In this document: positions 1 through 64,000 of the stretch, piece by piece
How the letters are laid out: every line of letters begins with the position of its first letter
Position numbering within the stretch: position 1 is the first letter of the stretch
Source of the DNA: Myxococcaceae bacterium JPH2
GTDB taxonomy: Bacteria; Myxococcota; Myxococcia; Myxococcales; Myxococcaceae
Direction of reading: 5' to 3'
DNA length: 64,000 nucleotides
Assembly (NCBI GenBank): GCA_016458225.1
Contig: JAEMGR010000009.1
Location: 248,001 to 312,000 of the forward strand
Made by a program: the position numbers and the translations under genes
Notes under the pieces: generated by a model
Database searches by the model: none
Seen by the model: the letters and a program-made list of their open reading frames with translations, nothing else
What the model was told of the DNA's origin: nothing

Positions 1-300
1 GACTTCACCCCAGGGGAGAACCTGCCGCGCGTCAGCCGCTTCGTCACCGTGCAGCCCTTGGGCTCCGGCGATCTCGGGACCACGCGGCTGGAGCCCTTCA
101 CGCTCTACAAGGGACGCAGCATCACCGGGCTCGTCACGATGCCGGGAGGCGTGCTGCACACGCCGGGAGACCTGGTCCCCAACGCCTCCATCCGCTTCTT
201 CCGCGTCGTCACCGTGGCGGGCAAGCCCTCCGCCGTGCTGCTGGCGCAGGCGCTCTCCGACAGCTCCGGTCACTACACGGTGGTGCTGCCCACCCGCTGA
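1..300 (+). CDS. Partial protein of unknown function, C-terminal part (beta-rich)
   Basis: The reading frame is open from the first base and ends at TGA, giving 99 visible residues; the N-terminus lies outside the window. The visible part is rich in beta-branched and glycine residues. Its centre (YKGRSITGLVTMPGG onward, then an SGHYTVVLP ending) reads like the beta-sandwich repeats of carboxypeptidase-regulatory-like or fibronectin-like domains found in secreted myxobacterial proteins. That resemblance is a pattern impression, not a firm assignment. It converges with the next gene, whose stop lies 4 bases away, and no clear terminator hairpin sits between them. Confidence 0.6.
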   Translation, partial: DFTPGENLPRVSRFVTVQPLGSGDLGTTRLEPFTLYKGRSITGLVTMPGGVLHTPGDLVPNASIRFFRVVTVAGKPSAVLLAQALSDSSGHYTVVLPTR

Positions 301-304
301 AGCG

Positions 305-823
305 TCAGGGCAGCGATCCGGCCGCGGCGTTGGCCTGCGCTGCGTCGAACGCGGCGTGCAGCGCATCCACCGCGCCGCCCACCTCGCCCGCGTACTGCAC
401 GGCGTGGATGGTGTAGAGGTCCTGCACGTGCTCCAGGCTGCGGAACAGCGTGCGCAGCTGCACGCGCGAGGGGTCCCTCGAATCCAGCGCGCAGCGTGAC
501 TCTTCCTGGCGCGTGCGCGTGAGCCAGTCCGCGCGAAACCGCATCCACTCCTGATCCACCTTCTGCGCCGGCACCACGCGCACGAGCTTCTCGCGCTCCG
601 TCTCCAGGTCTGCCCAGAGCGAGCGCGCGGTGTCCAAGCACTCGCGGAAGGTGAGCGGCGGCGTGGACGGTGGCGGCCGGGCGGGCGTCATCGCCGCCAC
701 CGAGCGCCCCACGTTCCAGATGAGCCAGAGGCAGAACAGCGTCGAGAGCGCGATGTGGATCCCATAGGCGCCACCGCGGAAGCGGCGGTAGCGGGGATCT
801 TTGCCAGGGTCGGGAGCGGACAC
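305..823 (-). CDS. Hypothetical protein with one N-terminal membrane anchor
   Basis: This encodes 172 residues starting at GTG. After a short basic N-terminus there is one hydrophobic segment (about residues 22-45, IHIALSTLFCLWLIWNVG), then a proline-rich linker and a mostly helical, charged domain (about 55-172) with two cysteines. This looks like a single-pass protein with its helical domain on one side of the inner membrane. I recognise no family. The GTG start has only a weak ribosome-binding site, and no better in-frame start exists before the membrane segment. It ends tail to tail with the partial gene to the left and could share a transcript with the TPR protein on the same strand upstream. 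Confidence 0.6.
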   Translation of the reverse strand: MSAPDPGKDPRYRRFRGGAYGIHIALSTLFCLWLIWNVGRSVAAMTPARPPPSTPPLTFRECLDTARSLWADLETEREKLVRVVPAQKVDQEWMRFRADWLTRTRQEESRCALDSRDPSRVQLRTLFRSLEHVQDLYTIHAVQYAGEVGGAVDALHAAFDAAQANAAAGSLP

Positions 824-907
824 GGGGTCCAGGTCTTACGACCGTGGACCCCGCGTGGCAACGCCCCTGTCATGGACTGCGTCCGCTTCCAGGGAGGCGG
901 GACGGAC

Positions 908-1900
908 CTACTGCGGCGCTGGGGTGGCCGCGGGAGCCTGGGCCGGCGCGGCGGCCGGAGCAGGCGCGGCGGCGGCCGGGGTGGGCACCGGGCCCGGCGC
1001 GGCGGTGTCACCGCTCATCAGGCGCTTCACCGTGGAGAGGCGCCCGCGGAACTGCGACAGGTACTGGGTGGCCGGGTACGTGGCCAGCGCCGAGCGCACC
1101 GTCTCCGCCGCCTTCTCGAGCTGGTTGGTCTCCTGGTACGACTGGGCCAGCAGCAGCATGGCGTAGTCGCGCGTCTTGGACTTCTTGTCGTTCTCCACGA
1201 AGCGCACCAGGAGCGGCACCGCCTTCTCGTGCTGACGCAGCTGGTTGTAGGCCGTGCCCAGGAAGAAGGACGCATCCAGCGCATCCGCCTCCGAGGGGTT
1301 CATGGCCAGGAAGCGCGAGAGGTCCTCCACCACGGCGCTCATCTCATTGCGGCGGAACGCGGCCTTGCCACGCTCCAGCGCCGCGTCACCCGTCTCGCGG
1401 CGGAGGATGGCGGCGCGATCGTTCAGCGCCTGGCGCTCCAGCGAGCTGAGCCGCGACGTGTCCAGCTTCACCAGCGCATCAATGCCCTTGAGGCGCTCGT
1501 CACCCGGCAGCGTGGTCATCATCTTGTAGACCTCGGCCGCCGCGCGCTGCGCGGTCTGGTGCGAGGACAGCTCGCCGCGCTGCTTCTCCTGCTGCGAGCT
1601 CAAGTCCGCCACCTGCTTCTCCAACCGCTCACGCTCCCCCGTGGCGCTGGAGCTGCGCGCGCTGGTCACCATCACCGCGGCGCCGGTGGCCAGGATGGCG
1701 AACAGCGCGTAGGCCACGGCGGAGGACAGCCACTGGCGCTTCTGGAAGTCCTCGTGGCGCTTGCCCACCGCCTTCACCTCCGCATGGAGGTTCTTCAACA
1801 GGTTGTCGGTCTTGATGACCAGGTTGCGCGACTCGATGACTTCCCTGCGGAGTTCGGAAAGTTCCTTCTCGACATCGGACTTCGGCTGTTCGCTTGGCAT
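908..1900 (-). CDS. Single-pass membrane protein with coiled coil and TPR-like repeats
   Basis: The protein has 330 residues. The ATG at 1900 is preferred over the one six bases upstream because AGGAAG sits 6 bases before it. Order of parts: a charged coiled-coil region (about 1-52), a transmembrane helix (about 55-77), a second coiled coil rich in Glu/Gln (about 80-125), TPR-like helical pairs (about 150-290; GKAAFRR, FLGTAYNQLRQHEKAV and LLAQSYQETNQLEKA are typical), and an Ala/Pro low-complexity tail ending in TPAPQ. The layout suggests an envelope scaffold that gathers partners through the TPR domain. No catalytic motif is visible. Confidence 0.75.
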   Translation of the reverse strand: MPSEQPKSDVEKELSELRREVIESRNLVIKTDNLLKNLHAEVKAVGKRHEDFQKRQWLSSAVAYALFAILATGAAVMVTSARSSSATGERERLEKQVADLSSQQEKQRGELSSHQTAQRAAAEVYKMMTTLPGDERLKGIDALVKLDTSRLSSLERQALNDRAAILRRETGDAALERGKAAFRRNEMSAVVEDLSRFLAMNPSEADALDASFFLGTAYNQLRQHEKAVPLLVRFVENDKKSKTRDYAMLLLAQSYQETNQLEKAAETVRSALATYPATQYLSQFRGRLSTVKRLMSGDTAAPGPVPTPAAAAPAPAAAPAQAPAATPAPQ

Positions 1901-2055
1901 GGACATCTTCCTGGGCCCGGAGACGACTTCGGCCGACTCGCGCATGGTAGGGAACTCCGAGGGTGGTGCAGCGACTTTTCCGCACCGGAACAGGACTCGG
2001 GTGCCTTCACATTCCAGTTGCCGCGCCCACGCGCACGCTCGGTCGCTGCCCGCGA

Positions 2056-2793
2056 CTAGAAGCTTCCAACGCTCCTGGAAGGCTCGGGCGAGAAGGCATA
2101 CGTCAGGCCGAGCGTGAACCAGTTGCCGCCGCCGTTGAAGCTGAACGGACCGGGGTGTCCCTCGGGGTCGGGTGTCTCCACGGGCCCGCGCAGGAAGGCG
2201 AGCCGGTACTCGGCCGTGACGCCCCAGTGCGAGGACAAGCGGAGCGTGGCGCCGAGCGAGCCCATCCACGCCTGCGTGACGTTCTCCATCATGGAAGAAC
2301 CCTGCCGCTTGGACGCCGCCACGGCGGGCCCGGTGAGGATGCCCGCGAAGGGCACGAGCCCCTGCGGGCCAATCCCCTCCAGCACGCCCTGGAAGCGCAG
2401 GCCCACCAGCGCGCCGTACGTGAGCGTCGTCAGCTTGCGGCGCTCGAAGGTGCCGTCGCCCACGGGCTCGGCGAGCCGCAGCGAGTTGCTGCCGCTGACG
2501 AAGAGATCGATCCCCAGCTCCACCAGGTCCGTCACCGCGTAAGCGAAGGTGCCCGCCAGCACGGGGCCATCACCGCGCGGATCCACGCCCCGCTCCGGTG
2601 GGGGCAGCCACGCGCTGCCGACCTTGCCGGGGCGGTACCAGGAATCGAAGAGGGTGTCGTTCGAGGTCAGCCGCCAGCCCCCGCTGATGGTGATGCGCCC
2701 CACTCCGTCCAGCGAGTTGGGCGCGGCGTCCTCCGGTTGGGCGAGCGCAGGCGTGGCGAGGAGGACGAGCAGGGGCAGGAGTCGGCGGGGCAT
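2056..2793 (-). CDS. Outer-membrane beta-barrel protein, function unknown
   Basis: The start chosen is the ATG that yields a clean signal peptide (MPRRLLPLLVLLATPALA, cleavage before QPED), giving 245 residues. The mature protein alternates short amphipathic beta strands with glycine/asparagine turns and ends in strands of barrel type (NWFTLGLTYAF near the C-terminus). The terminal residues are SF rather than a strict C-terminal Phe after a long strand. No ligand-binding motif is recognisable. An upstream in-frame ATG exists but would bury the signal peptide 26 residues inside the protein, so it was rejected. Confidence 0.65.
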   Translation of the reverse strand: MPRRLLPLLVLLATPALAQPEDAAPNSLDGVGRITISGGWRLTSNDTLFDSWYRPGKVGSAWLPPPERGVDPRGDGPVLAGTFAYAVTDLVELGIDLFVSGSNSLRLAEPVGDGTFERRKLTTLTYGALVGLRFQGVLEGIGPQGLVPFAGILTGPAVAASKRQGSSMMENVTQAWMGSLGATLRLSSHWGVTAEYRLAFLRGPVETPDPEGHPGPFSFNGGGNWFTLGLTYAFSPEPSRSVGSF

Positions 2794-2813
2794 CGGGCGG
2801 GCTCTGGACGGAC

Positions 2814-2972
2814 TCACCGCGACCGGGGCGGGCGCACGGCGATTTCGAGGAACGTGGTGCGCCGCCGACACAGCGACGCGACCACGCAGCGGGCCACGCA
2901 GAGCGGGCCGAACTCTCGGAAGACGACGCCCAGGTTGGCCAGCACGTCACGCAAGGTGATGACACCGCGCAT
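2814..2972 (-). CDS. Small basic protein, 52 residues, unknown
   Basis: This short gene has a good ribosome-binding site (GAGGAG about 7 bases before ATG). The peptide begins MRGVITLRDVLANLGVVFREF and has three cysteines (GPLCVARCVVASLC) followed by Arg-rich residues and a C-terminal PPRSR. The middle is amphipathic or weakly hydrophobic. It sits 20 bases upstream of the beta-barrel gene on the same strand, so the two may be cotranscribed. No family is recognised. The case for a real gene rests on the ribosome site and sensible composition. Confidence 0.5.
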   Translation of the reverse strand: MRGVITLRDVLANLGVVFREFGPLCVARCVVASLCRRRTTFLEIAVRPPRSR

Positions 2973-3118
2973 GCGCTCGCTCCTCGCGTGGGAACCGTGA
3001 GTCCGCCCCGTGCTACAGGCGTGTGGCGGACCGTAACAGCGACCTCCCACGCGTCAACTTTCCGGGCGCGCAAGGGCGCGACACGCCTGGGTTTCCGCCT
3101 GGATTGCCCCAGGGGCGC

Positions 3119-4954
3119 TCAGCGGGCGCGGCGCTCCAGCTCCAAGAGCGGCATCTCCAGCACCACCACCGTGCCGTGCGTGCACGGGGGCGTGAAGTCC
3201 GCCTTGTCCAGCTCGCCCAACAGCGCGCGCAGCTGCGCGTCCGTCAGCGGCGTGGTGGTGGCGCGGCGCGCGGCGTGGCACGCCATCACCCGCACGGCCT
3301 CGGCCAGCGAGACCGCGTCCAGCTCGGCGCCCGGAGGTGGCAGGGCTCGCGCGAGCGCCTCCAACAGCGCGCGCGGATCCGTTCCCTCCAAGCCCGGCGG
3401 CACTGTCTTCAGCGCCACCGCCGTGCCCCCAAAGGGCTCCACCTCCACACCCAACCGCGCGAGCGCCTCGCGCCCCTCCACGAGCGACCGAGCCGCCGCC
3501 AGCGAGAGGTCCACCGTGGTGCCGAACAACGAAGGCGCGGGTGGCTTCGCCGTGTCCAGCAGGCGCAGGTAGGACGTCAGCCGCGCGCGCTCCAGCGCCG
3601 CGTGCGGATCGAGCACCACGAGCGTGCCGCCCGAACCCTCGCACACGTGGAAGCGCCCGCCCAGCAGTCCCAGGGGTCGCAGCGCGCCGAAGTAACCTGG
3701 AGGCGGCGCCTCATTGAGCTGCGGCTGGGCCTCGCCGAACGCGGGCACGCGCCCCAGCGGCAGTCCTCCCAGCCCGCCCACGAAGGGACTCGGCTGCGGG
3801 GGCGATGACCCCGGCGTCCCCGAGGGCGCATCCATCACCGTGGGCAGCGGCGCGCCCCACGTGGCCTCCTGGGCTCGGGTGAGGAAGCGCTCCACCGCGA
3901 GCGCATAGTGCGCGGCGTCCTGCGGCTGCGCGGCGCCTTCCTGCCCCGCCGCGCCCAACCAAGGAGCCGCGCGCAGCACCCGCGTGAGGGCCGCGCCGAT
4001 GGTGTCCTGCACGCCGCGCGCATCCGAGAAGCGAACCTCCTGCTTCTGCGGATGCACGTTGACGTCCACCGCGCGCGGATCCACGTCGATCTGCAGCACC
4101 ACCACGGGCTGCCGCCCCGCGGGCAGGAAGTCCTGGTAGGGCCGCTGCACGCAGCTGATGAGGCCCCGGTCGCGCACATAGCGCCGGTTCACGAAGGTGT
4201 AGAGACCTCGCGCGTTGGGCAGCGTGTACTCGGGCGAGGCGATGTAGCCCGTGACAGTCACACCCAGTCGCCGCTCCTCCACGGGGAACAAGTGGGGATG
4301 CGACGCGGGGCCCAGCACCTCGGCGATGCGGTCGCGCGGGTCGCTGCCGGACGCGGCGCTGGTGAACAGCGCGTTGCCCTCGTGCGTGACGAAGATGGCC
4401 ACGTCCGGGTAGGCGAGCGCCAGCCGCATGGCCGCTTCCTCGGCGTGCTTCAGCTCGGTGTCGCCCTTGCGCATGAACTTGCGGCGCGCGGGCACGTTGA
4501 AGAACAGGTCCTCCACGCTGATGACCGTGCCCACCCGAGGCGGCGCGTCCTCCACCACCGCCGGCCCGCCGCCTTCCACCGTCACGCGCGTGCCCACCAG
4601 CGCGCCCGGCTCCGCGGTGTGCAGCGTGAAGCGGGACACGGAGGCGATGGCCGGCACCGCCTCGCCGCGGAAGCCCATGGAGTCGATGCGGAACAGGTCG
4701 TCCAGCTCGCGCAGCTTGCTGGTGGCGTGGCGCTCCAGACAGAGCATGGCGTCCTCGCGACCCATGCCGTGGCCGTCATCCGAGACGGTGATGCGCCCCA
4801 ACCCCCCGCCCTCCAGCTCCACGCGGATGGTCCGAGCCCCCGCGTCGATGGAGTTCTCGCACAGCTCCTTCACCACCGAGGCGGGTCGCTCGACCACCTC
4901 GCCGGCGGCAATCTTGTTGATGAGCACGTCGCTCAGGCGCGCGATGCGGGACAT
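3119..4954 (-). CDS. mutL: DNA mismatch repair protein MutL
   Basis: MutL links MutS mismatch recognition to strand removal. The 611-residue protein starts MSRIARLSDVLINKIAAGEV, the standard MutL opening. GHKL ATPase motifs are intact: ENSIDAG (33-39), DDGHGM (59-64), ATSK (77-80) and GFRGEA (94-99). The transducer-domain signature VDVNVHPQKQEVRF follows, then a Pro-rich linker and the C-terminal dimerisation domain. The C-terminal endonuclease signatures look eroded. The place of DQHA(X)2E(X)4E reads DPHAALERARLT, and the later metal-site motifs read ACHAA and CTHG. It is therefore uncertain whether this MutL nicks DNA. The frame is open far upstream, but the extension is non-coding shadow. 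Confidence 0.95.
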   Translation of the reverse strand: MSRIARLSDVLINKIAAGEVVERPASVVKELCENSIDAGARTIRVELEGGGLGRITVSDDGHGMGREDAMLCLERHATSKLRELDDLFRIDSMGFRGEAVPAIASVSRFTLHTAEPGALVGTRVTVEGGGPAVVEDAPPRVGTVISVEDLFFNVPARRKFMRKGDTELKHAEEAAMRLALAYPDVAIFVTHEGNALFTSAASGSDPRDRIAEVLGPASHPHLFPVEERRLGVTVTGYIASPEYTLPNARGLYTFVNRRYVRDRGLISCVQRPYQDFLPAGRQPVVVLQIDVDPRAVDVNVHPQKQEVRFSDARGVQDTIGAALTRVLRAAPWLGAAGQEGAAQPQDAAHYALAVERFLTRAQEATWGAPLPTVMDAPSGTPGSSPPQPSPFVGGLGGLPLGRVPAFGEAQPQLNEAPPPGYFGALRPLGLLGGRFHVCEGSGGTLVVLDPHAALERARLTSYLRLLDTAKPPAPSLFGTTVDLSLAAARSLVEGREALARLGVEVEPFGGTAVALKTVPPGLEGTDPRALLEALARALPPPGAELDAVSLAEAVRVMACHAARRATTTPLTDAQLRALLGELDKADFTPPCTHGTVVVLEMPLLELERRAR

Positions 4955-5086
4955 GGCAACTGGCCACCCTCCGCCACCCGGGCGACGTTGTCCAGCGCAT
5001 CCATGACGCAGTGGGCTGACATTCCCGGGCGTCTGGGCTAACACCTGGACCCGCGTATGGACGTGACACGAGCAGACAAGGGCCCG

Positions 5087-6019
5087 ATGCGCGTCGCCGT
5101 GACGGGCGCCAGCGGCGAATTCGGCAAGCTGCTGCTCCCGTTGCTGGAGCGCGACCCGAGCGTCGAGCGCATCGTCGTGCTCGATGTGGCGAAGCCCGCG
5201 GGCGACAAGGTCGAGTTCCACCGCGTGGACCTCACCCGGCACGACGCGGAGGGCGAGCTGACGGACGCCCTCAACGAGCACGCGGTGGACGCGCTCTACC
5301 ACCTGGCGTTCCTCTTCGGCCCCATCCGCAGCGGCTCGATGGCGCACGAGTTGGAGGTCGTGGGCACCATGAACGTGCTCACGGCGGCCGGGCGCGCGCG
5401 GCTGCCTCGGCTGGTGGTGCCCTCGCTGACGGCCGCGTATGGCGCGCGGGGCAACAACCCCGCCCTGCTGCGCGAGGAAGCCCCGCTCCAGGGCTGCCCG
5501 CACAGTCGATTCATCAACGACAAGGTCGAAGTGGAGGGCCAGGTCATGGCCTTCCGCGAGCGGCACCCCGACACGCGCACGCTGGTGCTGCGCTTCGCGC
5601 CGCTGCTGGGGCGCGACGTGGACAACCCCGTCACGCGCTTGCTGTCGCGCGCGGTGGTGCCCACCCTGCTGGGGTACGATCCGCTGTGGCAGGCCCTGCA
5701 CGCGGAGGACGCCGCGCGGGCGCTGCACCTGGCGCTGCGGGCGAACGCGTCGGGCGCGTTCAACATCGTGGGGCGAGGCGTGCTGCCGCTGTCCGGCCTC
5801 ATCCGTCAGGCGGGTGCCCGCCCGCTCCCCCTGCCCGGCCCGATGTTCCGGGCCGCGCTTCACGCACTGGACATGGCAGGCGCGGCGACGTTGCCGGTGG
5901 CCCTGCTCGACTACATGCATTACTCCTGGGTCGCGGATGGAGAGCGCGCCGAGTCGGCGCTGGGCTTCGTCCCCGTCCACCACGTCAGGGATGCCGCTGC
6001 GGCGTTGAAGAGGAGCTGA
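5087..6019 (+). CDS. NAD-dependent epimerase/dehydratase (extended SDR)
   Basis: This is a nucleoside-diphosphate-sugar epimerase-like oxidoreductase of 310 residues. The N-terminal Rossmann motif is VTGASGEFGKLL (TGxxGxxG). The catalytic pair of the family is displaced: where YxxxK is expected the sequence reads FINDKVEVEG, so Tyr may be replaced by Phe and ordinary SDR chemistry is not assured. ATG 5087 is preferred because AAGGG lies 4 bases upstream; an ATG at 5057 would add ten residues with no ribosome site. The stop is 3 bases from the acyltransferase start, so the two genes form an operon. Substrate is unknown; a lipid or sugar role would fit the neighbour. Confidence 0.75.
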   Translation: MRVAVTGASGEFGKLLLPLLERDPSVERIVVLDVAKPAGDKVEFHRVDLTRHDAEGELTDALNEHAVDALYHLAFLFGPIRSGSMAHELEVVGTMNVLTAAGRARLPRLVVPSLTAAYGARGNNPALLREEAPLQGCPHSRFINDKVEVEGQVMAFRERHPDTRTLVLRFAPLLGRDVDNPVTRLLSRAVVPTLLGYDPLWQALHAEDAARALHLALRANASGAFNIVGRGVLPLSGLIRQAGARPLPLPGPMFRAALHALDMAGAATLPVALLDYMHYSWVADGERAESALGFVPVHHVRDAAAALKRS

Positions 6020-6022
6020 GTC

Positions 6023-7903
6023 ATGGCGAAGGGTGTCCTCGGGAATGATCCGTTCCAGCGCGGCGCGGCCTCCCGCCAGCCGGAGGCCACGGACGCACGC
6101 AAGCCCGCCGAGGAGAAGAAGCCCGCGGCGAAGAAGGCCAAGGCCTCGGGCAAGCCAACGAAGCAGGTCGCGGCCGCCAAGGCGACGAAGTCCCGTCAGC
6201 CCCCCGCGGCCTCCGCGAAGAAGGCCAGCGCGAAGGCGCGTGAGCAGTCCGCCCCGCCCGTCACTCCGGAGCCCGTCGCCGACGAGGCCCTGCCCCTGCG
6301 CGAGCCCGCGGCGCCCGTCACGCCTCGCAGCGCCCCGCCCGCCCGTCCCCCCGTGCTGGCGGACGACGCGGCCCAGCGCACCGAGGAGAATCGCCGGGTG
6401 GACCGCGCGCTGACGGAGGCGCTCGCCGCCGAGGTGGCCGAGGCCGCCGCGGCCGCCGCCGTGGACGAAGCGCTCCAGGGTCGCAAGGAAGCCAATCAGG
6501 ACGTGGACCGCGTGCTGGCCACGGAGCTGGCGGCGGGCATGGCCGAGGCCGCCGTGCGCGAGGTGTTGGACCAGGACTCCGGCACGAGCCCGAACCGGGC
6601 CCGGGAGCTGGCGGCCACCGTCGCCGCCCAGGTCGCGGGCGCGGCGGGCGGGCCGGCGGTGGACGAGGTGCTGGAGCAGCACGCCGGCCGAGGCCCCCTG
6701 GAGCGTGGCGCCGACAGCCGCGCGCCGCTGGCGTCGGATGACTACGAGGGCCACCTCGAGGACGAAGACGACGAGGACGAGGGCGCGTGGGGTCACGACG
6801 CCTGGGGTCAGGACGCCGACGCGGACGAAGAAGAGCTGCTCCCCACGTCGGAGGAAGTCGCGGCGATGGAGGAGGAGCTGGAGCTGGCGGCCAGCGTCAC
6901 GCGGGACGAGTTCCCATCGCAGCACCGCGCGGGCCTGTCCCTCGTGCCCCCCGTGGAGGGCGCGCAGACGGAGTCCTTCTCCGAGGGCGAGTTCGGCACC
7001 GAGCCGGAGCGTCCGCACACCTCCCGCGCGGGAGGAATGTTCGCGCTGGCCCGGGAGATCGCCGGACAGGCGCTCGCGAGCGAGGGACTGGGCCGCGCCA
7101 TGGGCGCCATGCAGGGCCTCGTGGAAGCGGTGCGCACCGGGCTGGGCTCCAGCGGTGGCACGCGCGTGGACGAGTACGGCAAGGACGCCGCGCTGGTGGA
7201 GAACCTCCAGCCGGTGCTCGACTTCCTCTACGGCCCGTACTGGCGCGTGTCCGTGCAGGGCGCGGAGATGGTGCCCTCGGGCGCGGCCATCCTGGTGGCC
7301 AATCACTCCGGCGCCCTGCCCTATGACGGGCTCGTGTTGGCGCAGGCCATCACCCGGGAGCGCCCGGATCTGCGCGAGCCGCGCTGGCTCGTCGAGGATC
7401 AGGTCTTCCACGCGCCGATGCTGGGCACCCTGTTCAACCGGCTGGGCGCCGTGCGCGCCTGCCCGGAGAACGCGCTGCGCTTGCTCGATGAGCAGCGCCC
7501 CGTGGTCGTCTTCCCCGAGGGCTACCAGGGCCTGAGCAAGCCCTTCGCGGAGCGCTACCGCCTCAAGCGCTTCGGGCGCGGCGGCTTCGTGAAGCTGGCG
7601 CTGCGCACGGGGGCGCCCATCGTCCCGGTGGCCATCGTGGGCGCGGAGGAGACCTCACCGCTGCTGGGCCGCATCCCCGCCAGCTTCCTGGGCCTGCCCT
7701 ACCTGCCGCTCATGCCCGGCCCGCTGCCGCTGCCCGCCAAGTGGAGCATCCGGTTCGGCGAGCCCATCGACCTGGGAGACCTGGCGCCCGAATCCGCCGA
7801 GGACCTGGGCGAGGTACAGCGCCTCACCGAGCGCACGCGCGAGTCCATCCAGGGGATGATCCAAGCCCTGCTGCGCGAGCGCCGCTCCGTGTTCGCGGGG
7901 TGA
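6023..7903 (+). CDS. PlsC-like acyltransferase with long Lys/Ala-rich N-terminal extension
   Basis: The 626-residue protein has its catalytic domain in the C-terminal 260 residues. Acyltransferase motif I appears as NHSGALPYDG, with six residues between His and Asp instead of the usual four. Later come a VFPEGYQG block and GAPIVPVAIVGAEE. Such proteins acylate lysophospholipids or related lipids at the inner membrane. The first 370 residues are unusual. Residues 25-80 are Lys/Ala-rich and H1-like, and 115-225 hold three imperfect helical repeats (VDRALTEALAAEVAEA, VDRVLATELAAGMAEA, RARELAATVAAQVAGA). An acidic stretch of about 25 residues follows. GAGGAG 7 bases before ATG sets the start, 3 bases after the dehydrogenase stop. 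Confidence 0.8.
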   Translation: MAKGVLGNDPFQRGAASRQPEATDARKPAEEKKPAAKKAKASGKPTKQVAAAKATKSRQPPAASAKKASAKAREQSAPPVTPEPVADEALPLREPAAPVTPRSAPPARPPVLADDAAQRTEENRRVDRALTEALAAEVAEAAAAAAVDEALQGRKEANQDVDRVLATELAAGMAEAAVREVLDQDSGTSPNRARELAATVAAQVAGAAGGPAVDEVLEQHAGRGPLERGADSRAPLASDDYEGHLEDEDDEDEGAWGHDAWGQDADADEEELLPTSEEVAAMEEELELAASVTRDEFPSQHRAGLSLVPPVEGAQTESFSEGEFGTEPERPHTSRAGGMFALAREIAGQALASEGLGRAMGAMQGLVEAVRTGLGSSGGTRVDEYGKDAALVENLQPVLDFLYGPYWRVSVQGAEMVPSGAAILVANHSGALPYDGLVLAQAITRERPDLREPRWLVEDQVFHAPMLGTLFNRLGAVRACPENALRLLDEQRPVVVFPEGYQGLSKPFAERYRLKRFGRGGFVKLALRTGAPIVPVAIVGAEETSPLLGRIPASFLGLPYLPLMPGPLPLPAKWSIRFGEPIDLGDLAPESAEDLGEVQRLTERTRESIQGMIQALLRERRSVFAG

Positions 7904-7908
7904 ACGCT

Positions 7909-8889
7909 TCAGCCGCAGGAGCGGTTACGGCCGCCCTGCTTCGCCTCGTAGAGCCGCTCATCCGCCGCGCGCACCAGGTCCGTGGGCTCGCGGTGGTGCG
8001 GCTCCAGCACGGACACGCCCAGCGACACCGTGACGGGGATGGGCTGCTTGTCGAACTCGAAGCGCTGATGCTCCACCAGCAACCGCACCTTCTCGGCGAG
8101 CTGGCACGCGCCGCTCAGCGACACCTCCGGCAGGAGGATTCCGAACTCCTCGCCGCCGTAGCGCGCGAAGACGTCCTCGCGGCGAATCTTCGTGCGCACC
8201 GTGGAGGCCAGCTGCTTGAGCACCGAGTCCCCCGCCAGGTGGCCGAACGTGTCGTTCACCGCCTTGAAGTGGTCGATGTCCATCAACACCAGGGACAGCA
8301 CGCGCTCGTAGCGCCGGCTGCGTGACAGCTCGCGCTCCAGCTGCTCGTCGAAGTAGCGGCGGTTGTAGATCTGCGTGAGGCCGTCCATCGTGGTCAGCCG
8401 GTAGATCTCGTCGTGGTACGCCGCCTCGATGTTGCCGCCCGCGATGTACTTGAAGATGGTGCGGCCAATCTTCACCAGGTCGCCGTTCCGCAGCTCTCGC
8501 GGCGTGGCCGCCGGCTCGTCGTTGATGAACGTCCCGTTCGTCGAGCCCAGGTCCTGGATGCGCACGCCGTCGCGCGTGTTGCGGATGCTCGCGTGGTTGC
8601 GGCTCACTGACTCCTGATCGATCTGGATGTCCGCCTTCGACGAGCGCCCGATGAGCGTCTCCTCGCGCGCCAGGTCGTGCTTGCGACCCAGGTCCAGGCC
8701 GTAGATGACCACCAGCGCCGCGTCCAGATTGACGGGCCGCTCGGAGATCTTGGAGATGACGGTGATCACCGTCTCCTTCTGCACCATACCGGGATTGACG
8801 CTATCACCCAGCAAATCTTGAAAGCGAGCCTCACCCCGCGCGTCGGGGAAAGGAGGAGGAGGCACTGGACGGACGACCCGCCACGTCAT
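7909..8889 (-). CDS. FHA-GGDEF diguanylate cyclase
   Basis: This protein makes cyclic di-GMP from GTP and carries a phosphothreonine-binding FHA module, which may tie it to Ser/Thr kinase signalling. In 326 residues the FHA domain spans about 60-150 (GRSS 81-84, RNHA about 97-100, STNG 116-119). The GGDEF domain spans about 165-322, with active site GGEEF at 245-249. The product-inhibition site RRED (236-239) lies exactly five residues before it, so feedback by c-di-GMP is expected. There is no membrane segment. The ATG overlaps the TGA of the upstream lipoprotein gene (ATGA), and GGAGG lies 7 bases before it, so the two are translationally coupled. Confidence 0.9.
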
Positions 8890-11249
8890 GGCCGTGCCTC
8901 CGGGCTCGAGGCGACGGGGACGAGGTCCTCGGAAGGAGTCCCCGCCGGGGCGACTCTCACCACGGTCGCGGTGATTCCATAGTCGAGCGTCGAGAGGGCC
9001 TGGGTGAGTTCAGAGAGGCGCTCCAGGTCGGAGCCATCCGCCTCGGCCAGCGAGGACGCACCCAGCGGCGCACCGTCCGGTCCACGCACGACCAGGGCAT
9101 GCAGGGCGAAGTTCGCGGAACTGGCGGGCAAGTCCCCCCAGAACGTGCGGTCCTCGAACTCGGCGGGCGGGCGAGGCAGTCGGACGCCCTGGGCCGCGCG
9201 CCGCGGATCCATCAGCACCGTCCACCGATGGCCCGCGCGATTGGTGAAGACGGCTCGGAGCAACGTGGCCCCGACCACGGGCGTGCCCAGTCGCAGCTCG
9301 CGCGCTTCCAGGCCGCCGATCGTGTCGAGGGTGCCGTTGTAGAGCGCGCCCTCGGGTGGAGCGAGGAAGTCCATCCCCAGCGCCACCGGGCGAGCCCCCG
9401 AGGGATCGAACCGGGGCGCATCCAGCGAAGCCACCACCGTGCTGGTGGCGGATCCGACCGTGCTCTCTCCCAGCACGCCTCCGGACGAGGCCATGGCCAC
9501 GAGCCGGTACGGCTGTCCCTCCAAACCGTGGTGCGCGGGCGCCATGCGCAGGCGCACCAGACCAGGGCCAGACAGTCCATCCTGGGTATCGGTGTTCGGG
9601 TCCGCCGGCGCGCGGTTCAGCGCCGCGCCCATTCCCATTGGCACCACGCCCCGCCCCGGCGCCGTCACCGTGGCGAGCGCGAACGCGCGGTCCAGATAGG
9701 CGCCGCGCACGCGAGGCAGCGGCGGGAAGCGCACCACGAAGGGGAAGGCCAGGGGCACCTGCTGGAAGGCGTACGACACCCGAGCGAAGTGCGACACATC
9801 GCTCATGTTGGGAGTCGCCGTGCCTGCCCCGGGCGTGGGCACGACCCGGAACTGCACGTCGCGCACCACGGTGGAGTGGAAGCGCGAGGGCGCAGGCAGC
9901 GCGCGGATGAGCAGCGCGAGCGGATCCGCCACCGGGCTCAGCATGCTCCCCAGCACCTCGGAACGCGGCACCTGCCCCGTCAGCGCCCAGCCGGTGCGCG
10001 TGCCACAGGCCCCCGCGCGGACCGCCTCCTCGGGGAACAGCACGCCGGCGAGGGATGCGTCGCACACGCCCGCGACACCTGGCGCGCTCAGCTCGGGGGA
10101 CTCACCCGCGGCGGACATGACGAAGCCACCCTGAGGCAACGATTCGAGCGCGCTGCTCGTGCTGGCGCCTCGCGCGGGCCCCAGGAGCTGCACCGGATCC
10201 ACCTCCGCGGGCAGCCCCGGCGCGGACAGCCCCGTCAGCCCCAGCGCCAGCAGCGGCGTCGCCTCCGCGAAGGGGAACACCACGTCGCGGACCACGCCCC
10301 GGGCCCCGCCATAGGTGTCGCGGGGGTTGCGTCGCAGCGGGAGCACCAGGTCGCGCAGCCCCTGCGTGTCGTAGCCCGCGACGGTCAGGTAGCCAAAATC
10401 CGGATGGAACGCGGACACCGTCACCTCGCCCGTGGCCGCCACCCACGTCAGGCCCGCCGCGTCCGTCGTCGCCCGATCCAGCTCACCGCCCTGCCCGTTC
10501 GACACGGACACCACGGCGCCGGGGATGGCGCGCCCCGTCAGCTCGTCGGCCACGCGCACGCGAATCCCACCGGTCGGAATCTTCGACGTCAGCACCGTGA
10601 CGCGCGCGGAGCAGGAGGCCGAGCCCAGCGAGACGCCCACCGCCTCGGACTCGGCGCCCGGCGTGCCCAGCACGAAGGTCGCGGTCAGCCCCTGCCCTCC
10701 GCCCTGCACCCGCTCGGAGCGAGCCACCCAGGTGGGCGGCTCTCGCGGCACCACCGGCTGCCCCGCCGCGTCCAACACCCAGACCGAGAAGCGCACGGGC
10801 GTGCCCGGCCGGCCCACCACCACGTCGGGCACGACCTGGCACGTGGTCGCCAGCGAGAGGGCCGGCGCCGAGCCGCACTGACCATCGCGGCACACCTCGG
10901 ACGGCAGCGGACAGTCGGCATCCACCGAGCACAGCGCGGCGACACAGCGGCTCGCGTCGCAGCGACACCCCAGGCGATTCGCCTCGCACTGGGGCAGGAC
11001 CGCCTGGCCTCGGCGCTTCGCGCCACAGTCCGCGTCCACGCGGCACGCCGCCTCGCAGCGGGACACCGCCGTGTTGCAGATGAAGAGCGCGGGATCGCCA
11101 CAGTCCTGATCCACCGAGCACGGGCCCCCGACCGGAGAGCCCCCGGGAACCTTGGGCGACCCCTCCTCCCCCGACGCACAGCCGAGTGAGAGGCACAGGA
11201 CGACGAGGGCGACACCCGTGACGGGCGCCAGCAGGCGGAGCGGAGACAT
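8886..11249 (-). CDS. Large lipoprotein with Cys-rich N-terminus and Ig-like repeats
   Basis: The protein has 787 residues and starts with a lipoprotein signal peptide ([24 protein letters not shown]; cysteine at 24). Next come about 110 residues of disulfide-type modules ([15 protein letters not shown] and CRVDADCG patterns, about 12 Cys), then Ig/carboxypeptidase-regulatory-like beta domains ([21 protein letters not shown] is typical) and a long beta-rich C-terminal part of unknown fold. A surface or periplasmic role is likely. An ATG at 11282 would add eleven residues ahead of the signal; neither start has a strong ribosome site. It is the first gene of a two-gene unit with the FHA-GGDEF protein, suggesting an envelope input to c-di-GMP signalling, which is inference. 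Confidence 0.75.
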
Positions 11250-11386
11250 GGACGAGGTGGAGGGGGACACCAGTTGCGACATTACCGCTGGAACGGCCCG
11301 CGCGCGACGACCCTGGGAGGTGGCACACGCGCCTCCTGCGGTTGTCGGTTGGCTTTCGGGACTTCCCGTCCCATGATCGCGCCGGC

Positions 11387-11686
11387 ATGGCCAGCAGCGA
11401 GCCGAAGTCCATCGAGAGCCTTCTTCCCCGAGTCCTGGCGCGCCTTGCCGGAGAGTCCGGACGCGCCCGTCCGTTGACCCCCGTCTGGACCGCGGCGGCG
11501 GGCCCCCACATCGCCCGCCACTGCACCCCGCATGTGCTGGAGGGCACCACCCTGGTGCTGACCGTGGCGAGCGCGGAGTGGGCCCAGGCACTCACCCGCG
11601 AGGCAGCGTCCCTGTGCGAGCGCCTGAATGAGCGGCTGGGCGAGGGCACGGTGACGGCGCTGGCATTCCGGCTGGAGCCGCGATGA
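11387..11686 (+). CDS. DUF721 family protein (DciA-like)
   Basis: This encodes 99 residues with the DUF721 pattern: an N-terminal helix (SIESLLPRVLARLA), W in PVWTAAAGPHIARH, then HVLEGTTLVLTVASAEWAQALTREAASLCERLN, and a basic end. DUF721 includes DciA, the replicative helicase loader of bacteria lacking DnaC, but many members are uncharacterised. This short form has no extra C-terminal domain, so a DciA role is possible rather than shown. The ATG used has a weak ribosome site; no other sensible start gives the motif intact. Its TGA overlaps the ATG of the CAP-domain gene (ATGA), implying coupling. Confidence 0.7.
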   Translation: MASSEPKSIESLLPRVLARLAGESGRARPLTPVWTAAAGPHIARHCTPHVLEGTTLVLTVASAEWAQALTREAASLCERLNERLGEGTVTALAFRLEPR

Positions 11687-13200
11687 TCGCACTGGCGCTC
11701 TTGAGCGCGGTGCTCACCGCGGCGCCCGCGCCGGACACGCCGCAGGCGATGGAGGCACGCGCCTCCGCGCACGTGGTGACCGAGTTCGAGCGCATCGGTC
11801 GCCGGGCCCCCGTTCCCGACTCGAGCCTGGGCGCCGCGGCCCGCCGGCTCGCGCGCGAGGCCCTCACCCTCTACCCGTCGGGCGCGCCGGACCTGTTCAC
11901 CCTCACGGACGCGGTCAGCGACTCGGGCGCGGCGGACCCATCACCGCGCACGCTCGTCATCCGAGCCTGGGCACACGCCCACGCCATCGAGACCTTCGAG
12001 GCGCGGCAGGACTTCAACGAGGAGCACGCCTCTCACTACGGCCTGGGCGTGGCCTTCGACGACGCGCGCGCCGTCATCGTCCTGCTGCTGGTGGACCGCA
12101 AGGTGGAGCTGCAGCCCTTCCCGCGAATCATCGCGGCGGACAAGGCCGCGCGCACGCTGTGCGCTCGCTGGAGCGTGCCGATGCGCACGCCCGAGATCTA
12201 CATCACCCGCCCCGACGGAGAGGTGGAGCGCGCGAGCCTCATGCCCCGCGCGAGCAGCGGCCCCACGTTCTGCTCGCGCCTCACGTTCGACTCACCCGGC
12301 ACCTACACCGTGGAGGTGGTGGGCAACGGCGACGCCGGCCCCGAGGTGGCGGCGCTGTTCCTCACCGACCTGGGGCCTCGCAAGCAGCGCGACGACCGCG
12401 AGCCCACCCGCGAGCCCACCACCGTCGAGGACGCTCGCCGAGTCCTGTACGAGCGGGTGAACGCCCTGCGCCGCGCGTTCCGACTGTCGGAGCTGACCCC
12501 GGACCCGGCGCTGGAGCAGGTGGCGCAGCGCTACAGCGCGCGCATGGGCCACGAGGGCTTCTTCGCGCACGTGGCGCCGGACGGCTCCTCGCTCACGTCG
12601 CGATTGCAGGGCTCGCGCTACGTCCGCGCGGGAGAGAACCTGGGCCAGGCCTCGGGACCTCTCGCGGCGCACTTCGGCATCGAGCACAGCCCGGGTCACC
12701 GCAAGAACCTGCTGGACCCCTCTTTCCACTTCATGGGCGTGGGCGTGACGTTCCAAGACCTCGGTGGGCGGAAGCAGGCCATCGTGACGGAGGTCTTCAC
12801 CACGGCTTCGCCCGGCGCGCCGGAGCCGGTGGATCCGCTCGCGGACGCCTACGACACGCTCATGCGCCACCGCAGCGCGCTGAAGCTGCCCCCGATGGCG
12901 CGCAGCGAGGTGCTGGAGCGACTCGCACGGCAGCATGCCCAGCGCGCGCTGGAGCTGGACCAGCCCTCGGCCCAGCCAGGCGAGGCGCCCCTGCACGAGC
13001 GCGTCTTCGCGGTGCTCCCCGACGCGGGAACAGCGGCGGTGGACTTCTACGTGGTGGGAGATCCGAGCGCGATTCCAGACTCGCGAAGCCTCGCGGACGC
13101 GACCAACAACCGGGTCGGCGTGGGAGTGGTGCGAGGAGACTCGAAGCGCTTCGGGCGAGGTCAGTACTGGGTGGCCGTCATCTACGCCGCGGTGCCATGA
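11683..13200 (+). CDS. Secreted CAP-domain (SCP/PR1-like) protein
   Basis: The 505-residue protein has a short signal peptide (MIALALLSAVLTAAPA). The first 230 residues have no recognised domain. Residues about 245-375 form a CAP domain: VLYERVNALRRAF, GHEGFFAHVAPDG, YVRAGENLG and HSPGHRKNLLDP, followed by FMGVGV, match the bacterial CAP pattern. The C-terminal 120 residues resemble a second, degraded CAP-like half (RHRSALKLPPMARSEVLERLARQHAQ, then NNRVGVGVVRGD). CAP proteins of bacteria are secreted and mostly of unknown activity. It is coupled to the DUF721 gene by a 4-base overlap and followed by a strong hairpin. Confidence 0.8.
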   Translation: MIALALLSAVLTAAPAPDTPQAMEARASAHVVTEFERIGRRAPVPDSSLGAAARRLAREALTLYPSGAPDLFTLTDAVSDSGAADPSPRTLVIRAWAHAHAIETFEARQDFNEEHASHYGLGVAFDDARAVIVLLLVDRKVELQPFPRIIAADKAARTLCARWSVPMRTPEIYITRPDGEVERASLMPRASSGPTFCSRLTFDSPGTYTVEVVGNGDAGPEVAALFLTDLGPRKQRDDREPTREPTTVEDARRVLYERVNALRRAFRLSELTPDPALEQVAQRYSARMGHEGFFAHVAPDGSSLTSRLQGSRYVRAGENLGQASGPLAAHFGIEHSPGHRKNLLDPSFHFMGVGVTFQDLGGRKQAIVTEVFTTASPGAPEPVDPLADAYDTLMRHRSALKLPPMARSEVLERLARQHAQRALELDQPSAQPGEAPLHERVFAVLPDAGTAAVDFYVVGDPSAIPDSRSLADATNNRVGVGVVRGDSKRFGRGQYWVAVIYAAVP

Positions 13201-13239
13201 GGCGACACGCGGCGCGGCACATCCCGCACGGCGACGGCG

Positions 13240-13271
13240 GGGGCACCCCTTCGTCAGCAAGGGTGTGCCCC
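13240..13271. terminator. Hairpin between convergent genes
   Basis: GGGGCACCCCTT pairs with AAGGGTGTGCCCC across a 7-base loop, with one bulged base. It lies between the stop of the CAP-domain gene and the stop of the small Cys protein and could end both transcripts. There is no T tract on either side, so it is not a classical rho-independent terminator. Confidence 0.45.
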
Positions 13272-13292
13272 GGCACCGTCAGGACGACGTGG

Positions 13293-13526
13293 CTAGATGC
13301 CGCGACGCTGCGTCGCGTAGGCTTCAATGCCCATCTGCGGCGGCGCCACCTGCTGGTTGAGCGGGCACTTCACACACGTGAAGGACTGCCAACCCCGTCG
13401 GACAGCTTCATCCAGACAGTTGTCATACTGATTGCAATTGAGATTGCGATGCGTCTCGACACCGGCGCGCTTCGGGCCGGCTTCGGGATTGATGGTCTGC
13501 GGCAGATCGGATGGACACGGCTTCAT
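13293..13526 (-). CDS. Small four-cysteine protein, unknown
   Basis: The protein has 77 residues. A strong ribosome site (GGGAGG, 6 bases from ATG) supports it. The core has four cysteines after a short N-terminus (LNCNQYDNCLDEAVRRGWQS then FTCVKCP): C-x5-C and later C-x2-C, a plausible zinc or disulfide site. There is no signal peptide, so zinc or an iron-sulfur cluster in the cytoplasm is more likely than disulfides. I believe similar short proteins occur in other deltaproteobacteria but cannot name a family. It stands alone, divergent from the lytic transglycosylase and convergent with the CAP gene. Confidence 0.7.
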   Translation of the reverse strand: MKPCPSDLPQTINPEAGPKRAGVETHRNLNCNQYDNCLDEAVRRGWQSFTCVKCPLNQQVAPPQMGIEAYATQRRGI

Positions 13527-13879
13527 GGAGCCCTCCCTATGAGCAGTTTCCCCCCCCGAGCGCTGTGAACGAGCAGTGCTACCGACGACTTACCCGCCGG
13601 GGACACCGGCGGTCCGGAGTGGCGCGCAACAGCCACGCAACGTATTGATTCACCCTAGGTGACGCAACGGGTCGAGCTGTCCATCCCAAGTGCAGGTAAT
13701 CGTCCGAACGTCTTCAGCGAATGGGACGCGTTTCCGACAGCAAGCTCGACCTGCCGGCGCGGGGATCTAGGTCTTGTCGAGCCGACTGTCAAACCACCCC
13801 GCCCATGGGCGGCGGGGAATGTCCATCGAAAACCTCTCGTTGGGTGGCCGCAAAGCCGCGTTGTGAAAGGAAGACTTAC
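13527..13879. other. 353-bp intergenic region between divergent genes
   Basis: This stretch separates the small Cys protein (leftward) from the lytic transglycosylase (rightward) and must hold both promoters. It contains a 13-base dyad TCACCCTAGGTGA at 13650-13662 and a perfect 14-base palindrome CCGCCCATGGGCGG at 13799-13812 that could fold in RNA. I see no convincing -35/-10 pair, no sigma-54 element and no small gene with a ribosome site. Confidence 0.5.
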
Positions 13880-16018
13880 ATGCGTTGGAGCGGGTTGGTG
13901 GCGGGGCTGGTGGCGACTACGGCCCTGGGGCAATCCCCTGCCACCTTGGAGGCAGTTCGCCTGCACCGACCTGACGCGGCGGCTGTGGCCCGGGCTGAAC
14001 TGGACGCCTGTGTGACCGCCCGCTGCCCGGACGCGGGCCGGATGGCCTTGCTGGCCGGCACGCTCGCCCTCTCGGACGGCCGCGCGGCGGAAGCACGGGA
14101 CCTGCTCGCGGCCCGGTCCCCGCCCGCCCTCCTGGCCCCCTTCCATGCCTTCTACCTGGGTCAGGCGCGCTTCTATTCGGGGGACCCCGCCGGCGCCGCG
14201 AAGGACTTCGAGCGCGCGCTGAAGGTCGCCCCGCCCGCCCTGGCGGCCCGCGCCCGTGCCCGCCTGGGCGAGGCCCTGCTGGATGCCGGACAGGCCGCGC
14301 GCGCCGCGCCGGTGCTGGAGTCCGCCGCCGCGGCGGAGCCCGGCCCGGAGCTGCTCTACGAGCGCGCCCAGGCCCGCCGCGCCATCGGCAACACCGCGGG
14401 CGAGCGCGCGGACCTGAAGTCCGTGGCGCTGCGCTATCCCAATCACCCCTACGCGGACCAGGCCCTCGTTCGCCTGGCGGAGTTCAAGCCCGCCACGCCC
14501 CTCAACCTCGCGGAGCACATGCAGCGCGCGAAGGGGCTCCTGGACGCCGGAGCGCCGGCGCGGGCCCTGGACGAGCTGACCGCCGCCGAGACCGCGCACC
14601 TGCTGACCGCCGCACCAGCGCGCGCCCAGGCCGCGCTGCTGCGCGCCCAGGCCAGCTTCGCGCTGGGCAAGCCCGCGGACGCGGAGCAGGCGCTCGCGGT
14701 GGCGCGCAAGGGCCCGCCCACGGTGGCCGCCGAGGCCGCGCTGGTCGTCGCCCGCCGCATGCTGCGCACAGATGACAACGTGCAGGCGCGCGCGCTCATG
14801 GCCGCGCTGGACAAGGGCTGGCCCACCCTGCCCGCGGGAGAAGAAGGCGGCTTCTTCACCGGCTGGTTGGACTTGCAAGGCGGGCGCTTCGCCGACGCGG
14901 CGAAGTCCTTCGCGGCCTACGAGAAGCGCTACCCGCGTTCGCGCCGACGCGACGAAGGCATGTGGTTCCGCGCCTTCGCGCACATCCGCCAGGAGCAGCA
15001 CGCGGAGGCGCGCAAGGCGCTGGAGGCGCTCGTCGCGGCCTACCCCAAGTCCGCGCTGATGCCGCAGGCGCGCTACTGGCTGGCGCGCACGCAGGAGCTC
15101 GCCGGCGCGAACGCGGCGGTGGTCGGCCCGGCCTACGAGTCCGTCATCGCGGCGGCGCCCGCGTCGTTCTACGCGCTGCTCGCCACCGAGCGCCTGCGCG
15201 CGCTCGGTCGCACGCCCCCAGCGGCCTTCCCCGAGCCACCGCGCCAGCTCACCGTGCCCCGCCCTCCGGAGCTGGAGCTGGCCGTGGCGCTGACGGAGGC
15301 GGGACTCTTCCGAGATGCGGCGGACGAGGTGCGCGTGCGCGCGGCGGGACTTCGCACGGCGGACGAGGCCCTGCCCTTCGTCCACGCCTTGCTCCAACTC
15401 GGCGAGTTCGGCCACGCGCACACGGTGGCCGCTCGCTACCTGTGGGGCCGCGCCTTCGGTGCGCGCGAGCCCGATGCGCTCGCGGCCTTCTATCCCCGCG
15501 CGTTCGCTTCGGCGGTGGAGGCGGAGGCGACGCGGCAGTCGCTGGATCCGTTCCTCGTGTGGGCCATCATGCGGCGCGAGAGCACGTTCCGTCCGGAAGT
15601 CATGAGCGCGGCGGATGCGCGCGGGCTGATGCAGATCATCCCGCCCACCGCCACCGCCATCGCCCTGAAGATGGCGGAGCCCGCGCCCGCGCCCGCCGAC
15701 CTCTTCGCTCCCGAGCGCAACATCCGCTACGGCGCGTGGTACCTGGCGCAGCTCATGAAGCGCTTCGCGCACCCGGCCCTGGCCGCCGCCGCGTACAACG
15801 CGGGCCCCAAGGCCGCCGCGAAGTGGGTGCAGGAGAAGGGCTCGCTGCCGTTGGATCTCTTCGTCGAGTCCATCCCGTTCCGGGAGACGCGCGGCTACGT
15901 GAAGCAGGTGATGGCGGACCTGTTCCTCTACCACGCGTTCTACGGCTCGGATGCGGCGGGCACCACGCGACTGTCGCTCGCGGTGCCCGCGGCGTCCGCG
16001 GAAGGCGTGAGCTTCTGA
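13880..16018 (+). CDS. Soluble lytic murein transglycosylase (Slt family)
   Basis: This enzyme cleaves the MurNAc-GlcNAc bond of peptidoglycan to a 1,6-anhydro product, in the periplasm. It has 712 residues and a signal peptide (MRWSGLVAGLVATTALGQ). Residues 25-540 form a long helical superhelix of TPR-like repeats, as in Slt70. The catalytic domain (about 545-690) has WAIMRREST with catalytic Glu567, then SAADARGLMQIIP and AAAYNAGP, all family-1 lytic transglycosylase motifs. The ATG follows GAAAGGAAG. The frame is open 53 codons further upstream, but that extension has no ribosome site and would mask the signal peptide. It converges on cmk with only 4 bases between stops. Confidence 0.9.
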   Translation: MRWSGLVAGLVATTALGQSPATLEAVRLHRPDAAAVARAELDACVTARCPDAGRMALLAGTLALSDGRAAEARDLLAARSPPALLAPFHAFYLGQARFYSGDPAGAAKDFERALKVAPPALAARARARLGEALLDAGQAARAAPVLESAAAAEPGPELLYERAQARRAIGNTAGERADLKSVALRYPNHPYADQALVRLAEFKPATPLNLAEHMQRAKGLLDAGAPARALDELTAAETAHLLTAAPARAQAALLRAQASFALGKPADAEQALAVARKGPPTVAAEAALVVARRMLRTDDNVQARALMAALDKGWPTLPAGEEGGFFTGWLDLQGGRFADAAKSFAAYEKRYPRSRRRDEGMWFRAFAHIRQEQHAEARKALEALVAAYPKSALMPQARYWLARTQELAGANAAVVGPAYESVIAAAPASFYALLATERLRALGRTPPAAFPEPPRQLTVPRPPELELAVALTEAGLFRDAADEVRVRAAGLRTADEALPFVHALLQLGEFGHAHTVAARYLWGRAFGAREPDALAAFYPRAFASAVEAEATRQSLDPFLVWAIMRRESTFRPEVMSAADARGLMQIIPPTATAIALKMAEPAPAPADLFAPERNIRYGAWYLAQLMKRFAHPALAAAAYNAGPKAAAKWVQEKGSLPLDLFVESIPFRETRGYVKQVMADLFLYHAFYGSDAAGTTRLSLAVPAASAEGVSF

Positions 16019-16022
16019 GCGC

Positions 16023-16724
16023 TCAGCGCGCCGGAGCGCGCGAGCCCATGCGCTGGCGGATCTCCTCCTCCAGCGTCTGCACGACCTCGGAGAGAGGCAG
16101 CGCGCTGGAGTCCACGCGCACCGCGTCGTCCGCGGCCTTCAGCGGCGCCACCGTGCGCGCGGAGTCCGCGGCATCGCGCCGCGTCTGATCCGACAGCACA
16201 TCCTCCAGGCTGCTCTCCACGCCCTTCTCGAAGAGTTCCTCGAAGCGGCGACGCGCGCGCACATCCGGGTTGGCTTCCAGGAAGAACTTGGCGTCAGCGT
16301 CCGGGAACACCACCGTCCCGATGTCGCGCCCCTCGAGGATGGCGCCCACCTGGGCCTCCAGCGCCAGGCGACGCTGGAGCTGCAAGAGCCCCGCGCGCAC
16401 CACGGGCCGGCTGGACACCTGCGACGCCCCCATGGAGACCTCCGGCGTGCGGATCTCCCCGGAGACGTCCTGGCCACCCAGGAACACGTGGTTCTCTTCG
16501 CCCTGCACCTGGAAGTGGATGCGCACGCGTGAGAGCAGGGCCTCCAGGCCCGCGTCGTCGTCGAACGCCAGCCCCTCGCGACGGGCCATCAGCGCCACGC
16601 AGCGATAGATGGCCCCTGTGTCGACGAGCGCGAAGCCCAGCCGACGCGCCAGGATCTTCGACACCGTCGACTTGCCCGCGCCCGCGGGCCCATCGATGGC
16701 GACGATGAATGGCCGCCCGCTCAA
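16023..16724 (-). CDS. cmk: Cytidylate kinase
   Basis: Phosphorylates CMP and dCMP with ATP. The protein has 233 residues, close to the family norm of about 225. The P-loop is DGPAGAGKS (11-19), followed by LDTGAIYR-type (VDTGAIYRCVAL) and EGRDIGTVVFPDADAKFFLEA, the Cmk signature. The start is TTG: GGAGAG lies 6 bases upstream, and TTGA overlaps the hisC stop codon, giving translational coupling to hisC. It is last in an accA-hisC-cmk operon. Confidence 0.93.
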   Translation of the reverse strand: MSGRPFIVAIDGPAGAGKSTVSKILARRLGFALVDTGAIYRCVALMARREGLAFDDDAGLEALLSRVRIHFQVQGEENHVFLGGQDVSGEIRTPEVSMGASQVSSRPVVRAGLLQLQRRLALEAQVGAILEGRDIGTVVFPDADAKFFLEANPDVRARRRFEELFEKGVESSLEDVLSDQTRRDAADSARTVAPLKAADDAVRVDSSALPLSEVVQTLEEEIRQRMGSRAPAR

Positions 16725-17812
16725 GACAGGCTCTCCCGCAGCGCCTTCACGCACCGCTCGTTCTCCGCTGGCGTGCCCACGCTGATCCGCAGACACGTGG
16801 GGAAGCCGTTGCCCGCCATGGGGCGCACGATGACGCCCCGGCGCAGGAGCTGCTCGTACAGCTCGAGCGCCGGCCGGTGGAAGTCCGCGAACACGAAGTT
16901 GGCGTGGCTGCGCGTCAGGGTGATGCCCAGCGGCGGCAGCTCCTTCTCGAAGTAGCGCAGGCCCGCGAGGTTGTTCTCGCGCGTGCGCCGCACGTGCTCG
17001 GTGTCGCCCAGCGCGGCGATGCCGCCCGCCTGCGCCACCACCGTGAGGTTGAACGGCATGCGCGTGCGCTGGACGTACGTGGCCAGCCCCGCGTCCATCA
17101 CGCCGAAGCCCAGCCGCACCCCCGCGAGCCCGTAGATCTTGCTGAAGGTCCGCAGCGCCACGAGGTTGCGATGGCGCGGGAACAACTCCACCGCGCTCAC
17201 ATAGTCGGGCCAATCCACGAACTCGGCGTAGGCCTCGTCATGGATGACGAGCACCTCCGGCGGCACCGCGGCCAGGAAGTCCTCCAGGGCCTTGCGCCCG
17301 AAGGCGGTGCCCGTGGGGTTGTCCGGGTTGGCCAGGAACACCATGCGCGTGCGCGGCGTAATCGCGCGCGCCATGGCCTCCAGGTCATACGCGTAGCCCG
17401 CGCGCATCGGCACCTCGACGAACGGGCGACCGTGCGCCTGCGCGGAGATGCGGTACGCGGGGAACGAGCTCTGGCACAGGAGGACCTCGTCCTCCGGCGT
17501 GGTGAAGGTGCGCAGCAGCAGCTCGATGAGCTCGTTGGAGCCACACCCCAGGACGACCTCCTCGGGCTTCACGCCCACGTGCGCGGCCAGCTGGCGCACG
17601 AGGTGGAAGCTGGTGGCATCCGGGTACAGGTGCACGGCCTGCGAGGCCGCCCGCATGGCCTCCACGGCGCGAGGCGAGGGCCCCAGCGGATTCTCGTTGG
17701 AGGCCAGCTTGATGACGCCCTTCAGGCCGTACTCGCGCTCCGTCTCCTCGATGGGCTTGCCGGGCACATAGGGCTTGAGCGTCTCGACGTACGGAGGAAC
17801 CAGCGGTCGCAT
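16721..17812 (-). CDS. hisC: Histidinol-phosphate aminotransferase
   Basis: PLP enzyme of histidine synthesis converting imidazole acetol phosphate to histidinol phosphate. The protein has 363 residues. The fold-type I signatures are NENPLGPSP (39-47), ANPDNPTGT (161-169), DEAY (192-195), and the PLP lysine K225 in RTFSKIYGLAGVR-type sequence. The ATG follows AAGGGAG by 4 bases. It lies 10 bases after accA and overlaps cmk. No other his genes are nearby. Related aromatic aminotransferases share these motifs, so the exact substrate is likely but not certain. Confidence 0.9.
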   Translation of the reverse strand: MRPLVPPYVETLKPYVPGKPIEETEREYGLKGVIKLASNENPLGPSPRAVEAMRAASQAVHLYPDATSFHLVRQLAAHVGVKPEEVVLGCGSNELIELLLRTFTTPEDEVLLCQSSFPAYRISAQAHGRPFVEVPMRAGYAYDLEAMARAITPRTRMVFLANPDNPTGTAFGRKALEDFLAAVPPEVLVIHDEAYAEFVDWPDYVSAVELFPRHRNLVALRTFSKIYGLAGVRLGFGVMDAGLATYVQRTRMPFNLTVVAQAGGIAALGDTEHVRRTRENNLAGLRYFEKELPPLGITLTRSHANFVFADFHRPALELYEQLLRRGVIVRPMAGNGFPTCLRISVGTPAENERCVKALRESLS

Positions 17813-17822
17813 GCGGCTCCCT

Positions 17823-18791
17823 TCAACGGCCCGAGAACACGCCGAACGCGCGGAACTTGTTGTAGCGATCGCGCACGAGCTCATCGGGCGACATGCCAGA
17901 CAGCTGGCCCAGGTGCTTGCGCAGCGCCTTGCCCAGCGCCTCCGCGGCCTTGGGGGGATCGCGATGCGCGCCGCCCGCCGGCTCCTGGATGACCTCGTCG
18001 ATGACCTTCAGCTCCAGCAGGTCCTTCGCCGTCAGCTTCAGCGCGTCCGCGGCCTTGGAGGCCTTGCTCGCGTCGCGGAAGAGGATGGAGGCGCAGCCCT
18101 CGGGGCTGATGACGGAGTAGATGCTGTTCTGCATCATCAGCACGCGGTTGCCCACGCCGATGGCCAGCGCTCCACCCGAGCCACCCTCGCCCAGCACGGT
18201 CGAGATGATGGGCACCTTCAGCCGGCTCATCACCTCCAGGTTCACGGCGATGGCCTCGGCCTGGCCGCGCTCCTCCGCGCCGATGCCCGGATAGGCACCC
18301 ATCGTGTCCACGAAGGTGAAGATGGGCTTCTCGAAGCGCTCCGCCAGCTCCATCAGCCGCAGCGCCTTGCGGTAGCCCTCGGGACGGGGCATGCCGAAGT
18401 TGCGCGACATGTTCTCCTTCGTCGTGCGCCCCTTCTGGTGACCGATGACCATGACCGGCTTGCCGTCGAAGCGCGCGAACCCGCCGATGAGCGACGAGTC
18501 CTCTCCGAAGCGACGGTCACCGCTCAGCTCGAAGTAGTCGGTGAACAGGTGCTGGACGTAGTCCAGGAAGAACGGCCGCGCGCTGTGGCGGGCCAGCTGC
18601 ACCACCTGCCAGCGAGACAAGTCACTGAAGATTTCCGTCTGCAGCTTCTTCGCCTTCTTCTCCAGCTTCGAGATCTCCGAAGAGAAGTCCACGGAGCCGC
18701 TGGTGGAGAGGGCCTTCAGCTCATCGATCTTCTTCTCGAGTTCGATGAGAGGGCGTTCGAAGTCGAGCGCGTAGCCTGTACCGGTTGCCAT
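17823..18791 (-). CDS. accA: Acetyl-CoA carboxylase carboxyltransferase subunit alpha
   Basis: AccA with AccD transfers carboxyl from carboxybiotin to acetyl-CoA to make malonyl-CoA, the first step of fatty acid synthesis. The protein has 322 residues, normal length. It starts with the AccA-type helical N-terminus (LDFERPLIELEKKIDELK), followed by FTDYFELSGDRRFGED, GHQKGR, NFGMPRPEGYRKALRLM, DTMGAYPGIGAEERGQAEAI and GEGGSGGALAIGVG (oxyanion-type Gly pairs), all diagnostic. It is the first gene of the accA-hisC-cmk unit. Confidence 0.96.
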   Translation of the reverse strand: MATGTGYALDFERPLIELEKKIDELKALSTSGSVDFSSEISKLEKKAKKLQTEIFSDLSRWQVVQLARHSARPFFLDYVQHLFTDYFELSGDRRFGEDSSLIGGFARFDGKPVMVIGHQKGRTTKENMSRNFGMPRPEGYRKALRLMELAERFEKPIFTFVDTMGAYPGIGAEERGQAEAIAVNLEVMSRLKVPIISTVLGEGGSGGALAIGVGNRVLMMQNSIYSVISPEGCASILFRDASKASKAADALKLTAKDLLELKVIDEVIQEPAGGAHRDPPKAAEALGKALRKHLGQLSGMSPDELVRDRYNKFRAFGVFSGR

Positions 18792-19017
18792 GCGCGCGGA
18801 ACTAGCACCCCCGTCAGGGCCATGACAACGCGCAAGCCGTTACGCACCGCGTAGTTTCCCGCCGGGAAAGCCCCGGGGAAGGTCCAGCCGCCAACGGCCC
18901 GCGGCCCCCGGGCGCCCGCTGGATGACGGGACGCGCACGCTTCAAGCGGCCCTCCCGTGCGAGCCCCTTGGCGCTCAGGAGCGGGGTGCCCACCCTGCGC
19001 ATCGGGAGGCATCGGCG

Positions 19018-19485
19018 GTGGAAAGACTCTCGAGACACCACTGGGGACTCGTGGGAATCCTCGCGGCGAGCCCGCTCGTCCTCGCCTTCCTGCTGGGCGC
19101 CAGCGAGCCCGCGCTCCTGGGGCCCGTCCTGCGCACGACGGTCGGGGGGCTGAGCTGGGTCCTCGCCGAGCTGCTCGGGCTCGTGGGCGGCGCGCTCTTC
19201 GCCGTCATCCTCGGGGCGATGCAGCCCGCCGCCGCGCTCCTCCCGCCCGCGCGCCGCGTGGTGGGCACCGTCGTTGGCGCGCTCGCGCCCGTCGCGCTGT
19301 GCATTGTCCCGGCCGTGGCGATCCTCCTGGGCGGGCCCACCTGCGCCACGGTCCTGGGGCAGCGGCGCACGGCCTCGGCGTGGGGACCGCTCTCGGCGGT
19401 GGCCTCGGAGCTGCTCATCCAGGCGCGGGAGCGGATGCCCCCGGGCCTGCCATCGCTCCCAATGGGCCCTCGCCCCGCGTGGTGA
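19018..19485 (+). CDS. Hypothetical inner-membrane protein
   Basis: The protein has 155 residues from GTG, with GGAGG 8 bases upstream. There are three hydrophobic stretches (about 10-28, 38-68 and 80-105), so three to four membrane helices, then a short helical cytoplasmic tail ending in a Pro/Leu-rich segment. No charged residues inside the helices suggest transport, and no family is recognised. It stands alone between accA (divergent) and the Get3-like ATPase (convergent). Confidence 0.65.
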   Translation: MERLSRHHWGLVGILAASPLVLAFLLGASEPALLGPVLRTTVGGLSWVLAELLGLVGGALFAVILGAMQPAAALLPPARRVVGTVVGALAPVALCIVPAVAILLGGPTCATVLGQRRTASAWGPLSAVASELLIQARERMPPGLPSLPMGPRPAW

Positions 19486-19506
19486 GCGCGAGCCCTAGGA
19501 GACGGA

Positions 19507-21474
19507 TCAGGCGGCCTTGATCTTCGCCGCGGGCGCGGACAGCGCGTACCACGCGGTGCGGAAGGCCTTCAGCTCGCGAAGGCCCGCCGGATGACGGCCG
19601 AGCGCCGGAGCCATGGTCACCGGCAGGCCAATCTTCTTCTCCATGGCCTTGGCCGCGTTCAGCTCCAGCTTGCGCCGGTTCTCGCACTTGTCGCACGTGG
19701 ACTTGGGGCCCACGCGGTTGACGAGCACCCGCTCGACCTGGAGTTTGCGCTCCTTGAGGTACTCCACCAGCCGCTCGGTCCGCGACGCAGCCAGGTCCTC
19801 GCCACGCGTGACGACCACGAAGCGCGACTCGCTGGGCGACGCCAGGGCGTCCTCGAAGCGCTTGACGTGCTTGAGCATGGCCGCGACGTCCTCGGCCAGC
19901 TCCCCGAGCCCCTTGGCCCGGTGCTTGTGGAGAATGCCGTGCAGCGCCCCCAGCCACGACTTGAGGGTGTCCGCCAGCTCCACCACCCGCACCACGCTCA
20001 CCACCGGCGCCGAGTCCACCACGATGCGCTTGAAGCGCTCCTGCACCAGCGCGTCCGTCAGGCACGAGAGCGCCGCCAGCTCGTCGATGTTCGGCGGCGC
20101 GCACTCCAGCAGGTTGCGCAGGTAGAGCAGATCCGCCGGCACGTCATTGCCGGCCTTGGGCGCGCCCTCGAAGGCCTTCTCCGCCTTCTCCTTCACGCGC
20201 TTGCGCAAGGCATTGAACCAGCCCGCCATGTCCAGCTCGCGCGCGTACAGGCCCTTGGTGCCCTTCACCTGCGTCTCGGTGTCGGTCAGCCGGCTCTGCA
20301 GCACGTCCGACAGCGAGTGCGCGGGGTCCGTGGAGATGAGGAGCACCGGCCCCTCCTTCTCCGTCAGCGTCACGGCGGCGGCGGCGGCGCACGAGCTCTT
20401 GCCCACGCCTCCCTGCCCCACGAAGAAGATGAGCCGCGTGGGCGGCAGCGGCGGCGCCGCGATGGGCGGCATGGACGGCGCGCGCACGAGCGCGGGCGGC
20501 CCCTCGGCGGCCGAGAACTCCAGCGCCTTGGTCTCCTTGCCCGTCGCCCACACGCCGGCGAACTCCTTCAGCCCATCCAGCCCGCGCGGAGCCACTTCAC
20601 GCCGGCCCAGCAGGTTCACCGGCACCAGCTTGTCCAGCGCCTGGTACTTGCGCACGTGCGGCGCCTGGAGCCCACGGCGCCCCTGACATGCGGGGCAGCC
20701 CACGTGGTCCTCCACCTGGTTGACCAGGATCTCCGTCAGCGGCAGGCCCCGCTCGCGCAGCTGCGTGAAGTACATCCGCGTCTGCGCCTCGGGCACCGGC
20801 TCCGCCAGCGCGACCAGGTGGAAGGCGGTGCGGGCCGGATCCTTCACCAGCGCCAGCAGCTTCTCCACCCGCGCGCCCACCTGCTCCAGGAAGCCACCCG
20901 CGGCGGCGTCCTTGTCCTTCTTGCCCTTGCCTCCGGAGGCCGTCTGCGCGCGATCCGTGCCCACCTTCACGAGGCCCAGGAACTTGCGAACGTGACCCGG
21001 CAGGTCGAGCAGCCGCAGCGTGTGGCTGGTGGGCGCCGTGTCCACGACGATGCGGTCGAACTCCTCCGCCTCCACCAGCTCCAGCACCTGGAAGAAGGCC
21101 ACCAGTTCCTCCAGCCCCGGCACCGCCTGCTGGTACAGCTTGGCCATCTCCTCGTCGCTCAGGTGCGTGCCCTTGACCGCGGCCTTCTGCAGCGCGGGCA
21201 GGTAATCCGCCAGGAAGGGCTTGAGCAGCGCGGGCGGGTTGATCTCCATCCCCCACAGCCCGCCTTCGCCCTTGCCCGCCTGGAGCTTCGTGGGCTTGGC
21301 CGGCAACTTCTTCTTCACGAGATCCGAGAGCGACTGCACCGGATCCATCGAGACGACCAGCACCTTCTGCTTGGGCGCGCCTTCGGAGAGCCTCAACGCG
21401 TACGCTGCCGCGAGCGTGGTCTTACCCACCCCGCCCTTGCCTCCGAAGAAGTGAAGAACTCGCGCGTCGCTCAT
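19507..21474 (-). CDS. Tandem Get3/ArsA-like ATPase with CxxC in each half
   Basis: The 655-residue protein is two fused ArsA/Get3-type NTPase halves. Half 1 has GGKGGVGKTT (11-20) with signature Lys13, SMDPVQSLSD switch I, and DTAPTSHTLRLL switch II. Half 2 has VGQGGVGKSS (352-361) with Gln354 replacing the signature lysine, STDPAHSLSD, and an altered switch II, DSAPVVSVVRVV. Each half has a CxxC before a basic cluster: C260/C263 and C594/C597. In Get3, such a pair bridges the dimer through zinc, whereas ArsA uses differently placed arsenite cysteines. The fold therefore suggests a single-chain Get3-like pseudodimer with one degenerate site. No arsenic genes are nearby. The ATG follows AAGGAAGG by about 10 bases. 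Confidence 0.85.
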   Translation of the reverse strand: MSDARVLHFFGGKGGVGKTTLAAAYALRLSEGAPKQKVLVVSMDPVQSLSDLVKKKLPAKPTKLQAGKGEGGLWGMEINPPALLKPFLADYLPALQKAAVKGTHLSDEEMAKLYQQAVPGLEELVAFFQVLELVEAEEFDRIVVDTAPTSHTLRLLDLPGHVRKFLGLVKVGTDRAQTASGGKGKKDKDAAAGGFLEQVGARVEKLLALVKDPARTAFHLVALAEPVPEAQTRMYFTQLRERGLPLTEILVNQVEDHVGCPACQGRRGLQAPHVRKYQALDKLVPVNLLGRREVAPRGLDGLKEFAGVWATGKETKALEFSAAEGPPALVRAPSMPPIAAPPLPPTRLIFFVGQGGVGKSSCAAAAAVTLTEKEGPVLLISTDPAHSLSDVLQSRLTDTETQVKGTKGLYARELDMAGWFNALRKRVKEKAEKAFEGAPKAGNDVPADLLYLRNLLECAPPNIDELAALSCLTDALVQERFKRIVVDSAPVVSVVRVVELADTLKSWLGALHGILHKHRAKGLGELAEDVAAMLKHVKRFEDALASPSESRFVVVTRGEDLAASRTERLVEYLKERKLQVERVLVNRVGPKSTCDKCENRRKLELNAAKAMEKKIGLPVTMAPALGRHPAGLRELKAFRTAWYALSAPAAKIKAA

Positions 21475-21761
21475 TGCGTTGTGGCCTTCCTTGTGCCCCC
21501 CCGGCGGCACCCCAGATGCTCACTCCTGGACGGCCGCGAACACTGCGGCGGAGTCGCCCGGTGTGAACCTGTCCGGCCGGGCCCTCCCCAACGGGTGGGA
21601 GAGAGGCGGAGGATCCCCCGTCCAGAGGGCAAAAGTCAAGAATTGACGCGGGTTTCGGGCCCGCTCGGCGGGTTGCGACAGGCTTTGCGCCCGCGCTTCA
21701 GTGCCCCCCGGGCAACCGCACCAAGGGCGCGGAATCCGGGCCCCTTTTCCTACCCATGAGG

Positions 21762-23204
<1,443 letters not shown>

Positions 23205-23265
23205 GATGAAGACCTCCACAGCGTGAGACGTGATGACGCCAACCCGCGGCCAGTGCCCGGAAGAC

Positions 23266-23952
23266 TCAGGCGCGCGGAAAGAACAGCCGGCACAAGCCGG
23301 CCCGCAGCTCCAGCTCCAGGCCCAGCTGGGCCGCGCGCAGTCGCAGCGCGGCTTCCGTATCCGCCGCCACGCTCCCCGCCGCCGCTCCTCCGGTGTCCTC
23401 CACCTCCAGCACCGCCCGCGCATCCTCCGAGCGCACACCCATGCGCAGCCCGCTGCCCGGCGCCGAGCGGTGAATGGCGCGGGTCAGCATTTGAATCAGG
23501 AAGAAGCCCAGCTCGCTCGTGTCCGCCAGGCGCACGCGAACGTCCGCCTCGATGGACACCTGCACCTGCAAGCGGCGCCGGCGGCTCTCGTGTCCCAGCA
23601 CGTCGAGCGCGCGCTGCGCGGCCTCGGACAGCGGCGCCTCCCCGGACGGACCGGCGCCTCGGAACACGATGAAGTCCGAGAACATCTTCAACATCCCATC
23701 CACGCGCTGGATCTGCTCGCGCATGGCCCGCAGGTTCTTGTCCTGCGACGGAGGCACCTGGCCCGAGTCCCCCTTGAGCTTCTCGGTGAGGACCTCCAGA
23801 TGGATGGCCAGCGCGTTCAGCGGATTGCGAACGTCGTGCAGCAGGCTGTCCATCAGCGCGGGCACCGCCGCGTAGCGGGCCGCCCCCACCACCGGGTCCG
23901 CGGACTCCTGAACGGAGGGCGCACTGCTGGTCGCGACCATCGGTGTAACCAA
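23266..23952 (-). CDS. Small histidine-kinase-like protein with degenerate ATP domain
   Basis: The 228-residue protein has a HisKA-like dimerisation helix with His39 in LLHDVRNPLNALAIHLE. A normal kinase would then show an Asn-rich N box and a DxGxG box. Here the N-box position reads IQMLTRAIHRSA without Asn, and the G1 position reads VEDTGG with no clear G2, so ATP binding is doubtful. There is no membrane or PAS domain. The start is TTG at 23952, with GAGGAG 6 bases upstream; an ATG four codons later has no ribosome site. It precedes the NtrC-type regulator and may act as a phosphotransfer or phosphatase partner rather than a kinase. Confidence 0.75.
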   Translation of the reverse strand: MVTPMVATSSAPSVQESADPVVGAARYAAVPALMDSLLHDVRNPLNALAIHLEVLTEKLKGDSGQVPPSQDKNLRAMREQIQRVDGMLKMFSDFIVFRGAGPSGEAPLSEAAQRALDVLGHESRRRRLQVQVSIEADVRVRLADTSELGFFLIQMLTRAIHRSAPGSGLRMGVRSEDARAVLEVEDTGGAAAGSVAADTEAALRLRAAQLGLELELRAGLCRLFFPRA

Positions 23953-24161
23953 CGGGAACTCCTCGGGTTTTTCCGTCTTCCCTGCACCCACACCCCTGCG
24001 GAGCGTGGATTTAGGGAGCGGGATCCGCAACGTCAACCCTGGGGCGGTAATTCTTGCCGGAAACGGCAAATTCCCGTGTTGGAACAGCCACTTGCGTGGG
24101 TTCCCGAGTGTCGCTCAGCCAACGCTACCGCGGTCCGAGCGGATCATCCCGCGCCGAACTG

Positions 24162-24626
24162 TCACCCAGTGGACGCGGTAGCGGCGGACGGGGGTCGGGC
24201 GGCCTCGCCCAGGCCCACCAGCTCCAAGCCGATGCGCGCCGCGTGCTCGAAGATGCGGGGGTCCCGGTAGAACTCCGCGTACACGATGCGCGAGCAGCCG
24301 CTGTTGGCGATGAGCTTGAAGCACGGCCAGCAGGGGCTCGCCGTCGTGTAGATGGTCGCGCCGTCGATGCCCACGCCGTTCTTCGCGGCCTGGATGATGG
24401 CGTTGGCCTCGGCATGGACGGTGGCCACGCAGTGGCCGTTCTCCATCATGTGCCCCACGTCATCGCAGTGAGGCAGCCCGCGGATGGAGCCGTTGTAGCC
24501 CGTGGACAGGATGGTCTTGTCCCGCACGATGACCGCGCCCACGTGCTTGCGATCGCACGTGGCGCGAGTGGCCACCTGCCGGGCGATGTCCATGAAGTAC
24601 TGATCCCACGAGCCGCGTCCGGACAT
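24162..24626 (-). CDS. Deoxycytidylate (dCMP) deaminase family protein
   Basis: Deaminates dCMP to dUMP, feeding thymidylate synthesis. The protein has 154 residues. Zinc-site motifs HAEANAI (catalytic Glu next to the His ligand) and SPCWPC (two Cys ligands) are intact, together with an upstream HCDDVGHMMENGHC region typical of the ComEB/dCMP deaminase group, which often binds a second zinc. The N-terminus (WDQYFMDIARQVATRATCDRK) is standard. AGGAGG 7 bases before ATG sets the start. The C-terminal 15 residues are low-complexity. Confidence 0.92.
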   Translation of the reverse strand: MSGRGSWDQYFMDIARQVATRATCDRKHVGAVIVRDKTILSTGYNGSIRGLPHCDDVGHMMENGHCVATVHAEANAIIQAAKNGVGIDGATIYTTASPCWPCFKLIANSGCSRIVYAEFYRDPRIFEHAARIGLELVGLGEAARPPSAATASTG

Positions 24627-24692
24627 GCCCTGCCCTCCTGAAAGGCCTCGGATGTACCCCGCCGTGCGGGAGTGTCCAGTTCTCCCCGCGCC

Positions 24693-25541
24693 TCAGCGAT
24701 GCGCGGTGGGCTGCGAGCCGGAGCCCTCACCTGGAGCGAGCAAGCGACCGAAGCCCTTGGCCTCCAGGAAGCCGCGCACCTTGGCGGTGGGCGCGGCGAA
24801 CGTCTCGCCCGGCATGGGCACATCGAAGCTGTAGGCCTGCTCGGCGACCTCGAAGCCCACCTGCGCGGTGCGGTAGCCCTCGACGATGGCCAACAGCCGC
24901 CCTGTCTCCAGGCTGAAGATGCCGCCGCCCGAGGCGCCATAGCCAATGGGCGCGTCCGTCTTCAGCATGCGAGGGCGCTTCGTCTCCGCGTCCCACTCCA
25001 CCTGCGACACCATGCCGCCCGAGATGGACAGCGCGCGGCCATAGGGCGAGGCCGCCACCACCACGTCCTCACCGGGCTCCAACTCGTCGTCGTCCGCCAG
25101 CGCCACCGCGGGCAGCGCCACACCCGACACGCGCAAGAGCGCGAGGTCCAACGCGGGCACCTCACCCGAGGCCACGACCTCGGCCGGATACTCGGTGGCA
25201 TCACCGCGACCATCGATGACGATCTTCAGCGCGGGGGCCTTCAGGTCGCTCGTCACCACCGCATGTGCGTTCGTCAGCACGAAGCTGGCCACGCCCTTCT
25301 CCGTGCGCTCGGTGCCCACCACGACGCCCGAGGCGGTGCGCCGAGCCTCGCCCCCGTCCGTCGCAATGAGCCGCACGTTGTGGGGAAGGATTCTCCGCAC
25401 CATCTCCTTGCGCGAGGGCCGGGCACTCACGAGCGTCGAGGGCGGCCCCGCCTCCTCCACGGGCAAGCGCGCGACGCGCGAGGCCGAGGCACACGACACG
25501 GAGAACACCAGCACGCTGCCGCCCAGCACGAACCGCTTCAT
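24693..25541 (-). CDS. Trypsin-like serine protease, predicted lipoprotein
   Basis: The protein has 282 residues. The signal peptide MKRFVLGGSVLVFSVSC carries a lipobox-like end at Cys17 (SVSC, weak at -3), so it is probably anchored to an envelope membrane. The catalytic triad of a trypsin-like (DegP-type) fold is visible: His93 in TNAHAVV, Asp132 in ALDLALLRV, Ser204 in YGASGGGIF. There is no PDZ domain. GGAG lies 5 bases before ATG. The gene follows PrkA and precedes dCMP deaminase on the same strand, with a 131-base gap from PrkA. Confidence 0.85.
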   Translation of the reverse strand: MKRFVLGGSVLVFSVSCASASRVARLPVEEAGPPSTLVSARPSRKEMVRRILPHNVRLIATDGGEARRTASGVVVGTERTEKGVASFVLTNAHAVVTSDLKAPALKIVIDGRGDATEYPAEVVASGEVPALDLALLRVSGVALPAVALADDDELEPGEDVVVAASPYGRALSISGGMVSQVEWDAETKRPRMLKTDAPIGYGASGGGIFSLETGRLLAIVEGYRTAQVGFEVAEQAYSFDVPMPGETFAAPTAKVRGFLEAKGFGRLLAPGEGSGSQPTAHR

Positions 25542-25672
25542 CGAGACTCCGGAAGGGAGAAAGCCGAGGAACCTTCCCTCGACATCCGTGGGACCTCCCA
25601 TCATCCCGACCGCGTCTGGAATGAACAGCAGGCGGGCACCGGGCCCCCACCCGCCCGCCTGGGGGGCGCGGC

Positions 25673-27919
25673 TCAGCCGTAGCGCTTGCGCATGAGGAAC
25701 AGGATGGCGTCCTTGGCGCAGTGCTCGCAGTACCCGTAGCGCTCGCCCATCGTCTTGAGCGTCTCCTGGACCTGAGACTGCTCGCGCCCGGAGAGCTGTC
25801 CTCGGTCCTCGGAGAGGTACTTGAGGACGTTCTCCTTGTTCTTGCGCAGCACGCGCTTGCGCTCCTCGAAGTAGTGGTCGCGCAGGCGCTTGAACATGTC
25901 CGGGAAGATGCGCGGGTAGTCCATGAGCGCATCCGGATTGTCCAGGCGGTGCGCGCCGATGGACGCGATGAGCCCGCGCCGGAACTCGTGCGGGTCCTCG
26001 CCCCGAGGCATCACGATGGCCTCGAGCTCGGCCATGCGCTGCTCGTCCGGTTGCTCCATGGCACCTGTCACCCGGTTGCGCATCTTCTCGTTGCGCACCC
26101 AGTGACTCACCTGCTGGATGTAGCGCTCGACCAGCTCGCGGTACTGCCCCTCGGACACGAGCCCCATTGAGTCGCGGACCTCGGCGTCCACGCGGTCCAG
26201 GTACTCGGTCTCCACCACGCGCACGAAGGCCTCGTGGTCGTGGTAGCTGTCGACGACCTCCTGGAGGAGGTACTCGTAGACGCTCTTGTCCTTGCAGATG
26301 GCGTGCAGCTCCTCGAGCACCGCCAGCGCGTTGAGGCACTTGTAGTCAGGGCTCTGCGCGGCGTTGAAGAGCGCCGTCTTGATCTCTCTCGCGCTCGCGC
26401 CCGCGCGCCCCTCGTAGTTGGGATAGGCCTCCGACTCTTCGTAGAGGTCCGCGCGCAGCTTGCGCAGCTCCTTCGTGTTCGCGGAGCTGAGCCGGTCCGG
26501 CGCCGCGCCCTCCTGGTAGATGTGCAGCTTCTCCGGGGGCGTCAGGTGGTCGATGAGCTCCTTGACGTCCTGGGGGTAGCGGTCCGGGATGGGCTTCTTG
26601 AGGCGCGTGAGCGTGGCCCACATCGCGGCCACCTCGGTGGCGTGCGGGGCCACGTGCTTGCCCACCGTGGTGGAGGTGATCTGCGCGTCGTAGATCTCCT
26701 GCTCGACCTTGTAGCGGCGCAGGTACGGCACGCGCACCAGCTCGATGCGGCCCTTGAACGAGGCGAAGTCCGGCAGCTCCTTGAAGGCGCCCAGGTGCTT
26801 CTCGTTGGACGAGGCGATGAGCACCTCGTCGAGTTGGAGGACGAACGGCTCCAGCGGCACCTCGCCCGTCTCGCTGAAGCCGAGCAGATACTTGAAGGCC
26901 TCCAAGGGTCGCTTGAGCAGGTCGGAGTACTCGATGAGCCCCCGGTTGGCGTGCACGAGCGGGCCATGGGGCTCGAACAGCACGGTGCTGTGCAGGGCCG
27001 AGGGGACGTTGAGCTGCGTGCGGTCCGCGGTGATCTGCTGCACCATGGCGTCCACGCTCATCTGCGGCTCCACCGTCACGGTGCCGAGCTGGTAGCGCCG
27101 CGAGACATAGAAGCGCTCCACCTGGACGTGGCGCATCACCTTGAGCCAGTCGCCGTTGTAGGAGTTGAGCAGCGCGGTGTAGATGCGCCGGCACTTGGCG
27201 CACAGCTCTCCGTCGCGCACGTAGTCGGAGAGGATGAAGTCGCCGTTCTGGCCGTCGCCCATGCCCTTCTTCTTGAGGGCGCCCTCCAACATGCGGCGCC
27301 GCTCGGTGGGCGGCACGGCGAAGAGGGGGTGGTCCTTGAGCTCGCAGGGCATGCGCAGCTCGATGGACTCGGCATCCAGGTGGGCAAAGGAGGACACGTC
27401 GCTTTCGGACGCGGCGGCCGCGCGCTCGCCGAACCCGATGGAGCCCTTGATCAGCTTCTCCGAGGGGAACACCCACGCGATGCGATAGAGCGCGCCCTGC
27501 GGCAGCCGCGAGTACACCTCCATCCCATCCTTCAGCGCGTTGACGAGGGTGGACTTGGCGCTGCCGTTGGGGCCGTGCAGGAGGATGAGCTTGTTGATGC
27601 GCCCGGCGCGCACGAAGTTGCCCAGCACGCGGTAGATGGCGTTCTGGACCTCCTCCTGGCCGGCGACCCGCACGTCGCGCTCGCTGCCCGGCGCGTCAAA
27701 GACCTTGAAGCGACGGATGGTGCCGGTGGGATGTGGCACCTGTTCGGTGCCGAAGTGGTCCATCACGTCCCGCAGGAACTGCGCCGCGTTGCGCGCCTGG
27801 CTGCGCGGGTCGCTGAAGAAGAGCGTGAGGTACTCCTCGAAGGACAGGATGGACCGGTTCTTGACGAAGTCGGCACTCACCTGCGTGCCCACCTCCTGCA
27901 GATAGCCCTTCGCTTCCAC
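25673..27919 (-). CDS. prkA: PrkA-family serine protein kinase (AAA-type)
   Basis: The 748-residue protein is longer than typical PrkA/YeaG (about 640). An AAA-like N-terminal domain has Walker A GPNGSAKS (116-123) and characteristic stretches (IKGSIGFGERA, VERFYVSRRYQLGTVTVEPQM, EPFVLQLDEVLIASSNE), followed by the PrkA C-terminal domain. PrkA proteins act in stress and sporulation; whether they are kinases or AAA+ proteases is debated. Four Cys-type positions include ELCAKCRR (mid) and EHCAKDA (end). The start is GTG with GGGGAG 5 bases upstream. It diverges from a lidless Hsp70 across 378 bases. Confidence 0.92.
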   Translation of the reverse strand: MEAKGYLQEVGTQVSADFVKNRSILSFEEYLTLFFSDPRSQARNAAQFLRDVMDHFGTEQVPHPTGTIRRFKVFDAPGSERDVRVAGQEEVQNAIYRVLGNFVRAGRINKLILLHGPNGSAKSTLVNALKDGMEVYSRLPQGALYRIAWVFPSEKLIKGSIGFGERAAAASESDVSSFAHLDAESIELRMPCELKDHPLFAVPPTERRRMLEGALKKKGMGDGQNGDFILSDYVRDGELCAKCRRIYTALLNSYNGDWLKVMRHVQVERFYVSRRYQLGTVTVEPQMSVDAMVQQITADRTQLNVPSALHSTVLFEPHGPLVHANRGLIEYSDLLKRPLEAFKYLLGFSETGEVPLEPFVLQLDEVLIASSNEKHLGAFKELPDFASFKGRIELVRVPYLRRYKVEQEIYDAQITSTTVGKHVAPHATEVAAMWATLTRLKKPIPDRYPQDVKELIDHLTPPEKLHIYQEGAAPDRLSSANTKELRKLRADLYEESEAYPNYEGRAGASAREIKTALFNAAQSPDYKCLNALAVLEELHAICKDKSVYEYLLQEVVDSYHDHEAFVRVVETEYLDRVDAEVRDSMGLVSEGQYRELVERYIQQVSHWVRNEKMRNRVTGAMEQPDEQRMAELEAIVMPRGEDPHEFRRGLIASIGAHRLDNPDALMDYPRIFPDMFKRLRDHYFEERKRVLRKNKENVLKYLSEDRGQLSGREQSQVQETLKTMGERYGYCEHCAKDAILFLMRKRYG

Positions 27920-28297
27920 GGCGGCTCCCCTCTGTGCTCGGGTCAGTCCGTTCGAGTCGGAACACATCACGCTCGCGAGTCCCGCCCGAGGGTCCAACTT
28001 TCCTCTGGGTGCGCTGGATGTCCAGCGCCCCCAGCCGCTTGTGTTCGCAGGCGGCGGTCGCTCCCCCGCCTCATACCCAACGGGCCACCCGCAGACCGAC
28101 CCTACCCGCCGGGGCTCCAGGCAGCACTCCCAGAGCGGGCCTCGCCTTCGAACCCGCCCGGCCACCAGCCCATCGCCCCGAGCGGAAAGTTCCCCACCTC
28201 GCGGGCATGACACCGCGCAGCCGACTCGCGCGACCGGGTCGGGTGAGCTACGTTCGGGCCCTCTTTCGCAGCCAGTCACTTCCGGAGCCCAAGCGCG
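27920..28297. other. 378-bp region between divergent prkA and Hsp70-like genes
   Basis: It holds the leaders and promoters of both genes. The composition is slightly less GC-rich than the coding regions in places (CTTGTGTTCG, GAAAGTTCC). I see no confident -35/-10 pair, no sigma-54 element and no CIRCE-like inverted repeat that would mark heat-shock control. No small gene with a ribosome site is apparent. Confidence 0.5.
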
Positions 28298-29818
28298 ATG
28301 CACAAGGAGCCCATCATCGGCATCGACCTCGGCACGACGAACTCGTGCGCGGCGATCGTCGAGGACAGCGGGAACGTCAAGCTGATCCCTTACAAGGGCG
28401 GCGAGTACACCATCCCCTCCATCTTCGCCATCGATGACAAGGGCAACGAGCTCATCGGCTACGAGGCCAAGCGTCAATGGCAGCTCAACCCGCGCAACAC
28501 CGTCTACGGTGCCAAGCGGCTGGTGGGGCGGCCCTTCCAGAGCGACGTCGTCGATACGATGAAGAAGGTCGTGGCGTACAACATGCGCCCCGGCAAGAAG
28601 AACGACGTCACCCTGGACGTGGGCAAGAAGGAGTTCACCCTCCAGGAAGTCAGCGCGAAGATCCTCGGGAAGATTCGCGAGGTCGCGTCCAACTACCTGA
28701 AGATGCCGATCAAGCGGGCCGTGGTGACGGTGCCCGCGTACTTCAACGATCGGCAGCGCCAGTCGGTGAAGGACGCCGGCAAGCTCATCGACCTGGACGT
28801 CGTGCGCATCATCAACGAGCCCACCGCGGCGGCGCTCGCGTACGGCGTGGGCAAGGGGCTCAAGGAAAAGGTCATCATCTATGACCTGGGCGGCGGCACC
28901 TTCGACGTCTCCATCATCGAGATCCGCGATCGCGTCTTCGAGGTGAAGGCCACCGGCGGCGATGTCTTCCTGGGTGGCATCGACTTCGACAACGCCATCA
29001 TCCACCACGTCCTGAAGGACTTCGCGGCCAAGACGGGCATCGACCTGGCCACGGACCCGGTGGCCATGCAGCGCATCAAGGACCTGGCCGAGCGCACGAA
29101 GATCGACCTGTCCGCGCGCGAGGAAGTCCCCTTCAACATCCCCTTCATCACGATGACGGCGCAGGGCCAGCCGCTGAACATCGAGATGAAGTTCACCCGG
29201 AAGATGTTGGAGCAGCTCACCAACCACCTCGTGGACCGCACCCTCCAGATGGTGGCGCGGGTGTTGGTGGACTCGGGGCTGTCCACCAAGGACGTGGACG
29301 AGGTGATGTTGGTGGGCGGGCAGACGCGCATGCCCGTGGTGCAGGACCGCCTGACCAAGTTCTTCGGCAAGCCGCCCAGCAAGGGCGTCCACCCGGACGA
29401 GGCCGTGGCCATCGGCGCCGCGCTCTACGCGCACTCGCTCCAGGACGACACCAACCTGCGCATCCAATTGTTGGATGTGATTCCCATGGCCATCGGCCTG
29501 GAGAAGGCGGGCGGCGCCTTCCACACCGTCTTCCCGCGCAACGCGCCCATCCCCAACGCCAAGCAGCTCCTGGCGACGACGAGCATGGACAACCAGACGG
29601 AGCTGGCCATGCGCATCTTCCAGGGCGACCACGAGCAGGTGGCGCGCAACGACCTGCTCGGCGAGTTCACCTTCTCTGGCATCCAGCAGGCCCGCGCGGG
29701 CGGCGTGCAGGTGGAGATCACCTTCGACGTCAACGTGGAGGGCATCCTCACCATGAAGGCGCGCGACCCGAGCACGGGCCGCGAGATGCGCACCACCGTG
29801 CGCGTGACGCAGAGCTGA
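28298..29818 (+). CDS. DnaK-like (Hsp70) chaperone lacking the lid domain
   Basis: The protein has 506 residues against about 610-640 for DnaK. The nucleotide-binding domain is complete: GIDLGTTNSCAAIV (phosphate 1), VTVPAYFNDRQRQ, INEPTAAALAYG, DLGGGTFDVSI (phosphate 2) and VMLVGGQTRMP (adenosine). The beta substrate-binding domain follows, ending at VTQS, so the C-terminal helical lid and the acidic tail are missing. Myxobacteria carry several DnaK paralogues, including SglK/StkA of social motility; I cannot say which this matches. There are no dnaJ or grpE genes next to it. A long two-sided hairpin follows its stop. Confidence 0.88.
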   Translation: MHKEPIIGIDLGTTNSCAAIVEDSGNVKLIPYKGGEYTIPSIFAIDDKGNELIGYEAKRQWQLNPRNTVYGAKRLVGRPFQSDVVDTMKKVVAYNMRPGKKNDVTLDVGKKEFTLQEVSAKILGKIREVASNYLKMPIKRAVVTVPAYFNDRQRQSVKDAGKLIDLDVVRIINEPTAAALAYGVGKGLKEKVIIYDLGGGTFDVSIIEIRDRVFEVKATGGDVFLGGIDFDNAIIHHVLKDFAAKTGIDLATDPVAMQRIKDLAERTKIDLSAREEVPFNIPFITMTAQGQPLNIEMKFTRKMLEQLTNHLVDRTLQMVARVLVDSGLSTKDVDEVMLVGGQTRMPVVQDRLTKFFGKPPSKGVHPDEAVAIGAALYAHSLQDDTNLRIQLLDVIPMAIGLEKAGGAFHTVFPRNAPIPNAKQLLATTSMDNQTELAMRIFQGDHEQVARNDLLGEFTFSGIQQARAGGVQVEITFDVNVEGILTMKARDPSTGREMRTTVRVTQS

Positions 29819-29843
29819 GCGCGCCTGCGTCTCCGGACGTAGG

Positions 29844-29879
29844 AAGGCCCCTCGTCCCAGCGGCTGGGAGAGGGGCCTT
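29844..29879. terminator. Bidirectional terminator hairpin between Hsp70-like gene and clpX
   Basis: AAGGCCCCTC and GAGGGGCCTT are a perfect 10-base inverted repeat. The stem continues inward with TCCCAG pairing CTGGGA around a CGG loop, broken by a single bulged G. It lies between two convergent stop codons (25 bases after one and 33 before the other) and serves both. Only short T runs flank it. Confidence 0.75.
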
Positions 29880-29911
29880 CGTGCATCCACCGAGTGGCGG
29901 AGGCCACCGAC

Positions 29912-31189
<1,278 letters not shown>

Positions 31190-31412
31190 TGCCGCCTCCG
31201 AGTTCGCCGACCCCGGGTTCCCCGGAGCCTACTCCACCGACCACCGCGCCCCTCGCCCCAGGCCGCCCACGTCTCGAACAGCCCGCGAGCCCGCTCACAC
31301 GGGCTCTGAACCCACTATAGGGCCCTCCCCCCCGGGCAGGAAGCCCAGCGGTGCCACCCCGCCGCCGAGCGTTCAGCCGCGGTCAACGGGGTTCGCGTTC
31401 GATAACAGCGCC

Positions 31413-32051
31413 TCAGGCGTCCGTCACGCCCGAGGCGAGGTCCTCGACGTCATCCGCCAGGGCGGCCGCTCGCTCGGCAACAGCGTTCGGCACCCGACGG
31501 CACCCCGCCAGCTCACTGGCCAGCTTGCGCGCCATCTGCGCCAGCTTGCGAACCTGCGCGCTCTCGGGCGGCGGCTCGGGGGGCGGGCGAGGGAACCGCT
31601 CGGTGAACTCCTTCTTCAGCTCGGTGGGAGACTTCTCCGGGCTCCAGATGCTGTCGCGCAGCGACTTGTACTCGGTGGGCGACAGCTGACCGCGCTCCTC
31701 GGCATCGGCGAGCACCTCGATGACCTCGAACGCGGGAGCCTTCTGGGGGAACTCCTGCTGCTCCAGCTCCTCGGCGGGCTCGTGCTTGGCCAGGAAGCTG
31801 AACGAGCGCGTCAGCTTGAGCGCCGTCTGCTTCTTGATGTGGAGTTCCTTGAGGCAGTAGGCCTCGAAGGTGGGGTAGCCCCACTCCTCGAACTGGGCGC
31901 CATCCCGGACCTGCACGAGCAGCTTGCCCAGCTCGGCCCAGGTGGACTTGAAGCGCTTGGCGGCCTGCAGCACGGTGTGCCGGAACGTCCCCGGGGGGAT
32001 GCTCAAGGCCTTCTTGGCGATTTCGACTTCAGCGACGGATGCGGCGGACAT
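31413..32051 (-). CDS. Conserved-type hypothetical helical protein
   Basis: The protein has 212 residues with no membrane segment. The N-terminal 110 residues form a helical unit with aromatic landmarks (AELGKLLVQVRDGAQFEEWG, YPTFEAYCLKELHIKKQTAL). This looks like a small helix-turn-helix or protein-binding domain. A central EVIEVLADAEERG helix and a Pro-rich linker (FPRPPPEPPPE) lead to a final coiled coil. GGAGGT abuts the ATG directly, an unusually short spacing; no better in-frame start is visible. The function is unknown. It lies upstream of clpX on the same strand, separated by 223 bases. Confidence 0.65.
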   Translation of the reverse strand: MSAASVAEVEIAKKALSIPPGTFRHTVLQAAKRFKSTWAELGKLLVQVRDGAQFEEWGYPTFEAYCLKELHIKKQTALKLTRSFSFLAKHEPAEELEQQEFPQKAPAFEVIEVLADAEERGQLSPTEYKSLRDSIWSPEKSPTELKKEFTERFPRPPPEPPPESAQVRKLAQMARKLASELAGCRRVPNAVAERAAALADDVEDLASGVTDA

Positions 32052-32096
32052 ACCTCCGGTATCGACTACGTCCGTCAGCTGGGCAAGAAAGTGGCC

Positions 32097-33071
32097 CTAC
32101 CCGCGCTTGCCGATGTTGAACGACAGGCCCACCGTCGCGCGCTCCCCTTCGTAGGCCTTGAAGGGCCACTTCTTCAGCTCGGTGAAGAGGCACTCGAAGA
32201 GTGGCCCCTGCTTGAACTGGGGGTTGTCCACCCAGAGCTTGTTGACGTGGCCGTCGTTGCCGATGACGAACTCGAGCGGGATGCGAGCGGCCAGGCCCGG
32301 GCTGCGCTCGGCCTCTTCCTTGAAGCACCGGAAGAGCGTGGACTTGTTGCCGGCCACCACGCGGTTGATGGCCGCTTGATCGAACTGCTGTCCCATCTCC
32401 AGGCCGTCTGGATCCGTGCCGACGCTGCCCGTGCGCGGCGGCTTGCGCTCCTCGGCGCGGGCCACGGCGGTGGGCTTGGCGGCCCCTCCTCCGGGATTGG
32501 TCGGCATGGGCCGGGTCTCGGAGGACTTGTCGGGGCGCCGCGAGTCCCCCGTGGGGTACGCGAGCAGCTCCTCGTCGTCGCGGCGCGACTGCGCGAGCTT
32601 GATGGTGGGCGGCTCCATGGTGATGCCCTCGAAGGCATCGTCCTCGCCGAACCAGCCGTGCACCGCGGCATTGCGCGCGAGCATCAGCCCCACGCCGCCC
32701 AGCAGCAGCGCCACCACCGCAGCGGCGCCCCCCAGCACGAGCATGCGCTTGCGCGTCTTCTGCGCCTCCACGGCCATGGCCGCGGCCACGCGGGCTTGCG
32801 CCTCGAAGCGCGCCACATGCACTTGGAAGGCGGCGACCTCGCTCATCCGCAGGAAGTGCCGCTCACCCGCGGGCGCCACCGGGCTGTCCGGCGCCAGCTC
32901 GCCGGCATACAGCTTCTCGATGATCTGCGCGGAGCCCACCGGCCCCAGCACCAGGTCTCCCTGTCGGAAGAGCCACAGCCCGTCATCCACGTCCGTCGCC
33001 AGCTCTTGTCCAGCCACCATTCGCGCGGGAGTATCGTGCGTCTGCCCACACGCTCGCAACGCCGTGCCCAC
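32097..33071 (-). CDS. AgmX/PglI C-terminal domain protein with GYF-like N-terminus
   Basis: The 324-residue protein comprises an N-terminal GYF_2-like module (DDGLWLFRQGDLVLGPVGSAQI, about 28-80), a coiled region, one membrane helix (about 117-140) and a low-complexity Pro/Arg linker. The C-terminal domain (about 225-324) contains LFRCFKEEAERSPGLAARI, FVIGNDGHVNKLWVDNP and VGLSFNIG, as in the AgmX/PglI (gliding motility, TonB-C-like) family. The start is inferred as GTG 33071 because GGAG lies 5 bases upstream and the extra residues (ACGQTHDTPARMVAGQ) resemble a decayed zinc ribbon. The alternative is ATG 33020 without a ribosome site. With 33071 it overlaps the divergent truA start by 8 bases. 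Confidence 0.8.
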   Translation of the reverse strand: MGTALRACGQTHDTPARMVAGQELATDVDDGLWLFRQGDLVLGPVGSAQIIEKLYAGELAPDSPVAPAGERHFLRMSEVAAFQVHVARFEAQARVAAAMAVEAQKTRKRMLVLGGAAAVVALLLGGVGLMLARNAAVHGWFGEDDAFEGITMEPPTIKLAQSRRDDEELLAYPTGDSRRPDKSSETRPMPTNPGGGAAKPTAVARAEERKPPRTGSVGTDPDGLEMGQQFDQAAINRVVAGNKSTLFRCFKEEAERSPGLAARIPLEFVIGNDGHVNKLWVDNPQFKQGPLFECLFTELKKWPFKAYEGERATVGLSFNIGKRG

Positions 33072-33921
33072 TTCCTCTCCTCGACGAATTCCCGCAGCAC
33101 TGTGGATCTGGTACCGCGGCGGAAACTTCCGCGGCTTCCAGCGCCAGGTGGAAGGCCCCACCATCCAGGACAGCGTGGAGGCGGCGCTGCGCGAGGCCGG
33201 AGTGCCCGCGGGGGTCATGCCCTCGGGGCGCACGGACCGGGGCGTGCACGCGCGCATGCAGGTGCTGAGCCTCCGCCTACCGGAAGAGCCGTCCCTGGAG
33301 GAGATGCTCGGACGCGTCGCGCGGCACCTGCCTCCGGATCTCGGCTTCTGCGTGGCGAGGCGCCCTGCGCCCTCCTTCCATGCGCAGTGGGTGGCGAGCG
33401 GGAAGTCGTACCGCTACCGCCTCCAGTTGGAGGGAGCTGTCTCCGAGGCGTGGCGCCCCTACGCGCTCGATGTCGCCCACGAGCCACTGCTGGCCTCGCG
33501 CGAGGTGCGTCCCGAGCGGCTGGCGGAGCTGCTGGGCCACGCCACGGGCACCCGCGACTTCATCGCGTTCCATGAGAAGTCCAGCCCGCGCAAGCCTCGG
33601 CGACTGGAGTCCGCCACGCTGCACGCGATGGGCTCGGGCCTCTACGAGGTGCGGCTCGAGGGCGAAGGCTTCGCGCGCTACCAGGTGAGATACCTGGTGG
33701 GGAGCGCCCTGAAGGTGGCCGCGGGGCTCCTTCCCGAGGAGCACTGGCACGCGGCGCTGGAGGCGGCCACTCCCCTGGAGGGGCTCAAGGCGCCCGCGCA
33801 GGGACTGGTGTTGTGGGAGGTGCACTACCCTTCCCAGGTGGATCCCTTCACGCCGGGAGAGCGCCTCCACCCTCCCGGACTGCCTGGCACTCCCCCATTT
33901 GGGAACGAAGCGCCGGGCTGA
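33064..33921 (+). CDS. truA: tRNA pseudouridine synthase A
   Basis: Makes pseudouridine at positions 38-40 of tRNA anticodon arms. The protein has about 285 residues. The catalytic Asp lies in SGRTDRGVHARMQ; the N-terminal strand is WIWYRGGNFRGFQRQ (the LxYDGTxFxGxQxQ motif). Later motifs include SGKSYRYRLQL, HATGTRDFIAFHE and GEGFARYQVRYLVGSALKVAAG. No ATG exists before the first strand. GTG 33064 is the only conventional start and has no clear ribosome site; CTG 33100 is the other option. The C-terminal 25 residues are Pro-rich. It is divergent from and overlaps the AgmX-type gene. Confidence 0.9.
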   Translation: MPTSSPRRIPAALWIWYRGGNFRGFQRQVEGPTIQDSVEAALREAGVPAGVMPSGRTDRGVHARMQVLSLRLPEEPSLEEMLGRVARHLPPDLGFCVARRPAPSFHAQWVASGKSYRYRLQLEGAVSEAWRPYALDVAHEPLLASREVRPERLAELLGHATGTRDFIAFHEKSSPRKPRRLESATLHAMGSGLYEVRLEGEGFARYQVRYLVGSALKVAAGLLPEEHWHAALEAATPLEGLKAPAQGLVLWEVHYPSQVDPFTPGERLHPPGLPGTPPFGNEAPG

Positions 33922-33931
33922 GCCGCTCGAC

Positions 33932-34096
33932 TCAGTCGACGACGCGCTCTTCGTACTTCGACAGCAGGTCCGAGATGGCCTCGCGCAGGTACTCGCTCTG
34001 CCGGATCCGCGTGGCGCGCGACAGCTCCTTCAGCGCGTCGAGCTTCTCTCGGTTGAGGCGGAAGACCACTGAGGTGAGGCGGGGATTCATGTCCAA
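33932..34096 (-). CDS. Ribbon-helix-helix DNA-binding protein (CopG-type)
   Basis: The protein has 54 residues. The beta strand TSVVFRLNREK is followed by two helices (LDALKELSRATR and RQSEYLREAISDLLSKYEE), the classic MetJ/Arc/CopG fold, which binds DNA as a dimer through the strand. The start is TTG 34096: AGGAGG lies 8 bases upstream, whereas the ATG two codons later would be 14 bases away. No toxin gene is adjacent, so it is more likely a lone regulator than an antitoxin. It converges with truA, leaving 10 bases between stops. Confidence 0.75.
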   Translation of the reverse strand: MDMNPRLTSVVFRLNREKLDALKELSRATRIRQSEYLREAISDLLSKYEERVVD

Positions 34097-34155
34097 GTGC
34101 GCAACCTCCTACAGATGCGCACACCATCTCACAGGCTTGGGTGATCGCAAGAAAA

Positions 34156-34653
34156 TCACTGTGAGCCCACCGGGAACATCCACTGCACCCCGGTGAAGGC
34201 CTCGACGTCGCCCCGCAGGCCGGATCCGAACCCGAACGTGAAGCCGAGTCCGCCGAACAGCGCGAGCTGATCCGAGATCAGGTGCCGCACGCCCAACCCT
34301 ATGCGAGGGCCCACCCACGGCCCAGAAAACGGCCGCACGGTCACCCCGAGATCCACGAAGGTCTGCCAGGACTCCTCGCCGAAGACGCTCCGGTAGCCGC
34401 CCACCAGCGACACCTCCTCGCCTGGGGCGCCCGTGCTGCCGCGCGCCAGGAGGAAGACCTCGTCATGGGCGTACCCCACCGAGACGCTCGCCCCGAGATC
34501 CAACTGCGCGGCCAGCCCGGACACCGCCGTGTTCCCGCTGATCCGCTCCGTGTAGGTGGCCCCAGGCCCCGCGAACAGCGACAGCGTGCGGTGGTGTTCG
34601 TAGGGCTGGATGAACTCGGCGCCGAGGATCAGCGGGACGAGTCCGGCGAACAT
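34156..34653 (-). CDS. Outer-membrane beta-barrel-like protein
   Basis: The protein has 165 residues. A short hydrophobic N-terminus (MFAGLVPLILGAEF) may be a minimal signal peptide. The rest alternates strands and turns with Gly/Phe-rich barrel-like strands (LALFGGLGFTFGFGSG near the end, then TGVQWMFPVG). The ATG overlaps the larE stop as TGATG, so translation is coupled to larE, an odd pairing for a sulfur-transfer enzyme. No function can be assigned. Confidence 0.65.
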   Translation of the reverse strand: MFAGLVPLILGAEFIQPYEHHRTLSLFAGPGATYTERISGNTAVSGLAAQLDLGASVSVGYAHDEVFLLARGSTGAPGEEVSLVGGYRSVFGEESWQTFVDLGVTVRPFSGPWVGPRIGLGVRHLISDQLALFGGLGFTFGFGSGLRGDVEAFTGVQWMFPVGSQ

Positions 34654-35549
34654 CAGCCGACCACCGGGAGCGCGAACGCCTCGGTCCGGCCCTGCCCCGC
34701 CGCGGGAGCCACCCCGGCGGCCTCGTTCATCCGGCCTGAGCGGAACGGCTCCAGATCCAGCGCCACGAACTTGAAGCCCAGCGCCTTGAGCGCGGCGTTC
34801 ACCCGGTTCCGCATGTCCGCGGCGAGGAAGCGCTCGTACTCCTCGGCGGCCAGCTCCACGCGGGCCACGTCCTGGTGGTAGCGGACCCGGAACTGGCGGA
34901 AGCCCAGCGCGCGCAGCTCGGACTCCGCCCCGGCGATCTGCAGGAGCCGGTCGCGCGTCACCGACGTGCCGTACGGGATGCGCGAGGCGAGGCACGCCAT
35001 CTGCGGCTTGTCCCAGGTCGGCAGGCCCATCGCGTGGCTCCACGCGCGGATCTCCTCCTTCGTCAGGCCCGCGAGCGCCAGGGGCGACACCACCCGGTGC
35101 TCCTTCGCGGCCTTGTGCCCCGGCCGGTGATCCTTGAAGTCATCCGCGTTGAAGCCGTCCAGCACGACCGCGAGATCCAGCTCGCTCCGCTTCGCCTCGC
35201 AGAGGTCGTACAGCTCCGTCTTGCAGAAGTAGCACCGGTTCGTGGGGTTGGCCGCGTAGCTGGGGTTCGCCAACTCGTTGCTCGACACCACCACGTGGCG
35301 GGCGCCCAGGCGAGCCGCCAGATCCCTCGCCTCCTTCTCCTCCTCTGGCGCCACCGAGGCGGACAGCGCCGTCAGCGCCAGGGCCCGGTCTCCGAGCACC
35401 TCCACCGCCACCTTGAGGACGAAGGTCGAGTCGACTCCGCCCGAGAACGCCACCAGCGCGCTGCCCTGGGCGCGGAGCGCTTCGCGCATCGCCTCCAGCT
35501 TGGGACGGGACGACTCACACAGGGCTTGGATCCGCTCGGGGCTCAGCAT
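34653..35549 (-). CDS. larE: LarE-type ATP-dependent sulfur transferase
   Basis: LarE adenylates and then inserts sulfur into pyridinium biscarboxylic acid for the nickel-pincer cofactor of lactate racemase and relatives. The protein has 298 residues. The PP-loop is SGGVDS (36-41). Three cysteines are placed as in the iron-sulfur type of LarE: C106 and C109 (NRCYFCK) and C186 (MACLASRIPYG). In the sacrificial type, only a single active Cys is kept. AGGAGT lies 7 bases before ATG. No larA, larB or larC homologue is in the window, so this could be a LarE-like enzyme with another acceptor. Confidence 0.88.
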   Translation of the reverse strand: MLSPERIQALCESSRPKLEAMREALRAQGSALVAFSGGVDSTFVLKVAVEVLGDRALALTALSASVAPEEEKEARDLAARLGARHVVVSSNELANPSYAANPTNRCYFCKTELYDLCEAKRSELDLAVVLDGFNADDFKDHRPGHKAAKEHRVVSPLALAGLTKEEIRAWSHAMGLPTWDKPQMACLASRIPYGTSVTRDRLLQIAGAESELRALGFRQFRVRYHQDVARVELAAEEYERFLAADMRNRVNAALKALGFKFVALDLEPFRSGRMNEAAGVAPAAGQGRTEAFALPVVG

Positions 35550-35643
35550 GGGGGGACTCCTAAAACGGAAGGGCCCCGGATTGCACGCGCATCGCGCATG
35601 CAACCTGGAGCCCTTGGACAGCGCAGGTGAACGACAGGCGACG

Positions 35644-36399
35644 CTAGCGCGCCTTGCGCTTCGCCGCTGCCTTCTTCGGGGCTGGGGCCGGCTTGGCCAC
35701 ACGCGCGGCGCGGGTCGCGGGACGGGCCTTCGCGCCCTTGTCCGCCTTCGGGGCCTTGGCCGCCGGCTTGGCCGCGATGATGGGCGCCGGCTCATCCCCG
35801 CGGCGAGCCTTCTTGGGCAGCGGGTTGGCCTTCATCTTCTTGCCCGTGATCGTCTTCAGTTCGTCCGTGCTCATGTAGCCGAGGTCGAGAAGCGCCTGGA
35901 AGATCTTGGCGGCGCCGTCCTCCACCGACTCGGTGTCCGAGTGGATGGTGACCTCGGGCGAGTTGGGCGGCTCGTACGGCTCGGTGATGCCGATGAAGTT
36001 GGGGATCTCCCCCGCCAGGGCCTTCTTGTAGCGGCCAGTGCTGTCCCGCTCGATGAGCTTCTCGGTGGGGCAGTCGACGTAGACCTCGACGTACCGGCCG
36101 ATCGCCCGGCGGTTCTCCTCGCGGCCCACCTTGTACGGGCTGACGCAGGGCACCAGCGCCGCGACCCCGTTGCGGGTCAGCAGATTCGCCACGAAGCCCA
36201 GGCGCTTCACCACCACGGAACGCTCTTCCTTGGTGTCACCGAGCCCCGCCCAGAGCGACTCGGAGAGTTCTCCCTCGTCGAGGATCTCCACGTTGCGACC
36301 GACCTGGCGCAACCGAGCCGCGATGTACGCCGCGGTGGTGCTCTTCCCGGTTCCGGACATGCCGGTCAACCAAAGCGTGAAACCAGTGTTGGGGGCCAT
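35644..36399 (-). CDS. cysC: Adenylylsulfate kinase-like protein with H1-like tail
   Basis: APS kinase makes PAPS from adenylylsulfate and ATP. The 251-residue protein has P-loop GMSGTGKS (13-20), CVSPYKVGREENR, VYVDCPTEKLIERD and GRYKKALAGEIPNFIGI, all CysC motifs. The normal DGDNxR substrate motif reads DEGELSES (41-48), which may change specificity. Residues about 187-251 form a Lys/Ala/Pro-rich H1-like tail absent from ordinary CysC (about 200 residues). GGGAG lies about 11 bases before ATG. It is downstream of the JAMM gene on the same strand, so it may belong to the sulfur cluster or be separately transcribed. Confidence 0.85.
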   Translation of the reverse strand: MAPNTGFTLWLTGMSGTGKSTTAAYIAARLRQVGRNVEILDEGELSESLWAGLGDTKEERSVVVKRLGFVANLLTRNGVAALVPCVSPYKVGREENRRAIGRYVEVYVDCPTEKLIERDSTGRYKKALAGEIPNFIGITEPYEPPNSPEVTIHSDTESVEDGAAKIFQALLDLGYMSTDELKTITGKKMKANPLPKKARRGDEPAPIIAAKPAAKAPKADKGAKARPATRAARVAKPAPAPKKAAAKRKAR

Positions 36400-36536
36400 A
36401 AGGGTTCAAACTCCCTGCGTCCGGAGCGCTTCTTGCACATGGCGTGGGACGCGGCAGATCCAGTAGACGAGCGCTTTATAGACGAAAACCCGGTGACTTG
36501 ACAATCCACACGCACCTTTCCGCAGGTGGGGGTGAC

Positions 36537-36556
36537 GGGCAGGCAAGTGCCTGCCC
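36537..36556 (-). terminator. Hairpin directly after the JAMM gene stop
   Basis: GGGCAGGCA and TGCCTGCCC form a perfect 9-base inverted repeat with a 2-base centre, starting at the base after the JAMM TAA codon. It may end the sulfur-carrier operon. There is no T tract on the minus strand, so it is only a candidate terminator. Confidence 0.45.
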
Positions 36557-37027
36557 TTACACGGGTTTTTCAATCCTGAAATCGGCCAGGGACAGCGAAA
36601 CACGCAGGAAATCCTCGGATTCCCAAGCAAAAAGCGACAGGTGCGTGACACAGCCGCCATGTATGGCCACGACAAGGTGGGACACGCCCGGAAGCAAAGG
36701 GGTTCCTGAAGGAGCGGCGCGTTCCCGGTCCTCGACGGAGAAATGCGCGGGGGCATTCACGTGGGAATGGAAGACGCACGCGACGCGCTCCGCACACGCG
36801 TCCGCCCCTCGGCAGACCTGGAGCCACTCGCTCAAGTCGAACTCGAAGTGGGTGCGGGGCGTGGGCGACGCGTTGCGAAGCGGCCGCACCCGCCACGTCT
36901 CCGGAGCCTCGCCCTGGAGGATCACGCCGCACCCCTCCGCGGGCCATGCGGACTGCAGGTGACGGACGACCTCCGCGATCACCGCGCGTGGAGGGACTCG
37001 AGTGTCCGGCGCCAGGGCTGGGGCCAT
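36557..37027 (-). CDS. JAMM/MPN+ metallopeptidase (Mec/desampylase-like)
   Basis: The protein has 156 residues. The zinc signature is complete: Glu31 (EGCG), His87-Ser-His89, seven residues, Ser97, two residues, Asp100. JAMM enzymes of this type cleave at the C-terminus of ubiquitin-like or sulfur-carrier proteins; Mec of Mycobacterium cuts cysteine from CysO. The gene is the last of five in a tight operon that includes a MoaD-like carrier ending in GG, its natural substrate. ATG 37027 is chosen because GGAGG lies 7 bases upstream; a GTG two codons earlier would abut the ribosome site. Confidence 0.88.
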   Translation of the reverse strand: MAPALAPDTRVPPRAVIAEVVRHLQSAWPAEGCGVILQGEAPETWRVRPLRNASPTPRTHFEFDLSEWLQVCRGADACAERVACVFHSHVNAPAHFSVEDRERAAPSGTPLLPGVSHLVVAIHGGCVTHLSLFAWESEDFLRVSLSLADFRIEKPV

Positions 37028-37045
37028 CCGCACGCCTCCGGGGTG

Positions 37046-37684
37046 CTAGGGACTCTGGGTCTCCCGACTGGCGCATCGCGCGCAGCGCCTTGGTTCCAGC
37101 TCCGACACTTCTCCGGGCGCCGCGAGCCAGCGCCCCCCGAGCGGCTCACTCATCCCGAGCCGCAGCCGCTGGAACACCAGCGCGCCTAGTGCGCCCAGGG
37201 CCACGCCCAAGGCACCGTCGGGGGGCGGCGTGAGGTGACGGACGGTCTCGCCGAAGCACCACACGCAGCCCTCGGGCCCTCGGAACACCACGGCGGCTCG
37301 CGCGCCGTCGCCGCCCAGCGCGACCCATGGGGCAGCGCCGCTCCAGGCCGCCGGCAGCTCCGCGATCAGCCCACCGCCCGCGCCGTCTCCCACCGCGTCC
37401 GGATTCACTTCGGGCAGCGCTCGGGCCAAGACCTCCGTGGCGGGCCGCCCCACATCCTCCGCCGACGCCAGGAAGCCAGGAGCCCACGGCCCCAGGGGCA
37501 GCGAGCCCACGCCCGCGACCGGAGTGCCGCCGCCCGCCAGGTACGCCGCCGCCGTGAGCCCCGAGGCCCCCACGCCATCCAGGCGAGCGCGCTCGGCCAG
37601 CAAGGCTTCCTGGCCGCGCCCGCCGACCTCGCGCAGGAGAATCTGCCGCGAGTAGCGCAGGATCTGATCCTCTCGCAACGTCAT
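37046..37684 (-). CDS. ThiF/MoeB-like protein with eroded ATP site
   Basis: The protein has 212 residues. It begins with the standard MoeB/ThiF opening (RYSRQILLREVGGRGQ, about 10-25). However, the nucleotide loop GxGGLG is replaced by DGVGASGL, the following acidic and NLQRQ motifs are missing, and the chain is about 40 residues shorter than usual. Both zinc CxxC pairs are kept (CVWC and CARC near the C-terminus). It looks like an inactive E1 that may pair with the active E1 at the start of the operon, as heterodimeric E1s do, but that is inference. GTGAGGG precedes the ATG; 7 bases separate it from the carrier gene. Confidence 0.78.
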   Translation of the reverse strand: MTLREDQILRYSRQILLREVGGRGQEALLAERARLDGVGASGLTAAAYLAGGGTPVAGVGSLPLGPWAPGFLASAEDVGRPATEVLARALPEVNPDAVGDGAGGGLIAELPAAWSGAAPWVALGGDGARAAVVFRGPEGCVWCFGETVRHLTPPPDGALGVALGALGALVFQRLRLGMSEPLGGRWLAAPGEVSELEPRRCARCASRETQSP

Positions 37685-37691
37685 GACGCCC

Positions 37692-37964
37692 TCACCCGCC
37701 TGCCATCGCCGGCACGAGCGTGAGCCGGTCCGAGTCCGCCACGGGCGTGTCCAGCGACTGCATGAACCGGATGTCCTCCTCGTTGAGGAAGACGTTCACA
37801 TAGCGCCGCATCGCGCCGCGCTCGTCGAGCACCCGCGCCCCGAGCCCGGGATAGCGCGCGTCCAGTTCGCGCAGCACCTCGCGCACCGTGGCCCCGGGGG
37901 CGAGCACCTCGGCCTGGTTGCGCGTCAGCGCGCGCATGGGCGTGGGAATCCGAACGGTCGCCAT
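37692..37964 (-). CDS. MoaD/ThiS-family sulfur carrier protein ending in GG
   Basis: A beta-grasp protein of 90 residues. It has the central helix and VREVLRELDARYPGL pattern, then YVNVFLNEEDIRF (the MoaD VxVNxxxV-type strand), DTPVADSDRLTLVPAMAGG. It ends exactly in Gly-Gly, the residue pair that is adenylated and thiocarboxylated by an E1. No extra residues need removal, so the JAMM enzyme next door is more likely to cleave a loaded carrier than to mature it. GGAAGGTGAG precedes ATG; 3 bases after the TusA-like gene. It could be molybdopterin MoaD, but no other moa genes are near. Confidence 0.9.
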   Translation of the reverse strand: MATVRIPTPMRALTRNQAEVLAPGATVREVLRELDARYPGLGARVLDERGAMRRYVNVFLNEEDIRFMQSLDTPVADSDRLTLVPAMAGG

Positions 37965-37967
37965 GAC

Positions 37968-38207
37968 TCACCTTCCCTGCTTGCGCAGCACCAGCACGTG
38001 CGTCCCGTCCCCGCGAGGCGTCAGGGACACCACCTCGTGCCCCTCGTCCCGCGCGTTGCGAGGCACGTTCTTCAGGGGCTCGTCGCCCCGGAGCAGGACC
38101 TCCAGCAGCGCGCCGGCTCCGAGCGATTCCAGCTTCAGCTTGGTGCGCACGTAGGTCATCGGGCACACCTCGCGCGTGATGTCCAACGTCGCCATCACCG
38201 GGGACAT
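37968..38207 (-). CDS. TusA-like sulfurtransferase
   Basis: The protein has 79 residues. TusA proteins carry persulfide sulfur on the Cys of a CPxP motif. Here it is EVCPMTYVRTKLKLESL, with the second Pro replaced by Thr, a substitution seen in a subgroup of the family. The rest (VLLRGDEPLKNVPRNARDEGHEVV) fits. The start at 38207 has GAGGAGG 4 bases upstream and overlaps the E1 gene by 13 bases; an internal ATG at 38195 overlaps the E1 stop as TGATG but is too far from the ribosome site. It likely supplies sulfur to the carrier. Confidence 0.85.
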   Translation of the reverse strand: MSPVMATLDITREVCPMTYVRTKLKLESLGAGALLEVLLRGDEPLKNVPRNARDEGHEVVSLTPRGDGTHVLVLRKQGR

Positions 38208-38968
38208 GCCGCCTCCTCGCGCTCGTCCGGCGAAGGAGGCACGGACGTGACCTGGCACCCGGGACACTCCGGCGCCCGCTCCACCCGGACCGTGCGGCCC
38301 AGCAGGCGCACGCCATCCAGGACATGCAGCGTCGCCTCCCCGCGCGGCGTCCTCCCCACCCCGGCCAGCAACTCCAGGGCGAGCAGGGCCTGCGCGGCGC
38401 CGACCAGTCCCGCCAGCGAACCCAGCACGCCAGCCTGCGCGCAGGTGGGCACCGCGTCTGGCGGAGGGGGCGCCTCGTAGAGGCACCGCAGGCACGGGCC
38501 GCCTGGATCCACGCGCATCGCCTGGCCCTGCATGCGCAGCACGCCGCCGTAGACGAGGGGCACGCCCGTCAGCACCGCCACGTCCGAGAGAAAGAACTTG
38601 GTCGCCACCCCATCCGTGCCGTCGATGACGAGGTCGTGCGCGCGGAAGAGGGCCTCGGCGCTGTTCGCGTCCACGCGCTCGACGAGGGCCTCGGTGCTCA
38701 GGCTCGGGAAGGCCCGCTGGAGTCCCGCCGCGGCGGACTCGGCCTTGGGCCGCCCCACGTCCGAGGCGCGGTGCCAGAGCTGGCGATGCAGGTTCGTCAC
38801 GTCGACCCGGTCCGGATCCACCAGCGTCAGATGCCCGACACCCGCCTGGGCCAATGCCAGCGAGGCGGGGCACCCCAGACCTCCCGCGCCGATCAGCAGG
38901 ACCCGCGCGCGCTCAATGCGACTGGCTTGGGGGATGCGGGGGTGGTGATCGGTATCGTGGCCGTGCAT
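38195..38968 (-). CDS. ThiF/MoeB E1-like adenylyltransferase
   Basis: The 257-residue protein activates the C-terminal Gly of a beta-grasp carrier with ATP. Motifs: GAGGLG (27-32), LVDPD (49-53), NLHRQ (59-63), K75, DGTD (116-119), C176 in PTCAQAGVLG, and zinc CxxC pairs C159/C162 and C235/C238. There is no rhodanese domain, so sulfur must come from elsewhere, plausibly the TusA-like protein. It is the first gene of the operon E1-TusA-MoaD-pseudoE1-JAMM. The start ATG has GGAG 11 bases upstream. Confidence 0.92.
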   Translation of the reverse strand: MHGHDTDHHPRIPQASRIERARVLLIGAGGLGCPASLALAQAGVGHLTLVDPDRVDVTNLHRQLWHRASDVGRPKAESAAAGLQRAFPSLSTEALVERVDANSAEALFRAHDLVIDGTDGVATKFFLSDVAVLTGVPLVYGGVLRMQGQAMRVDPGGPCLRCLYEAPPPPDAVPTCAQAGVLGSLAGLVGAAQALLALELLAGVGRTPRGEATLHVLDGVRLLGRTVRVERAPECPGCQVTSVPPSPDEREEAACPR

Positions 38969-39087
38969 CGGACTGCTGCTCCGCGAGGGCCGAGCGAATA
39001 AGGTGCGTGGGCCCCTCGTCCCGACCCGTGACGGGGCAAGCCTCGGATTCCCACCGCCGCCTCGGCGGCCCTCACCAGCCAGGACAT

Positions 39088-39465
39088 ATGAGAAACCTGA
39101 CCGGCGCGCTCGTGTTTTCCACCACCCTGCTGCTCGCTGTCGGCTGCCACAAGAACACCGGCGAGAGCCCCGACGCCGCCACCGACGTAGGCGCAAGCCG
39201 CGAGGCGCTCCATGGCGGCAAGGACGCCGCCTCCCCGGACGCCACCCAGGCGGGCTCGGGCTCCAGCGCGGTGGAGAGCTGCGTGGATCGCTGGCTGACG
39301 GCCCATGACCTGGACCGCTTCGGCAGCCCGTCCGGCACTATGTACACCGGGGGAACTCCCCTGTTCGACGAGCGCACGGGCGAGTCCCGCGACCGTCTGA
39401 CCTTCGTCTTCGAGCGCCAGCCCGAGGCCAAGAAGGCCTGCGCGTCCGGCGACGCCGGGAAGTAG
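39088..39465 (+). CDS. Small predicted lipoprotein
   Basis: The protein has 125 residues. The signal MRNLTGALVFSTTLLLAVGC ends in a good lipobox (LAVGC). The mature part is a short Asp/Ala/Ser-rich linker, then a compact domain with two cysteines (SCVDRWLTAHDLDRFG and KKACASG) that could form a disulfide. AGGA lies 3 bases before ATG. It diverges from the E1 gene and sits 77 bases before the sensor kinase on the same strand, so it could be a sensor accessory, though nothing specific shows that. Confidence 0.7.
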   Translation: MRNLTGALVFSTTLLLAVGCHKNTGESPDAATDVGASREALHGGKDAASPDATQAGSGSSAVESCVDRWLTAHDLDRFGSPSGTMYTGGTPLFDERTGESRDRLTFVFERQPEAKKACASGDAGK

Positions 39466-39542
39466 CCCCCTCCCCTTTTGAGCGTCGGCGCGGCGGGCCC
39501 GGGATTCCCGAGGCCCGCTGGCTCCCGTAAGCTCCAGGCCGA

Positions 39543-40826
39543 ATGGAACCCGAACTCGCCCTGGGCGAGGAGAACCCGGCCAATGACCTGCGCGCCCGCG
39601 TGCGCGAGGTGCTGGACCGGCGCAAGCTCACCGACAGCGTCTCCGCCGAGCAGGCCGCGGCCTCCTGGGAACAGGACCGCTTCGTGGCGAGGGCCCGCGC
39701 GCTCTTCTACGCGCGAATGATGTTCCTCACCCTGGGCCTGCTCATCCTCGCCGTGCCCGCGTGGAGCGGATACTTCGACCTGACCGGCCCCCTGTCCTTC
39801 GTGGGCTACTTCACGATGCTGCTCTACAGCGTCGCGAACCTGCTCGTCATCGACCACCCACGCGCCGGCCGCTGGGTGACGTACCTCACGCTCTGCTTCG
39901 ACCTGGTCATCACGGTCGTGCTCATCGCCAAACCCCAGGTCGGCGGCGGCTTGCAGAGTCCCCTCCTGGCGACCCAGCTCCTCTTCACCACGCTGTTCGC
40001 CATCCTCTTCCCCAAGCCGCTGGCCATCCTGCCGCCCCTGTTGGCGCTGCCCATCACCACCCGGCTGGATCTGCTGCTCAACCGCTCCGTGACGGCCGTG
40101 GAGCTGCTCACGCTCCTCTGGTACCTCGCGCTCAACTTCATCATCGTCTACGTGCTCGTGTACCTGAACGAGCGCGAGGCCACCGCGCACCGCGAGGTCG
40201 TCTCGCTCCAAGGGGACCTCAAGGAGCTGGCGGTCGTCGAGGAGCGCAACCGGCTGGCGCGCGAGATTCACGACGGCCTGGGCGCGTCGCTCTCGTCGAT
40301 GATCATCCAGGCCGAGTACATCCTGAACCTCGCGGGTGACGAGGGCATGCGCTCGGAGATTCGCGAGCTGAAGGCCACCGCCGAGGAGTCCATCGAGGAG
40401 CTGCGCCGCAACCTGCGGATGATGCGCGAGGACTTCGAGCTGGACCAAGGCCTGGGCGACTACGTCACCACGTTCACCGAGCGCACCGGCCTGGACATCC
40501 GCTTCGAGCGCACGGGCGCGACGCGCAAGCTGCCCCCCGACGCGCAGCTCGCGCTCTTCCGCATCCTCCAGGAGTGCCTCTCCAACGCCGTGAAGCACGC
40601 CGAGGCCCGCAAGGTGCTGGTGCGGTTGGACTTCGGCGAAGCGCGCGTGGACCTCATCGTCCGCGATGACGGCAAGGGCTTCGACCCGAGCCGCACGCCG
40701 CGCGGACACTACGGATTGTTGAACATGCGCGAGCGAGCCATGAAGCTCGGCGGCTCGCTCATCGTGGACTCGGCCCCGGGCGCTGGTGCGCAGGTGGCCT
40801 TCTCTCTGCCCTGCACCCTCGACTGA
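39543..40826 (+). CDS. Sensor histidine kinase, NarX/LiaS type (HisKA_3)
   Basis: The 427-residue protein has a 55-residue charged N-terminus, then about six membrane helices (about 55-215) with very short loops, so a membrane-embedded sensor without a large periplasmic domain. The HisKA_3 motif EERNRLAREIHDGLGASLSS has phospho-acceptor His243. The ATPase domain has an N box LSNAVKHA, G1 RDDGKGFD and G2 GHYGLLNMRERA, all intact. It forms a pair with the NarL-type regulator 14 bases downstream. Confidence 0.92.
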   Translation: MEPELALGEENPANDLRARVREVLDRRKLTDSVSAEQAAASWEQDRFVARARALFYARMMFLTLGLLILAVPAWSGYFDLTGPLSFVGYFTMLLYSVANLLVIDHPRAGRWVTYLTLCFDLVITVVLIAKPQVGGGLQSPLLATQLLFTTLFAILFPKPLAILPPLLALPITTRLDLLLNRSVTAVELLTLLWYLALNFIIVYVLVYLNEREATAHREVVSLQGDLKELAVVEERNRLAREIHDGLGASLSSMIIQAEYILNLAGDEGMRSEIRELKATAEESIEELRRNLRMMREDFELDQGLGDYVTTFTERTGLDIRFERTGATRKLPPDAQLALFRILQECLSNAVKHAEARKVLVRLDFGEARVDLIVRDDGKGFDPSRTPRGHYGLLNMRERAMKLGGSLIVDSAPGAGAQVAFSLPCTLD

Positions 40827-40840
40827 AAGACGGAGTTCCC

Positions 40841-41608
40841 GTGGACGCCCCCCAGACGCCCGCCCCTGCACCGCCCATCCGCGTCTTCGTGGTCGAGGAT
40901 CAGACGAAGATCCTCAAGAACCAGCTCCGCCTCTTCGAGGGCCACCCGGAGCTGGACATCATCGGCACCGCGTTGTCCGGTGAGGCCGCGCTGGAGGATG
41001 TCCCCCGCCTGCAGCCGGATGTCCTGCTGCTCGACCTGGGACTGCCGCGCATGAGCGGCATCGACGTGACGCGGGAGGTGAAGGCTCGCTTCCCGCACAT
41101 CGAGATCCTCATCTTCACCATCTTCGACGAGGAGGACAAAGTCCTCGAGGCAGTGAAGGCGGGGGCCTCGGGCTACCTGCTGAAGGGCTCGCCGGTGGAC
41201 AAGATCATCGAGGCCATCAAGGAGGTGCGCGCCGGAGGCACCGTCATCCAGCCCAGCCTCGCGCGCCGCCTGCTGCGTCACTTCCGCGTGGATCCGGACG
41301 CCAGCCCCGTGCCCACCGAGCCCGGAGCCGCGCCCACCGTCGCCAGCGAGCCGCCCGCGGGAGCCCCGGCCTCCGACAACGGAGCCCCCTCGGACGTCGA
41401 GCCGCCGCTCAAGCCCCTGTCGGACCGCGAGCGGGAGATCCTCCAGCTCATCGCCAAGGGGGTCTCCAACAGCGAGGCCGCGCGGCTGCTCAGCCTGTCC
41501 AAGGCGACCATCCGCACTCACCTGGAGCACATCTACCGCAAGCTCGAGGTCACCAACCGCGTGGAGGCGGTCACCGAGGGCATCCGCAAGGGCCTCATCT
41601 CCGTGTAG
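40841..41608 (+). CDS. NarL/LuxR-family response regulator
   Basis: The 255-residue protein has receiver domain 13-130 with Asp65 (LLLDLGLPRMSG) and acidic pair ED19-20, then an unusually long Pro/Ala-rich linker of about 45 residues. A C-terminal LuxR-type helix-turn-helix follows (SDREREILQLIAKGVSNSEA, then SKATIRTHLEHIYRKL). GTG start with GGAG 5 bases upstream. It is the partner of the HisKA_3 kinase just before it. Targets are unknown. Confidence 0.92.
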   Translation: MDAPQTPAPAPPIRVFVVEDQTKILKNQLRLFEGHPELDIIGTALSGEAALEDVPRLQPDVLLLDLGLPRMSGIDVTREVKARFPHIEILIFTIFDEEDKVLEAVKAGASGYLLKGSPVDKIIEAIKEVRAGGTVIQPSLARRLLRHFRVDPDASPVPTEPGAAPTVASEPPAGAPASDNGAPSDVEPPLKPLSDREREILQLIAKGVSNSEAARLLSLSKATIRTHLEHIYRKLEVTNRVEAVTEGIRKGLISV

Positions 41609-41702
41609 CGCGCGACGCCTGGTGGCCCGGGGCCGTCCCCCGGGACACCGCCATGGAGTTTCTCGCTTCCCACGCTGCCCGGGACGTGGGAGGCGTGGGG
41701 GC

Positions 41703-42977
41703 GTGAGCGCCCCGTTCGAGTCCCTTGGCCTGTCCCCTGAATCCCTCGGCGCGGTGAAGCGTGCGCGCTACCACACGCCCACGCCCATCCAGGCCCAGGC
41801 CATTCCGCCCGCGCTCGCCGGCCGCGACGTCATCGGCTGCGCGGCCACTGGCACCGGCAAGACGGCCGCGTATCTGCTGCCGCTCGCGGAGCGACTCGCT
41901 GGGGCTCGCAATACGCTCGGCCTCGTGCTGGCCCCCACCCGCGAGCTGGCCCAGCAGGTGGCCGAAGAGGCGCGCTTCTTCGGTGAGCCCCGAGGTGTCA
42001 CGCACGCCCTCATCGTGGGCGGCGAGGACATGAATGCCCAGGTCGAGGCCCTGCGCGCCAAGCCCATCCTCATCATCGCGACGCCGGGTCGGCTCGTGGA
42101 CCTGCTGCGCGTGCGCGCCGTCAACCTCTCCCACGTGAGGGCGCTCGTGCTGGATGAGGCGGACCGGATGCTCGACATGGGCTTCCTGCCGCAGATCAAC
42201 GAGCTGCTCGGCGCGCTCCACCGCGAGCGACAGACGCTGTTGTTCTCCGCCACGCTCGGCGCGGACGTCACCCGCTTCGCGCAGCAGCACATGCACAAGC
42301 CCGTGCGCGTGGAGGTGACTCGGAGCGGCACGCCCGCGCCCCTCGCCGCCCAGGCCCTCTACACGCTGGAGCCCGAGGAGAAGCTCCCCCTGCTCATCTC
42401 GCTGCTCGCCGAGGATCAGTTGAGCGCGCTCGTCTTCGTGCGCACGCAGATGCGCGCGGACAAGGTGCGCGAGGGGCTGGCCCGCGCCGGCATCAAGTCC
42501 GCGGCGCTCCACGCGGGCCGCACCCAGGCCCAGCGCAAGCAGGCGCTGGAGGGCTTCCGCCGAGGGCAGTACCGCGCGCTCGTCGCCACGGACATCGCCG
42601 CGCGCGGCCTGGACGTGGATGACATTGGCCACGTCATCAGCATGGACGTGCCGCACGCGCCCGAGGACTACGTCCACCGCATCGGGCGAACCGCTCGCGC
42701 TGGCGCCAGTGGCAAGGCCTCGATGTTCGCCACCCCGCGCGACGCGCATGGGGTGCGGGACATCGAGCGCATCATCCGGCAGGCCATCCCCCGCGCCGAC
42801 GTGCCCCGGGAGGACCCCATCTTCGTGGCGGAGCTGGCCCAGTACCACGCGCGGCAGCGAGACCCGGGCCCGCCGCAGGCGTCCCATGGGGTCTCCAACC
42901 GGCCCCAGAACCAGGAGCCCGGGCGCCATGCGCGTTCCCATCGCAAGGGCGGCCCGGGCACTCCTCACGGGCGCTGA
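41703..42977 (+). CDS. DEAD-box RNA helicase (RhlE-like)
   Basis: The 424-residue protein has a Q motif (HTPTPIQAQAIP), Walker A ATGTGKT, PTRELAQQV, TPGRLVD, DEADRMLDMGF, SAT, TDIAARGLDVDD and HRIGRTAR, all intact. It ends with a basic, Arg/His/Pro-rich tail (from about 370) likely to bind RNA. The arrangement resembles RhlE. GTG start with GGGAGG 9 bases upstream; the frame is open 27 codons further, but no start there has a ribosome site. Likely works in ribosome assembly or RNA decay. Confidence 0.92.
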   Translation: MSAPFESLGLSPESLGAVKRARYHTPTPIQAQAIPPALAGRDVIGCAATGTGKTAAYLLPLAERLAGARNTLGLVLAPTRELAQQVAEEARFFGEPRGVTHALIVGGEDMNAQVEALRAKPILIIATPGRLVDLLRVRAVNLSHVRALVLDEADRMLDMGFLPQINELLGALHRERQTLLFSATLGADVTRFAQQHMHKPVRVEVTRSGTPAPLAAQALYTLEPEEKLPLLISLLAEDQLSALVFVRTQMRADKVREGLARAGIKSAALHAGRTQAQRKQALEGFRRGQYRALVATDIAARGLDVDDIGHVISMDVPHAPEDYVHRIGRTARAGASGKASMFATPRDAHGVRDIERIIRQAIPRADVPREDPIFVAELAQYHARQRDPGPPQASHGVSNRPQNQEPGRHARSHRKGGPGTPHGR

Positions 42978-42989
42978 GCGCCCGCCCCA

Positions 42990-43478
42990 TCAGTCGTGGC
43001 CGTGCCCGTCCTCACCGTGGGCATGGCCGTGCTCCAGCTCCTCGGCCGTCGCGGCGCGCACGCCCTTGACCGTGACCTCGAAGTGCAGCGTCTTGCCCGC
43101 GAGCGGGTGGTTGAAGTCCACCAGCACCGAGTCCTTGCGAACCTCCTTCACCAGGAAGTCCACTTCGTCCCCGTCCGGGTCCGTGGCGCTCAGCACGCCG
43201 CCCGCCTGAATCTCCAGGTCCTCGGGGAACTCGGAGCGCGGAACCTCCTCGACGCCCTCGGGATCGTAGTCGCCGTAGCCCTCGTCGGGACCGACGACAA
43301 CTTTCAGGGACTCTCCAGCCTGCTTCCCCTCCAGAACCTTCTCCAGACCCGGGACGATCTCCTCGTAGCCCTGGAGGTACTCGAGCGGCTCACCCGGCTC
43401 GCTCTCGTCCACCACGTTTCCGTCTCCCAGGTGCATCCGATACTCGATGGAGACAACACAGTCCTTGGCGATTTTCAT
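42990..43478 (-). CDS. slyD: SlyD-type FKBP peptidyl-prolyl isomerase
   Basis: The 162-residue protein has an FKBP domain interrupted by the IF chaperone domain, as in SlyD: VSIEYRMHLGDGNVVDES, LEYLQGYEEIVPGLEKVLEG, the IF domain with GPDEGYGDYDPEGVEEVP, then VDFNHPLAGKTLHFEVTV. The C-terminal HGHAHGEDGHGHD is a short His-rich tail that would bind nickel or zinc. GAGGG lies 4 bases before ATG; an upstream in-frame ATG lacks this. It faces the DEAD-box gene, leaving 12 bases between stops. Confidence 0.93.
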   Translation of the reverse strand: MKIAKDCVVSIEYRMHLGDGNVVDESEPGEPLEYLQGYEEIVPGLEKVLEGKQAGESLKVVVGPDEGYGDYDPEGVEEVPRSEFPEDLEIQAGGVLSATDPDGDEVDFLVKEVRKDSVLVDFNHPLAGKTLHFEVTVKGVRAATAEELEHGHAHGEDGHGHD

Positions 43479-43545
43479 GCGGCCCTCATAGCGCAAGACG
43501 CCCACGCACGCTCGAATGATGCGCGGCGCTGTTCGAAACGTGGCC

Positions 43546-44076
43546 TCACCAACGGATGCGCAGGTCGAAGCCCGCCGAGTCCTCGCGCTCCAGCGTCACC
43601 CGAGGCTGGGCCGCTCCCGCCTTGCGCAGTGCTTCCTCGCACGTACCCGCCGCGCTCTCGGCGGGGAACGGGTACGCGCGGAACTCCACCCGCCAGTCCT
43701 GCGGCCCCAACGGCTCCGAGCGGATGTTGACCGGCTCGAACACCGAGCGAAAGCTCAGGGCCACGCGCTTCATCGCGCGCTCCGGGCCCGCCACCGACAA
43801 CGCCACGCCCACCACCTTGCCCACCAGGGTGTCGAAGTAGCTCCGGACCAGGTCCCGCCCCATCTGCCGGAGCGCCTCGTTCCGGGGACGCCCCGCATAC
43901 GACACGCTCAGCACCACCTCCTGGCAGGCGAGGAACACCGAGGCCGGGTAGCTGGCGCGGGGACGGTCCACGTCGTAGCCCGCCTCGTTCAATCGGGACT
44001 TCATGAGCGCATCGACCCGCGTGCTGCGCACCAGGGCCTCGAAGAGCGTGGACTGGACGATGACTTCACTCGGCAT
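43546..44076 (-). CDS. DUF2378 (TIGR02265) family protein
   Basis: The protein has 176 residues. It matches the Myxococcus paralogue family TIGR02265/DUF2378 as I recall it: an N-terminal SEVIVQSTLFEALVRS, a mid RPRASYPASVFLACQEVV, an RQMGRDLVRSYFDTLVGKV helix and FRSVFEPVNI strand. These are small soluble proteins, possibly ligand-binding, and many copies occur per myxobacterial genome. No enzyme motif is visible. The ATG ribosome site is weak. It diverges from the membrane/TPR gene. Confidence 0.8.
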   Translation of the reverse strand: MPSEVIVQSTLFEALVRSTRVDALMKSRLNEAGYDVDRPRASYPASVFLACQEVVLSVSYAGRPRNEALRQMGRDLVRSYFDTLVGKVVGVALSVAGPERAMKRVALSFRSVFEPVNIRSEPLGPQDWRVEFRAYPFPAESAAGTCEEALRKAGAAQPRVTLEREDSAGFDLRIRW

Positions 44077-44208
44077 GCCGCGAACCTAGGGAAACAGGAA
44101 TCCCTTGGGCAAGCCTCACATTGCAGGCGCGGCGGCCAGTGGACAGGGCCCTCTCCCCAGATGCGCGGGATTGCTCCTATGCTTTCGCCGGGAGTTTTTG
44201 GAGGACAC

Positions 44209-46332
44209 ATGGTGATTTCGGATCCGGCGGGGTTGTTGGAGCGCATCCCCGAGCTGCGAGAGTTGTGCGAGGACGAGCGCATCCGCCGAGCGGTGGAGGG
44301 TGGAGATCCCTTCAAAGTCTATCGCGCCCTGCGCTGGGCGAAGTGGCTGGGGAAGCTGCGCTCCCATCGCGACACGATCAATGCCTTGCTCGACCGCCGT
44401 CGCCTGTTCGCGAAGCCTTTGAGCGGCACGCCCTCGCTGTTCACCATGAATGGCTTTGGCACCAGCTTCGTGGGTGACTCGGACAAGGATGACAGCGATG
44501 GGACCTCCATCGCGGTGCACGCGCTGGTGTTCTTCTTCATCATCCCGCTCCTCCCGCTGGGCGCCTATGTCGTGCGCAGCAATGACTCGGGCGGATTCCG
44601 AGGCCGCTCCTGGAGCATCTTCGCGCGCGTTCCACTCGGGACGCTGTCGTGGCTGTACTCGCGGACCGTGGCGCTGGGCGTCATCGCGCTCGTGGCGATG
44701 GGCGCGTTCAAGGCCCTGCACGACTCGCGCTACCAGGACGTGTATGTCTTCAATGCCTTCAACGAGCCCCTTTCCGTCACGCTCGGAGGTGTGACGGCGG
44801 AGATCCCCGAGCACACCAAGGCCAAGCTCACCGTGCGGACCGGGCACCAGGAAGGACGCGCGGCCAGCACGAAGGGCATCGAGGTGGACACCGTCGCGTT
44901 CGACATCCACTCGAACGTGGACCTGGTGGTCTGGAACATCGCGGGGGCGTTCCCCGTGTTCCGAGAGCGGGTCGAGTACCGAAAGGACTCGGGCAGCCCC
45001 ACCGACAAGGAACCCGCCGAGGTCTACTGCGGCAAGAAGACCTTTGAGGTGGGAGACGTGGACGACCTGTTCCAGGACCCACCTTCGAGCGTCAGCATGT
45101 CGTCCTCGCAGGTCGTGGTGTACCGCACGTTCATCGGCGTGCCCCCATCCACGTCCGACACGCCGCCCCTCACGGCCTGCCGTAGCTGGCTCGTGAGCAA
45201 GGATCGGATGCAAGACACCCTGCCCTTCCTGGAGGCCCAAGCGCGGCTGGCGGGATGGGCCCTGGAGCCCGCGCTGGATGCCATCTCAGTGGCTGGCGTC
45301 GCCCAGCCCGCGGAGGGCTACCGGATGGCGAAGCTCGCCCTCGTCGCGAATCCGGACAGCGCTGACCTTCATCGCGCGTACCAGTGGACGGCGCGCGCCT
45401 TGGGCAAGGACGCGGAGCTCCAAGCGGAGTATCAGCAGCGTGCCCAGGCCGAGCCAGACTCGCCCCTCGCGCAATACCTCTCCGCGCGGTTGGTGAAGGC
45501 CCCTGCGGATCGCCCCATCATGGAGAAGCTGGCGGCGCGCTTCCCCTCGGACATCCAGATTGCCCGGTCCGTCCTCCACTCGCGCTGGGACAGCACCGAC
45601 TGGGAAGGCACGCACCAGGCCTGGGAGCACCTGCGGAGCCTGGATGCAGAGAGCGCCAACGAGGTGCTGTCCGCCGAGGTGATGGCGCTCGCCGCGACTG
45701 GGCGCAAGAAGCAGGCGATCGCCATGGTCAACGACGCCTTCGAGGCCAGCAAGGACACCCACGAGCAGATGCGCATGGCGGAGCTGTATGGCCGGCTGAC
45801 GAAGTCGGAGCGCCTGCAGCAGCCCGACAAGCTCATCCTGCGCCTCGAGGCGGAGACCAACGACGGAGCGAAGCTCTGGCCCCTGCGGGCCCGAGCGGGC
45901 TTGTCCTTGAGCGGTGCCCCCAGCACCGCGGACATCGATGTGGCGCGCATGATTGGCAAGGACCCCGAGAAGGCGCTCCAGCACATGGCGAAGCTGACGA
46001 CCGCGAAGATGTTCTTGCTCGGCCCCGGCCCCTTGGCGCTCGCGTATGGCGAGTCCGCCCGCACGGGCGCCGAGCCCCTGGAGAAGACCCTGGGCACGGT
46101 GCTGCGTGCGCGAATCACGGAAGTCGCCACGCTGCGACGGTTCATGCTGGGCGAGGACGTTCCCATGGACACGCTGTCCGTGGAGCCGGAGGTGCGAGCC
46201 GCGGCGTGCGTCGTGCGCTCGCGCGCCAAGAACATCTCGAGCGCGGAGCGCAAGCAGCTCCTCGAACAGGCCCGGCACGATGACGTGCTCGAGGGGCCGG
46301 TGAGCGAGGCCGTGGCCACATGGGAGCTGTGA
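44209..46332 (+). CDS. Large membrane protein with helical-repeat domain, unknown
   Basis: The 707-residue protein has an N-terminal helical region (1-70), two membrane helices (about 100-122, 152-168), a beta-rich segment (about 170-300) with Cys residues, then about 400 residues of TPR-like helical pairs (AYQWTARALGKDAELQAEYQ is typical). The ATG follows GGAGG by 4 bases. It overlaps the M48 peptidase gene by 13 bases, so the two proteins probably work together, perhaps as an envelope scaffold presenting substrates to the peptidase. I recognise no named family. Confidence 0.75.
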   Translation: MVISDPAGLLERIPELRELCEDERIRRAVEGGDPFKVYRALRWAKWLGKLRSHRDTINALLDRRRLFAKPLSGTPSLFTMNGFGTSFVGDSDKDDSDGTSIAVHALVFFFIIPLLPLGAYVVRSNDSGGFRGRSWSIFARVPLGTLSWLYSRTVALGVIALVAMGAFKALHDSRYQDVYVFNAFNEPLSVTLGGVTAEIPEHTKAKLTVRTGHQEGRAASTKGIEVDTVAFDIHSNVDLVVWNIAGAFPVFRERVEYRKDSGSPTDKEPAEVYCGKKTFEVGDVDDLFQDPPSSVSMSSSQVVVYRTFIGVPPSTSDTPPLTACRSWLVSKDRMQDTLPFLEAQARLAGWALEPALDAISVAGVAQPAEGYRMAKLALVANPDSADLHRAYQWTARALGKDAELQAEYQQRAQAEPDSPLAQYLSARLVKAPADRPIMEKLAARFPSDIQIARSVLHSRWDSTDWEGTHQAWEHLRSLDAESANEVLSAEVMALAATGRKKQAIAMVNDAFEASKDTHEQMRMAELYGRLTKSERLQQPDKLILRLEAETNDGAKLWPLRARAGLSLSGAPSTADIDVARMIGKDPEKALQHMAKLTTAKMFLLGPGPLALAYGESARTGAEPLEKTLGTVLRARITEVATLRRFMLGEDVPMDTLSVEPEVRAAACVVRSRAKNISSAERKQLLEQARHDDVLEGPVSEAVATWEL

Positions 46333-47804
46333 GTCCGCCGAGCACCACCCGCCGCGCGATGCTCACCGTGGCGCTCTGGGCGGGGTTCTGGGTCCTCGCC
46401 CTCGGGCTGGCGGGAGGGCTCGCGTCCATCCCGCTGATGCAGATGAACTATGGCCGGGGCCTGGACCTCGGAGGATTCCTCGCGGGGGTTGGCGCCCTGG
46501 TGGTGCTCTGGGCGCTGCGCCCCCGGGACTGGTACTGGGTCAAGGACTCGGCGAAGCAGCGCAGCGAACCGCTTGGACCCGAGGAGTTCCCTCAGTTGCA
46601 CGCGCTGCTGAACGAAGTGGCGCGCAAGGTGGGCACGCGAGCCCCCGCTCGAGTGCTGCTATCTGACTCGGCCACGGCGTTCATCTTCATGGAGCGCAAG
46701 TGGATGAGCCTGAGGCGCGAGCCGGTGGTGGGCATTGGCCTGCCCCTGTTCGCCCTGCTGTCGCGCGATGAGCTGGCGGCGGTGCTCGCCCACGAGTACG
46801 GGCACCACGTGGGCGGCGACCTGCGATTGGGTCCGTGGGTGTATCGCACGCGTCTGGCCATCGGCTCGGCGGTGGAGTCGCTGGACGACTCGGCCTTCTT
46901 CCTCGACGTGCCCTTCCGCGCCTACGGCAAGCTCTTCCTGCGCGTGTCCGCTTCGGTGTCGCGTCAACAGGAACTGGCCGCGGACGCGCTGTCCTCGGCC
47001 ACCTGTGGCTCCGCCTCCAGCGCGCGCGCGCTCCGCAAGGTGCATGCGTATGGCCCCGCGTGGCGCGTCTATCTGGACGAGGACGTCGTCCCGCTCATCG
47101 AGAAGAGCGTCCGCATGCCCGTGCTGGAGGGCTTCCGTCGCTTCCTCCAGGAGGCGCGGCGACGGGAGTCCACCGAGAAGGCCTTGGCGGAGGCAGAGCA
47201 GCAGGAGCCCTCGCCCTGGGACTCGCATCCGCCACTCGACGCGCGGCTGCAAGCCCTCGGCGCGAAGGGCAGCGCGGACATCCAACCGGGACCTGGATGC
47301 CTGGAGTTGCTCGGCGGAGAGCAGCAGGCAGAGGACGCGTGGTTCGCGCGCTTCACCCGAGGCGAGCTGCACACGATGCCCTGGGAAGACATCGCGCCGA
47401 AGGTCCTGTTGCCCCGCATGACGCGGCAGCTCGCGGAGACCTCGCTGAATCCCCGCGCCACACCGCCGGAGGCGCTCCCTCAGTTGCTCGCGGAAGGCGG
47501 CAAGCTGTGGGACCGCCTGCGCCCCACGGGCCTGGACTTGCTGTCCCCCGAGGCCAAGCGTCAGCGGGCGAAGGTGCTGCTCGGAGACTGGTTGGCTACG
47601 AGCCTGGAGCTGCGCGGCTTTCGCCCCGAGCTGCGGCCTGGCACACACCTGCGCTTCTTTCGCGAGAACGAGGAGGTGGAGCCACTGGACATGGTGGAGG
47701 GCGTCGCCACGGGCCAGTTTCCGGTGGATGACTATATGGCCTGGTGCCAGAGCCTGGGTCCGCCCAACCCCGAGGAGGAGAAGCCAGTCATTCCCACGGG
47801 TTGA
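46320..47804 (+). CDS. M48-family membrane metallopeptidase
   Basis: The 494-residue protein has two N-terminal membrane helices (about 14-38, 50-66). The zinc motif HEYGH (H158, E159, H162) is followed by the third ligand region QQELAADAL (Glu). The catalytic layout matches M48 (HtpX/Ste24-like) enzymes, which cleave membrane or misfolded proteins. The C-terminal 200 residues carry no known domain. The start codon overlaps the preceding gene; an overlapping GTG at 46329 is an alternative. It lies 67 bases before carQ. Confidence 0.85.
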   Translation: MGAVSPPSTTRRAMLTVALWAGFWVLALGLAGGLASIPLMQMNYGRGLDLGGFLAGVGALVVLWALRPRDWYWVKDSAKQRSEPLGPEEFPQLHALLNEVARKVGTRAPARVLLSDSATAFIFMERKWMSLRREPVVGIGLPLFALLSRDELAAVLAHEYGHHVGGDLRLGPWVYRTRLAIGSAVESLDDSAFFLDVPFRAYGKLFLRVSASVSRQQELAADALSSATCGSASSARALRKVHAYGPAWRVYLDEDVVPLIEKSVRMPVLEGFRRFLQEARRRESTEKALAEAEQQEPSPWDSHPPLDARLQALGAKGSADIQPGPGCLELLGGEQQAEDAWFARFTRGELHTMPWEDIAPKVLLPRMTRQLAETSLNPRATPPEALPQLLAEGGKLWDRLRPTGLDLLSPEAKRQRAKVLLGDWLATSLELRGFRPELRPGTHLRFFRENEEVEPLDMVEGVATGQFPVDDYMAWCQSLGPPNPEEEKPVIPTG

Positions 47805-47832
47805 GGGAATCGACGGGAAATTCGTGTTGGGT

Positions 47833-47858
47833 GGAAACAGAATCCGGCGTGAGTCGTC
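47833..47858 (+). promoter_or_regulatory. ECF-type promoter for carQRS (GGAAAC-16-CGTC)
   Basis: GGAAAC (47833-47838) and CGTC (47855-47858) are separated by 16 bases, the classic layout recognised by ECF sigma factors. Because it lies upstream of an ECF gene, autoregulation by CarQ is likely. The expected start of transcription is only about 7-10 bases before the carQ ATG, giving a very short leader. Upstream activator sites needed by the Myxococcus xanthus carQRS promoter cannot be confirmed here. Confidence 0.6.
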
Positions 47859-47871
47859 CGGGTGAGAGGTG

Positions 47872-48411
47872 ATGGGGAGCCCCTCGGACGAAGCACTCAT
47901 GGAAGAGTTCCGCGCCGGCCAGCTCGATGCGTTCGAGGTGCTGTTCGCGCGGCACTCGCGCCGCGTGCACGGCTTCCTGGCCCGCATGGTGCGGGACGGG
48001 CCGCTCGCGGAGGACCTGCTCCAGACGACGTTCCTGTCGGTCATCCGAGCCCGAGGCCGCTTCGAGCCGGGCACGCGCTTCGCTCCGTGGCTGTTGACCA
48101 TCGCGGCGAACGCGGCCCGGGACGCACTGAAGCATCAGCGGCACGTCCACGCGTACGTGCAGGAGCGGCCCCGGGGCCCCGGAACCCCCGCGGACAGCTC
48201 GGACGCATGGGAGGTACGGCATCAGCTTGAGGACGCCCTCCAGCAGCTTCCTCCCGAGCAGCGCGAGGCCGTGGTCCTTAGCAAGATCGAAGGCTGGTCC
48301 TTCGAGGAGATCGCCGAGCTGCGCGGCATCAGCGCTGGCGCGGCCCGCCTGCGGGCGCATCGGGGTTACGAGCGCCTGCGATCGCTGCTCGGTGAAATGG
48401 AGACCGTCTGA
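47872..48411 (+). CDS. carQ: ECF RNA polymerase sigma factor CarQ
   Basis: CarQ drives light-induced carotenoid gene expression. The protein has 179 residues (Myxococcus xanthus CarQ about 174). Region 2: AFEVLFARHSRRVHGFLARMV, DGPLAEDLLQTTFLSVIRAR and FAPWLLTIAANAARD. Region 4: LPPEQREAVVLSKIEGWS, FEEIAELRGISAGAARLRAH. The identification rests on context: a membrane protein of CarR size and a CarS homologue follow with overlapping codons. The start lies just after GAGAGG; a GTG one codon earlier is possible. It is held inactive by CarR in the dark. Confidence 0.9.
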   Translation: MGSPSDEALMEEFRAGQLDAFEVLFARHSRRVHGFLARMVRDGPLAEDLLQTTFLSVIRARGRFEPGTRFAPWLLTIAANAARDALKHQRHVHAYVQERPRGPGTPADSSDAWEVRHQLEDALQQLPPEQREAVVLSKIEGWSFEEIAELRGISAGAARLRAHRGYERLRSLLGEMETV

Positions 48412-49073
48412 TGCGACCGTCTCTCGACACCCTCCTCTCTCGTGACCCGGCCAGCCCGAGCCCCGAGGCGTTGCAGCGCGCGCTCGACTCCGCGCGCCAC
48501 GAACTCGCCGTCGCGCCGCGCGCCACGAGCTGGCGCAAGCAGGCCTGGGTCGCGGTCGGAATCAGTGTCGGCCTGGTGTTCGCGGTCGCGGCCGTGCTCC
48601 TCGCCGTGGGTCAGTCCTCGGTGGGCGTGATGCTCGGCCGTGCGCCCCTGCTCGGGTTGCTGCTGCTCACCTGTGCCCTGTGCGCCTGGAGCGCGCTGGT
48701 GCCGCGAGGTCGGAGCGTGCGGCGCTGGAGCCTGGGCCTGGCCTGGGTCACCGCCACCGTGCTCGTGCTGGCGCGAGGGACGCCCCCCGAGGCGTCCGAG
48801 CTACCCGGCTGGGTCTGCACCGCGAGCCATGTGGCCGCCGCGATGGGGCCGCTTGCGTGGATGCTCATCGCGCTTCGCGGCACGGCGTTCGACCCACGTC
48901 GCGCGCTCGCCGCCGGACTCGCCGTGGGCACGACAGGTGCCTGCGTGGGCGAGCTTGCGTGTCAGCAAGACTGGCATCACGTGGCCGTCTGGCACCTGCT
49001 CGCCTGGGGCCTCGTGGCGCTCGCCTCGGTCGCGCTGTCTTCCCTGCTCAAACCCAGGTCCTACGCACCATGA
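48411..49073 (+). CDS. carR: Membrane anti-sigma factor CarR
   Basis: The 220-residue protein is about the size of Myxococcus xanthus CarR. A short cytoplasmic N-terminus (1-45) is followed by about six hydrophobic helices, ending in a TGACVGELACQQDWHHVAVWH segment before the last helix. It holds CarQ at the membrane in the dark and is lost in light. Its ATG overlaps the carQ stop (TGATG), matching the known translational coupling that keeps sigma and anti-sigma balanced. Homology to other DUF1109-like anti-sigma proteins is possible. Confidence 0.88.
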   Translation: MRPSLDTLLSRDPASPSPEALQRALDSARHELAVAPRATSWRKQAWVAVGISVGLVFAVAAVLLAVGQSSVGVMLGRAPLLGLLLLTCALCAWSALVPRGRSVRRWSLGLAWVTATVLVLARGTPPEASELPGWVCTASHVAAAMGPLAWMLIALRGTAFDPRRALAAGLAVGTTGACVGELACQQDWHHVAVWHLLAWGLVALASVALSSLLKPRSYAP

Positions 49074-49405
49074 AACACAATGGCTCCCTCATCCTGAACG
49101 AGGACGTGGACGGCGCCCCCGTGCACCTGGGCGCGACGGTGAAGATTGTCGGAGCGACTCCGGATGACCCCATCGCCCAGCGCTTCCTGGGGCGGCTGGG
49201 AATCGTGACGGGCCTCGTCTACGACGATCCGGCCCGACAATTCCCAGCGGATCCACTCATCCAGGTCCGCGTGCGAGGACTCGGTGACGACCTGTTCTTC
49301 GCCGAGGAGCTGGAGCTGGCACCCGAGTGGGTGCGCCGCAACCTGACCGAGCTGCGCGAGTCCACACGCGGAGCCCGCCGAGAGCGGCAGGCCCGCGTGC
49401 CCTGA
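49070..49405 (+). CDS. carS: CarS antirepressor
   Basis: The protein has 111 residues, the same as Myxococcus xanthus CarS, with recognisable blocks DVDGAPVHLGA, QRFLGRLGIVTGLVYD and DPLIQVRVRGLGDDLFFAEE (SH3-like fold). CarS mimics operator DNA and lifts the CarA repressor from the crtEBDC operon. Acidic residues (DDLFFAEELELAPEW) fit that role. Its ATG overlaps the carR stop (ATGA), so carQ, carR and carS form one coupled unit. The end is basic. Confidence 0.93.
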   Translation: MKHNGSLILNEDVDGAPVHLGATVKIVGATPDDPIAQRFLGRLGIVTGLVYDDPARQFPADPLIQVRVRGLGDDLFFAEELELAPEWVRRNLTELRESTRGARRERQARVP

Positions 49406-49419
49406 ACTCGCGCGCCGCC

Positions 49420-49740
49420 TCAGTGTCCCGAGGTGGCCTTCAGACCAATGATGGAGACCAGCAGCATCCCCAGGAAGAGCATCCGAGGCAGCGTGATGGG
49501 CTCATGGAAGAGCACCACGCCCAGCGCCGCCGCGCCCAACGCGCCAATCCCCACCCAGACGGCATAGGCCGTCCCGATGGGAAGCGTTCGGGCCGCGATG
49601 GACAGCAGCAGCATGCTGGAGACGATGGCGATGCCCGTCAGCAGGCTGGGCAAGGGACGGGTGAAGCCCTCGGTGTACTTGAGCCCCACGGCCCAGCACA
49701 CCTCAAGAAGACCCGCGACGACGAGAAGGATCCACGACAT
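49420..49740 (-). CDS. sugE: Guanidinium exporter of the SMR family (Gdx/SugE)
   Basis: The 106-residue protein has four membrane helices. Glu13 in GLLEVCWAVGLKYT is the substrate-binding acid of this subgroup, with Trp16 beside it; LKYTEGFTRPLPS, TLPIGTAYAVWVGIGALGAA and IIGLKATSGH match the Gdx group rather than drug-exporting EmrE. These act as antiparallel dimers exporting guanidinium in exchange for protons. No guanidine riboswitch could be confirmed upstream. It converges on carS with 14 bases between stops. Confidence 0.9.
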   Translation of the reverse strand: MSWILLVVAGLLEVCWAVGLKYTEGFTRPLPSLLTGIAIVSSMLLLSIAARTLPIGTAYAVWVGIGALGAAALGVVLFHEPITLPRMLFLGMLLVSIIGLKATSGH

Positions 49741-49759
49741 GGCGCATGACTCCCGTGCA

Positions 49760-49790
<31 letters not shown>

Positions 49791-49894
49791 ACCTCGTCCG
49801 GGCCCGGCCCCCTCATGGGTGTGCCGGACAGCCGCAGAGATAACCCCGAGACAGGCCCCACTCAATCCCGGATTGCAGCACTCGCCAAAGAGTC

Positions 49895-49923
49895 GCCCCC
49901 GGGAGCCACATGCTCCCGGGGGC
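49895..49923 (-). terminator. Terminator hairpin after the EF-G gene
   Basis: GCCCCCGGGAGC and GCTCCCGGGGGC form a perfect 12-base stem with a 5-base loop, 12 bases after the EF-G stop. On the minus strand it is followed by GACTCTTTGG, a short T-rich stretch. It would also insulate the guanidinium exporter on the same strand. Confidence 0.75.
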
Positions 49924-49935
49924 CACGCTTCACGC

Positions 49936-52041
49936 TCAGGCCTGAGCCGCGATCAGCGAGGCCTGGAGTGCCTCGGGCACCACGTCATAGCTGCCCGGGT
50001 GCATGCTCGCCTGGGCCCGCCCCTGCGTCCGCCCACGCAGGCCATTCACGTACCCGAACAGACTGGCCATCGGGATGCGCGCGGAGACCACGCGCACGGG
50101 GCCTCGGGACTCCGTGCCCGTGACGCGCCCGCGCCGAGCCCCCATGTCGCCCAGCACGTCGCCCAGGTACTCCTCGGGGGTGGTGACCTCCACCGCCATG
50201 ATGGGCTCCAGCACGCGCACGCCCGCTCGACGCGCGGCCTCCTGGAGCGCCAGGGAGCCCGCCATCGTGAACGCCTGCGGTGTCGAGTCCTTCAAATGCG
50301 TCGAGCCATCCACGAGCCTCACCTCCAGGTCCACCAGCGGGAAGCCCTCTCGAAGGCCCCGCTCCATCGCGCCTCGCACGCCCTTCTCGATGGCGGGAAC
50401 GAACTCGCGAGGGACCGCGCCGTTGCGCGTGTCATCCACGAAGACGAGTCCCGCCCCTCGGGGCGCCGGCCCCACATCCAGCACCACGTGCGCGAACTGC
50501 CCCGGCCCGCCGGTCTGACGGACGTAGCGATACTCCTGGCGAACAGGCTCGCGCAGGGTCTCTCGCCAGGCCACCCGAGGGTTGCCCACCTTGGCTTCCA
50601 CGCCGTGCTCGGTCCTCAGTCGGTCCACCACCACCTCCAGGTGCAGCTCTCCCATGCCGGACAGGAGCACCTGCCCGCTCTCCGGATCCACGCCCACGCG
50701 CAGCGAGGGGTCCTCCATCGCCAGTCGATGCAGTCCTTCCTCCAGCTTCTGTTGCTCCGCTCGCGAGCGTGCCTCCACCGCGAGTTGGACCACGGGCTCG
50801 GGAACCTCCAACGACTCCAGCACCACGGGCGCGCGCGCGTCCGACAGCGTGTCGCCCGTGCGCACGTCGCGCAGGCCGAGCACCGCGCAGAGGTCACCCG
50901 CGTGGACCTCGCTCACTTCCTCGCGCTGATTGGCATGCATGAACATGAGGCGTCCCACGCGCTCGCGGCGTTGGGTCCGCCCGTTGAGCAGGGACGTCCC
51001 CGCGCCGAGCGAACCGGAGTAGATGCGAAGAAAAGCGATGTTCCCCACGACCTTGTCGTGCATGAGCTTGAAGACGAGGGCCACGGGAGGCTCCGCGTCG
51101 TCCGGACCGCGCACGACGCGCTCGCCCGAGCCCGGGACGACTCCCTCCACCGCCGGGAGATCCGACGGCGCGGGCAGGTAGTTGACGACCGCATCCAGCA
51201 GCATCTGCACACCCTTCTTCTTGAACGCCGCGCCACAGAGCACCGGCACCACCTGACGCCGCAGCGTGCCCAGGCGGAGCGCGTGCTCCAGCTCGCTGGC
51301 AGAGATGTCCGCCAGCCGTCCTTCCACGAACCGCTCCACCAGCGACTCGTCCAGCTCCGCGCACGCCTCGACGAGGCGTGCCCGCAGCACCTCCGCCTGC
51401 GTGCGCAGGGCGTCGGGGATGGGCTGCGCATCCACGAAGCCACCCTCCTCGTCCGTGAAGGAGATGGCCTGCATGCGCATGAGGTCGATGACGCCCTGGA
51501 AGTCCGCGCCCTCGCCCATGGGGAGCTGCACGGCCACGGCGTTCGCCCCCAGGCGCTCACGCAGCGAGCCCAGGCTCATGGCGAAGTCGGCGCCCACCTT
51601 GTCCATCTTGTTGATGAACGCGATGCGAGGCACGCCGTGCCGGTCCGCCTGTCTCCACACTGTCTCCGATTGAGGCTCCACGCCCTGGCTCGCGTCGAAC
51701 ACCGCCACCGCGCCGTCGAGCACTCGCAAGGAGCGCTCCACCTCGATGGTGAAGTCCACGTGCCCCGGCGTGTCGAGGATGTTGATGCGGTGAGGGATGC
51801 CCGCGCCCGCGCCGTGCCGAGGCTTCCAGAACGCCGTGGTCGCCGCGGAGGTGATGGTGATGCCGCGCTTCTTCTCCTGGTCCATCCAATCCATCTCGGT
51901 GGAGCCGTCGTGCACCTCGCCCGTGGAGCGGATGCGTCCGGTGAAGTAGAGGACGCGCTCGGTGAGCGTCGTCTTGCCCGCGTCGATGTGGGCCATGATG
52001 CCAATGTTGCGATAGCGATCGATTCGAGTGCTGCGGGACAT
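49936..52041 (-). CDS. fusA: Elongation factor G paralogue
   Basis: The 701-residue protein translocates tRNA-mRNA on the ribosome using GTP, or assists ribosome recycling if it is the specialised type. G1 AHIDAGKT (17-24), switch [10 protein letters not shown]3 DTPGHVDF, G4 NKMD, then domains II-V in order; a standard EF-G length. No translation genes (rpsL, rpsG, tuf) surround it, so it is probably an additional EF-G copy, as found in several deltaproteobacteria. GGGGAA lies 5 bases before ATG. A 490-base gap precedes it. Confidence 0.92.
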
Positions 52042-52532
52042 GGAGGTTCCCCGTTCCCGTCGGGCACGAGCGCGCCCGCGGGGGATGCCGCGTCACTGGT
52101 TGGAATGGAGGGCCGTGTCGCCGGAGCCTGGGCGCACGACGCCCGGCCTTCGGACACACGACGAGACAGAGGAGTCAGGCGGAACCTGCCCTCCCAGCAC
52201 GCGGCAACCAGCCAACCCGCGCGCCGGAAAGCCCGGTCCGCCCACTCAAATGTCGAGCAGAACCTCGTGACGGGGACCCACACACACGCCCGCCGTCGGC
52301 GCCAGCAGGCGCGCGGACAGCTTCTTCTGAAGGGCAGCGGGTGTCATGGCCGGTATCAAGTAAGGCGCCCAACGGCACCTGTCAATGCGAGCCGCCCCCG
52401 GACTCCGTGAGCCGCGATACCTGACCGCTCATGGACGATCTCCATCTCGCGGCGGAAACGAAAGCGAAGCGGGTATTGCAAGCAAACCGTGACAAGGCGC
52501 TACGATGAGCGTCCATCTGGGGAGGCTCCACG
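52042..52532. other. 491-bp region between divergent EF-G and H1-like/EF-hand genes
   Basis: No credible gene is present; open frames here lack ribosome sites and have shadow-like composition. A possible promoter for the H1-like gene is TTGCAA (52476-52481) with TACGAT (52501-52506), but the 19-base spacer is long. A slightly AT-richer patch near 52430-52500 is in keeping with a promoter. Nothing resembling a leader peptide or riboswitch for the EF-G gene was found. Confidence 0.45.
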
Positions 52533-53177
52533 ATGGCGATGAAGAAGGCTGGCAAGACGGCACGGAAGAAGACGGCGCGTCGCACCACCTCGGCGCGCAA
52601 GGCGCCCGCGAAGAAGCGGGCCGCGGCGAAGAAGTCCTCGAGGCCACGCAAGGCCGCGCCCCGGAAGACATCGGCGCGCAAAGCCGCGGCGAAGAAGCCT
52701 CGCAAGGTCGCGGCGCGCAAGGCCTCGGCCCGAAAGGTCAAGGTGTCCGCCCGCGCGGCCAAGGCCCCTGCGCGCAAGGCCCCGCCCGCGAAGGCGCGCA
52801 AGGCGCCCGCGAAGCCTCGCAAGGCCGCCGCCCCGCCCGTCACCTCCATCTTCAGGGAGGAGCCCGAGCCCACGCCCTTCGTCGCGCCCGTCGTCGAGAT
52901 GGTGGAGACGACGTCCGCCGGCATCCAGCCGCTGGCTCCCGAGCACGCCGCGGTGGACGAGCTGACCAGCTCCGGCAACGAGCTGCTCGACATCTTCCAG
53001 CGATACGATCGCCTGCGCACCGGACACATCGAGCACAGTGGTTTCGCTCGGCTCCTGGAGGCGCTCGGTCAGAACATCACCGACGACGAGCTGATGATCG
53101 CGCTGGACGTGGTCGACCCCGACCGCACGGGGACGATCTCCTGGATGCAGTTCAAGACGTGGTGGACCAGCCGGTAG
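52533..53177 (+). CDS. Histone H1-like basic protein fused to EF-hand pair
   Basis: The protein has 214 residues. Residues 1-105 are almost all Lys, Ala, Arg and Pro in AKK/ARK/PRK repeats, like the tails of H1-type bacterial DNA-binding proteins. A Glu/Pro linker follows, then a helical domain (about 145-214) with two EF-hand-like loops: DRLRTGHIEHSG (159-170) and DPDRTGTISWMQ (195-206). Both lack the usual Glu at position 12, so calcium binding is doubtful, especially in the first. GGGAGG lies 7 bases before ATG. A nucleoid-associated role with a protein-binding EF-hand domain is inference. Confidence 0.85.
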   Translation: MAMKKAGKTARKKTARRTTSARKAPAKKRAAAKKSSRPRKAAPRKTSARKAAAKKPRKVAARKASARKVKVSARAAKAPARKAPPAKARKAPAKPRKAAAPPVTSIFREEPEPTPFVAPVVEMVETTSAGIQPLAPEHAAVDELTSSGNELLDIFQRYDRLRTGHIEHSGFARLLEALGQNITDDELMIALDVVDPDRTGTISWMQFKTWWTSR

Positions 53178-53259
53178 CGACAGGGCGCTGAATAGAATCA
53201 GGCCGCCCGCGTCATGAGGCCCCGAGGAGTCGTTCTCCTGACTCCACGAGGCTCCCTTC

Positions 53260-53547
53260 ATGCGCGCATCGACCTGGGTCGTCTTGCTCGCGAGCACCCT
53301 GCTCGCGAGCACGGGCTGCATCATCTCTCCGCTCGAACATGGCTATACCGAGTGCGGAGACTTCGTGAGCGACGAACCCTGTCAGCCCGGCCAGTACTGC
53401 GTGGACGCGACGTTCAACACCTGCGAGCCCGGTTGCACCAGCGACGAGAACTGCGCGGACAATCAGGAGTGCGTCAAGGAGTACGGCGACTTCGTCGGCA
53501 ACTGCCTCAATCGTTGCAGCCACTGCGACGGCGACGACTCCTGGTAG
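53260..53547 (+). CDS. Small Cys-rich lipoprotein
   Basis: The protein has 95 residues. The signal peptide MRASTWVVLLASTLLASTGC ends in lipobox LASTGC. The mature 76 residues have ten further cysteines in disulfide-type spacing (YTECGDF, PCQPGQYC, TCEPGCTSDENC, and a final CLNRCSHC). This resembles the cysteine-rich modules at the start of the large lipoprotein at 8.9-11.2 kb. It is probably on the cell surface. GAGG lies about 10 bases before ATG. No partner gene is evident. Confidence 0.8.
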   Translation: MRASTWVVLLASTLLASTGCIISPLEHGYTECGDFVSDEPCQPGQYCVDATFNTCEPGCTSDENCADNQECVKEYGDFVGNCLNRCSHCDGDDSW

Positions 53548-53568
53548 CGCGACCGCCGGCAATTCCTC

Positions 53569-55299
53569 TCACGGCACGCCGGCCTCCAGCATCTTCCAGC
53601 GGGCGTCGATCCATGCGCGCAGGAACTCCATTTCCTCGTCGTAGGAGTTGAAGTGGTCGCGCGACTGCCAGTTCGGGAAGTTGGTCTCACCATTCGTACC
53701 GGGTGAGCCGAAGACGACGTAGCTCGAGCGCCACCGGGCCCAATCGCGCCGCGCGGACGGGGCAATCTCTCGGACGTAACCCTCCACGAGTTCCTGGACC
53801 GCGTGCACGTTCAGTTCGTTGGACAAGAACGCCCGGTAGCGCGCATGCATCGCGCTGGAGAACGTCGGCTCCGCCAGCATGCGGGAGAACAGCAGGTTGT
53901 TGCTCGCAAACGTCTTCCATTCCTGGGGACTCGTCCGGGTGGTGTCGAAGTTCTGGCCAAACGAAGCATCCAGGTCCCACGGCAGGAAGCGCCAGACCTT
54001 CCCGGGCGAAGGGTCTCTCGCGTGGTACGCATTCTTCGAGTGGGAGTCCGTGCCCAGGATGAGCGTGTTGAAGATCCACCAATCCATGTAGTCGTGCAGG
54101 TCGGCGCGCCCTGCCAGCCCATCCCGGAAGCCCCCAGGGGGCGCGTCCGACGTGAAGGCGATGAGCGACGCGAGGGTGTCGAAGGAATGAGGCTGCCCCG
54201 CGGCGGGGAGGCCCTCTTCCTTGGCCAGTCCCTCGCCGAGCCAGGACTTGGCCAGGCCATCCCGCCGGAGGCGAGAGAAGTTCGCGTTGGCGTCCACGGC
54301 CTTGAACAGCTCTGCCTTCGAGGAGAGCCCCTGCCGCGCCAGCAGCCGTTTGTCCGCGTGGTCCGCCACCGTGTAGAGCCCCACGTAGCGATTGTTCGCA
54401 TAGACAATCGCGCTGAACGCATGCAGGCGCAGGTGCCTCGGCGACATCCGCGCCCACAAGTCGAAGGCCAGGCGCGTGCGCAGGTATGAGTTGTCATTGA
54501 AGGTGGAGACCAGGACGATCCGCTTGCGGTCCGTGAAGTCATCCCCCATCACCGGCTCGGTGAAGAGCTGCTCGTCCGCGAACTTGAGCGTGAGGCTGCG
54601 CTTGGGGAACGCACTGGAGCTGGCGCCTCGGTACTTTGCCTCGATGTCATACCGCTTGCCTCGGTAGACGACCTGCGCCGTGCGGTATCCGCCCGCGGTC
54701 AGGCCCGCGGGACCGTACGAGAGGTGGATGACCGGCAGGCCGTACTCCTCCGTGTATGCCTGGGGGTCGACGATGCGCACGTTGCCCGGAGCGGACTCGT
54801 TCTCCGCCACGCCGATCTTCAGCGTGTCCGTCGCGCCCGAGTGAACCTCGTGCACCCGCAGCAGCCACACCGCGGCCTGATCCCGACCCGGGGTCCAGTG
54901 CAGCGTGCCGCTCGCGCCGTCGAACGTCGCGCCGGGGGGAAGGTTCTCCACCGAGAACGTGGGCACACCGTCCGCGCCGGCAGCGCACGACACCTGCGTC
55001 GTGAGCGATTCGCCCTCCAGGAGCCAGCGAGGAGGCCCCACGATGAGCGTGCAACTGGACGGGGTGCCGGCGTCGGTGAGCCCGCCATCGGCTTGCCCAG
55101 GAGTGTCTCCTGCGTCGGGCTGCTCGCCGCCTCCGTCGGAGACGCCAGCGGGCGGACCCGGCAGGGACTCGTCACCGGGCGGGTTCGTCGCGTGCGGCGA
55201 CCCGCAGGCCACCCAACACAGACATGCCACGCCCAGACACCGCCATGCCCATCCGTCCACCCGCCCCGCCCCCTGGCGCCCGCTCCGGACGCACGGCAT
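53569..55299 (-). CDS. CotH kinase family lipoprotein
   Basis: The 576-residue protein has an N-terminal signal ending near CLCWVAC (lipobox-like), then a Pro/Gly/Asp linker, an Ig-like domain (about 75-150: NLPPGATFDGASGTLHWTPG is a putative-Ig pattern), and a CotH domain: KYRGASSSAFPKRSLTLKF, LVSTFNDNSYLRTRLAFDLW, KVWRFLPWDLDASFG. CotH proteins are atypical protein kinases first known from spore coats; in myxobacteria many are surface lipoproteins. A GTG at 55260 is an alternative start with a shorter signal. A short beta-barrel gene lies upstream on the same strand. Confidence 0.82.
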   Translation of the reverse strand: MPCVRSGRQGAGRVDGWAWRCLGVACLCWVACGSPHATNPPGDESLPGPPAGVSDGGGEQPDAGDTPGQADGGLTDAGTPSSCTLIVGPPRWLLEGESLTTQVSCAAGADGVPTFSVENLPPGATFDGASGTLHWTPGRDQAAVWLLRVHEVHSGATDTLKIGVAENESAPGNVRIVDPQAYTEEYGLPVIHLSYGPAGLTAGGYRTAQVVYRGKRYDIEAKYRGASSSAFPKRSLTLKFADEQLFTEPVMGDDFTDRKRIVLVSTFNDNSYLRTRLAFDLWARMSPRHLRLHAFSAIVYANNRYVGLYTVADHADKRLLARQGLSSKAELFKAVDANANFSRLRRDGLAKSWLGEGLAKEEGLPAAGQPHSFDTLASLIAFTSDAPPGGFRDGLAGRADLHDYMDWWIFNTLILGTDSHSKNAYHARDPSPGKVWRFLPWDLDASFGQNFDTTRTSPQEWKTFASNNLLFSRMLAEPTFSSAMHARYRAFLSNELNVHAVQELVEGYVREIAPSARRDWARWRSSYVVFGSPGTNGETNFPNWQSRDHFNSYDEEMEFLRAWIDARWKMLEAGVP

Positions 55300-55414
55300 C
55301 AGCACTAAGCATCCGCGGCCTTGGGGCCAAGGTCGCCGGGCCCGAGCGCTGTCCACCCGTGGACGCGCACCGGTCGCGCGCACGCGCCTCGCGTGGAGTC
55401 CGCGACGGCGCGGC

Positions 55415-56473
55415 TCAGTACGACACGGTCAAGCCCCAGTTCAGACTGGAGTAGGTCTCTTCCGCGACGCCGCCTTGCGACCAGCCCGTGCGCGTCCCCT
55501 CGCCCTTGAACGTGTCTTGGAAGTGCGACAGGCGATAGTGGACCGCGTAGCCCAGCGGTCCCCAGATGTCGCCCGCGATCCCCAGCACCGCGTTCCAGCC
55601 GAAGCTGGACACGGACTCGCCATGGTCGCTCACCTCCAGGTGGATCCGTCCGTCGTCGTCCCCGCCCAGCCGCTTTCCCGGCTGCGCACCGAGGAAGAGG
55701 CCACCCGCGGCCTCGAGCCGGATGGAGCGGAAGAGCGGAACCGAGACGTCCACGCCGAGGGTCGGGAACACGCGATGCGTCCCCAGGAGCGGCGTCTCAC
55801 TGCTCGCGTCCACGCTGAAGGCGCGCGAATGCAAACCGAAGCGCGTACCCACGTAGCCCGGCTGCGCGTTGGAGCCAAAGTTGAAGGAGTAGCGATACAT
55901 CGCCTGCGCGGTGACGGCCGTATCGGTCGCGTCCACCTCGCGCTTGGGCGTCTGACCTGCCTCGCCTCGCAGCGTCACGCTCGTGGACGAGAAGCCGCGC
56001 TGGTACGCCAGCACCACGCCCAGCCCGCGCAGCGCCGAGTCCCAATGCGCCAGCGGGAGGACCTCCAGCTCGACATCGAACCCGAGGTACGGCACCGACG
56101 AGGAGAACGTCTCGGTGTCGCCCGTCTGCTCTTCGAGGGGCTTGCGATCGTACTCGCCACAGGACTTCACGCCGGGGCGCGCGCAGTACCGCCGCCACGT
56201 CGTCGTTCCCGCTACGAAGAGGCGCAGCATCGGCGGCCGGACACGCCGCGCGGACACCATCCCGCCCGAGCCCGAATCCTGCGTCAGTGCGTGCCTGGCG
56301 GCCAGCCAGGCCGAGGCCTCCGCCACATGCGCATCCAGGTGAGGCGCGCTGACCGACGCGATGGGCAGCGCCCCATCGGGAACGGCCACCGACTGCGCCG
56401 CGGCTGAACCTCCCACCCCCATCAGCGCGAGCACCACGCCCGTCCGAGCCCACCCGAGTCTGGAGTTCTTCAT
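55415..56473 (-). CDS. Outer-membrane beta-barrel-like protein
   Basis: The 352-residue protein has a signal peptide (MKNSRLGWARTGVVLALMGVGGSAAAQS). A short helical N-terminal section is followed by regular beta strands with aromatic girdles (YRYSFNFGSNAQPGY, GWNAVLGIAGDIWGPLGYAVHYRL) and a C-terminal strand ending in Tyr (SSLNWGLTVSY), typical of barrels. Two cysteines near residue 90-100 may form a disulfide. A GTG seven codons upstream is an alternative start. It precedes the CotH gene on the same strand with 115 bases between. Confidence 0.72.
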   Translation of the reverse strand: MKNSRLGWARTGVVLALMGVGGSAAAQSVAVPDGALPIASVSAPHLDAHVAEASAWLAARHALTQDSGSGGMVSARRVRPPMLRLFVAGTTTWRRYCARPGVKSCGEYDRKPLEEQTGDTETFSSSVPYLGFDVELEVLPLAHWDSALRGLGVVLAYQRGFSSTSVTLRGEAGQTPKREVDATDTAVTAQAMYRYSFNFGSNAQPGYVGTRFGLHSRAFSVDASSETPLLGTHRVFPTLGVDVSVPLFRSIRLEAAGGLFLGAQPGKRLGGDDDGRIHLEVSDHGESVSSFGWNAVLGIAGDIWGPLGYAVHYRLSHFQDTFKGEGTRTGWSQGGVAEETYSSLNWGLTVSY

Positions 56474-56521
56474 CGCCCGGGGAGGTTCACCCACCCCATG
56501 GCCGATGTCCAGGCGCGGGGC

Positions 56522-57646
56522 TCAGGCGTTGGCGACCGTCGTGACCGAGACGGCAGGAGGCGATTTCGACTCCAGCGCGGGGCGCTGCGCCAGCGCCGGC
56601 GCGAGGAAGTCACGACGGTAGATGCGCACCATGGCCATGAAGAGCGACGCGATGAGGGGCCCCACCAGCACCCCCATCATCCCGAACACCGCCAGCCCCC
56701 CGAACATGGAGAGGAAGACGAGCAGCGGATGCAGCGCCATGCGCGCGCCACACAGCTTCGGTCGGACGAAGTTGTCGATGCCACCCACGAGGAAGGTTCC
56801 CCACGCGAGCAGGAAGACCCCCTCGGTCACCCGGTGACAGAGCAGGAGCACCACGCCAATGGGGCCCCACACGAGCGCGGTGCCTCCCACGGGGAGCAGC
56901 GCCATGAAGACCATGGCCGCGCCCCACACGCCCGCATGCGGCACCCCCGCGACCATCAGCCCGATGAAGCCACAGGCCCCCTGCACCAGGGCCGTCACCG
57001 TGTTGCCGTAGATGATGGCGTAGGCCACGTCGCTGAACTCGCGCGAGAAGGCCTCGAAGTAGCGCGCCTCCATGGGCAAGAGCCGCGACACCTCCGCGAC
57101 GAGCCGCCGCCCATCGAGGAAGAAGTAGTACATGGCCACCGTCATCAAGAAGAGGTCGATGACGAGTTCCGTGCCCGCGCTCACCACGTCCGCGAACAGC
57201 GCGGCGCCGCCGGTCACCACGGACATGAGCAGGCGCTCGGTCTCCGCGCCCTCTGGCTCCATGCGCAGATAGCGCCCCCATCCGGGAGGGAGGCTGTCGA
57301 TGAACTGGTGGCGCAGATCCACCCGCTCCAGCAGCTCGCGCGCCTGCCCCACGACGTGGAACAGCTCGCGCGCCACCATCCAGCCCACCAGCAGCAGGGG
57401 CACGAGGATGAGCAGGAACACCGTCAGCGTGGACAAGGCCGCCGCCAGGGGTTTGCGACCCAACAGCCGCGCGCAGAGGCCGTCTTGGACCGGCATGAAG
57501 AGGACGACCAGGAAGCCGCCCAACAACACGGGCATCAAGAATGGCAGCAGAATTCGCGAGAACAGAAACAGCGCGAGTGCGAAGAGACCCGCGAAGATGA
57601 TGTTTGACCACTGCTTCGATGCACCCTGCATCCGCGCCCACCCCAT
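56522..57646 (-). CDS. AI-2E family (PerM-type) transporter
   Basis: The protein has 374 residues with eight or so membrane helices: a first cluster (about 15-95), a long soluble loop (about 100-150), then the C-terminal cluster with the family segment GTALVWGPIGVVLLLCHRVTEGVFLLAWG and GGIDNFVRPKLCG, MALHPLLVFLSMFGGLAVFG. Members include TqsA and PerM and export small molecules or sodium/protons; no substrate can be named. ATGs at 57646 and 57631 are both plausible with weak ribosome sites. Confidence 0.88.
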   Translation of the reverse strand: MGWARMQGASKQWSNIIFAGLFALALFLFSRILLPFLMPVLLGGFLVVLFMPVQDGLCARLLGRKPLAAALSTLTVFLLILVPLLLVGWMVARELFHVVGQARELLERVDLRHQFIDSLPPGWGRYLRMEPEGAETERLLMSVVTGGAALFADVVSAGTELVIDLFLMTVAMYYFFLDGRRLVAEVSRLLPMEARYFEAFSREFSDVAYAIIYGNTVTALVQGACGFIGLMVAGVPHAGVWGAAMVFMALLPVGGTALVWGPIGVVLLLCHRVTEGVFLLAWGTFLVGGIDNFVRPKLCGARMALHPLLVFLSMFGGLAVFGMMGVLVGPLIASLFMAMVRIYRRDFLAPALAQRPALESKSPPAVSVTTVANA

Positions 57647-57739
57647 CCCGAAGCCCGCGCACCGCTGACCACCCGCCACAGAACTAGGGATGGCCGCGGG
57701 CCCCTGGAAGCCCACCGCCTGTCACTTGGAGGAAGCACC

Positions 57740-58228
57740 ATGACTTCTGGACGTTTCGTTCTCGCCACCACCGTCGCGCTCAGCGCGCTGGGCGCCCTGC
57801 TCTCTGGCGCGGGCTGCGGCAATGAGGCCCCCTGCTCGGACTGCCCCGCGGTGGAGGGGCGCTACCAGCTCTCGTTCCCCGACGCGGGCGTCTCCAGCGA
57901 CTGCACCAGCCTGGGCATCACCGGGCTGCCGCAGGGCGCGAACCTGGAGGTGAACCGCAACGGCAACAGCCTCACGGGGACGCTGGAGGGCGTGTCGCTC
58001 CTGGGCAGCGTCACGACGTCCGGGGGCTTCGCGCTCGGGGGAACCCACGCCAACGTGGATGCCGGCCGCACTGACACGCTCAACCTCGCGGGCCGGACCC
58101 AGCCGCTGGGCGCGGACGGCGGCATGGTGGGCTTGGAGGGAACGTTCACCGCCAACTACTCGAACTCGGGGACCGGAGGGCAGCGGACCTGCGCCCTCAA
58201 CAGCCCCTTCACGGCGACCCGGCGGTGA
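57740..58228 (+). CDS. Predicted lipoprotein, unknown
   Basis: The protein has 162 residues. The signal MTSGRFVLATTVALSALGALL ends in lipobox SGAGC at Cys26. A short CSDCP pair follows, then a beta-strand-rich domain of Gly/Thr/Ser repeats (LTGTLEGVSLLGSVTTSGGF). GGAGG lies 7 bases before ATG. Nothing suggests an enzyme; a beta-sandwich binding or structural role is likely. Confidence 0.75.
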   Translation: MTSGRFVLATTVALSALGALLSGAGCGNEAPCSDCPAVEGRYQLSFPDAGVSSDCTSLGITGLPQGANLEVNRNGNSLTGTLEGVSLLGSVTTSGGFALGGTHANVDAGRTDTLNLAGRTQPLGADGGMVGLEGTFTANYSNSGTGGQRTCALNSPFTATRR

Positions 58229-58260
58229 GCCAGGGCCGCCGGGAGCGGCGCCAGGGCGAA

Positions 58261-58380
58261 TTACTTCTTCTTCCCCTCGGCGGCGGCCTTCGCGGCCTCC
58301 TTCTGCTTCTTGATCCGCTTCTTCCAGTGCTGGCGGATCTTCATCTGCACGCGGCGGTGCTTGCTCTTGCTGTTGGCCAT
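58261..58380 (-). CDS. Tiny lysine-rich protein, 39 residues
   Basis: The peptide begins MANSKSKHRRVQMKIRQHWK and continues with KK-rich sequence to EGKKK; 40% basic residues and no acidic cluster. AGGAG lies 8 bases before ATG, and codon use is normal for the genome, so it looks real though very short. Size and charge suggest a ribosome- or nucleic-acid-associated protein; it matches no ribosomal protein I recognise. It converges with the lipoprotein gene and precedes the peptidase operon region. Confidence 0.65.
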   Translation of the reverse strand: MANSKSKHRRVQMKIRQHWKKRIKKQKEAAKAAAEGKKK

Positions 58381-58420
58381 GTGGGTGGCTCCTGGTCTCC
58401 GAAATGGAGCAAAGGGGGGC

Positions 58421-59809
58421 TTACCTATCAGAACCCGGAGGCCTCCCGGAAGAGGAACCCTCTGACTCGTCCCCGGAGGGGGGGGCGGCGTCGGCTGGCG
58501 CATCCCCTGCCCGGGTGGCCTCCTCGGGCGCGGGACGGGTCGGGAATGGGATGCCCTCGGCCCCCCGGACGTTGGTGGGACGCGCCGCGGACACCGTCAC
58601 TTCGCCCTCGCGATCCTCGTCGCTGGGGCGCTCCCGGGAGGCCGGGACGCTCGTCTGGTGGGGGCGCTTCTTCACCGAGGCGAAGATGGGGCGGCAGGCG
58701 TCCACGAAGCGGCGCACCTCGTCCAAGGGGAGCGCGGGCGAGTAGTTGCCGTTGGCCCCCGTCATGGGCGTGGCCATGCACATGGCGTTGAGGATGGCCT
58801 CCTCGGTGGCCTCCATGACCGCCTCGTAGAGGGGGTCCAGGCGCTGATCGAGGAGGATCTTCATCTTGTAGACCATCTTCTGGGTGCGCCTGGGGATGAT
58901 GTTCGCGGTGGAGAAGCCCACGACAATCTCTCCGGAGCCGTGCGCCGCGTAGCTGCCCACGCGCCCGATGCCCAGGCCCACGCGCTTGCACAGGCGGTTG
59001 ATTTGATGGCTCAGCAGCGGCGCGTCCGTGGCCACCACCGCGATGATGGAGCCGTAGGACTTGCCCCGGTGGGGCGTGCCCTTGAACTTCTCCACCAGCA
59101 CCTCGCCCACCGGCAGGCCGCCCACGCGCAGGTTGTGCATCTTCCCGAAGTTGGACATGACGAGCACGCCCAGCGTGTAGCCCCCGAGCACCTCCGGCAG
59201 CTTGCGTGACGCGGTGCCGATGCCGCCCTTGAAGTCGCACGTCACCATGCCGGTGCCGCCGCCGACGTTGCCCTCCTCCACCGGGCCGGACGCCGCCTTG
59301 TTGATGGCCTCGAAGACGTGCTCCTCGCGCACGTGGCGCCCGGAGATGTCGTTGAGCCACGAGTCGTCGCACTCGCCGACCACGGGGATGATGACGTCGT
59401 GCTCGTCACCGATGCCGGGGTAGCGCTCCACCAGGTAGCGCGCCACGCCGTCGGACACGGCGCCCACCGCCATGGTGTTGGTGAGCAGGATGGGCGTCTC
59501 GATGAGGCCCCACTCCATGAGCTGCGTCATGCCGGAGACCTCGCCCGCGCCGTTGAGCACGAAGCCGCCTCCGCTCATCCGCTCCATGAAGATGTTGCCC
59601 AGGTTGGGCAGGATGGCGGTGACGCCCGTGCGCACGGGCCCGTAGCCGGGACGCAGCGGCCCATCCCCCTGGATGAGCGTGCAGTGCCCCACGAGCACGC
59701 CTTCCACATCCGTGATGGCGTTGTACTTCCCGGGCTTGAAGCGCCCCAGCGGCAGCCCCAGCTCCCGCGCGCGAACCCGCGGGCCGTTCTCTTCCGGTAT
59801 GCGCACCAT
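58421..59809 (-). CDS. P1-family (DmpA-like) aminopeptidase
   Basis: N-terminal nucleophile peptidase that autocleaves; DmpA-type enzymes remove N-terminal residues including beta- and D-amino acids. The 462-residue protein has the family blocks NAITDVEGVLVGH, GVTAILPN and NVGGGTGMVTCDFKGGIGTAS. The autocleavage site is Gly254-Ser255 (KSYGSIIAVVATDAPLL), the Ser becoming the nucleophile. A Pro/Glu-rich 80-residue tail is extra. The ribosome site is weak. It is preceded on the same strand by a TetR gene 30 bases away. Confidence 0.9.
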   Translation of the reverse strand: MVRIPEENGPRVRARELGLPLGRFKPGKYNAITDVEGVLVGHCTLIQGDGPLRPGYGPVRTGVTAILPNLGNIFMERMSGGGFVLNGAGEVSGMTQLMEWGLIETPILLTNTMAVGAVSDGVARYLVERYPGIGDEHDVIIPVVGECDDSWLNDISGRHVREEHVFEAINKAASGPVEEGNVGGGTGMVTCDFKGGIGTASRKLPEVLGGYTLGVLVMSNFGKMHNLRVGGLPVGEVLVEKFKGTPHRGKSYGSIIAVVATDAPLLSHQINRLCKRVGLGIGRVGSYAAHGSGEIVVGFSTANIIPRRTQKMVYKMKILLDQRLDPLYEAVMEATEEAILNAMCMATPMTGANGNYSPALPLDEVRRFVDACRPIFASVKKRPHQTSVPASRERPSDEDREGEVTVSAARPTNVRGAEGIPFPTRPAPEEATRAGDAPADAAPPSGDESEGSSSGRPPGSDR

Positions 59810-59839
59810 GCGCCGACCGTAATCGACCGCCCCCGAGGG

Positions 59840-60502
59840 TCAACCCCGTCCTTGCCCGACGGGCACGGCCAGCCCCTCCAGCAGGCGGCGCGTCTGCGTG
59901 CGAGCCAGCGTCTCCGCGGACTCGGGGCCTTGGTGGGCGGTGTCGAGCTGCCGGTCCACGAGCAGCGAGGCGAGCCCATGCACCTGCGACCACGCGGTGA
60001 GCGCCAGCGATGTCTGATCTCCGGCCCGCAGCAGCCCCGCGGCCTGCCCGGCCTCGATGCACCGCACCAGCAGGCAGAATGCATCCTCCCCTGTCTCGGA
60101 GGCCACGGGCTCGTGTGGCCGGGTGAAGTGCGGCCCGAACATCACCCGGAAGTGCGGCGGGTGGCGGACCGCGAAGAGCACATAGGCCTCGCCCGCCGCG
60201 GCGAGCTGCTCCAGCGGCCCTGACGCGCGCGCCATTCGCTCGCGCATCTCGCGCGCCATCGCGCGGTACCCTTCCGCCGCCACCGCCTCCAGCAGCGCCT
60301 CTTTGTCCGCGAAGTGACGGTAGGGCGCCGCGTGGGTGACGCCCGCCCGCCGCGCCACCTCTCGCAGGGTCAGCGCCGCGAACCCCTCCTCGGCGATGAG
60401 CGCCACCGCCGCGTCCACCAGCGCCTGGCGCAGGTCCCCATGGTGATAGCGAGACTTCTCGGGCCGCCCCGCCGCCTGTGTCCGTCCGCTTCGCGTCGCC
60501 AA
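59840..60502 (-). CDS. TetR-family repressor
   Basis: The 220-residue protein has an N-terminal helix-turn-helix (LREVARRAGVTHAAPYRHFADKEAL, about 47-71) and the TetR C-terminal ligand domain of the WHG type (WSQVHGLASLLVD). The start is TTG with GGGAGG 8 bases upstream. It diverges from a carotenoid oxygenase gene, and two overlapping palindromes lie between them, so it very likely represses that gene and itself. The inducer could be a carotenoid-derived or fatty molecule; that is inference. Confidence 0.88.
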   Translation of the reverse strand: MATRSGRTQAAGRPEKSRYHHGDLRQALVDAAVALIAEEGFAALTLREVARRAGVTHAAPYRHFADKEALLEAVAAEGYRAMAREMRERMARASGPLEQLAAAGEAYVLFAVRHPPHFRVMFGPHFTRPHEPVASETGEDAFCLLVRCIEAGQAAGLLRAGDQTSLALTAWSQVHGLASLLVDRQLDTAHQGPESAETLARTQTRRLLEGLAVPVGQGRG

Positions 60503-60573
60503 CGTCCGCGCCTCCCGCGCATGCCACTGCTCGACGTATGGGACCTAATCACTGTCCCCTTGAAGTTACCATC

Positions 60574-60591
60574 GTCAACATCAATGTTGAC
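60574..60591. promoter_or_regulatory. TetR operator 1
   Basis: GTCAACAT-CA-ATGTTGAC is an 18-base palindrome with perfect 8-base arms, lying in an AT-rich patch between the divergent TetR and oxygenase genes. It contains most of a TTGACA -35-like hexamer (60587-60592), so binding would block RNA polymerase. The core CAACAT/ATGTTG recurs in operator 2. Confidence 0.65.
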
Positions 60592-60618
60592 ACCGACAAC
60601 ATGCAATGTTTACGGTGT
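60590..60618. promoter_or_regulatory. TetR operator 2, longer palindrome
   Basis: ACACCG..AACAT and ATGTT..CGGTGT form a 29-base imperfect palindrome (11 of 13 arm positions match, 3-base centre). It touches operator 1 and shares the AACAT/ATGTT core. It sits about 58 bases before the oxygenase ATG. Cooperative binding of two dimers is possible. Confidence 0.6.
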
Positions 60619-60675
60619 CTACAACTTCCGCGAGGCACCGCTCGGGTGCCTTGCCTCACACGAGAGGCGCGCCAC

Positions 60676-62103
60676 ATGACGACCGCGACATCCTTGCAAC
60701 CGACCGCGCAGTCCCTGGGTTGGCACCGGGCCTTCCGTGCGCTGCCTCGCGCGCACGGCTTCGAGCCACTGCGGGTAGAGGGACGCGTGCCCGAGGATCT
60801 GCGAGGCACGCTGTATCGCGTGGGCCCTTGGACGTTCGACGTGCAAGGGCGCCCGTTCCAGCACTGGTTCGACGGAGACGGCGGCATGCTGGGCGTGCGC
60901 TTCGGACCGGAGGGCGTGACGGGCGCGGCGAGGCTGATGGACACCCCCACCATGCTGGCGGAGCGGCGATCCGGTCGGCGGCGCTACGGCGCCTATGGCA
61001 CGCCCACGCCCCTGCTGCACAAGCTGCGCAACGCGCGGAAGAACTCAGCGAACACGTCGGTCATGGCGTGGAACGGGCGGCTCTATGCGCTGTTCGAGCC
61101 GTGCCGTCCGGTCGAAGTGTCCCCCGAGGATCTCACCAGCCTGGGCGAGACGGACCTGGGCGGCGTGGTGGCGGAGAGCTTCTCCGCGCATCCCCACCGG
61201 GTGCCCTCACGGCGGACGACGTACAACTTCGGCGTGCGCTACGGCCGAGAGACGACGCTGGACCTCTTCGCCCTGCCCGACCAGGGGCCCGCGCGACTCA
61301 TGGGCACGGTGAAGCTGCCGGGCGCCACCATGGTCCACGACTTCATCGCCACGGACCGCTACCTCATCTTCTTCTTGCCGGCGCTGCGCCTCGACGTGCT
61401 CCGGATGGTGCTCCGCGTGGGCTCGTTCGGGGGCAACCTCCGATGGAAGCCCGGCGTGGGCTCGGAAATCCTCGTGGTGCCCATCGATGACGTGGCGCAC
61501 CCCGTGCGCATCCCCACCGACGCCTTCTACCAGTGGCACTTCGCCAACGCGTACGAAGAGGGTGAGCGGCTGGTGGTGGACTACGTGCACTACCCCGACT
61601 TCACGACGAACCAGTGGCTGGGCGAGCTGGCGAAGGGCCCCGCCACCACCCCGGCCCAAGGCCAGTTCCATCGAGCGGTCGTGGACCTGAAGGGCCGCCG
61701 CTTCCTCACCGAACAGCGCGCGGACATGAGCTGCGAGTTCCCCCGCGTCGCGCCGAGCGCGGTGGGCCGGCCCTACCAGAAGGCCTACGTCAGCATCCAC
61801 ACGACGGCCGAAGCGAGGCATGGACACTTCGACGGCGTGGCGAGCGTGGACGTTACGTCCGGGCGCACCACCGTGGCCGCGTTGGGCCCGGAGCAGTATC
61901 CCTCCGAGCCCGTCTTCGTGCCGCGCGCGGGCTCACGCGCGGAGGACGAAGGCTGGGTCCTCACCCAGGTGTACGACGCGCGAAGCGACACCTCGCACGT
62001 CGCGGTGCTGGATGCGCAGCGGCTCGAGGAGGGCCCGGTGGCGCGGTGCCACTTCGACCACGCCCTCCCCTTCACCTTCCACGGCGGCTTCGCGCCCGCG
62101 TGA
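60676..62103 (+). CDS. Carotenoid cleavage oxygenase family protein
   Basis: Iron enzyme that cleaves polyene double bonds to apocarotenals or retinal. The protein has 475 residues. The four iron-ligand histidines are all present: His172 (SAHPHRV), His221 (MVHDFI), His288 (YQWHFAN) and His469 (FTFHGG), spaced like the RPE65/ACO family. The opening RGTLYRVGPWTFDVQG and HWFDGDGG is typical. GAGAGG lies 8 bases before ATG. It diverges from the TetR gene that probably controls it. Stilbene-cleaving members share the fold, so the substrate is not certain. Confidence 0.9.
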   Translation: MTTATSLQPTAQSLGWHRAFRALPRAHGFEPLRVEGRVPEDLRGTLYRVGPWTFDVQGRPFQHWFDGDGGMLGVRFGPEGVTGAARLMDTPTMLAERRSGRRRYGAYGTPTPLLHKLRNARKNSANTSVMAWNGRLYALFEPCRPVEVSPEDLTSLGETDLGGVVAESFSAHPHRVPSRRTTYNFGVRYGRETTLDLFALPDQGPARLMGTVKLPGATMVHDFIATDRYLIFFLPALRLDVLRMVLRVGSFGGNLRWKPGVGSEILVVPIDDVAHPVRIPTDAFYQWHFANAYEEGERLVVDYVHYPDFTTNQWLGELAKGPATTPAQGQFHRAVVDLKGRRFLTEQRADMSCEFPRVAPSAVGRPYQKAYVSIHTTAEARHGHFDGVASVDVTSGRTTVAALGPEQYPSEPVFVPRAGSRAEDEGWVLTQVYDARSDTSHVAVLDAQRLEEGPVARCHFDHALPFTFHGGFAPA

Positions 62104-62125
62104 GGCGCAAAGCCGCTCGGGTGAC

Positions 62126-64000
62126 TCAGGCCTTCAGCTCGGGCCGCGCGACGAGCGGCTCGCCGTTGGTCGTGCCGCCGTGGTTCGACACGCTGGAGTG
62201 CGAACCGTGCTCCTCGATGCGCTGCGCCATCTTGTTGAGAGGCGGCGCCGGCGTTCCCGGGTGCTCGGTCTGGGCACGCCGCGCCTCCCGCTCTTTGTAG
62301 CGGCGGATGGCCGGGGCCATGATCTCCCCGATGAGCGTGCGGTAGTCCATGCCCGCGCCCGCCGCGATGAGCACCAGGTCGCTCCAGCCAGGCGTGAGGC
62401 CCGGCAGCGGGTTGCACTCGATGAAGTAGATGCGCCCCTTGTCGTCCATGCGGAAGTCGATGCGGGCCACATCGCGGCAGCCCAGCGCCATGAACGAGTT
62501 GCGCGCCGCCGTGCGCAGCTTCTCCAGCAGCGCGGGCTCCAGCTTCGCGGGCGCGTCGTAGCGGATGCGGTCCGTCCAATCGAGCTTGTGCTGGAAGCTG
62601 TAGACGGGGTTCTTCTCTTCCTTGTCCAGGAAGACGATCTCCATGGGCGGCAGCACGCGCGGGCGCCGCTCGCCCAACAAGCCCACCGTGAACTCACGCC
62701 CGCCGATGTACTCCTCGATGAGCGCGGGCTGCTGGTACTTGCCGGCGATCTCCTTCACCACGTCGCGCAGCTCCGCCTCGCTGTGGCAGACGCTCTTGGT
62801 GACGACGCCCTTGGAGCTGCCCTCCGCCACCGGCTTCACGATGAGCGGGAAGCTGGTGAACTCCTTGTTCAGCCGCTCCTTGCCGGTGACCATGAGCTGG
62901 AAGTTGGGCGTGAGGATGCCCGCCTGCCGGACAATCTTCTTCGCCAGCGCCTTGTCCAGCGCGAGCGACAGCGTCGCGGGGTCCGAGCCCGTGTAGGGGA
63001 TGTCCAACAGCTCCAGCATCGCGGGCACCTGGCTCTCGCGATTGCGGCCCTTGAAGCCCTCGGCGATGTTGAAGACGATGTCCAGCGGCGTGCTGGAGAG
63101 CACCGTGGGCAGCTCCGCCGTGGCCTCCAGGTCGATGACCTCGTGGCCCCACGACGCGATGGCCTCGCGGATGGCCTGGAGCGTGTTGGGCGAGTCGTAC
63201 TCGGCCTCGCTGTCCTCCACGGTCTCCGCCGTGGCGCTCGGCTTCACGCGCTTGACGTTGAAGCTGAACCCCACGCGCAGAGGCCCCGACTTGCGCGCGG
63301 GCTTGCCCTGGCGCCGCGCCGAGTCGCGGATCTTGTTCCGCTTGGCCGCGCTCTGGATGATCGAGTTGATCACCCCGTCCAGGTGCAGGCCCTCGAGCGC
63401 CGCCGCCGAGTAGATGCCGGCGCCCGGCTCCAGGCTGGGCAGCGCGTTGATTTCGAGGAAGTACGGCACGCCCGCGTCGGACAGGCGGAAGTCCAGGCGC
63501 CCCAGGTCGCGGCAGTCCAGCACCTGGAAGATCTTCTGCGCCATCTTGCGAACGTCCTCGGAGATCTTCGCGGAGATGTTCGCGGGCGCGCGCACCGTGA
63601 CGGCCTTCTCGCGCTTCGTCTTCAGGTCGTAGTCGTAGATGGCGTACTTGCGCCCCGAGGCGGCCTCGGAGTCGATGACGTACTCCACGGGCGACAACAC
63701 GCCGTCGTAGTCGTTGTCCACCGCGGCGAGGAACGGCACCGTGAGGTCGCGCCCGCTGATGTACTCCTCGACGAGCACGCCAGCTGGATACTTCTCCAGC
63801 GCGCGGGCCACCTTCTCGCGCACCGCCTCCAGCGTCTCCGCGACGGAGTCCTGGGTGATGCCCTTGGAGGAGCCCTCGAAGTTGGGCTTCACGATGACGG
63901 GGAAGCGCAGGTTCTCCGCCGTCAACTCACTGAGCTTCTCCACGTACTGCCAGCCCGGCGTGCGGATGCCGTGCTTGGAGAGGATGAGCTTGGTGAGCTG
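62126..64000 (-). CDS. Tandem ATP-grasp ligase (D-Ala-D-Ala ligase-like), partial
   Basis: The frame continues beyond the window's right end, so the N-terminus is missing; 624 residues are visible. Two ATP-grasp units lie in series. Unit 1 (partly cut) has PVIVKPNFEGSSKGI and RLDFRLSDAGVPYFLEIN; unit 2 begins near GPLRVGFSFNVKRV and has PLIVKPVAEGSSKGV and RIDFRMDDKGRIYFIECNPLPG. Both show metal-binding Asp/Glu/Asn residues (LEIN, IECNPLPG), so both may be active. The substrate is unknown: peptide-type ligation is likely, but it is not a standard Ddl, which has a single unit. The C-terminus is low-complexity. Confidence 0.82.
   Translation of the reverse strand, partial: QLTKLILSKHGIRTPGWQYVEKLSELTAENLRFPVIVKPNFEGSSKGITQDSVAETLEAVREKVARALEKYPAGVLVEEYISGRDLTVPFLAAVDNDYDGVLSPVEYVIDSEAASGRKYAIYDYDLKTKREKAVTVRAPANISAKISEDVRKMAQKIFQVLDCRDLGRLDFRLSDAGVPYFLEINALPSLEPGAGIYSAAALEGLHLDGVINSIIQSAAKRNKIRDSARRQGKPARKSGPLRVGFSFNVKRVKPSATAETVEDSEAEYDSPNTLQAIREAIASWGHEVIDLEATAELPTVLSSTPLDIVFNIAEGFKGRNRESQVPAMLELLDIPYTGSDPATLSLALDKALAKKIVRQAGILTPNFQLMVTGKERLNKEFTSFPLIVKPVAEGSSKGVVTKSVCHSEAELRDVVKEIAGKYQQPALIEEYIGGREFTVGLLGERRPRVLPPMEIVFLDKEEKNPVYSFQHKLDWTDRIRYDAPAKLEPALLEKLRTAARNSFMALGCRDVARIDFRMDDKGRIYFIECNPLPGLTPGWSDLVLIAAGAGMDYRTLIGEIMAPAIRRYKEREARRAQTEHPGTPAPPLNKMAQRIEEHGSHSSVSNHGGTTNGEPLVARPELKA

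Follow-up and report, generated by a model that had tools for sequence, protein, structure and literature searches.

The two E1-like genes of the operon described here probably encode complementary halves of one enzyme. In the window, a stretch of 64,000 nucleotides from Myxococcaceae bacterium JPH2 (contig JAEMGR010000009.1, positions 248,001 to 312,000), E1a is, judging from the sequences, a catalytic E1 subunit without the N-terminal arm bearing Arg14, and E1b is a catalytically dead E1 paralogue. The comparison showed complementary losses in the two proteins, their joint presence and absence, their joint decay, retention of the arm, the fold of E1b, and CysM within the operon in five relatives. 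We favor, with some confidence, the reading that the two proteins together make up an asymmetric, heterodimeric sulfur-carrier E1, which is fed by TusA and serves cysteine synthesis. The split in these soil bacteria appears to be the same trick as that of the animal and yeast E1s for SUMO and NEDD8, within a cluster that probably aids cysteine production.

All genes of the operon lie on the minus strand. The E1a gene (38195..38968; 257 residues; Pfam ThiF, 1.9e-64) belongs to the ThiF/MoeB family and overlaps by 13 bases with the gene of a TusA-like putative sulfur donor (37968..38207; CPMT motif; Pfam TusA, 3.6e-17). A gap of 3 bases separates the latter from the gene of a MoaD/SAMP1-like carrier (37692..37964; Pfam ThiS, 1.7e-16), which has the C-terminus AMAGG, and a further 7 bases precede E1b (37046..37684; 212 residues; Pfam ThiF, 2.6e-7). 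The last gene encodes a JAMM/Mec-like metallopeptidase (36557..37033; Pfam Prok-JAB, 3.3e-16) with an intact HSH-x7-S-x2-D motif; its GTG start at 37033 leaves a 12-base gap to E1b, and an ATG start at 37027 leaves 18 bases. Conserved neighbors follow on the same strand, namely an APS kinase, CysC (35644..36399), and a LarE-type ATP-dependent sacrificial sulfur transferase (34653..35549). Both the layout given in the initial annotation (one strand, gaps of 18, 7, and 3 bases and a 13-base overlap, the value of 18 corresponding to the ATG start of JAMM) and its parts list (E1, TusA-like, MoaD-like ending in GG, E1-like, and JAMM) were confirmed, the latter by Pfam matches and motifs; the general logic proposed there, in which a carrier would be adenylated, sulfurated, and cleaved, also stands as a prediction. 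Comparison of the relatives' loci showed that the five-gene order recurs with variations across the myxobacterial family, so the possible objection that it is not conserved does not hold. In all five genes, silent differences from the Citreicoccus homologs exceeded the amino-acid-changing ones. Recurrence across the family and dN/dS of the purifying type indicate that the five-gene order is not due to chance.

The E1a of the window keeps R73, K86, D130, Cys187, and four zinc cysteines (MoeB numbering). Among the 66 aligned E1a rows, including that of the window and the row of L015, which is interrupted by a contig end, the Rossmann GxGGxG motif, R73, K86, D130, and the zinc cysteines were each present in 64 to 66 (R73 in 64, K86 in 65, and D130 in 64). 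The exceptions were L070 and L095, both without R73 and D130, and L095 also without K86. The alignment of E1a to MoeB begins only at residue 29. We considered a longer E1a with a concealed arm and rejected it, since an RYxRQ-like motif, sought in frame upstream of E1a, was found in none of the 66 rows. The arm motif was present in all three single full-length E1s inspected; two loci outside the family (L064 and L071) carry a full-length single E1 with the arm. ThiF was the sole Pfam match of E1a above the cut-off, and its predicted structure (pLDDT 70) was too weak for a structure search.

The reverse pattern was found in E1b. Its alignment to MoeB begins at residue 4 and takes in the arm RYSRQI, the Arg13 of which corresponds to MoeB Arg14; the conserved core of the arm comprises residues 10–26 (37607..37657, minus strand), and the Cys pairs are also kept. 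R73, K86, and D130 were present in none of the 67 aligned E1b rows, the D130 column consisting entirely of gaps. The Arg14 equivalent was found in 65 of 67 rows, most loci having been recovered through matches that include the arm. Within a set of 25 E1b proteins picked for divergence and chosen to be arm-bearing, conservation over 20-residue stretches peaked at the arm (mean frequency of the top residue, 0.80 vs 0.44 elsewhere). In L091, E1b is an 88-aa ORF in which the arm, ARYARQIL, is still there. ThiF was the only Pfam domain found in E1b, with the best stretch of the match in the first 43 profile positions, and the ThiF fold is supported by Pfam, the predicted structure (pLDDT 88.7), and structure comparison (Z of 18.8 vs MoeB, 18.1 vs SAE1, and 17.3 vs APPBP1). 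The model thus matches not only MoeB/ThiF but also the inactive halves of the E1s for SUMO and NEDD8. Relative to Citreicoccus, E1b showed a dN of 0.018, a dS of 0.35, and a dN/dS of about 0.05, and the ratio was also low in four Corallococcus pairs. The low dN/dS and the conserved arm led us to reject E1b as a pseudogene in the window and its kin; E1b appears decayed in L070 and L095. The initial annotation missed that the second E1 is a predicted dead partner with exactly the segment that E1a is missing.

The two genes also tend to be kept or lost together. In the 96 family genomes, both E1a and E1b were found in 83 and neither in 12, and in the remaining genome E1a lies at a contig end. Both halves are decayed in two of the 83, L070 and L095: these hold the only armless E1b among the 67 E1b rows, each next to an E1a with a broken site, and no other of the 66 E1a rows has such a site; the two are species of one genus, perhaps reflecting a single event. 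Both loci are also without TusA. Eight loci retain MoaD-JAMM-CysC-LarE without E1a, TusA, or E1b; such joint loss could be a block deletion of adjacent genes. The pair persists without TusA and MoaD in L177 and without JAMM in L053 and L056; TusA is likewise absent beside a persisting pair in L058 and L210. The operon MoaD was not found in L045, L048, L050, L054, L057, L059-L063, L068, L069, L175, L177, and L210; in L068, a search in three frames of the 427 bases that separate TusA from E1b showed no GG-ending carrier, and no third full-length carrier was seen in the seven genomes of genus g26. JAMM was not found in the operons of L050, L051, L053, L056, L057, L066, and L067. A contig scan with E1b-body patterns, which would miss divergent forms, matched at least 26 loci; among the matches listed, 25 had myxobacterial titles and one was titled Comamonas.

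According to the favored mechanism, E1a and E1b would associate as an asymmetric heterodimer, in which E1a would bind ATP and the Gly-Gly tail of the carrier and form the acyl-adenylate. E1b, without a working site of its own, would lend its arm, including Arg13, to the E1a site, as the second subunit does in MoeB and Uba4 and the inactive half in the SUMO/NEDD8 E1s. A thiocarboxylate would then be made from the adenylate by a persulfide on TusA. Transfer of sulfur from the carrier to a cysteine synthase would yield carrier-Cys, from which JAMM would free the cysteine. We infer the physical E1a-E1b dimer, TusA as the sulfur donor, and cysteine as the product in the window genome, where a cysteine synthase encoded elsewhere would have to act. 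In the literature considered, the arginine is described as coming from the opposite subunit in Uba4 (PMC7527816) and in MoeB, ThiF, and Tcd1 (PMC13139853).

The initial annotation had reported no acceptor enzyme beside the operon, which is true of the window; in five of the 96 family genomes, CysM lies inside the operon, between E1b and JAMM. A search of the window genome for a dedicated acceptor outside the operon gave no close relative of the operon CysM (best match of 39%). Other PLP-fold proteins and a CysE-CysK pair are encoded there, but no evidence connects any of them with the carrier. The idea that the carrier is the only MoaD of the genome, working in molybdopterin synthesis alone, was rejected, since the genome also encodes a MoaD-MoaE fusion and, apart from it, a ThiS-ThiG pair. 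In G096 (L092), a close paralog of the carrier adjoins a ThiG-family gene. This neighborhood, together with the APS kinase and missing CysM of the window and the adjacent LarE, a sulfur-inserting family, would also suit a thiocarboxylate used for homocysteine/methionine or another thio-product (HcyS-type, tRNA thiolation, or a natural product) instead of cysteine; the row 4e operons, as given in the part of PMC1779556 available, join carrier, JAB, E1, SirA, and adenylylsulfate kinase with O-acetylhomoserine sulfhydrylase. However, the acceptor-type enzyme found inside the operon in the five genomes is a cysteine synthase, and we regard a different product as possible but doubtful.

Alternatively, E1a and E1b could be separate proteins, with E1a acting alone as a homodimer that, like TcdA, does without the arm, and E1b a regulatory or scaffold relic, docking, for example, TusA or JAMM. 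According to the available part of PMC13139853, the arginine finger is not essential in MoeB/ThiF and is absent from E. coli TcdA, so loss of the arm alone does not prove the need for a partner; moreover, E1b and JAMM share one reading frame in L048 and L175, so E1b may serve JAMM. Nevertheless, the arm is the best conserved part of E1b and outlasts even its shrinkage to 88 aa, decay of the E1a site coincides exactly with loss of the arm, and the pair outlives both proposed docking partners; we consider this alternative unlikely. It is still less probable that the carrier is a SAMP/Urm1-like protein modifier attached by E1a/E1b and removed by JAMM, with metabolism secondary: in NCBIfam the carrier falls under SAMP1 (60.4 bits, cut-off of 60) and JAMM has desampylase as its best match (42.1 bits, far below the cut-off of 130), and asymmetric E1s are otherwise known from the conjugation systems BilD, SAE, and NAE (PMC11354881, in part), but TusA, APS kinase, and LarE are the neighbors, joined by CysM in five relatives, and no E2-like gene was noticed at the loci.

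The heterodimeric E1 remains our preferred reading, and the second E1 is the part that looks new. According to the available part of a 2025 review (PMC12687455), MoeB and ThiF of prokaryotes are homodimers, and eukaryotic E1s pair an active with an inactive subunit; among the titles and abstract openings listed in searches of open-licence literature, none mentioned a two-gene bacterial sulfur-carrier E1, an earlier mention being possible. If true, a bacterial sulfur-carrier E1 divided in this way would mean that an asymmetric E1 arose without protein conjugation. Because dead subunits from full length to 88 residues occur naturally, one can ask what purpose the inactive half of an E1 serves. 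We see even chances that the two-gene E1 evolved in myxobacteria independently of eukaryotes and that E1b was pared down to an arginine-arm donor, reaching 88 residues in one lineage, with both dimeric enzymes of the pathway being half-dead pairs in the five genomes whose operon combines an active CysM with a cysteine-synthase paralog without the PLP lysine.

Comparison with known systems showed the closest likeness to the row 4e SirA operons, within what PMC1779556 describes in the part available. The window holds the same set of carrier, JAB, rhodanese-less E1, SirA/TusA, and sulfur genes, adenylylsulfate kinase among them, whereas one E1-like protein is described there and two complementary E1 halves are found here. 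The same paper predicted in 2006 that SirA (TusA) replaces rhodanese beside carrier, E1, and JAB (rows 4c and 4e); thus, in the earlier claim that a TusA donor with a second E1 is distinct, the TusA part does not hold, and what is unusual is the second E1-like protein. The mycobacterial CysO-Mec-CysM system (rows 4c/4d, PMC1779556, in part) shares the GG-ending carrier, JAMM, and the operon CysM of the five relatives; the window operon has the GG-ending carrier and the intact-motif JAMM together, and the carrier or JAMM is missing in some relatives' operons. Unlike that system, which reportedly uses the rhodanese-E1 MoeZR (PMC3227635, in part) and has CysM, the operon described here has TusA and a split E1, and no operon-type CysM was found in the window genome. 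BilD, a bacterial E1 that is also asymmetric, has a JAB/JAMM protease in its operon, but its inactive and active halves are described as joined in one chain with a Cys domain and act in conjugation (PMC11354881, in part), whereas here there are two genes among sulfur-gene neighbors. In yeast Tcd1-Tcd2, according to the same excerpt of PMC13139853, the inactive subunit of a ThiF-fold heterodimer gives the arginine finger; its substrate is tRNA t6A, and a carrier protein is predicted here. SAE1-UBA2 and APPBP1-UBA3, the SUMO and NEDD8 E1s, combine one catalytic and one inactive subunit, and the fold of E1b is close to that of SAE1 and APPBP1. However, these eukaryotic enzymes have catalytic-cysteine and ubiquitin-fold domains, neither of which was found in the 257- and 212-residue E1a and E1b, and the bacterial pair would act on a sulfur carrier; the two kinds of heterodimer presumably arose separately.

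The five genes proposed as an operon by the initial annotation were found, as claimed, densely packed on the minus strand at window positions 36557-38968, and a family-profile search assigned them to ThiF (E1a), TusA, ThiS/MoaD (the carrier), ThiF (E1b) and Prok-JAB (JAMM). The host genome, whose assembly is 99.57% complete, encodes a MoaD-MoaE fusion and a ThiS-ThiG pair as well, together with a rhodanese-E1. Since the fusion and the pair are separate from the operon, its carrier is a third, distinct one, and the possibility that it is the sole MoaD of the genome does not apply. Genes for APS kinase and LarE (34653-36399, names confirmed by NCBIfam) lie downstream, as they do in the E1a loci read that extend far enough, a count excluding the 3.6-kb loci L007-L035 as too short. 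Both genes adjoin the operon site even where the E1 module is lost. Among the matches listed in the named-genome scan, Citreicoccus inhibens was the best (E1b 96% identical). Among the matches listed, a record titled Comamonas sp. KCTC 72670 (L104) had an operon 77-86% identical to that of the window, with JAMM at 52%; this genome is probably myxobacterial and mislabelled. In another genome (G096), a second CysO-type carrier, 61% identical to that of the window, was observed with a ThiG-family gene nearby (L092:7193-9091).

Comparison with solved structures indicated that the two E1 proteins are complementary. The match of E1a (257 aa) to MoeB begins only at residue 29, which shows that E1a is without the N-terminal arm, while that of E1b (212 aa) covers MoeB residues 4 to 100, with a similar result for ThiF. 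Using the loci read, we aligned 66 rows for E1a and 67 for E1b with the MoeB stretch taken from the structure-match alignments, excluding the single full-length E1s of L064, L071 and L072; contig ends truncate E1a of L015 and E1b of L065 and L098. In MoeB numbering, E1a retained R73 in 64/66 rows, K86 in 65/66 and D130 in 64/66, and none of the three was present in any of the 67 E1b rows. The equivalent of Arg14 of the arm was present in 65/67 E1b rows, most loci having been found through arm-containing matches (L091, L177 and L210 came via E1a, ThiF or MoaD searches). No arm-like motif occurred in frame upstream of E1a in any of the 66 rows; all three excluded full-length E1s carried one. A heterodimeric E1 would most likely explain this pattern. 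In the excerpted text on Uba4, the equivalent arginine, Arg18, comes from the second subunit (PMC7527816), and excerpts of another paper term this residue of ThiF, MoeB and Tcd1 an arginine finger (PMC13139853). According to the same excerpts, MoeB and ThiF can do without the finger and TcdA does not have it; this fits the split-E1 reading poorly.

The arm is also the best conserved part of E1b. Among 25 divergent E1b sequences, the mean top-residue frequency was 0.80 for residues 10-29 versus 0.44 for residues 30-212, and the scan window from residue 10 tied for the highest of 192; these sequences were picked for divergence and are all arm-bearing by choice, 65/67 being the unselected figure. 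Only two of the 66 E1a rows had N70, R73, D130 and Cys187 changed. They belong to L070 and L095, which are congeneric genomes with no TusA at the locus and with an E1b that begins past the arm. The L091 operon (CysK-E1a-TusA-MoaD-x-CysM-JAMM-CysC-LarE) has at position x an 88-residue ORF starting from the MoaD stop, which keeps ARYARQIL, CxxC and a C-terminal CxxH. In two genera, E1b and JAMM share one reading frame (L048:6178-7239; L175, E1b from 3363 on). Folded as single chains, E1b gave a model (17 sequences, pLDDT 88.7, pTM 0.87) matching MoeB (Z 18.8, 2.8 A over 199), ThiF (Z 18.4), SAE1 (Z 18.1, 2.8 A over 195) and APPBP1 (Z 17.3), rows no more than 1 Z unit apart being treated as tied, and E1a gave a weak one (pLDDT 70). 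For the SUMO and NEDD8 E1 entries, the best chain listed was the inactive subunit, going by chain length.

Among the 96 family genomes, E1a was present at no less than 52% identity in 82, and more divergent arm-less copies in G143 and G144 brought the total to 84. E1b was recovered in 80 of the 82 by the family search, in G146 by locus reading and in G143 and G144, 83 in total; the last E1a genome, G072, has E1a and TusA against the end of a contig and is counted neither for nor against E1b. Two order-level relatives, G161 and G162 (L057, L063), also have the pair. Neither gene was found in 12/96 genomes, including G141 and G142, which are only 82% and 87% complete. In eight of the 12 (L083-L090), E1a, TusA and E1b were jointly gone from the locus, the absence of TusA applying to the locus only, and MoaD-JAMM-CysC-LarE was kept. 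A full-length E1 is present in seven of these eight genomes, in frames of 390 to 479 aa, and the remaining one, G091, has another of 420 aa; that of G063 is, by reading, a rhodanese-E1. Such an enzyme could charge the carrier there. An extra full-length E1 was also seen in the six g3/g6 genomes without the split E1 (L191, L193-L197), with its own arm in L191 and L193.

A CysM gene lies between E1b and JAMM in five family genomes (L047, L049, L052, L058 and L091), the only ones of the 96 with listed matches of at least 60% to it. Its place in these operons suggests that the pathway most likely yields cysteine, by CysO-Mec-CysM logic. No close CysM was found in the window's own genome (best match 39%), where a CysE-CysK pair is present. 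In the same five genomes, a second cysteine-synthase paralogue precedes E1a; a lysine kept by the neighbouring CysM, presumably the PLP lysine, is replaced in all five, by F (L047:8864-9757; L091:8694-9557), M (L049:5193-6017), A (L052:9431-10321) or Y (L058:9380-10199, read by eye). Judged from sequence, CysM and this paralogue may be a second active/dead pair of the same operon.

Several results fit poorly. The operons of L045, L048, L050, L054, L057, L059-L063, L068 and L069 yielded no MoaD, and neither did those of L175, L177 and L210. In all seven genomes of genus g26 (L054, L059, L060, L062, L068, L069, L176), the only full-length matches were a ThiS-sized one and a second, MoaD-type one, and the JAMM motif was present in each. 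In G107, whose operon is without MoaD, a MoaD-E1-rhodanese fusion adjoins a CysM-like gene elsewhere (L136:3426-6251). JAMM was not found in L050, L051, L053, L056, L057, L066 and L067; five of these are of genus g4, and four of the five still have a carrier, 31-38% identical. In L053, L056, L066 and other g4 loci, E1a, TusA, a divergent MoaD and E1b are kept and the JAMM gene is absent. TusA is missing beside the E1 pair in L058, L177 and L210. Since carrier, JAMM or TusA is missing from some operons, the E1 pair is the steadiest component, with its carrier identified in some genomes, not all.

In the excerpted tables of Iyer and colleagues, operons of ThiS/MoaD, JAB, a rhodanese-less E1, SirA and sulfur genes were predicted (PMC1779556, row 4e), along with further ones containing cysteine synthase (row 4c). 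As far as these excerpts go, the operon of the window belongs to this kind; thus, the distinct arrangement put forward by the initial annotation was already predicted as to the operon with SirA, and what would be new is the probable two-gene sulfur-carrier E1, a variation on that operon kind for which we found no bacterial example in the open-licence literature searched. The available part of a 2025 review describes prokaryotic E1-like enzymes as homodimers and eukaryotic ones as active/inactive pairs (PMC12687455). BilD, in the excerpted account (PMC11354881), is a bacterial exception with a single chain, whereas the putative E1 of the window is divided between two genes.
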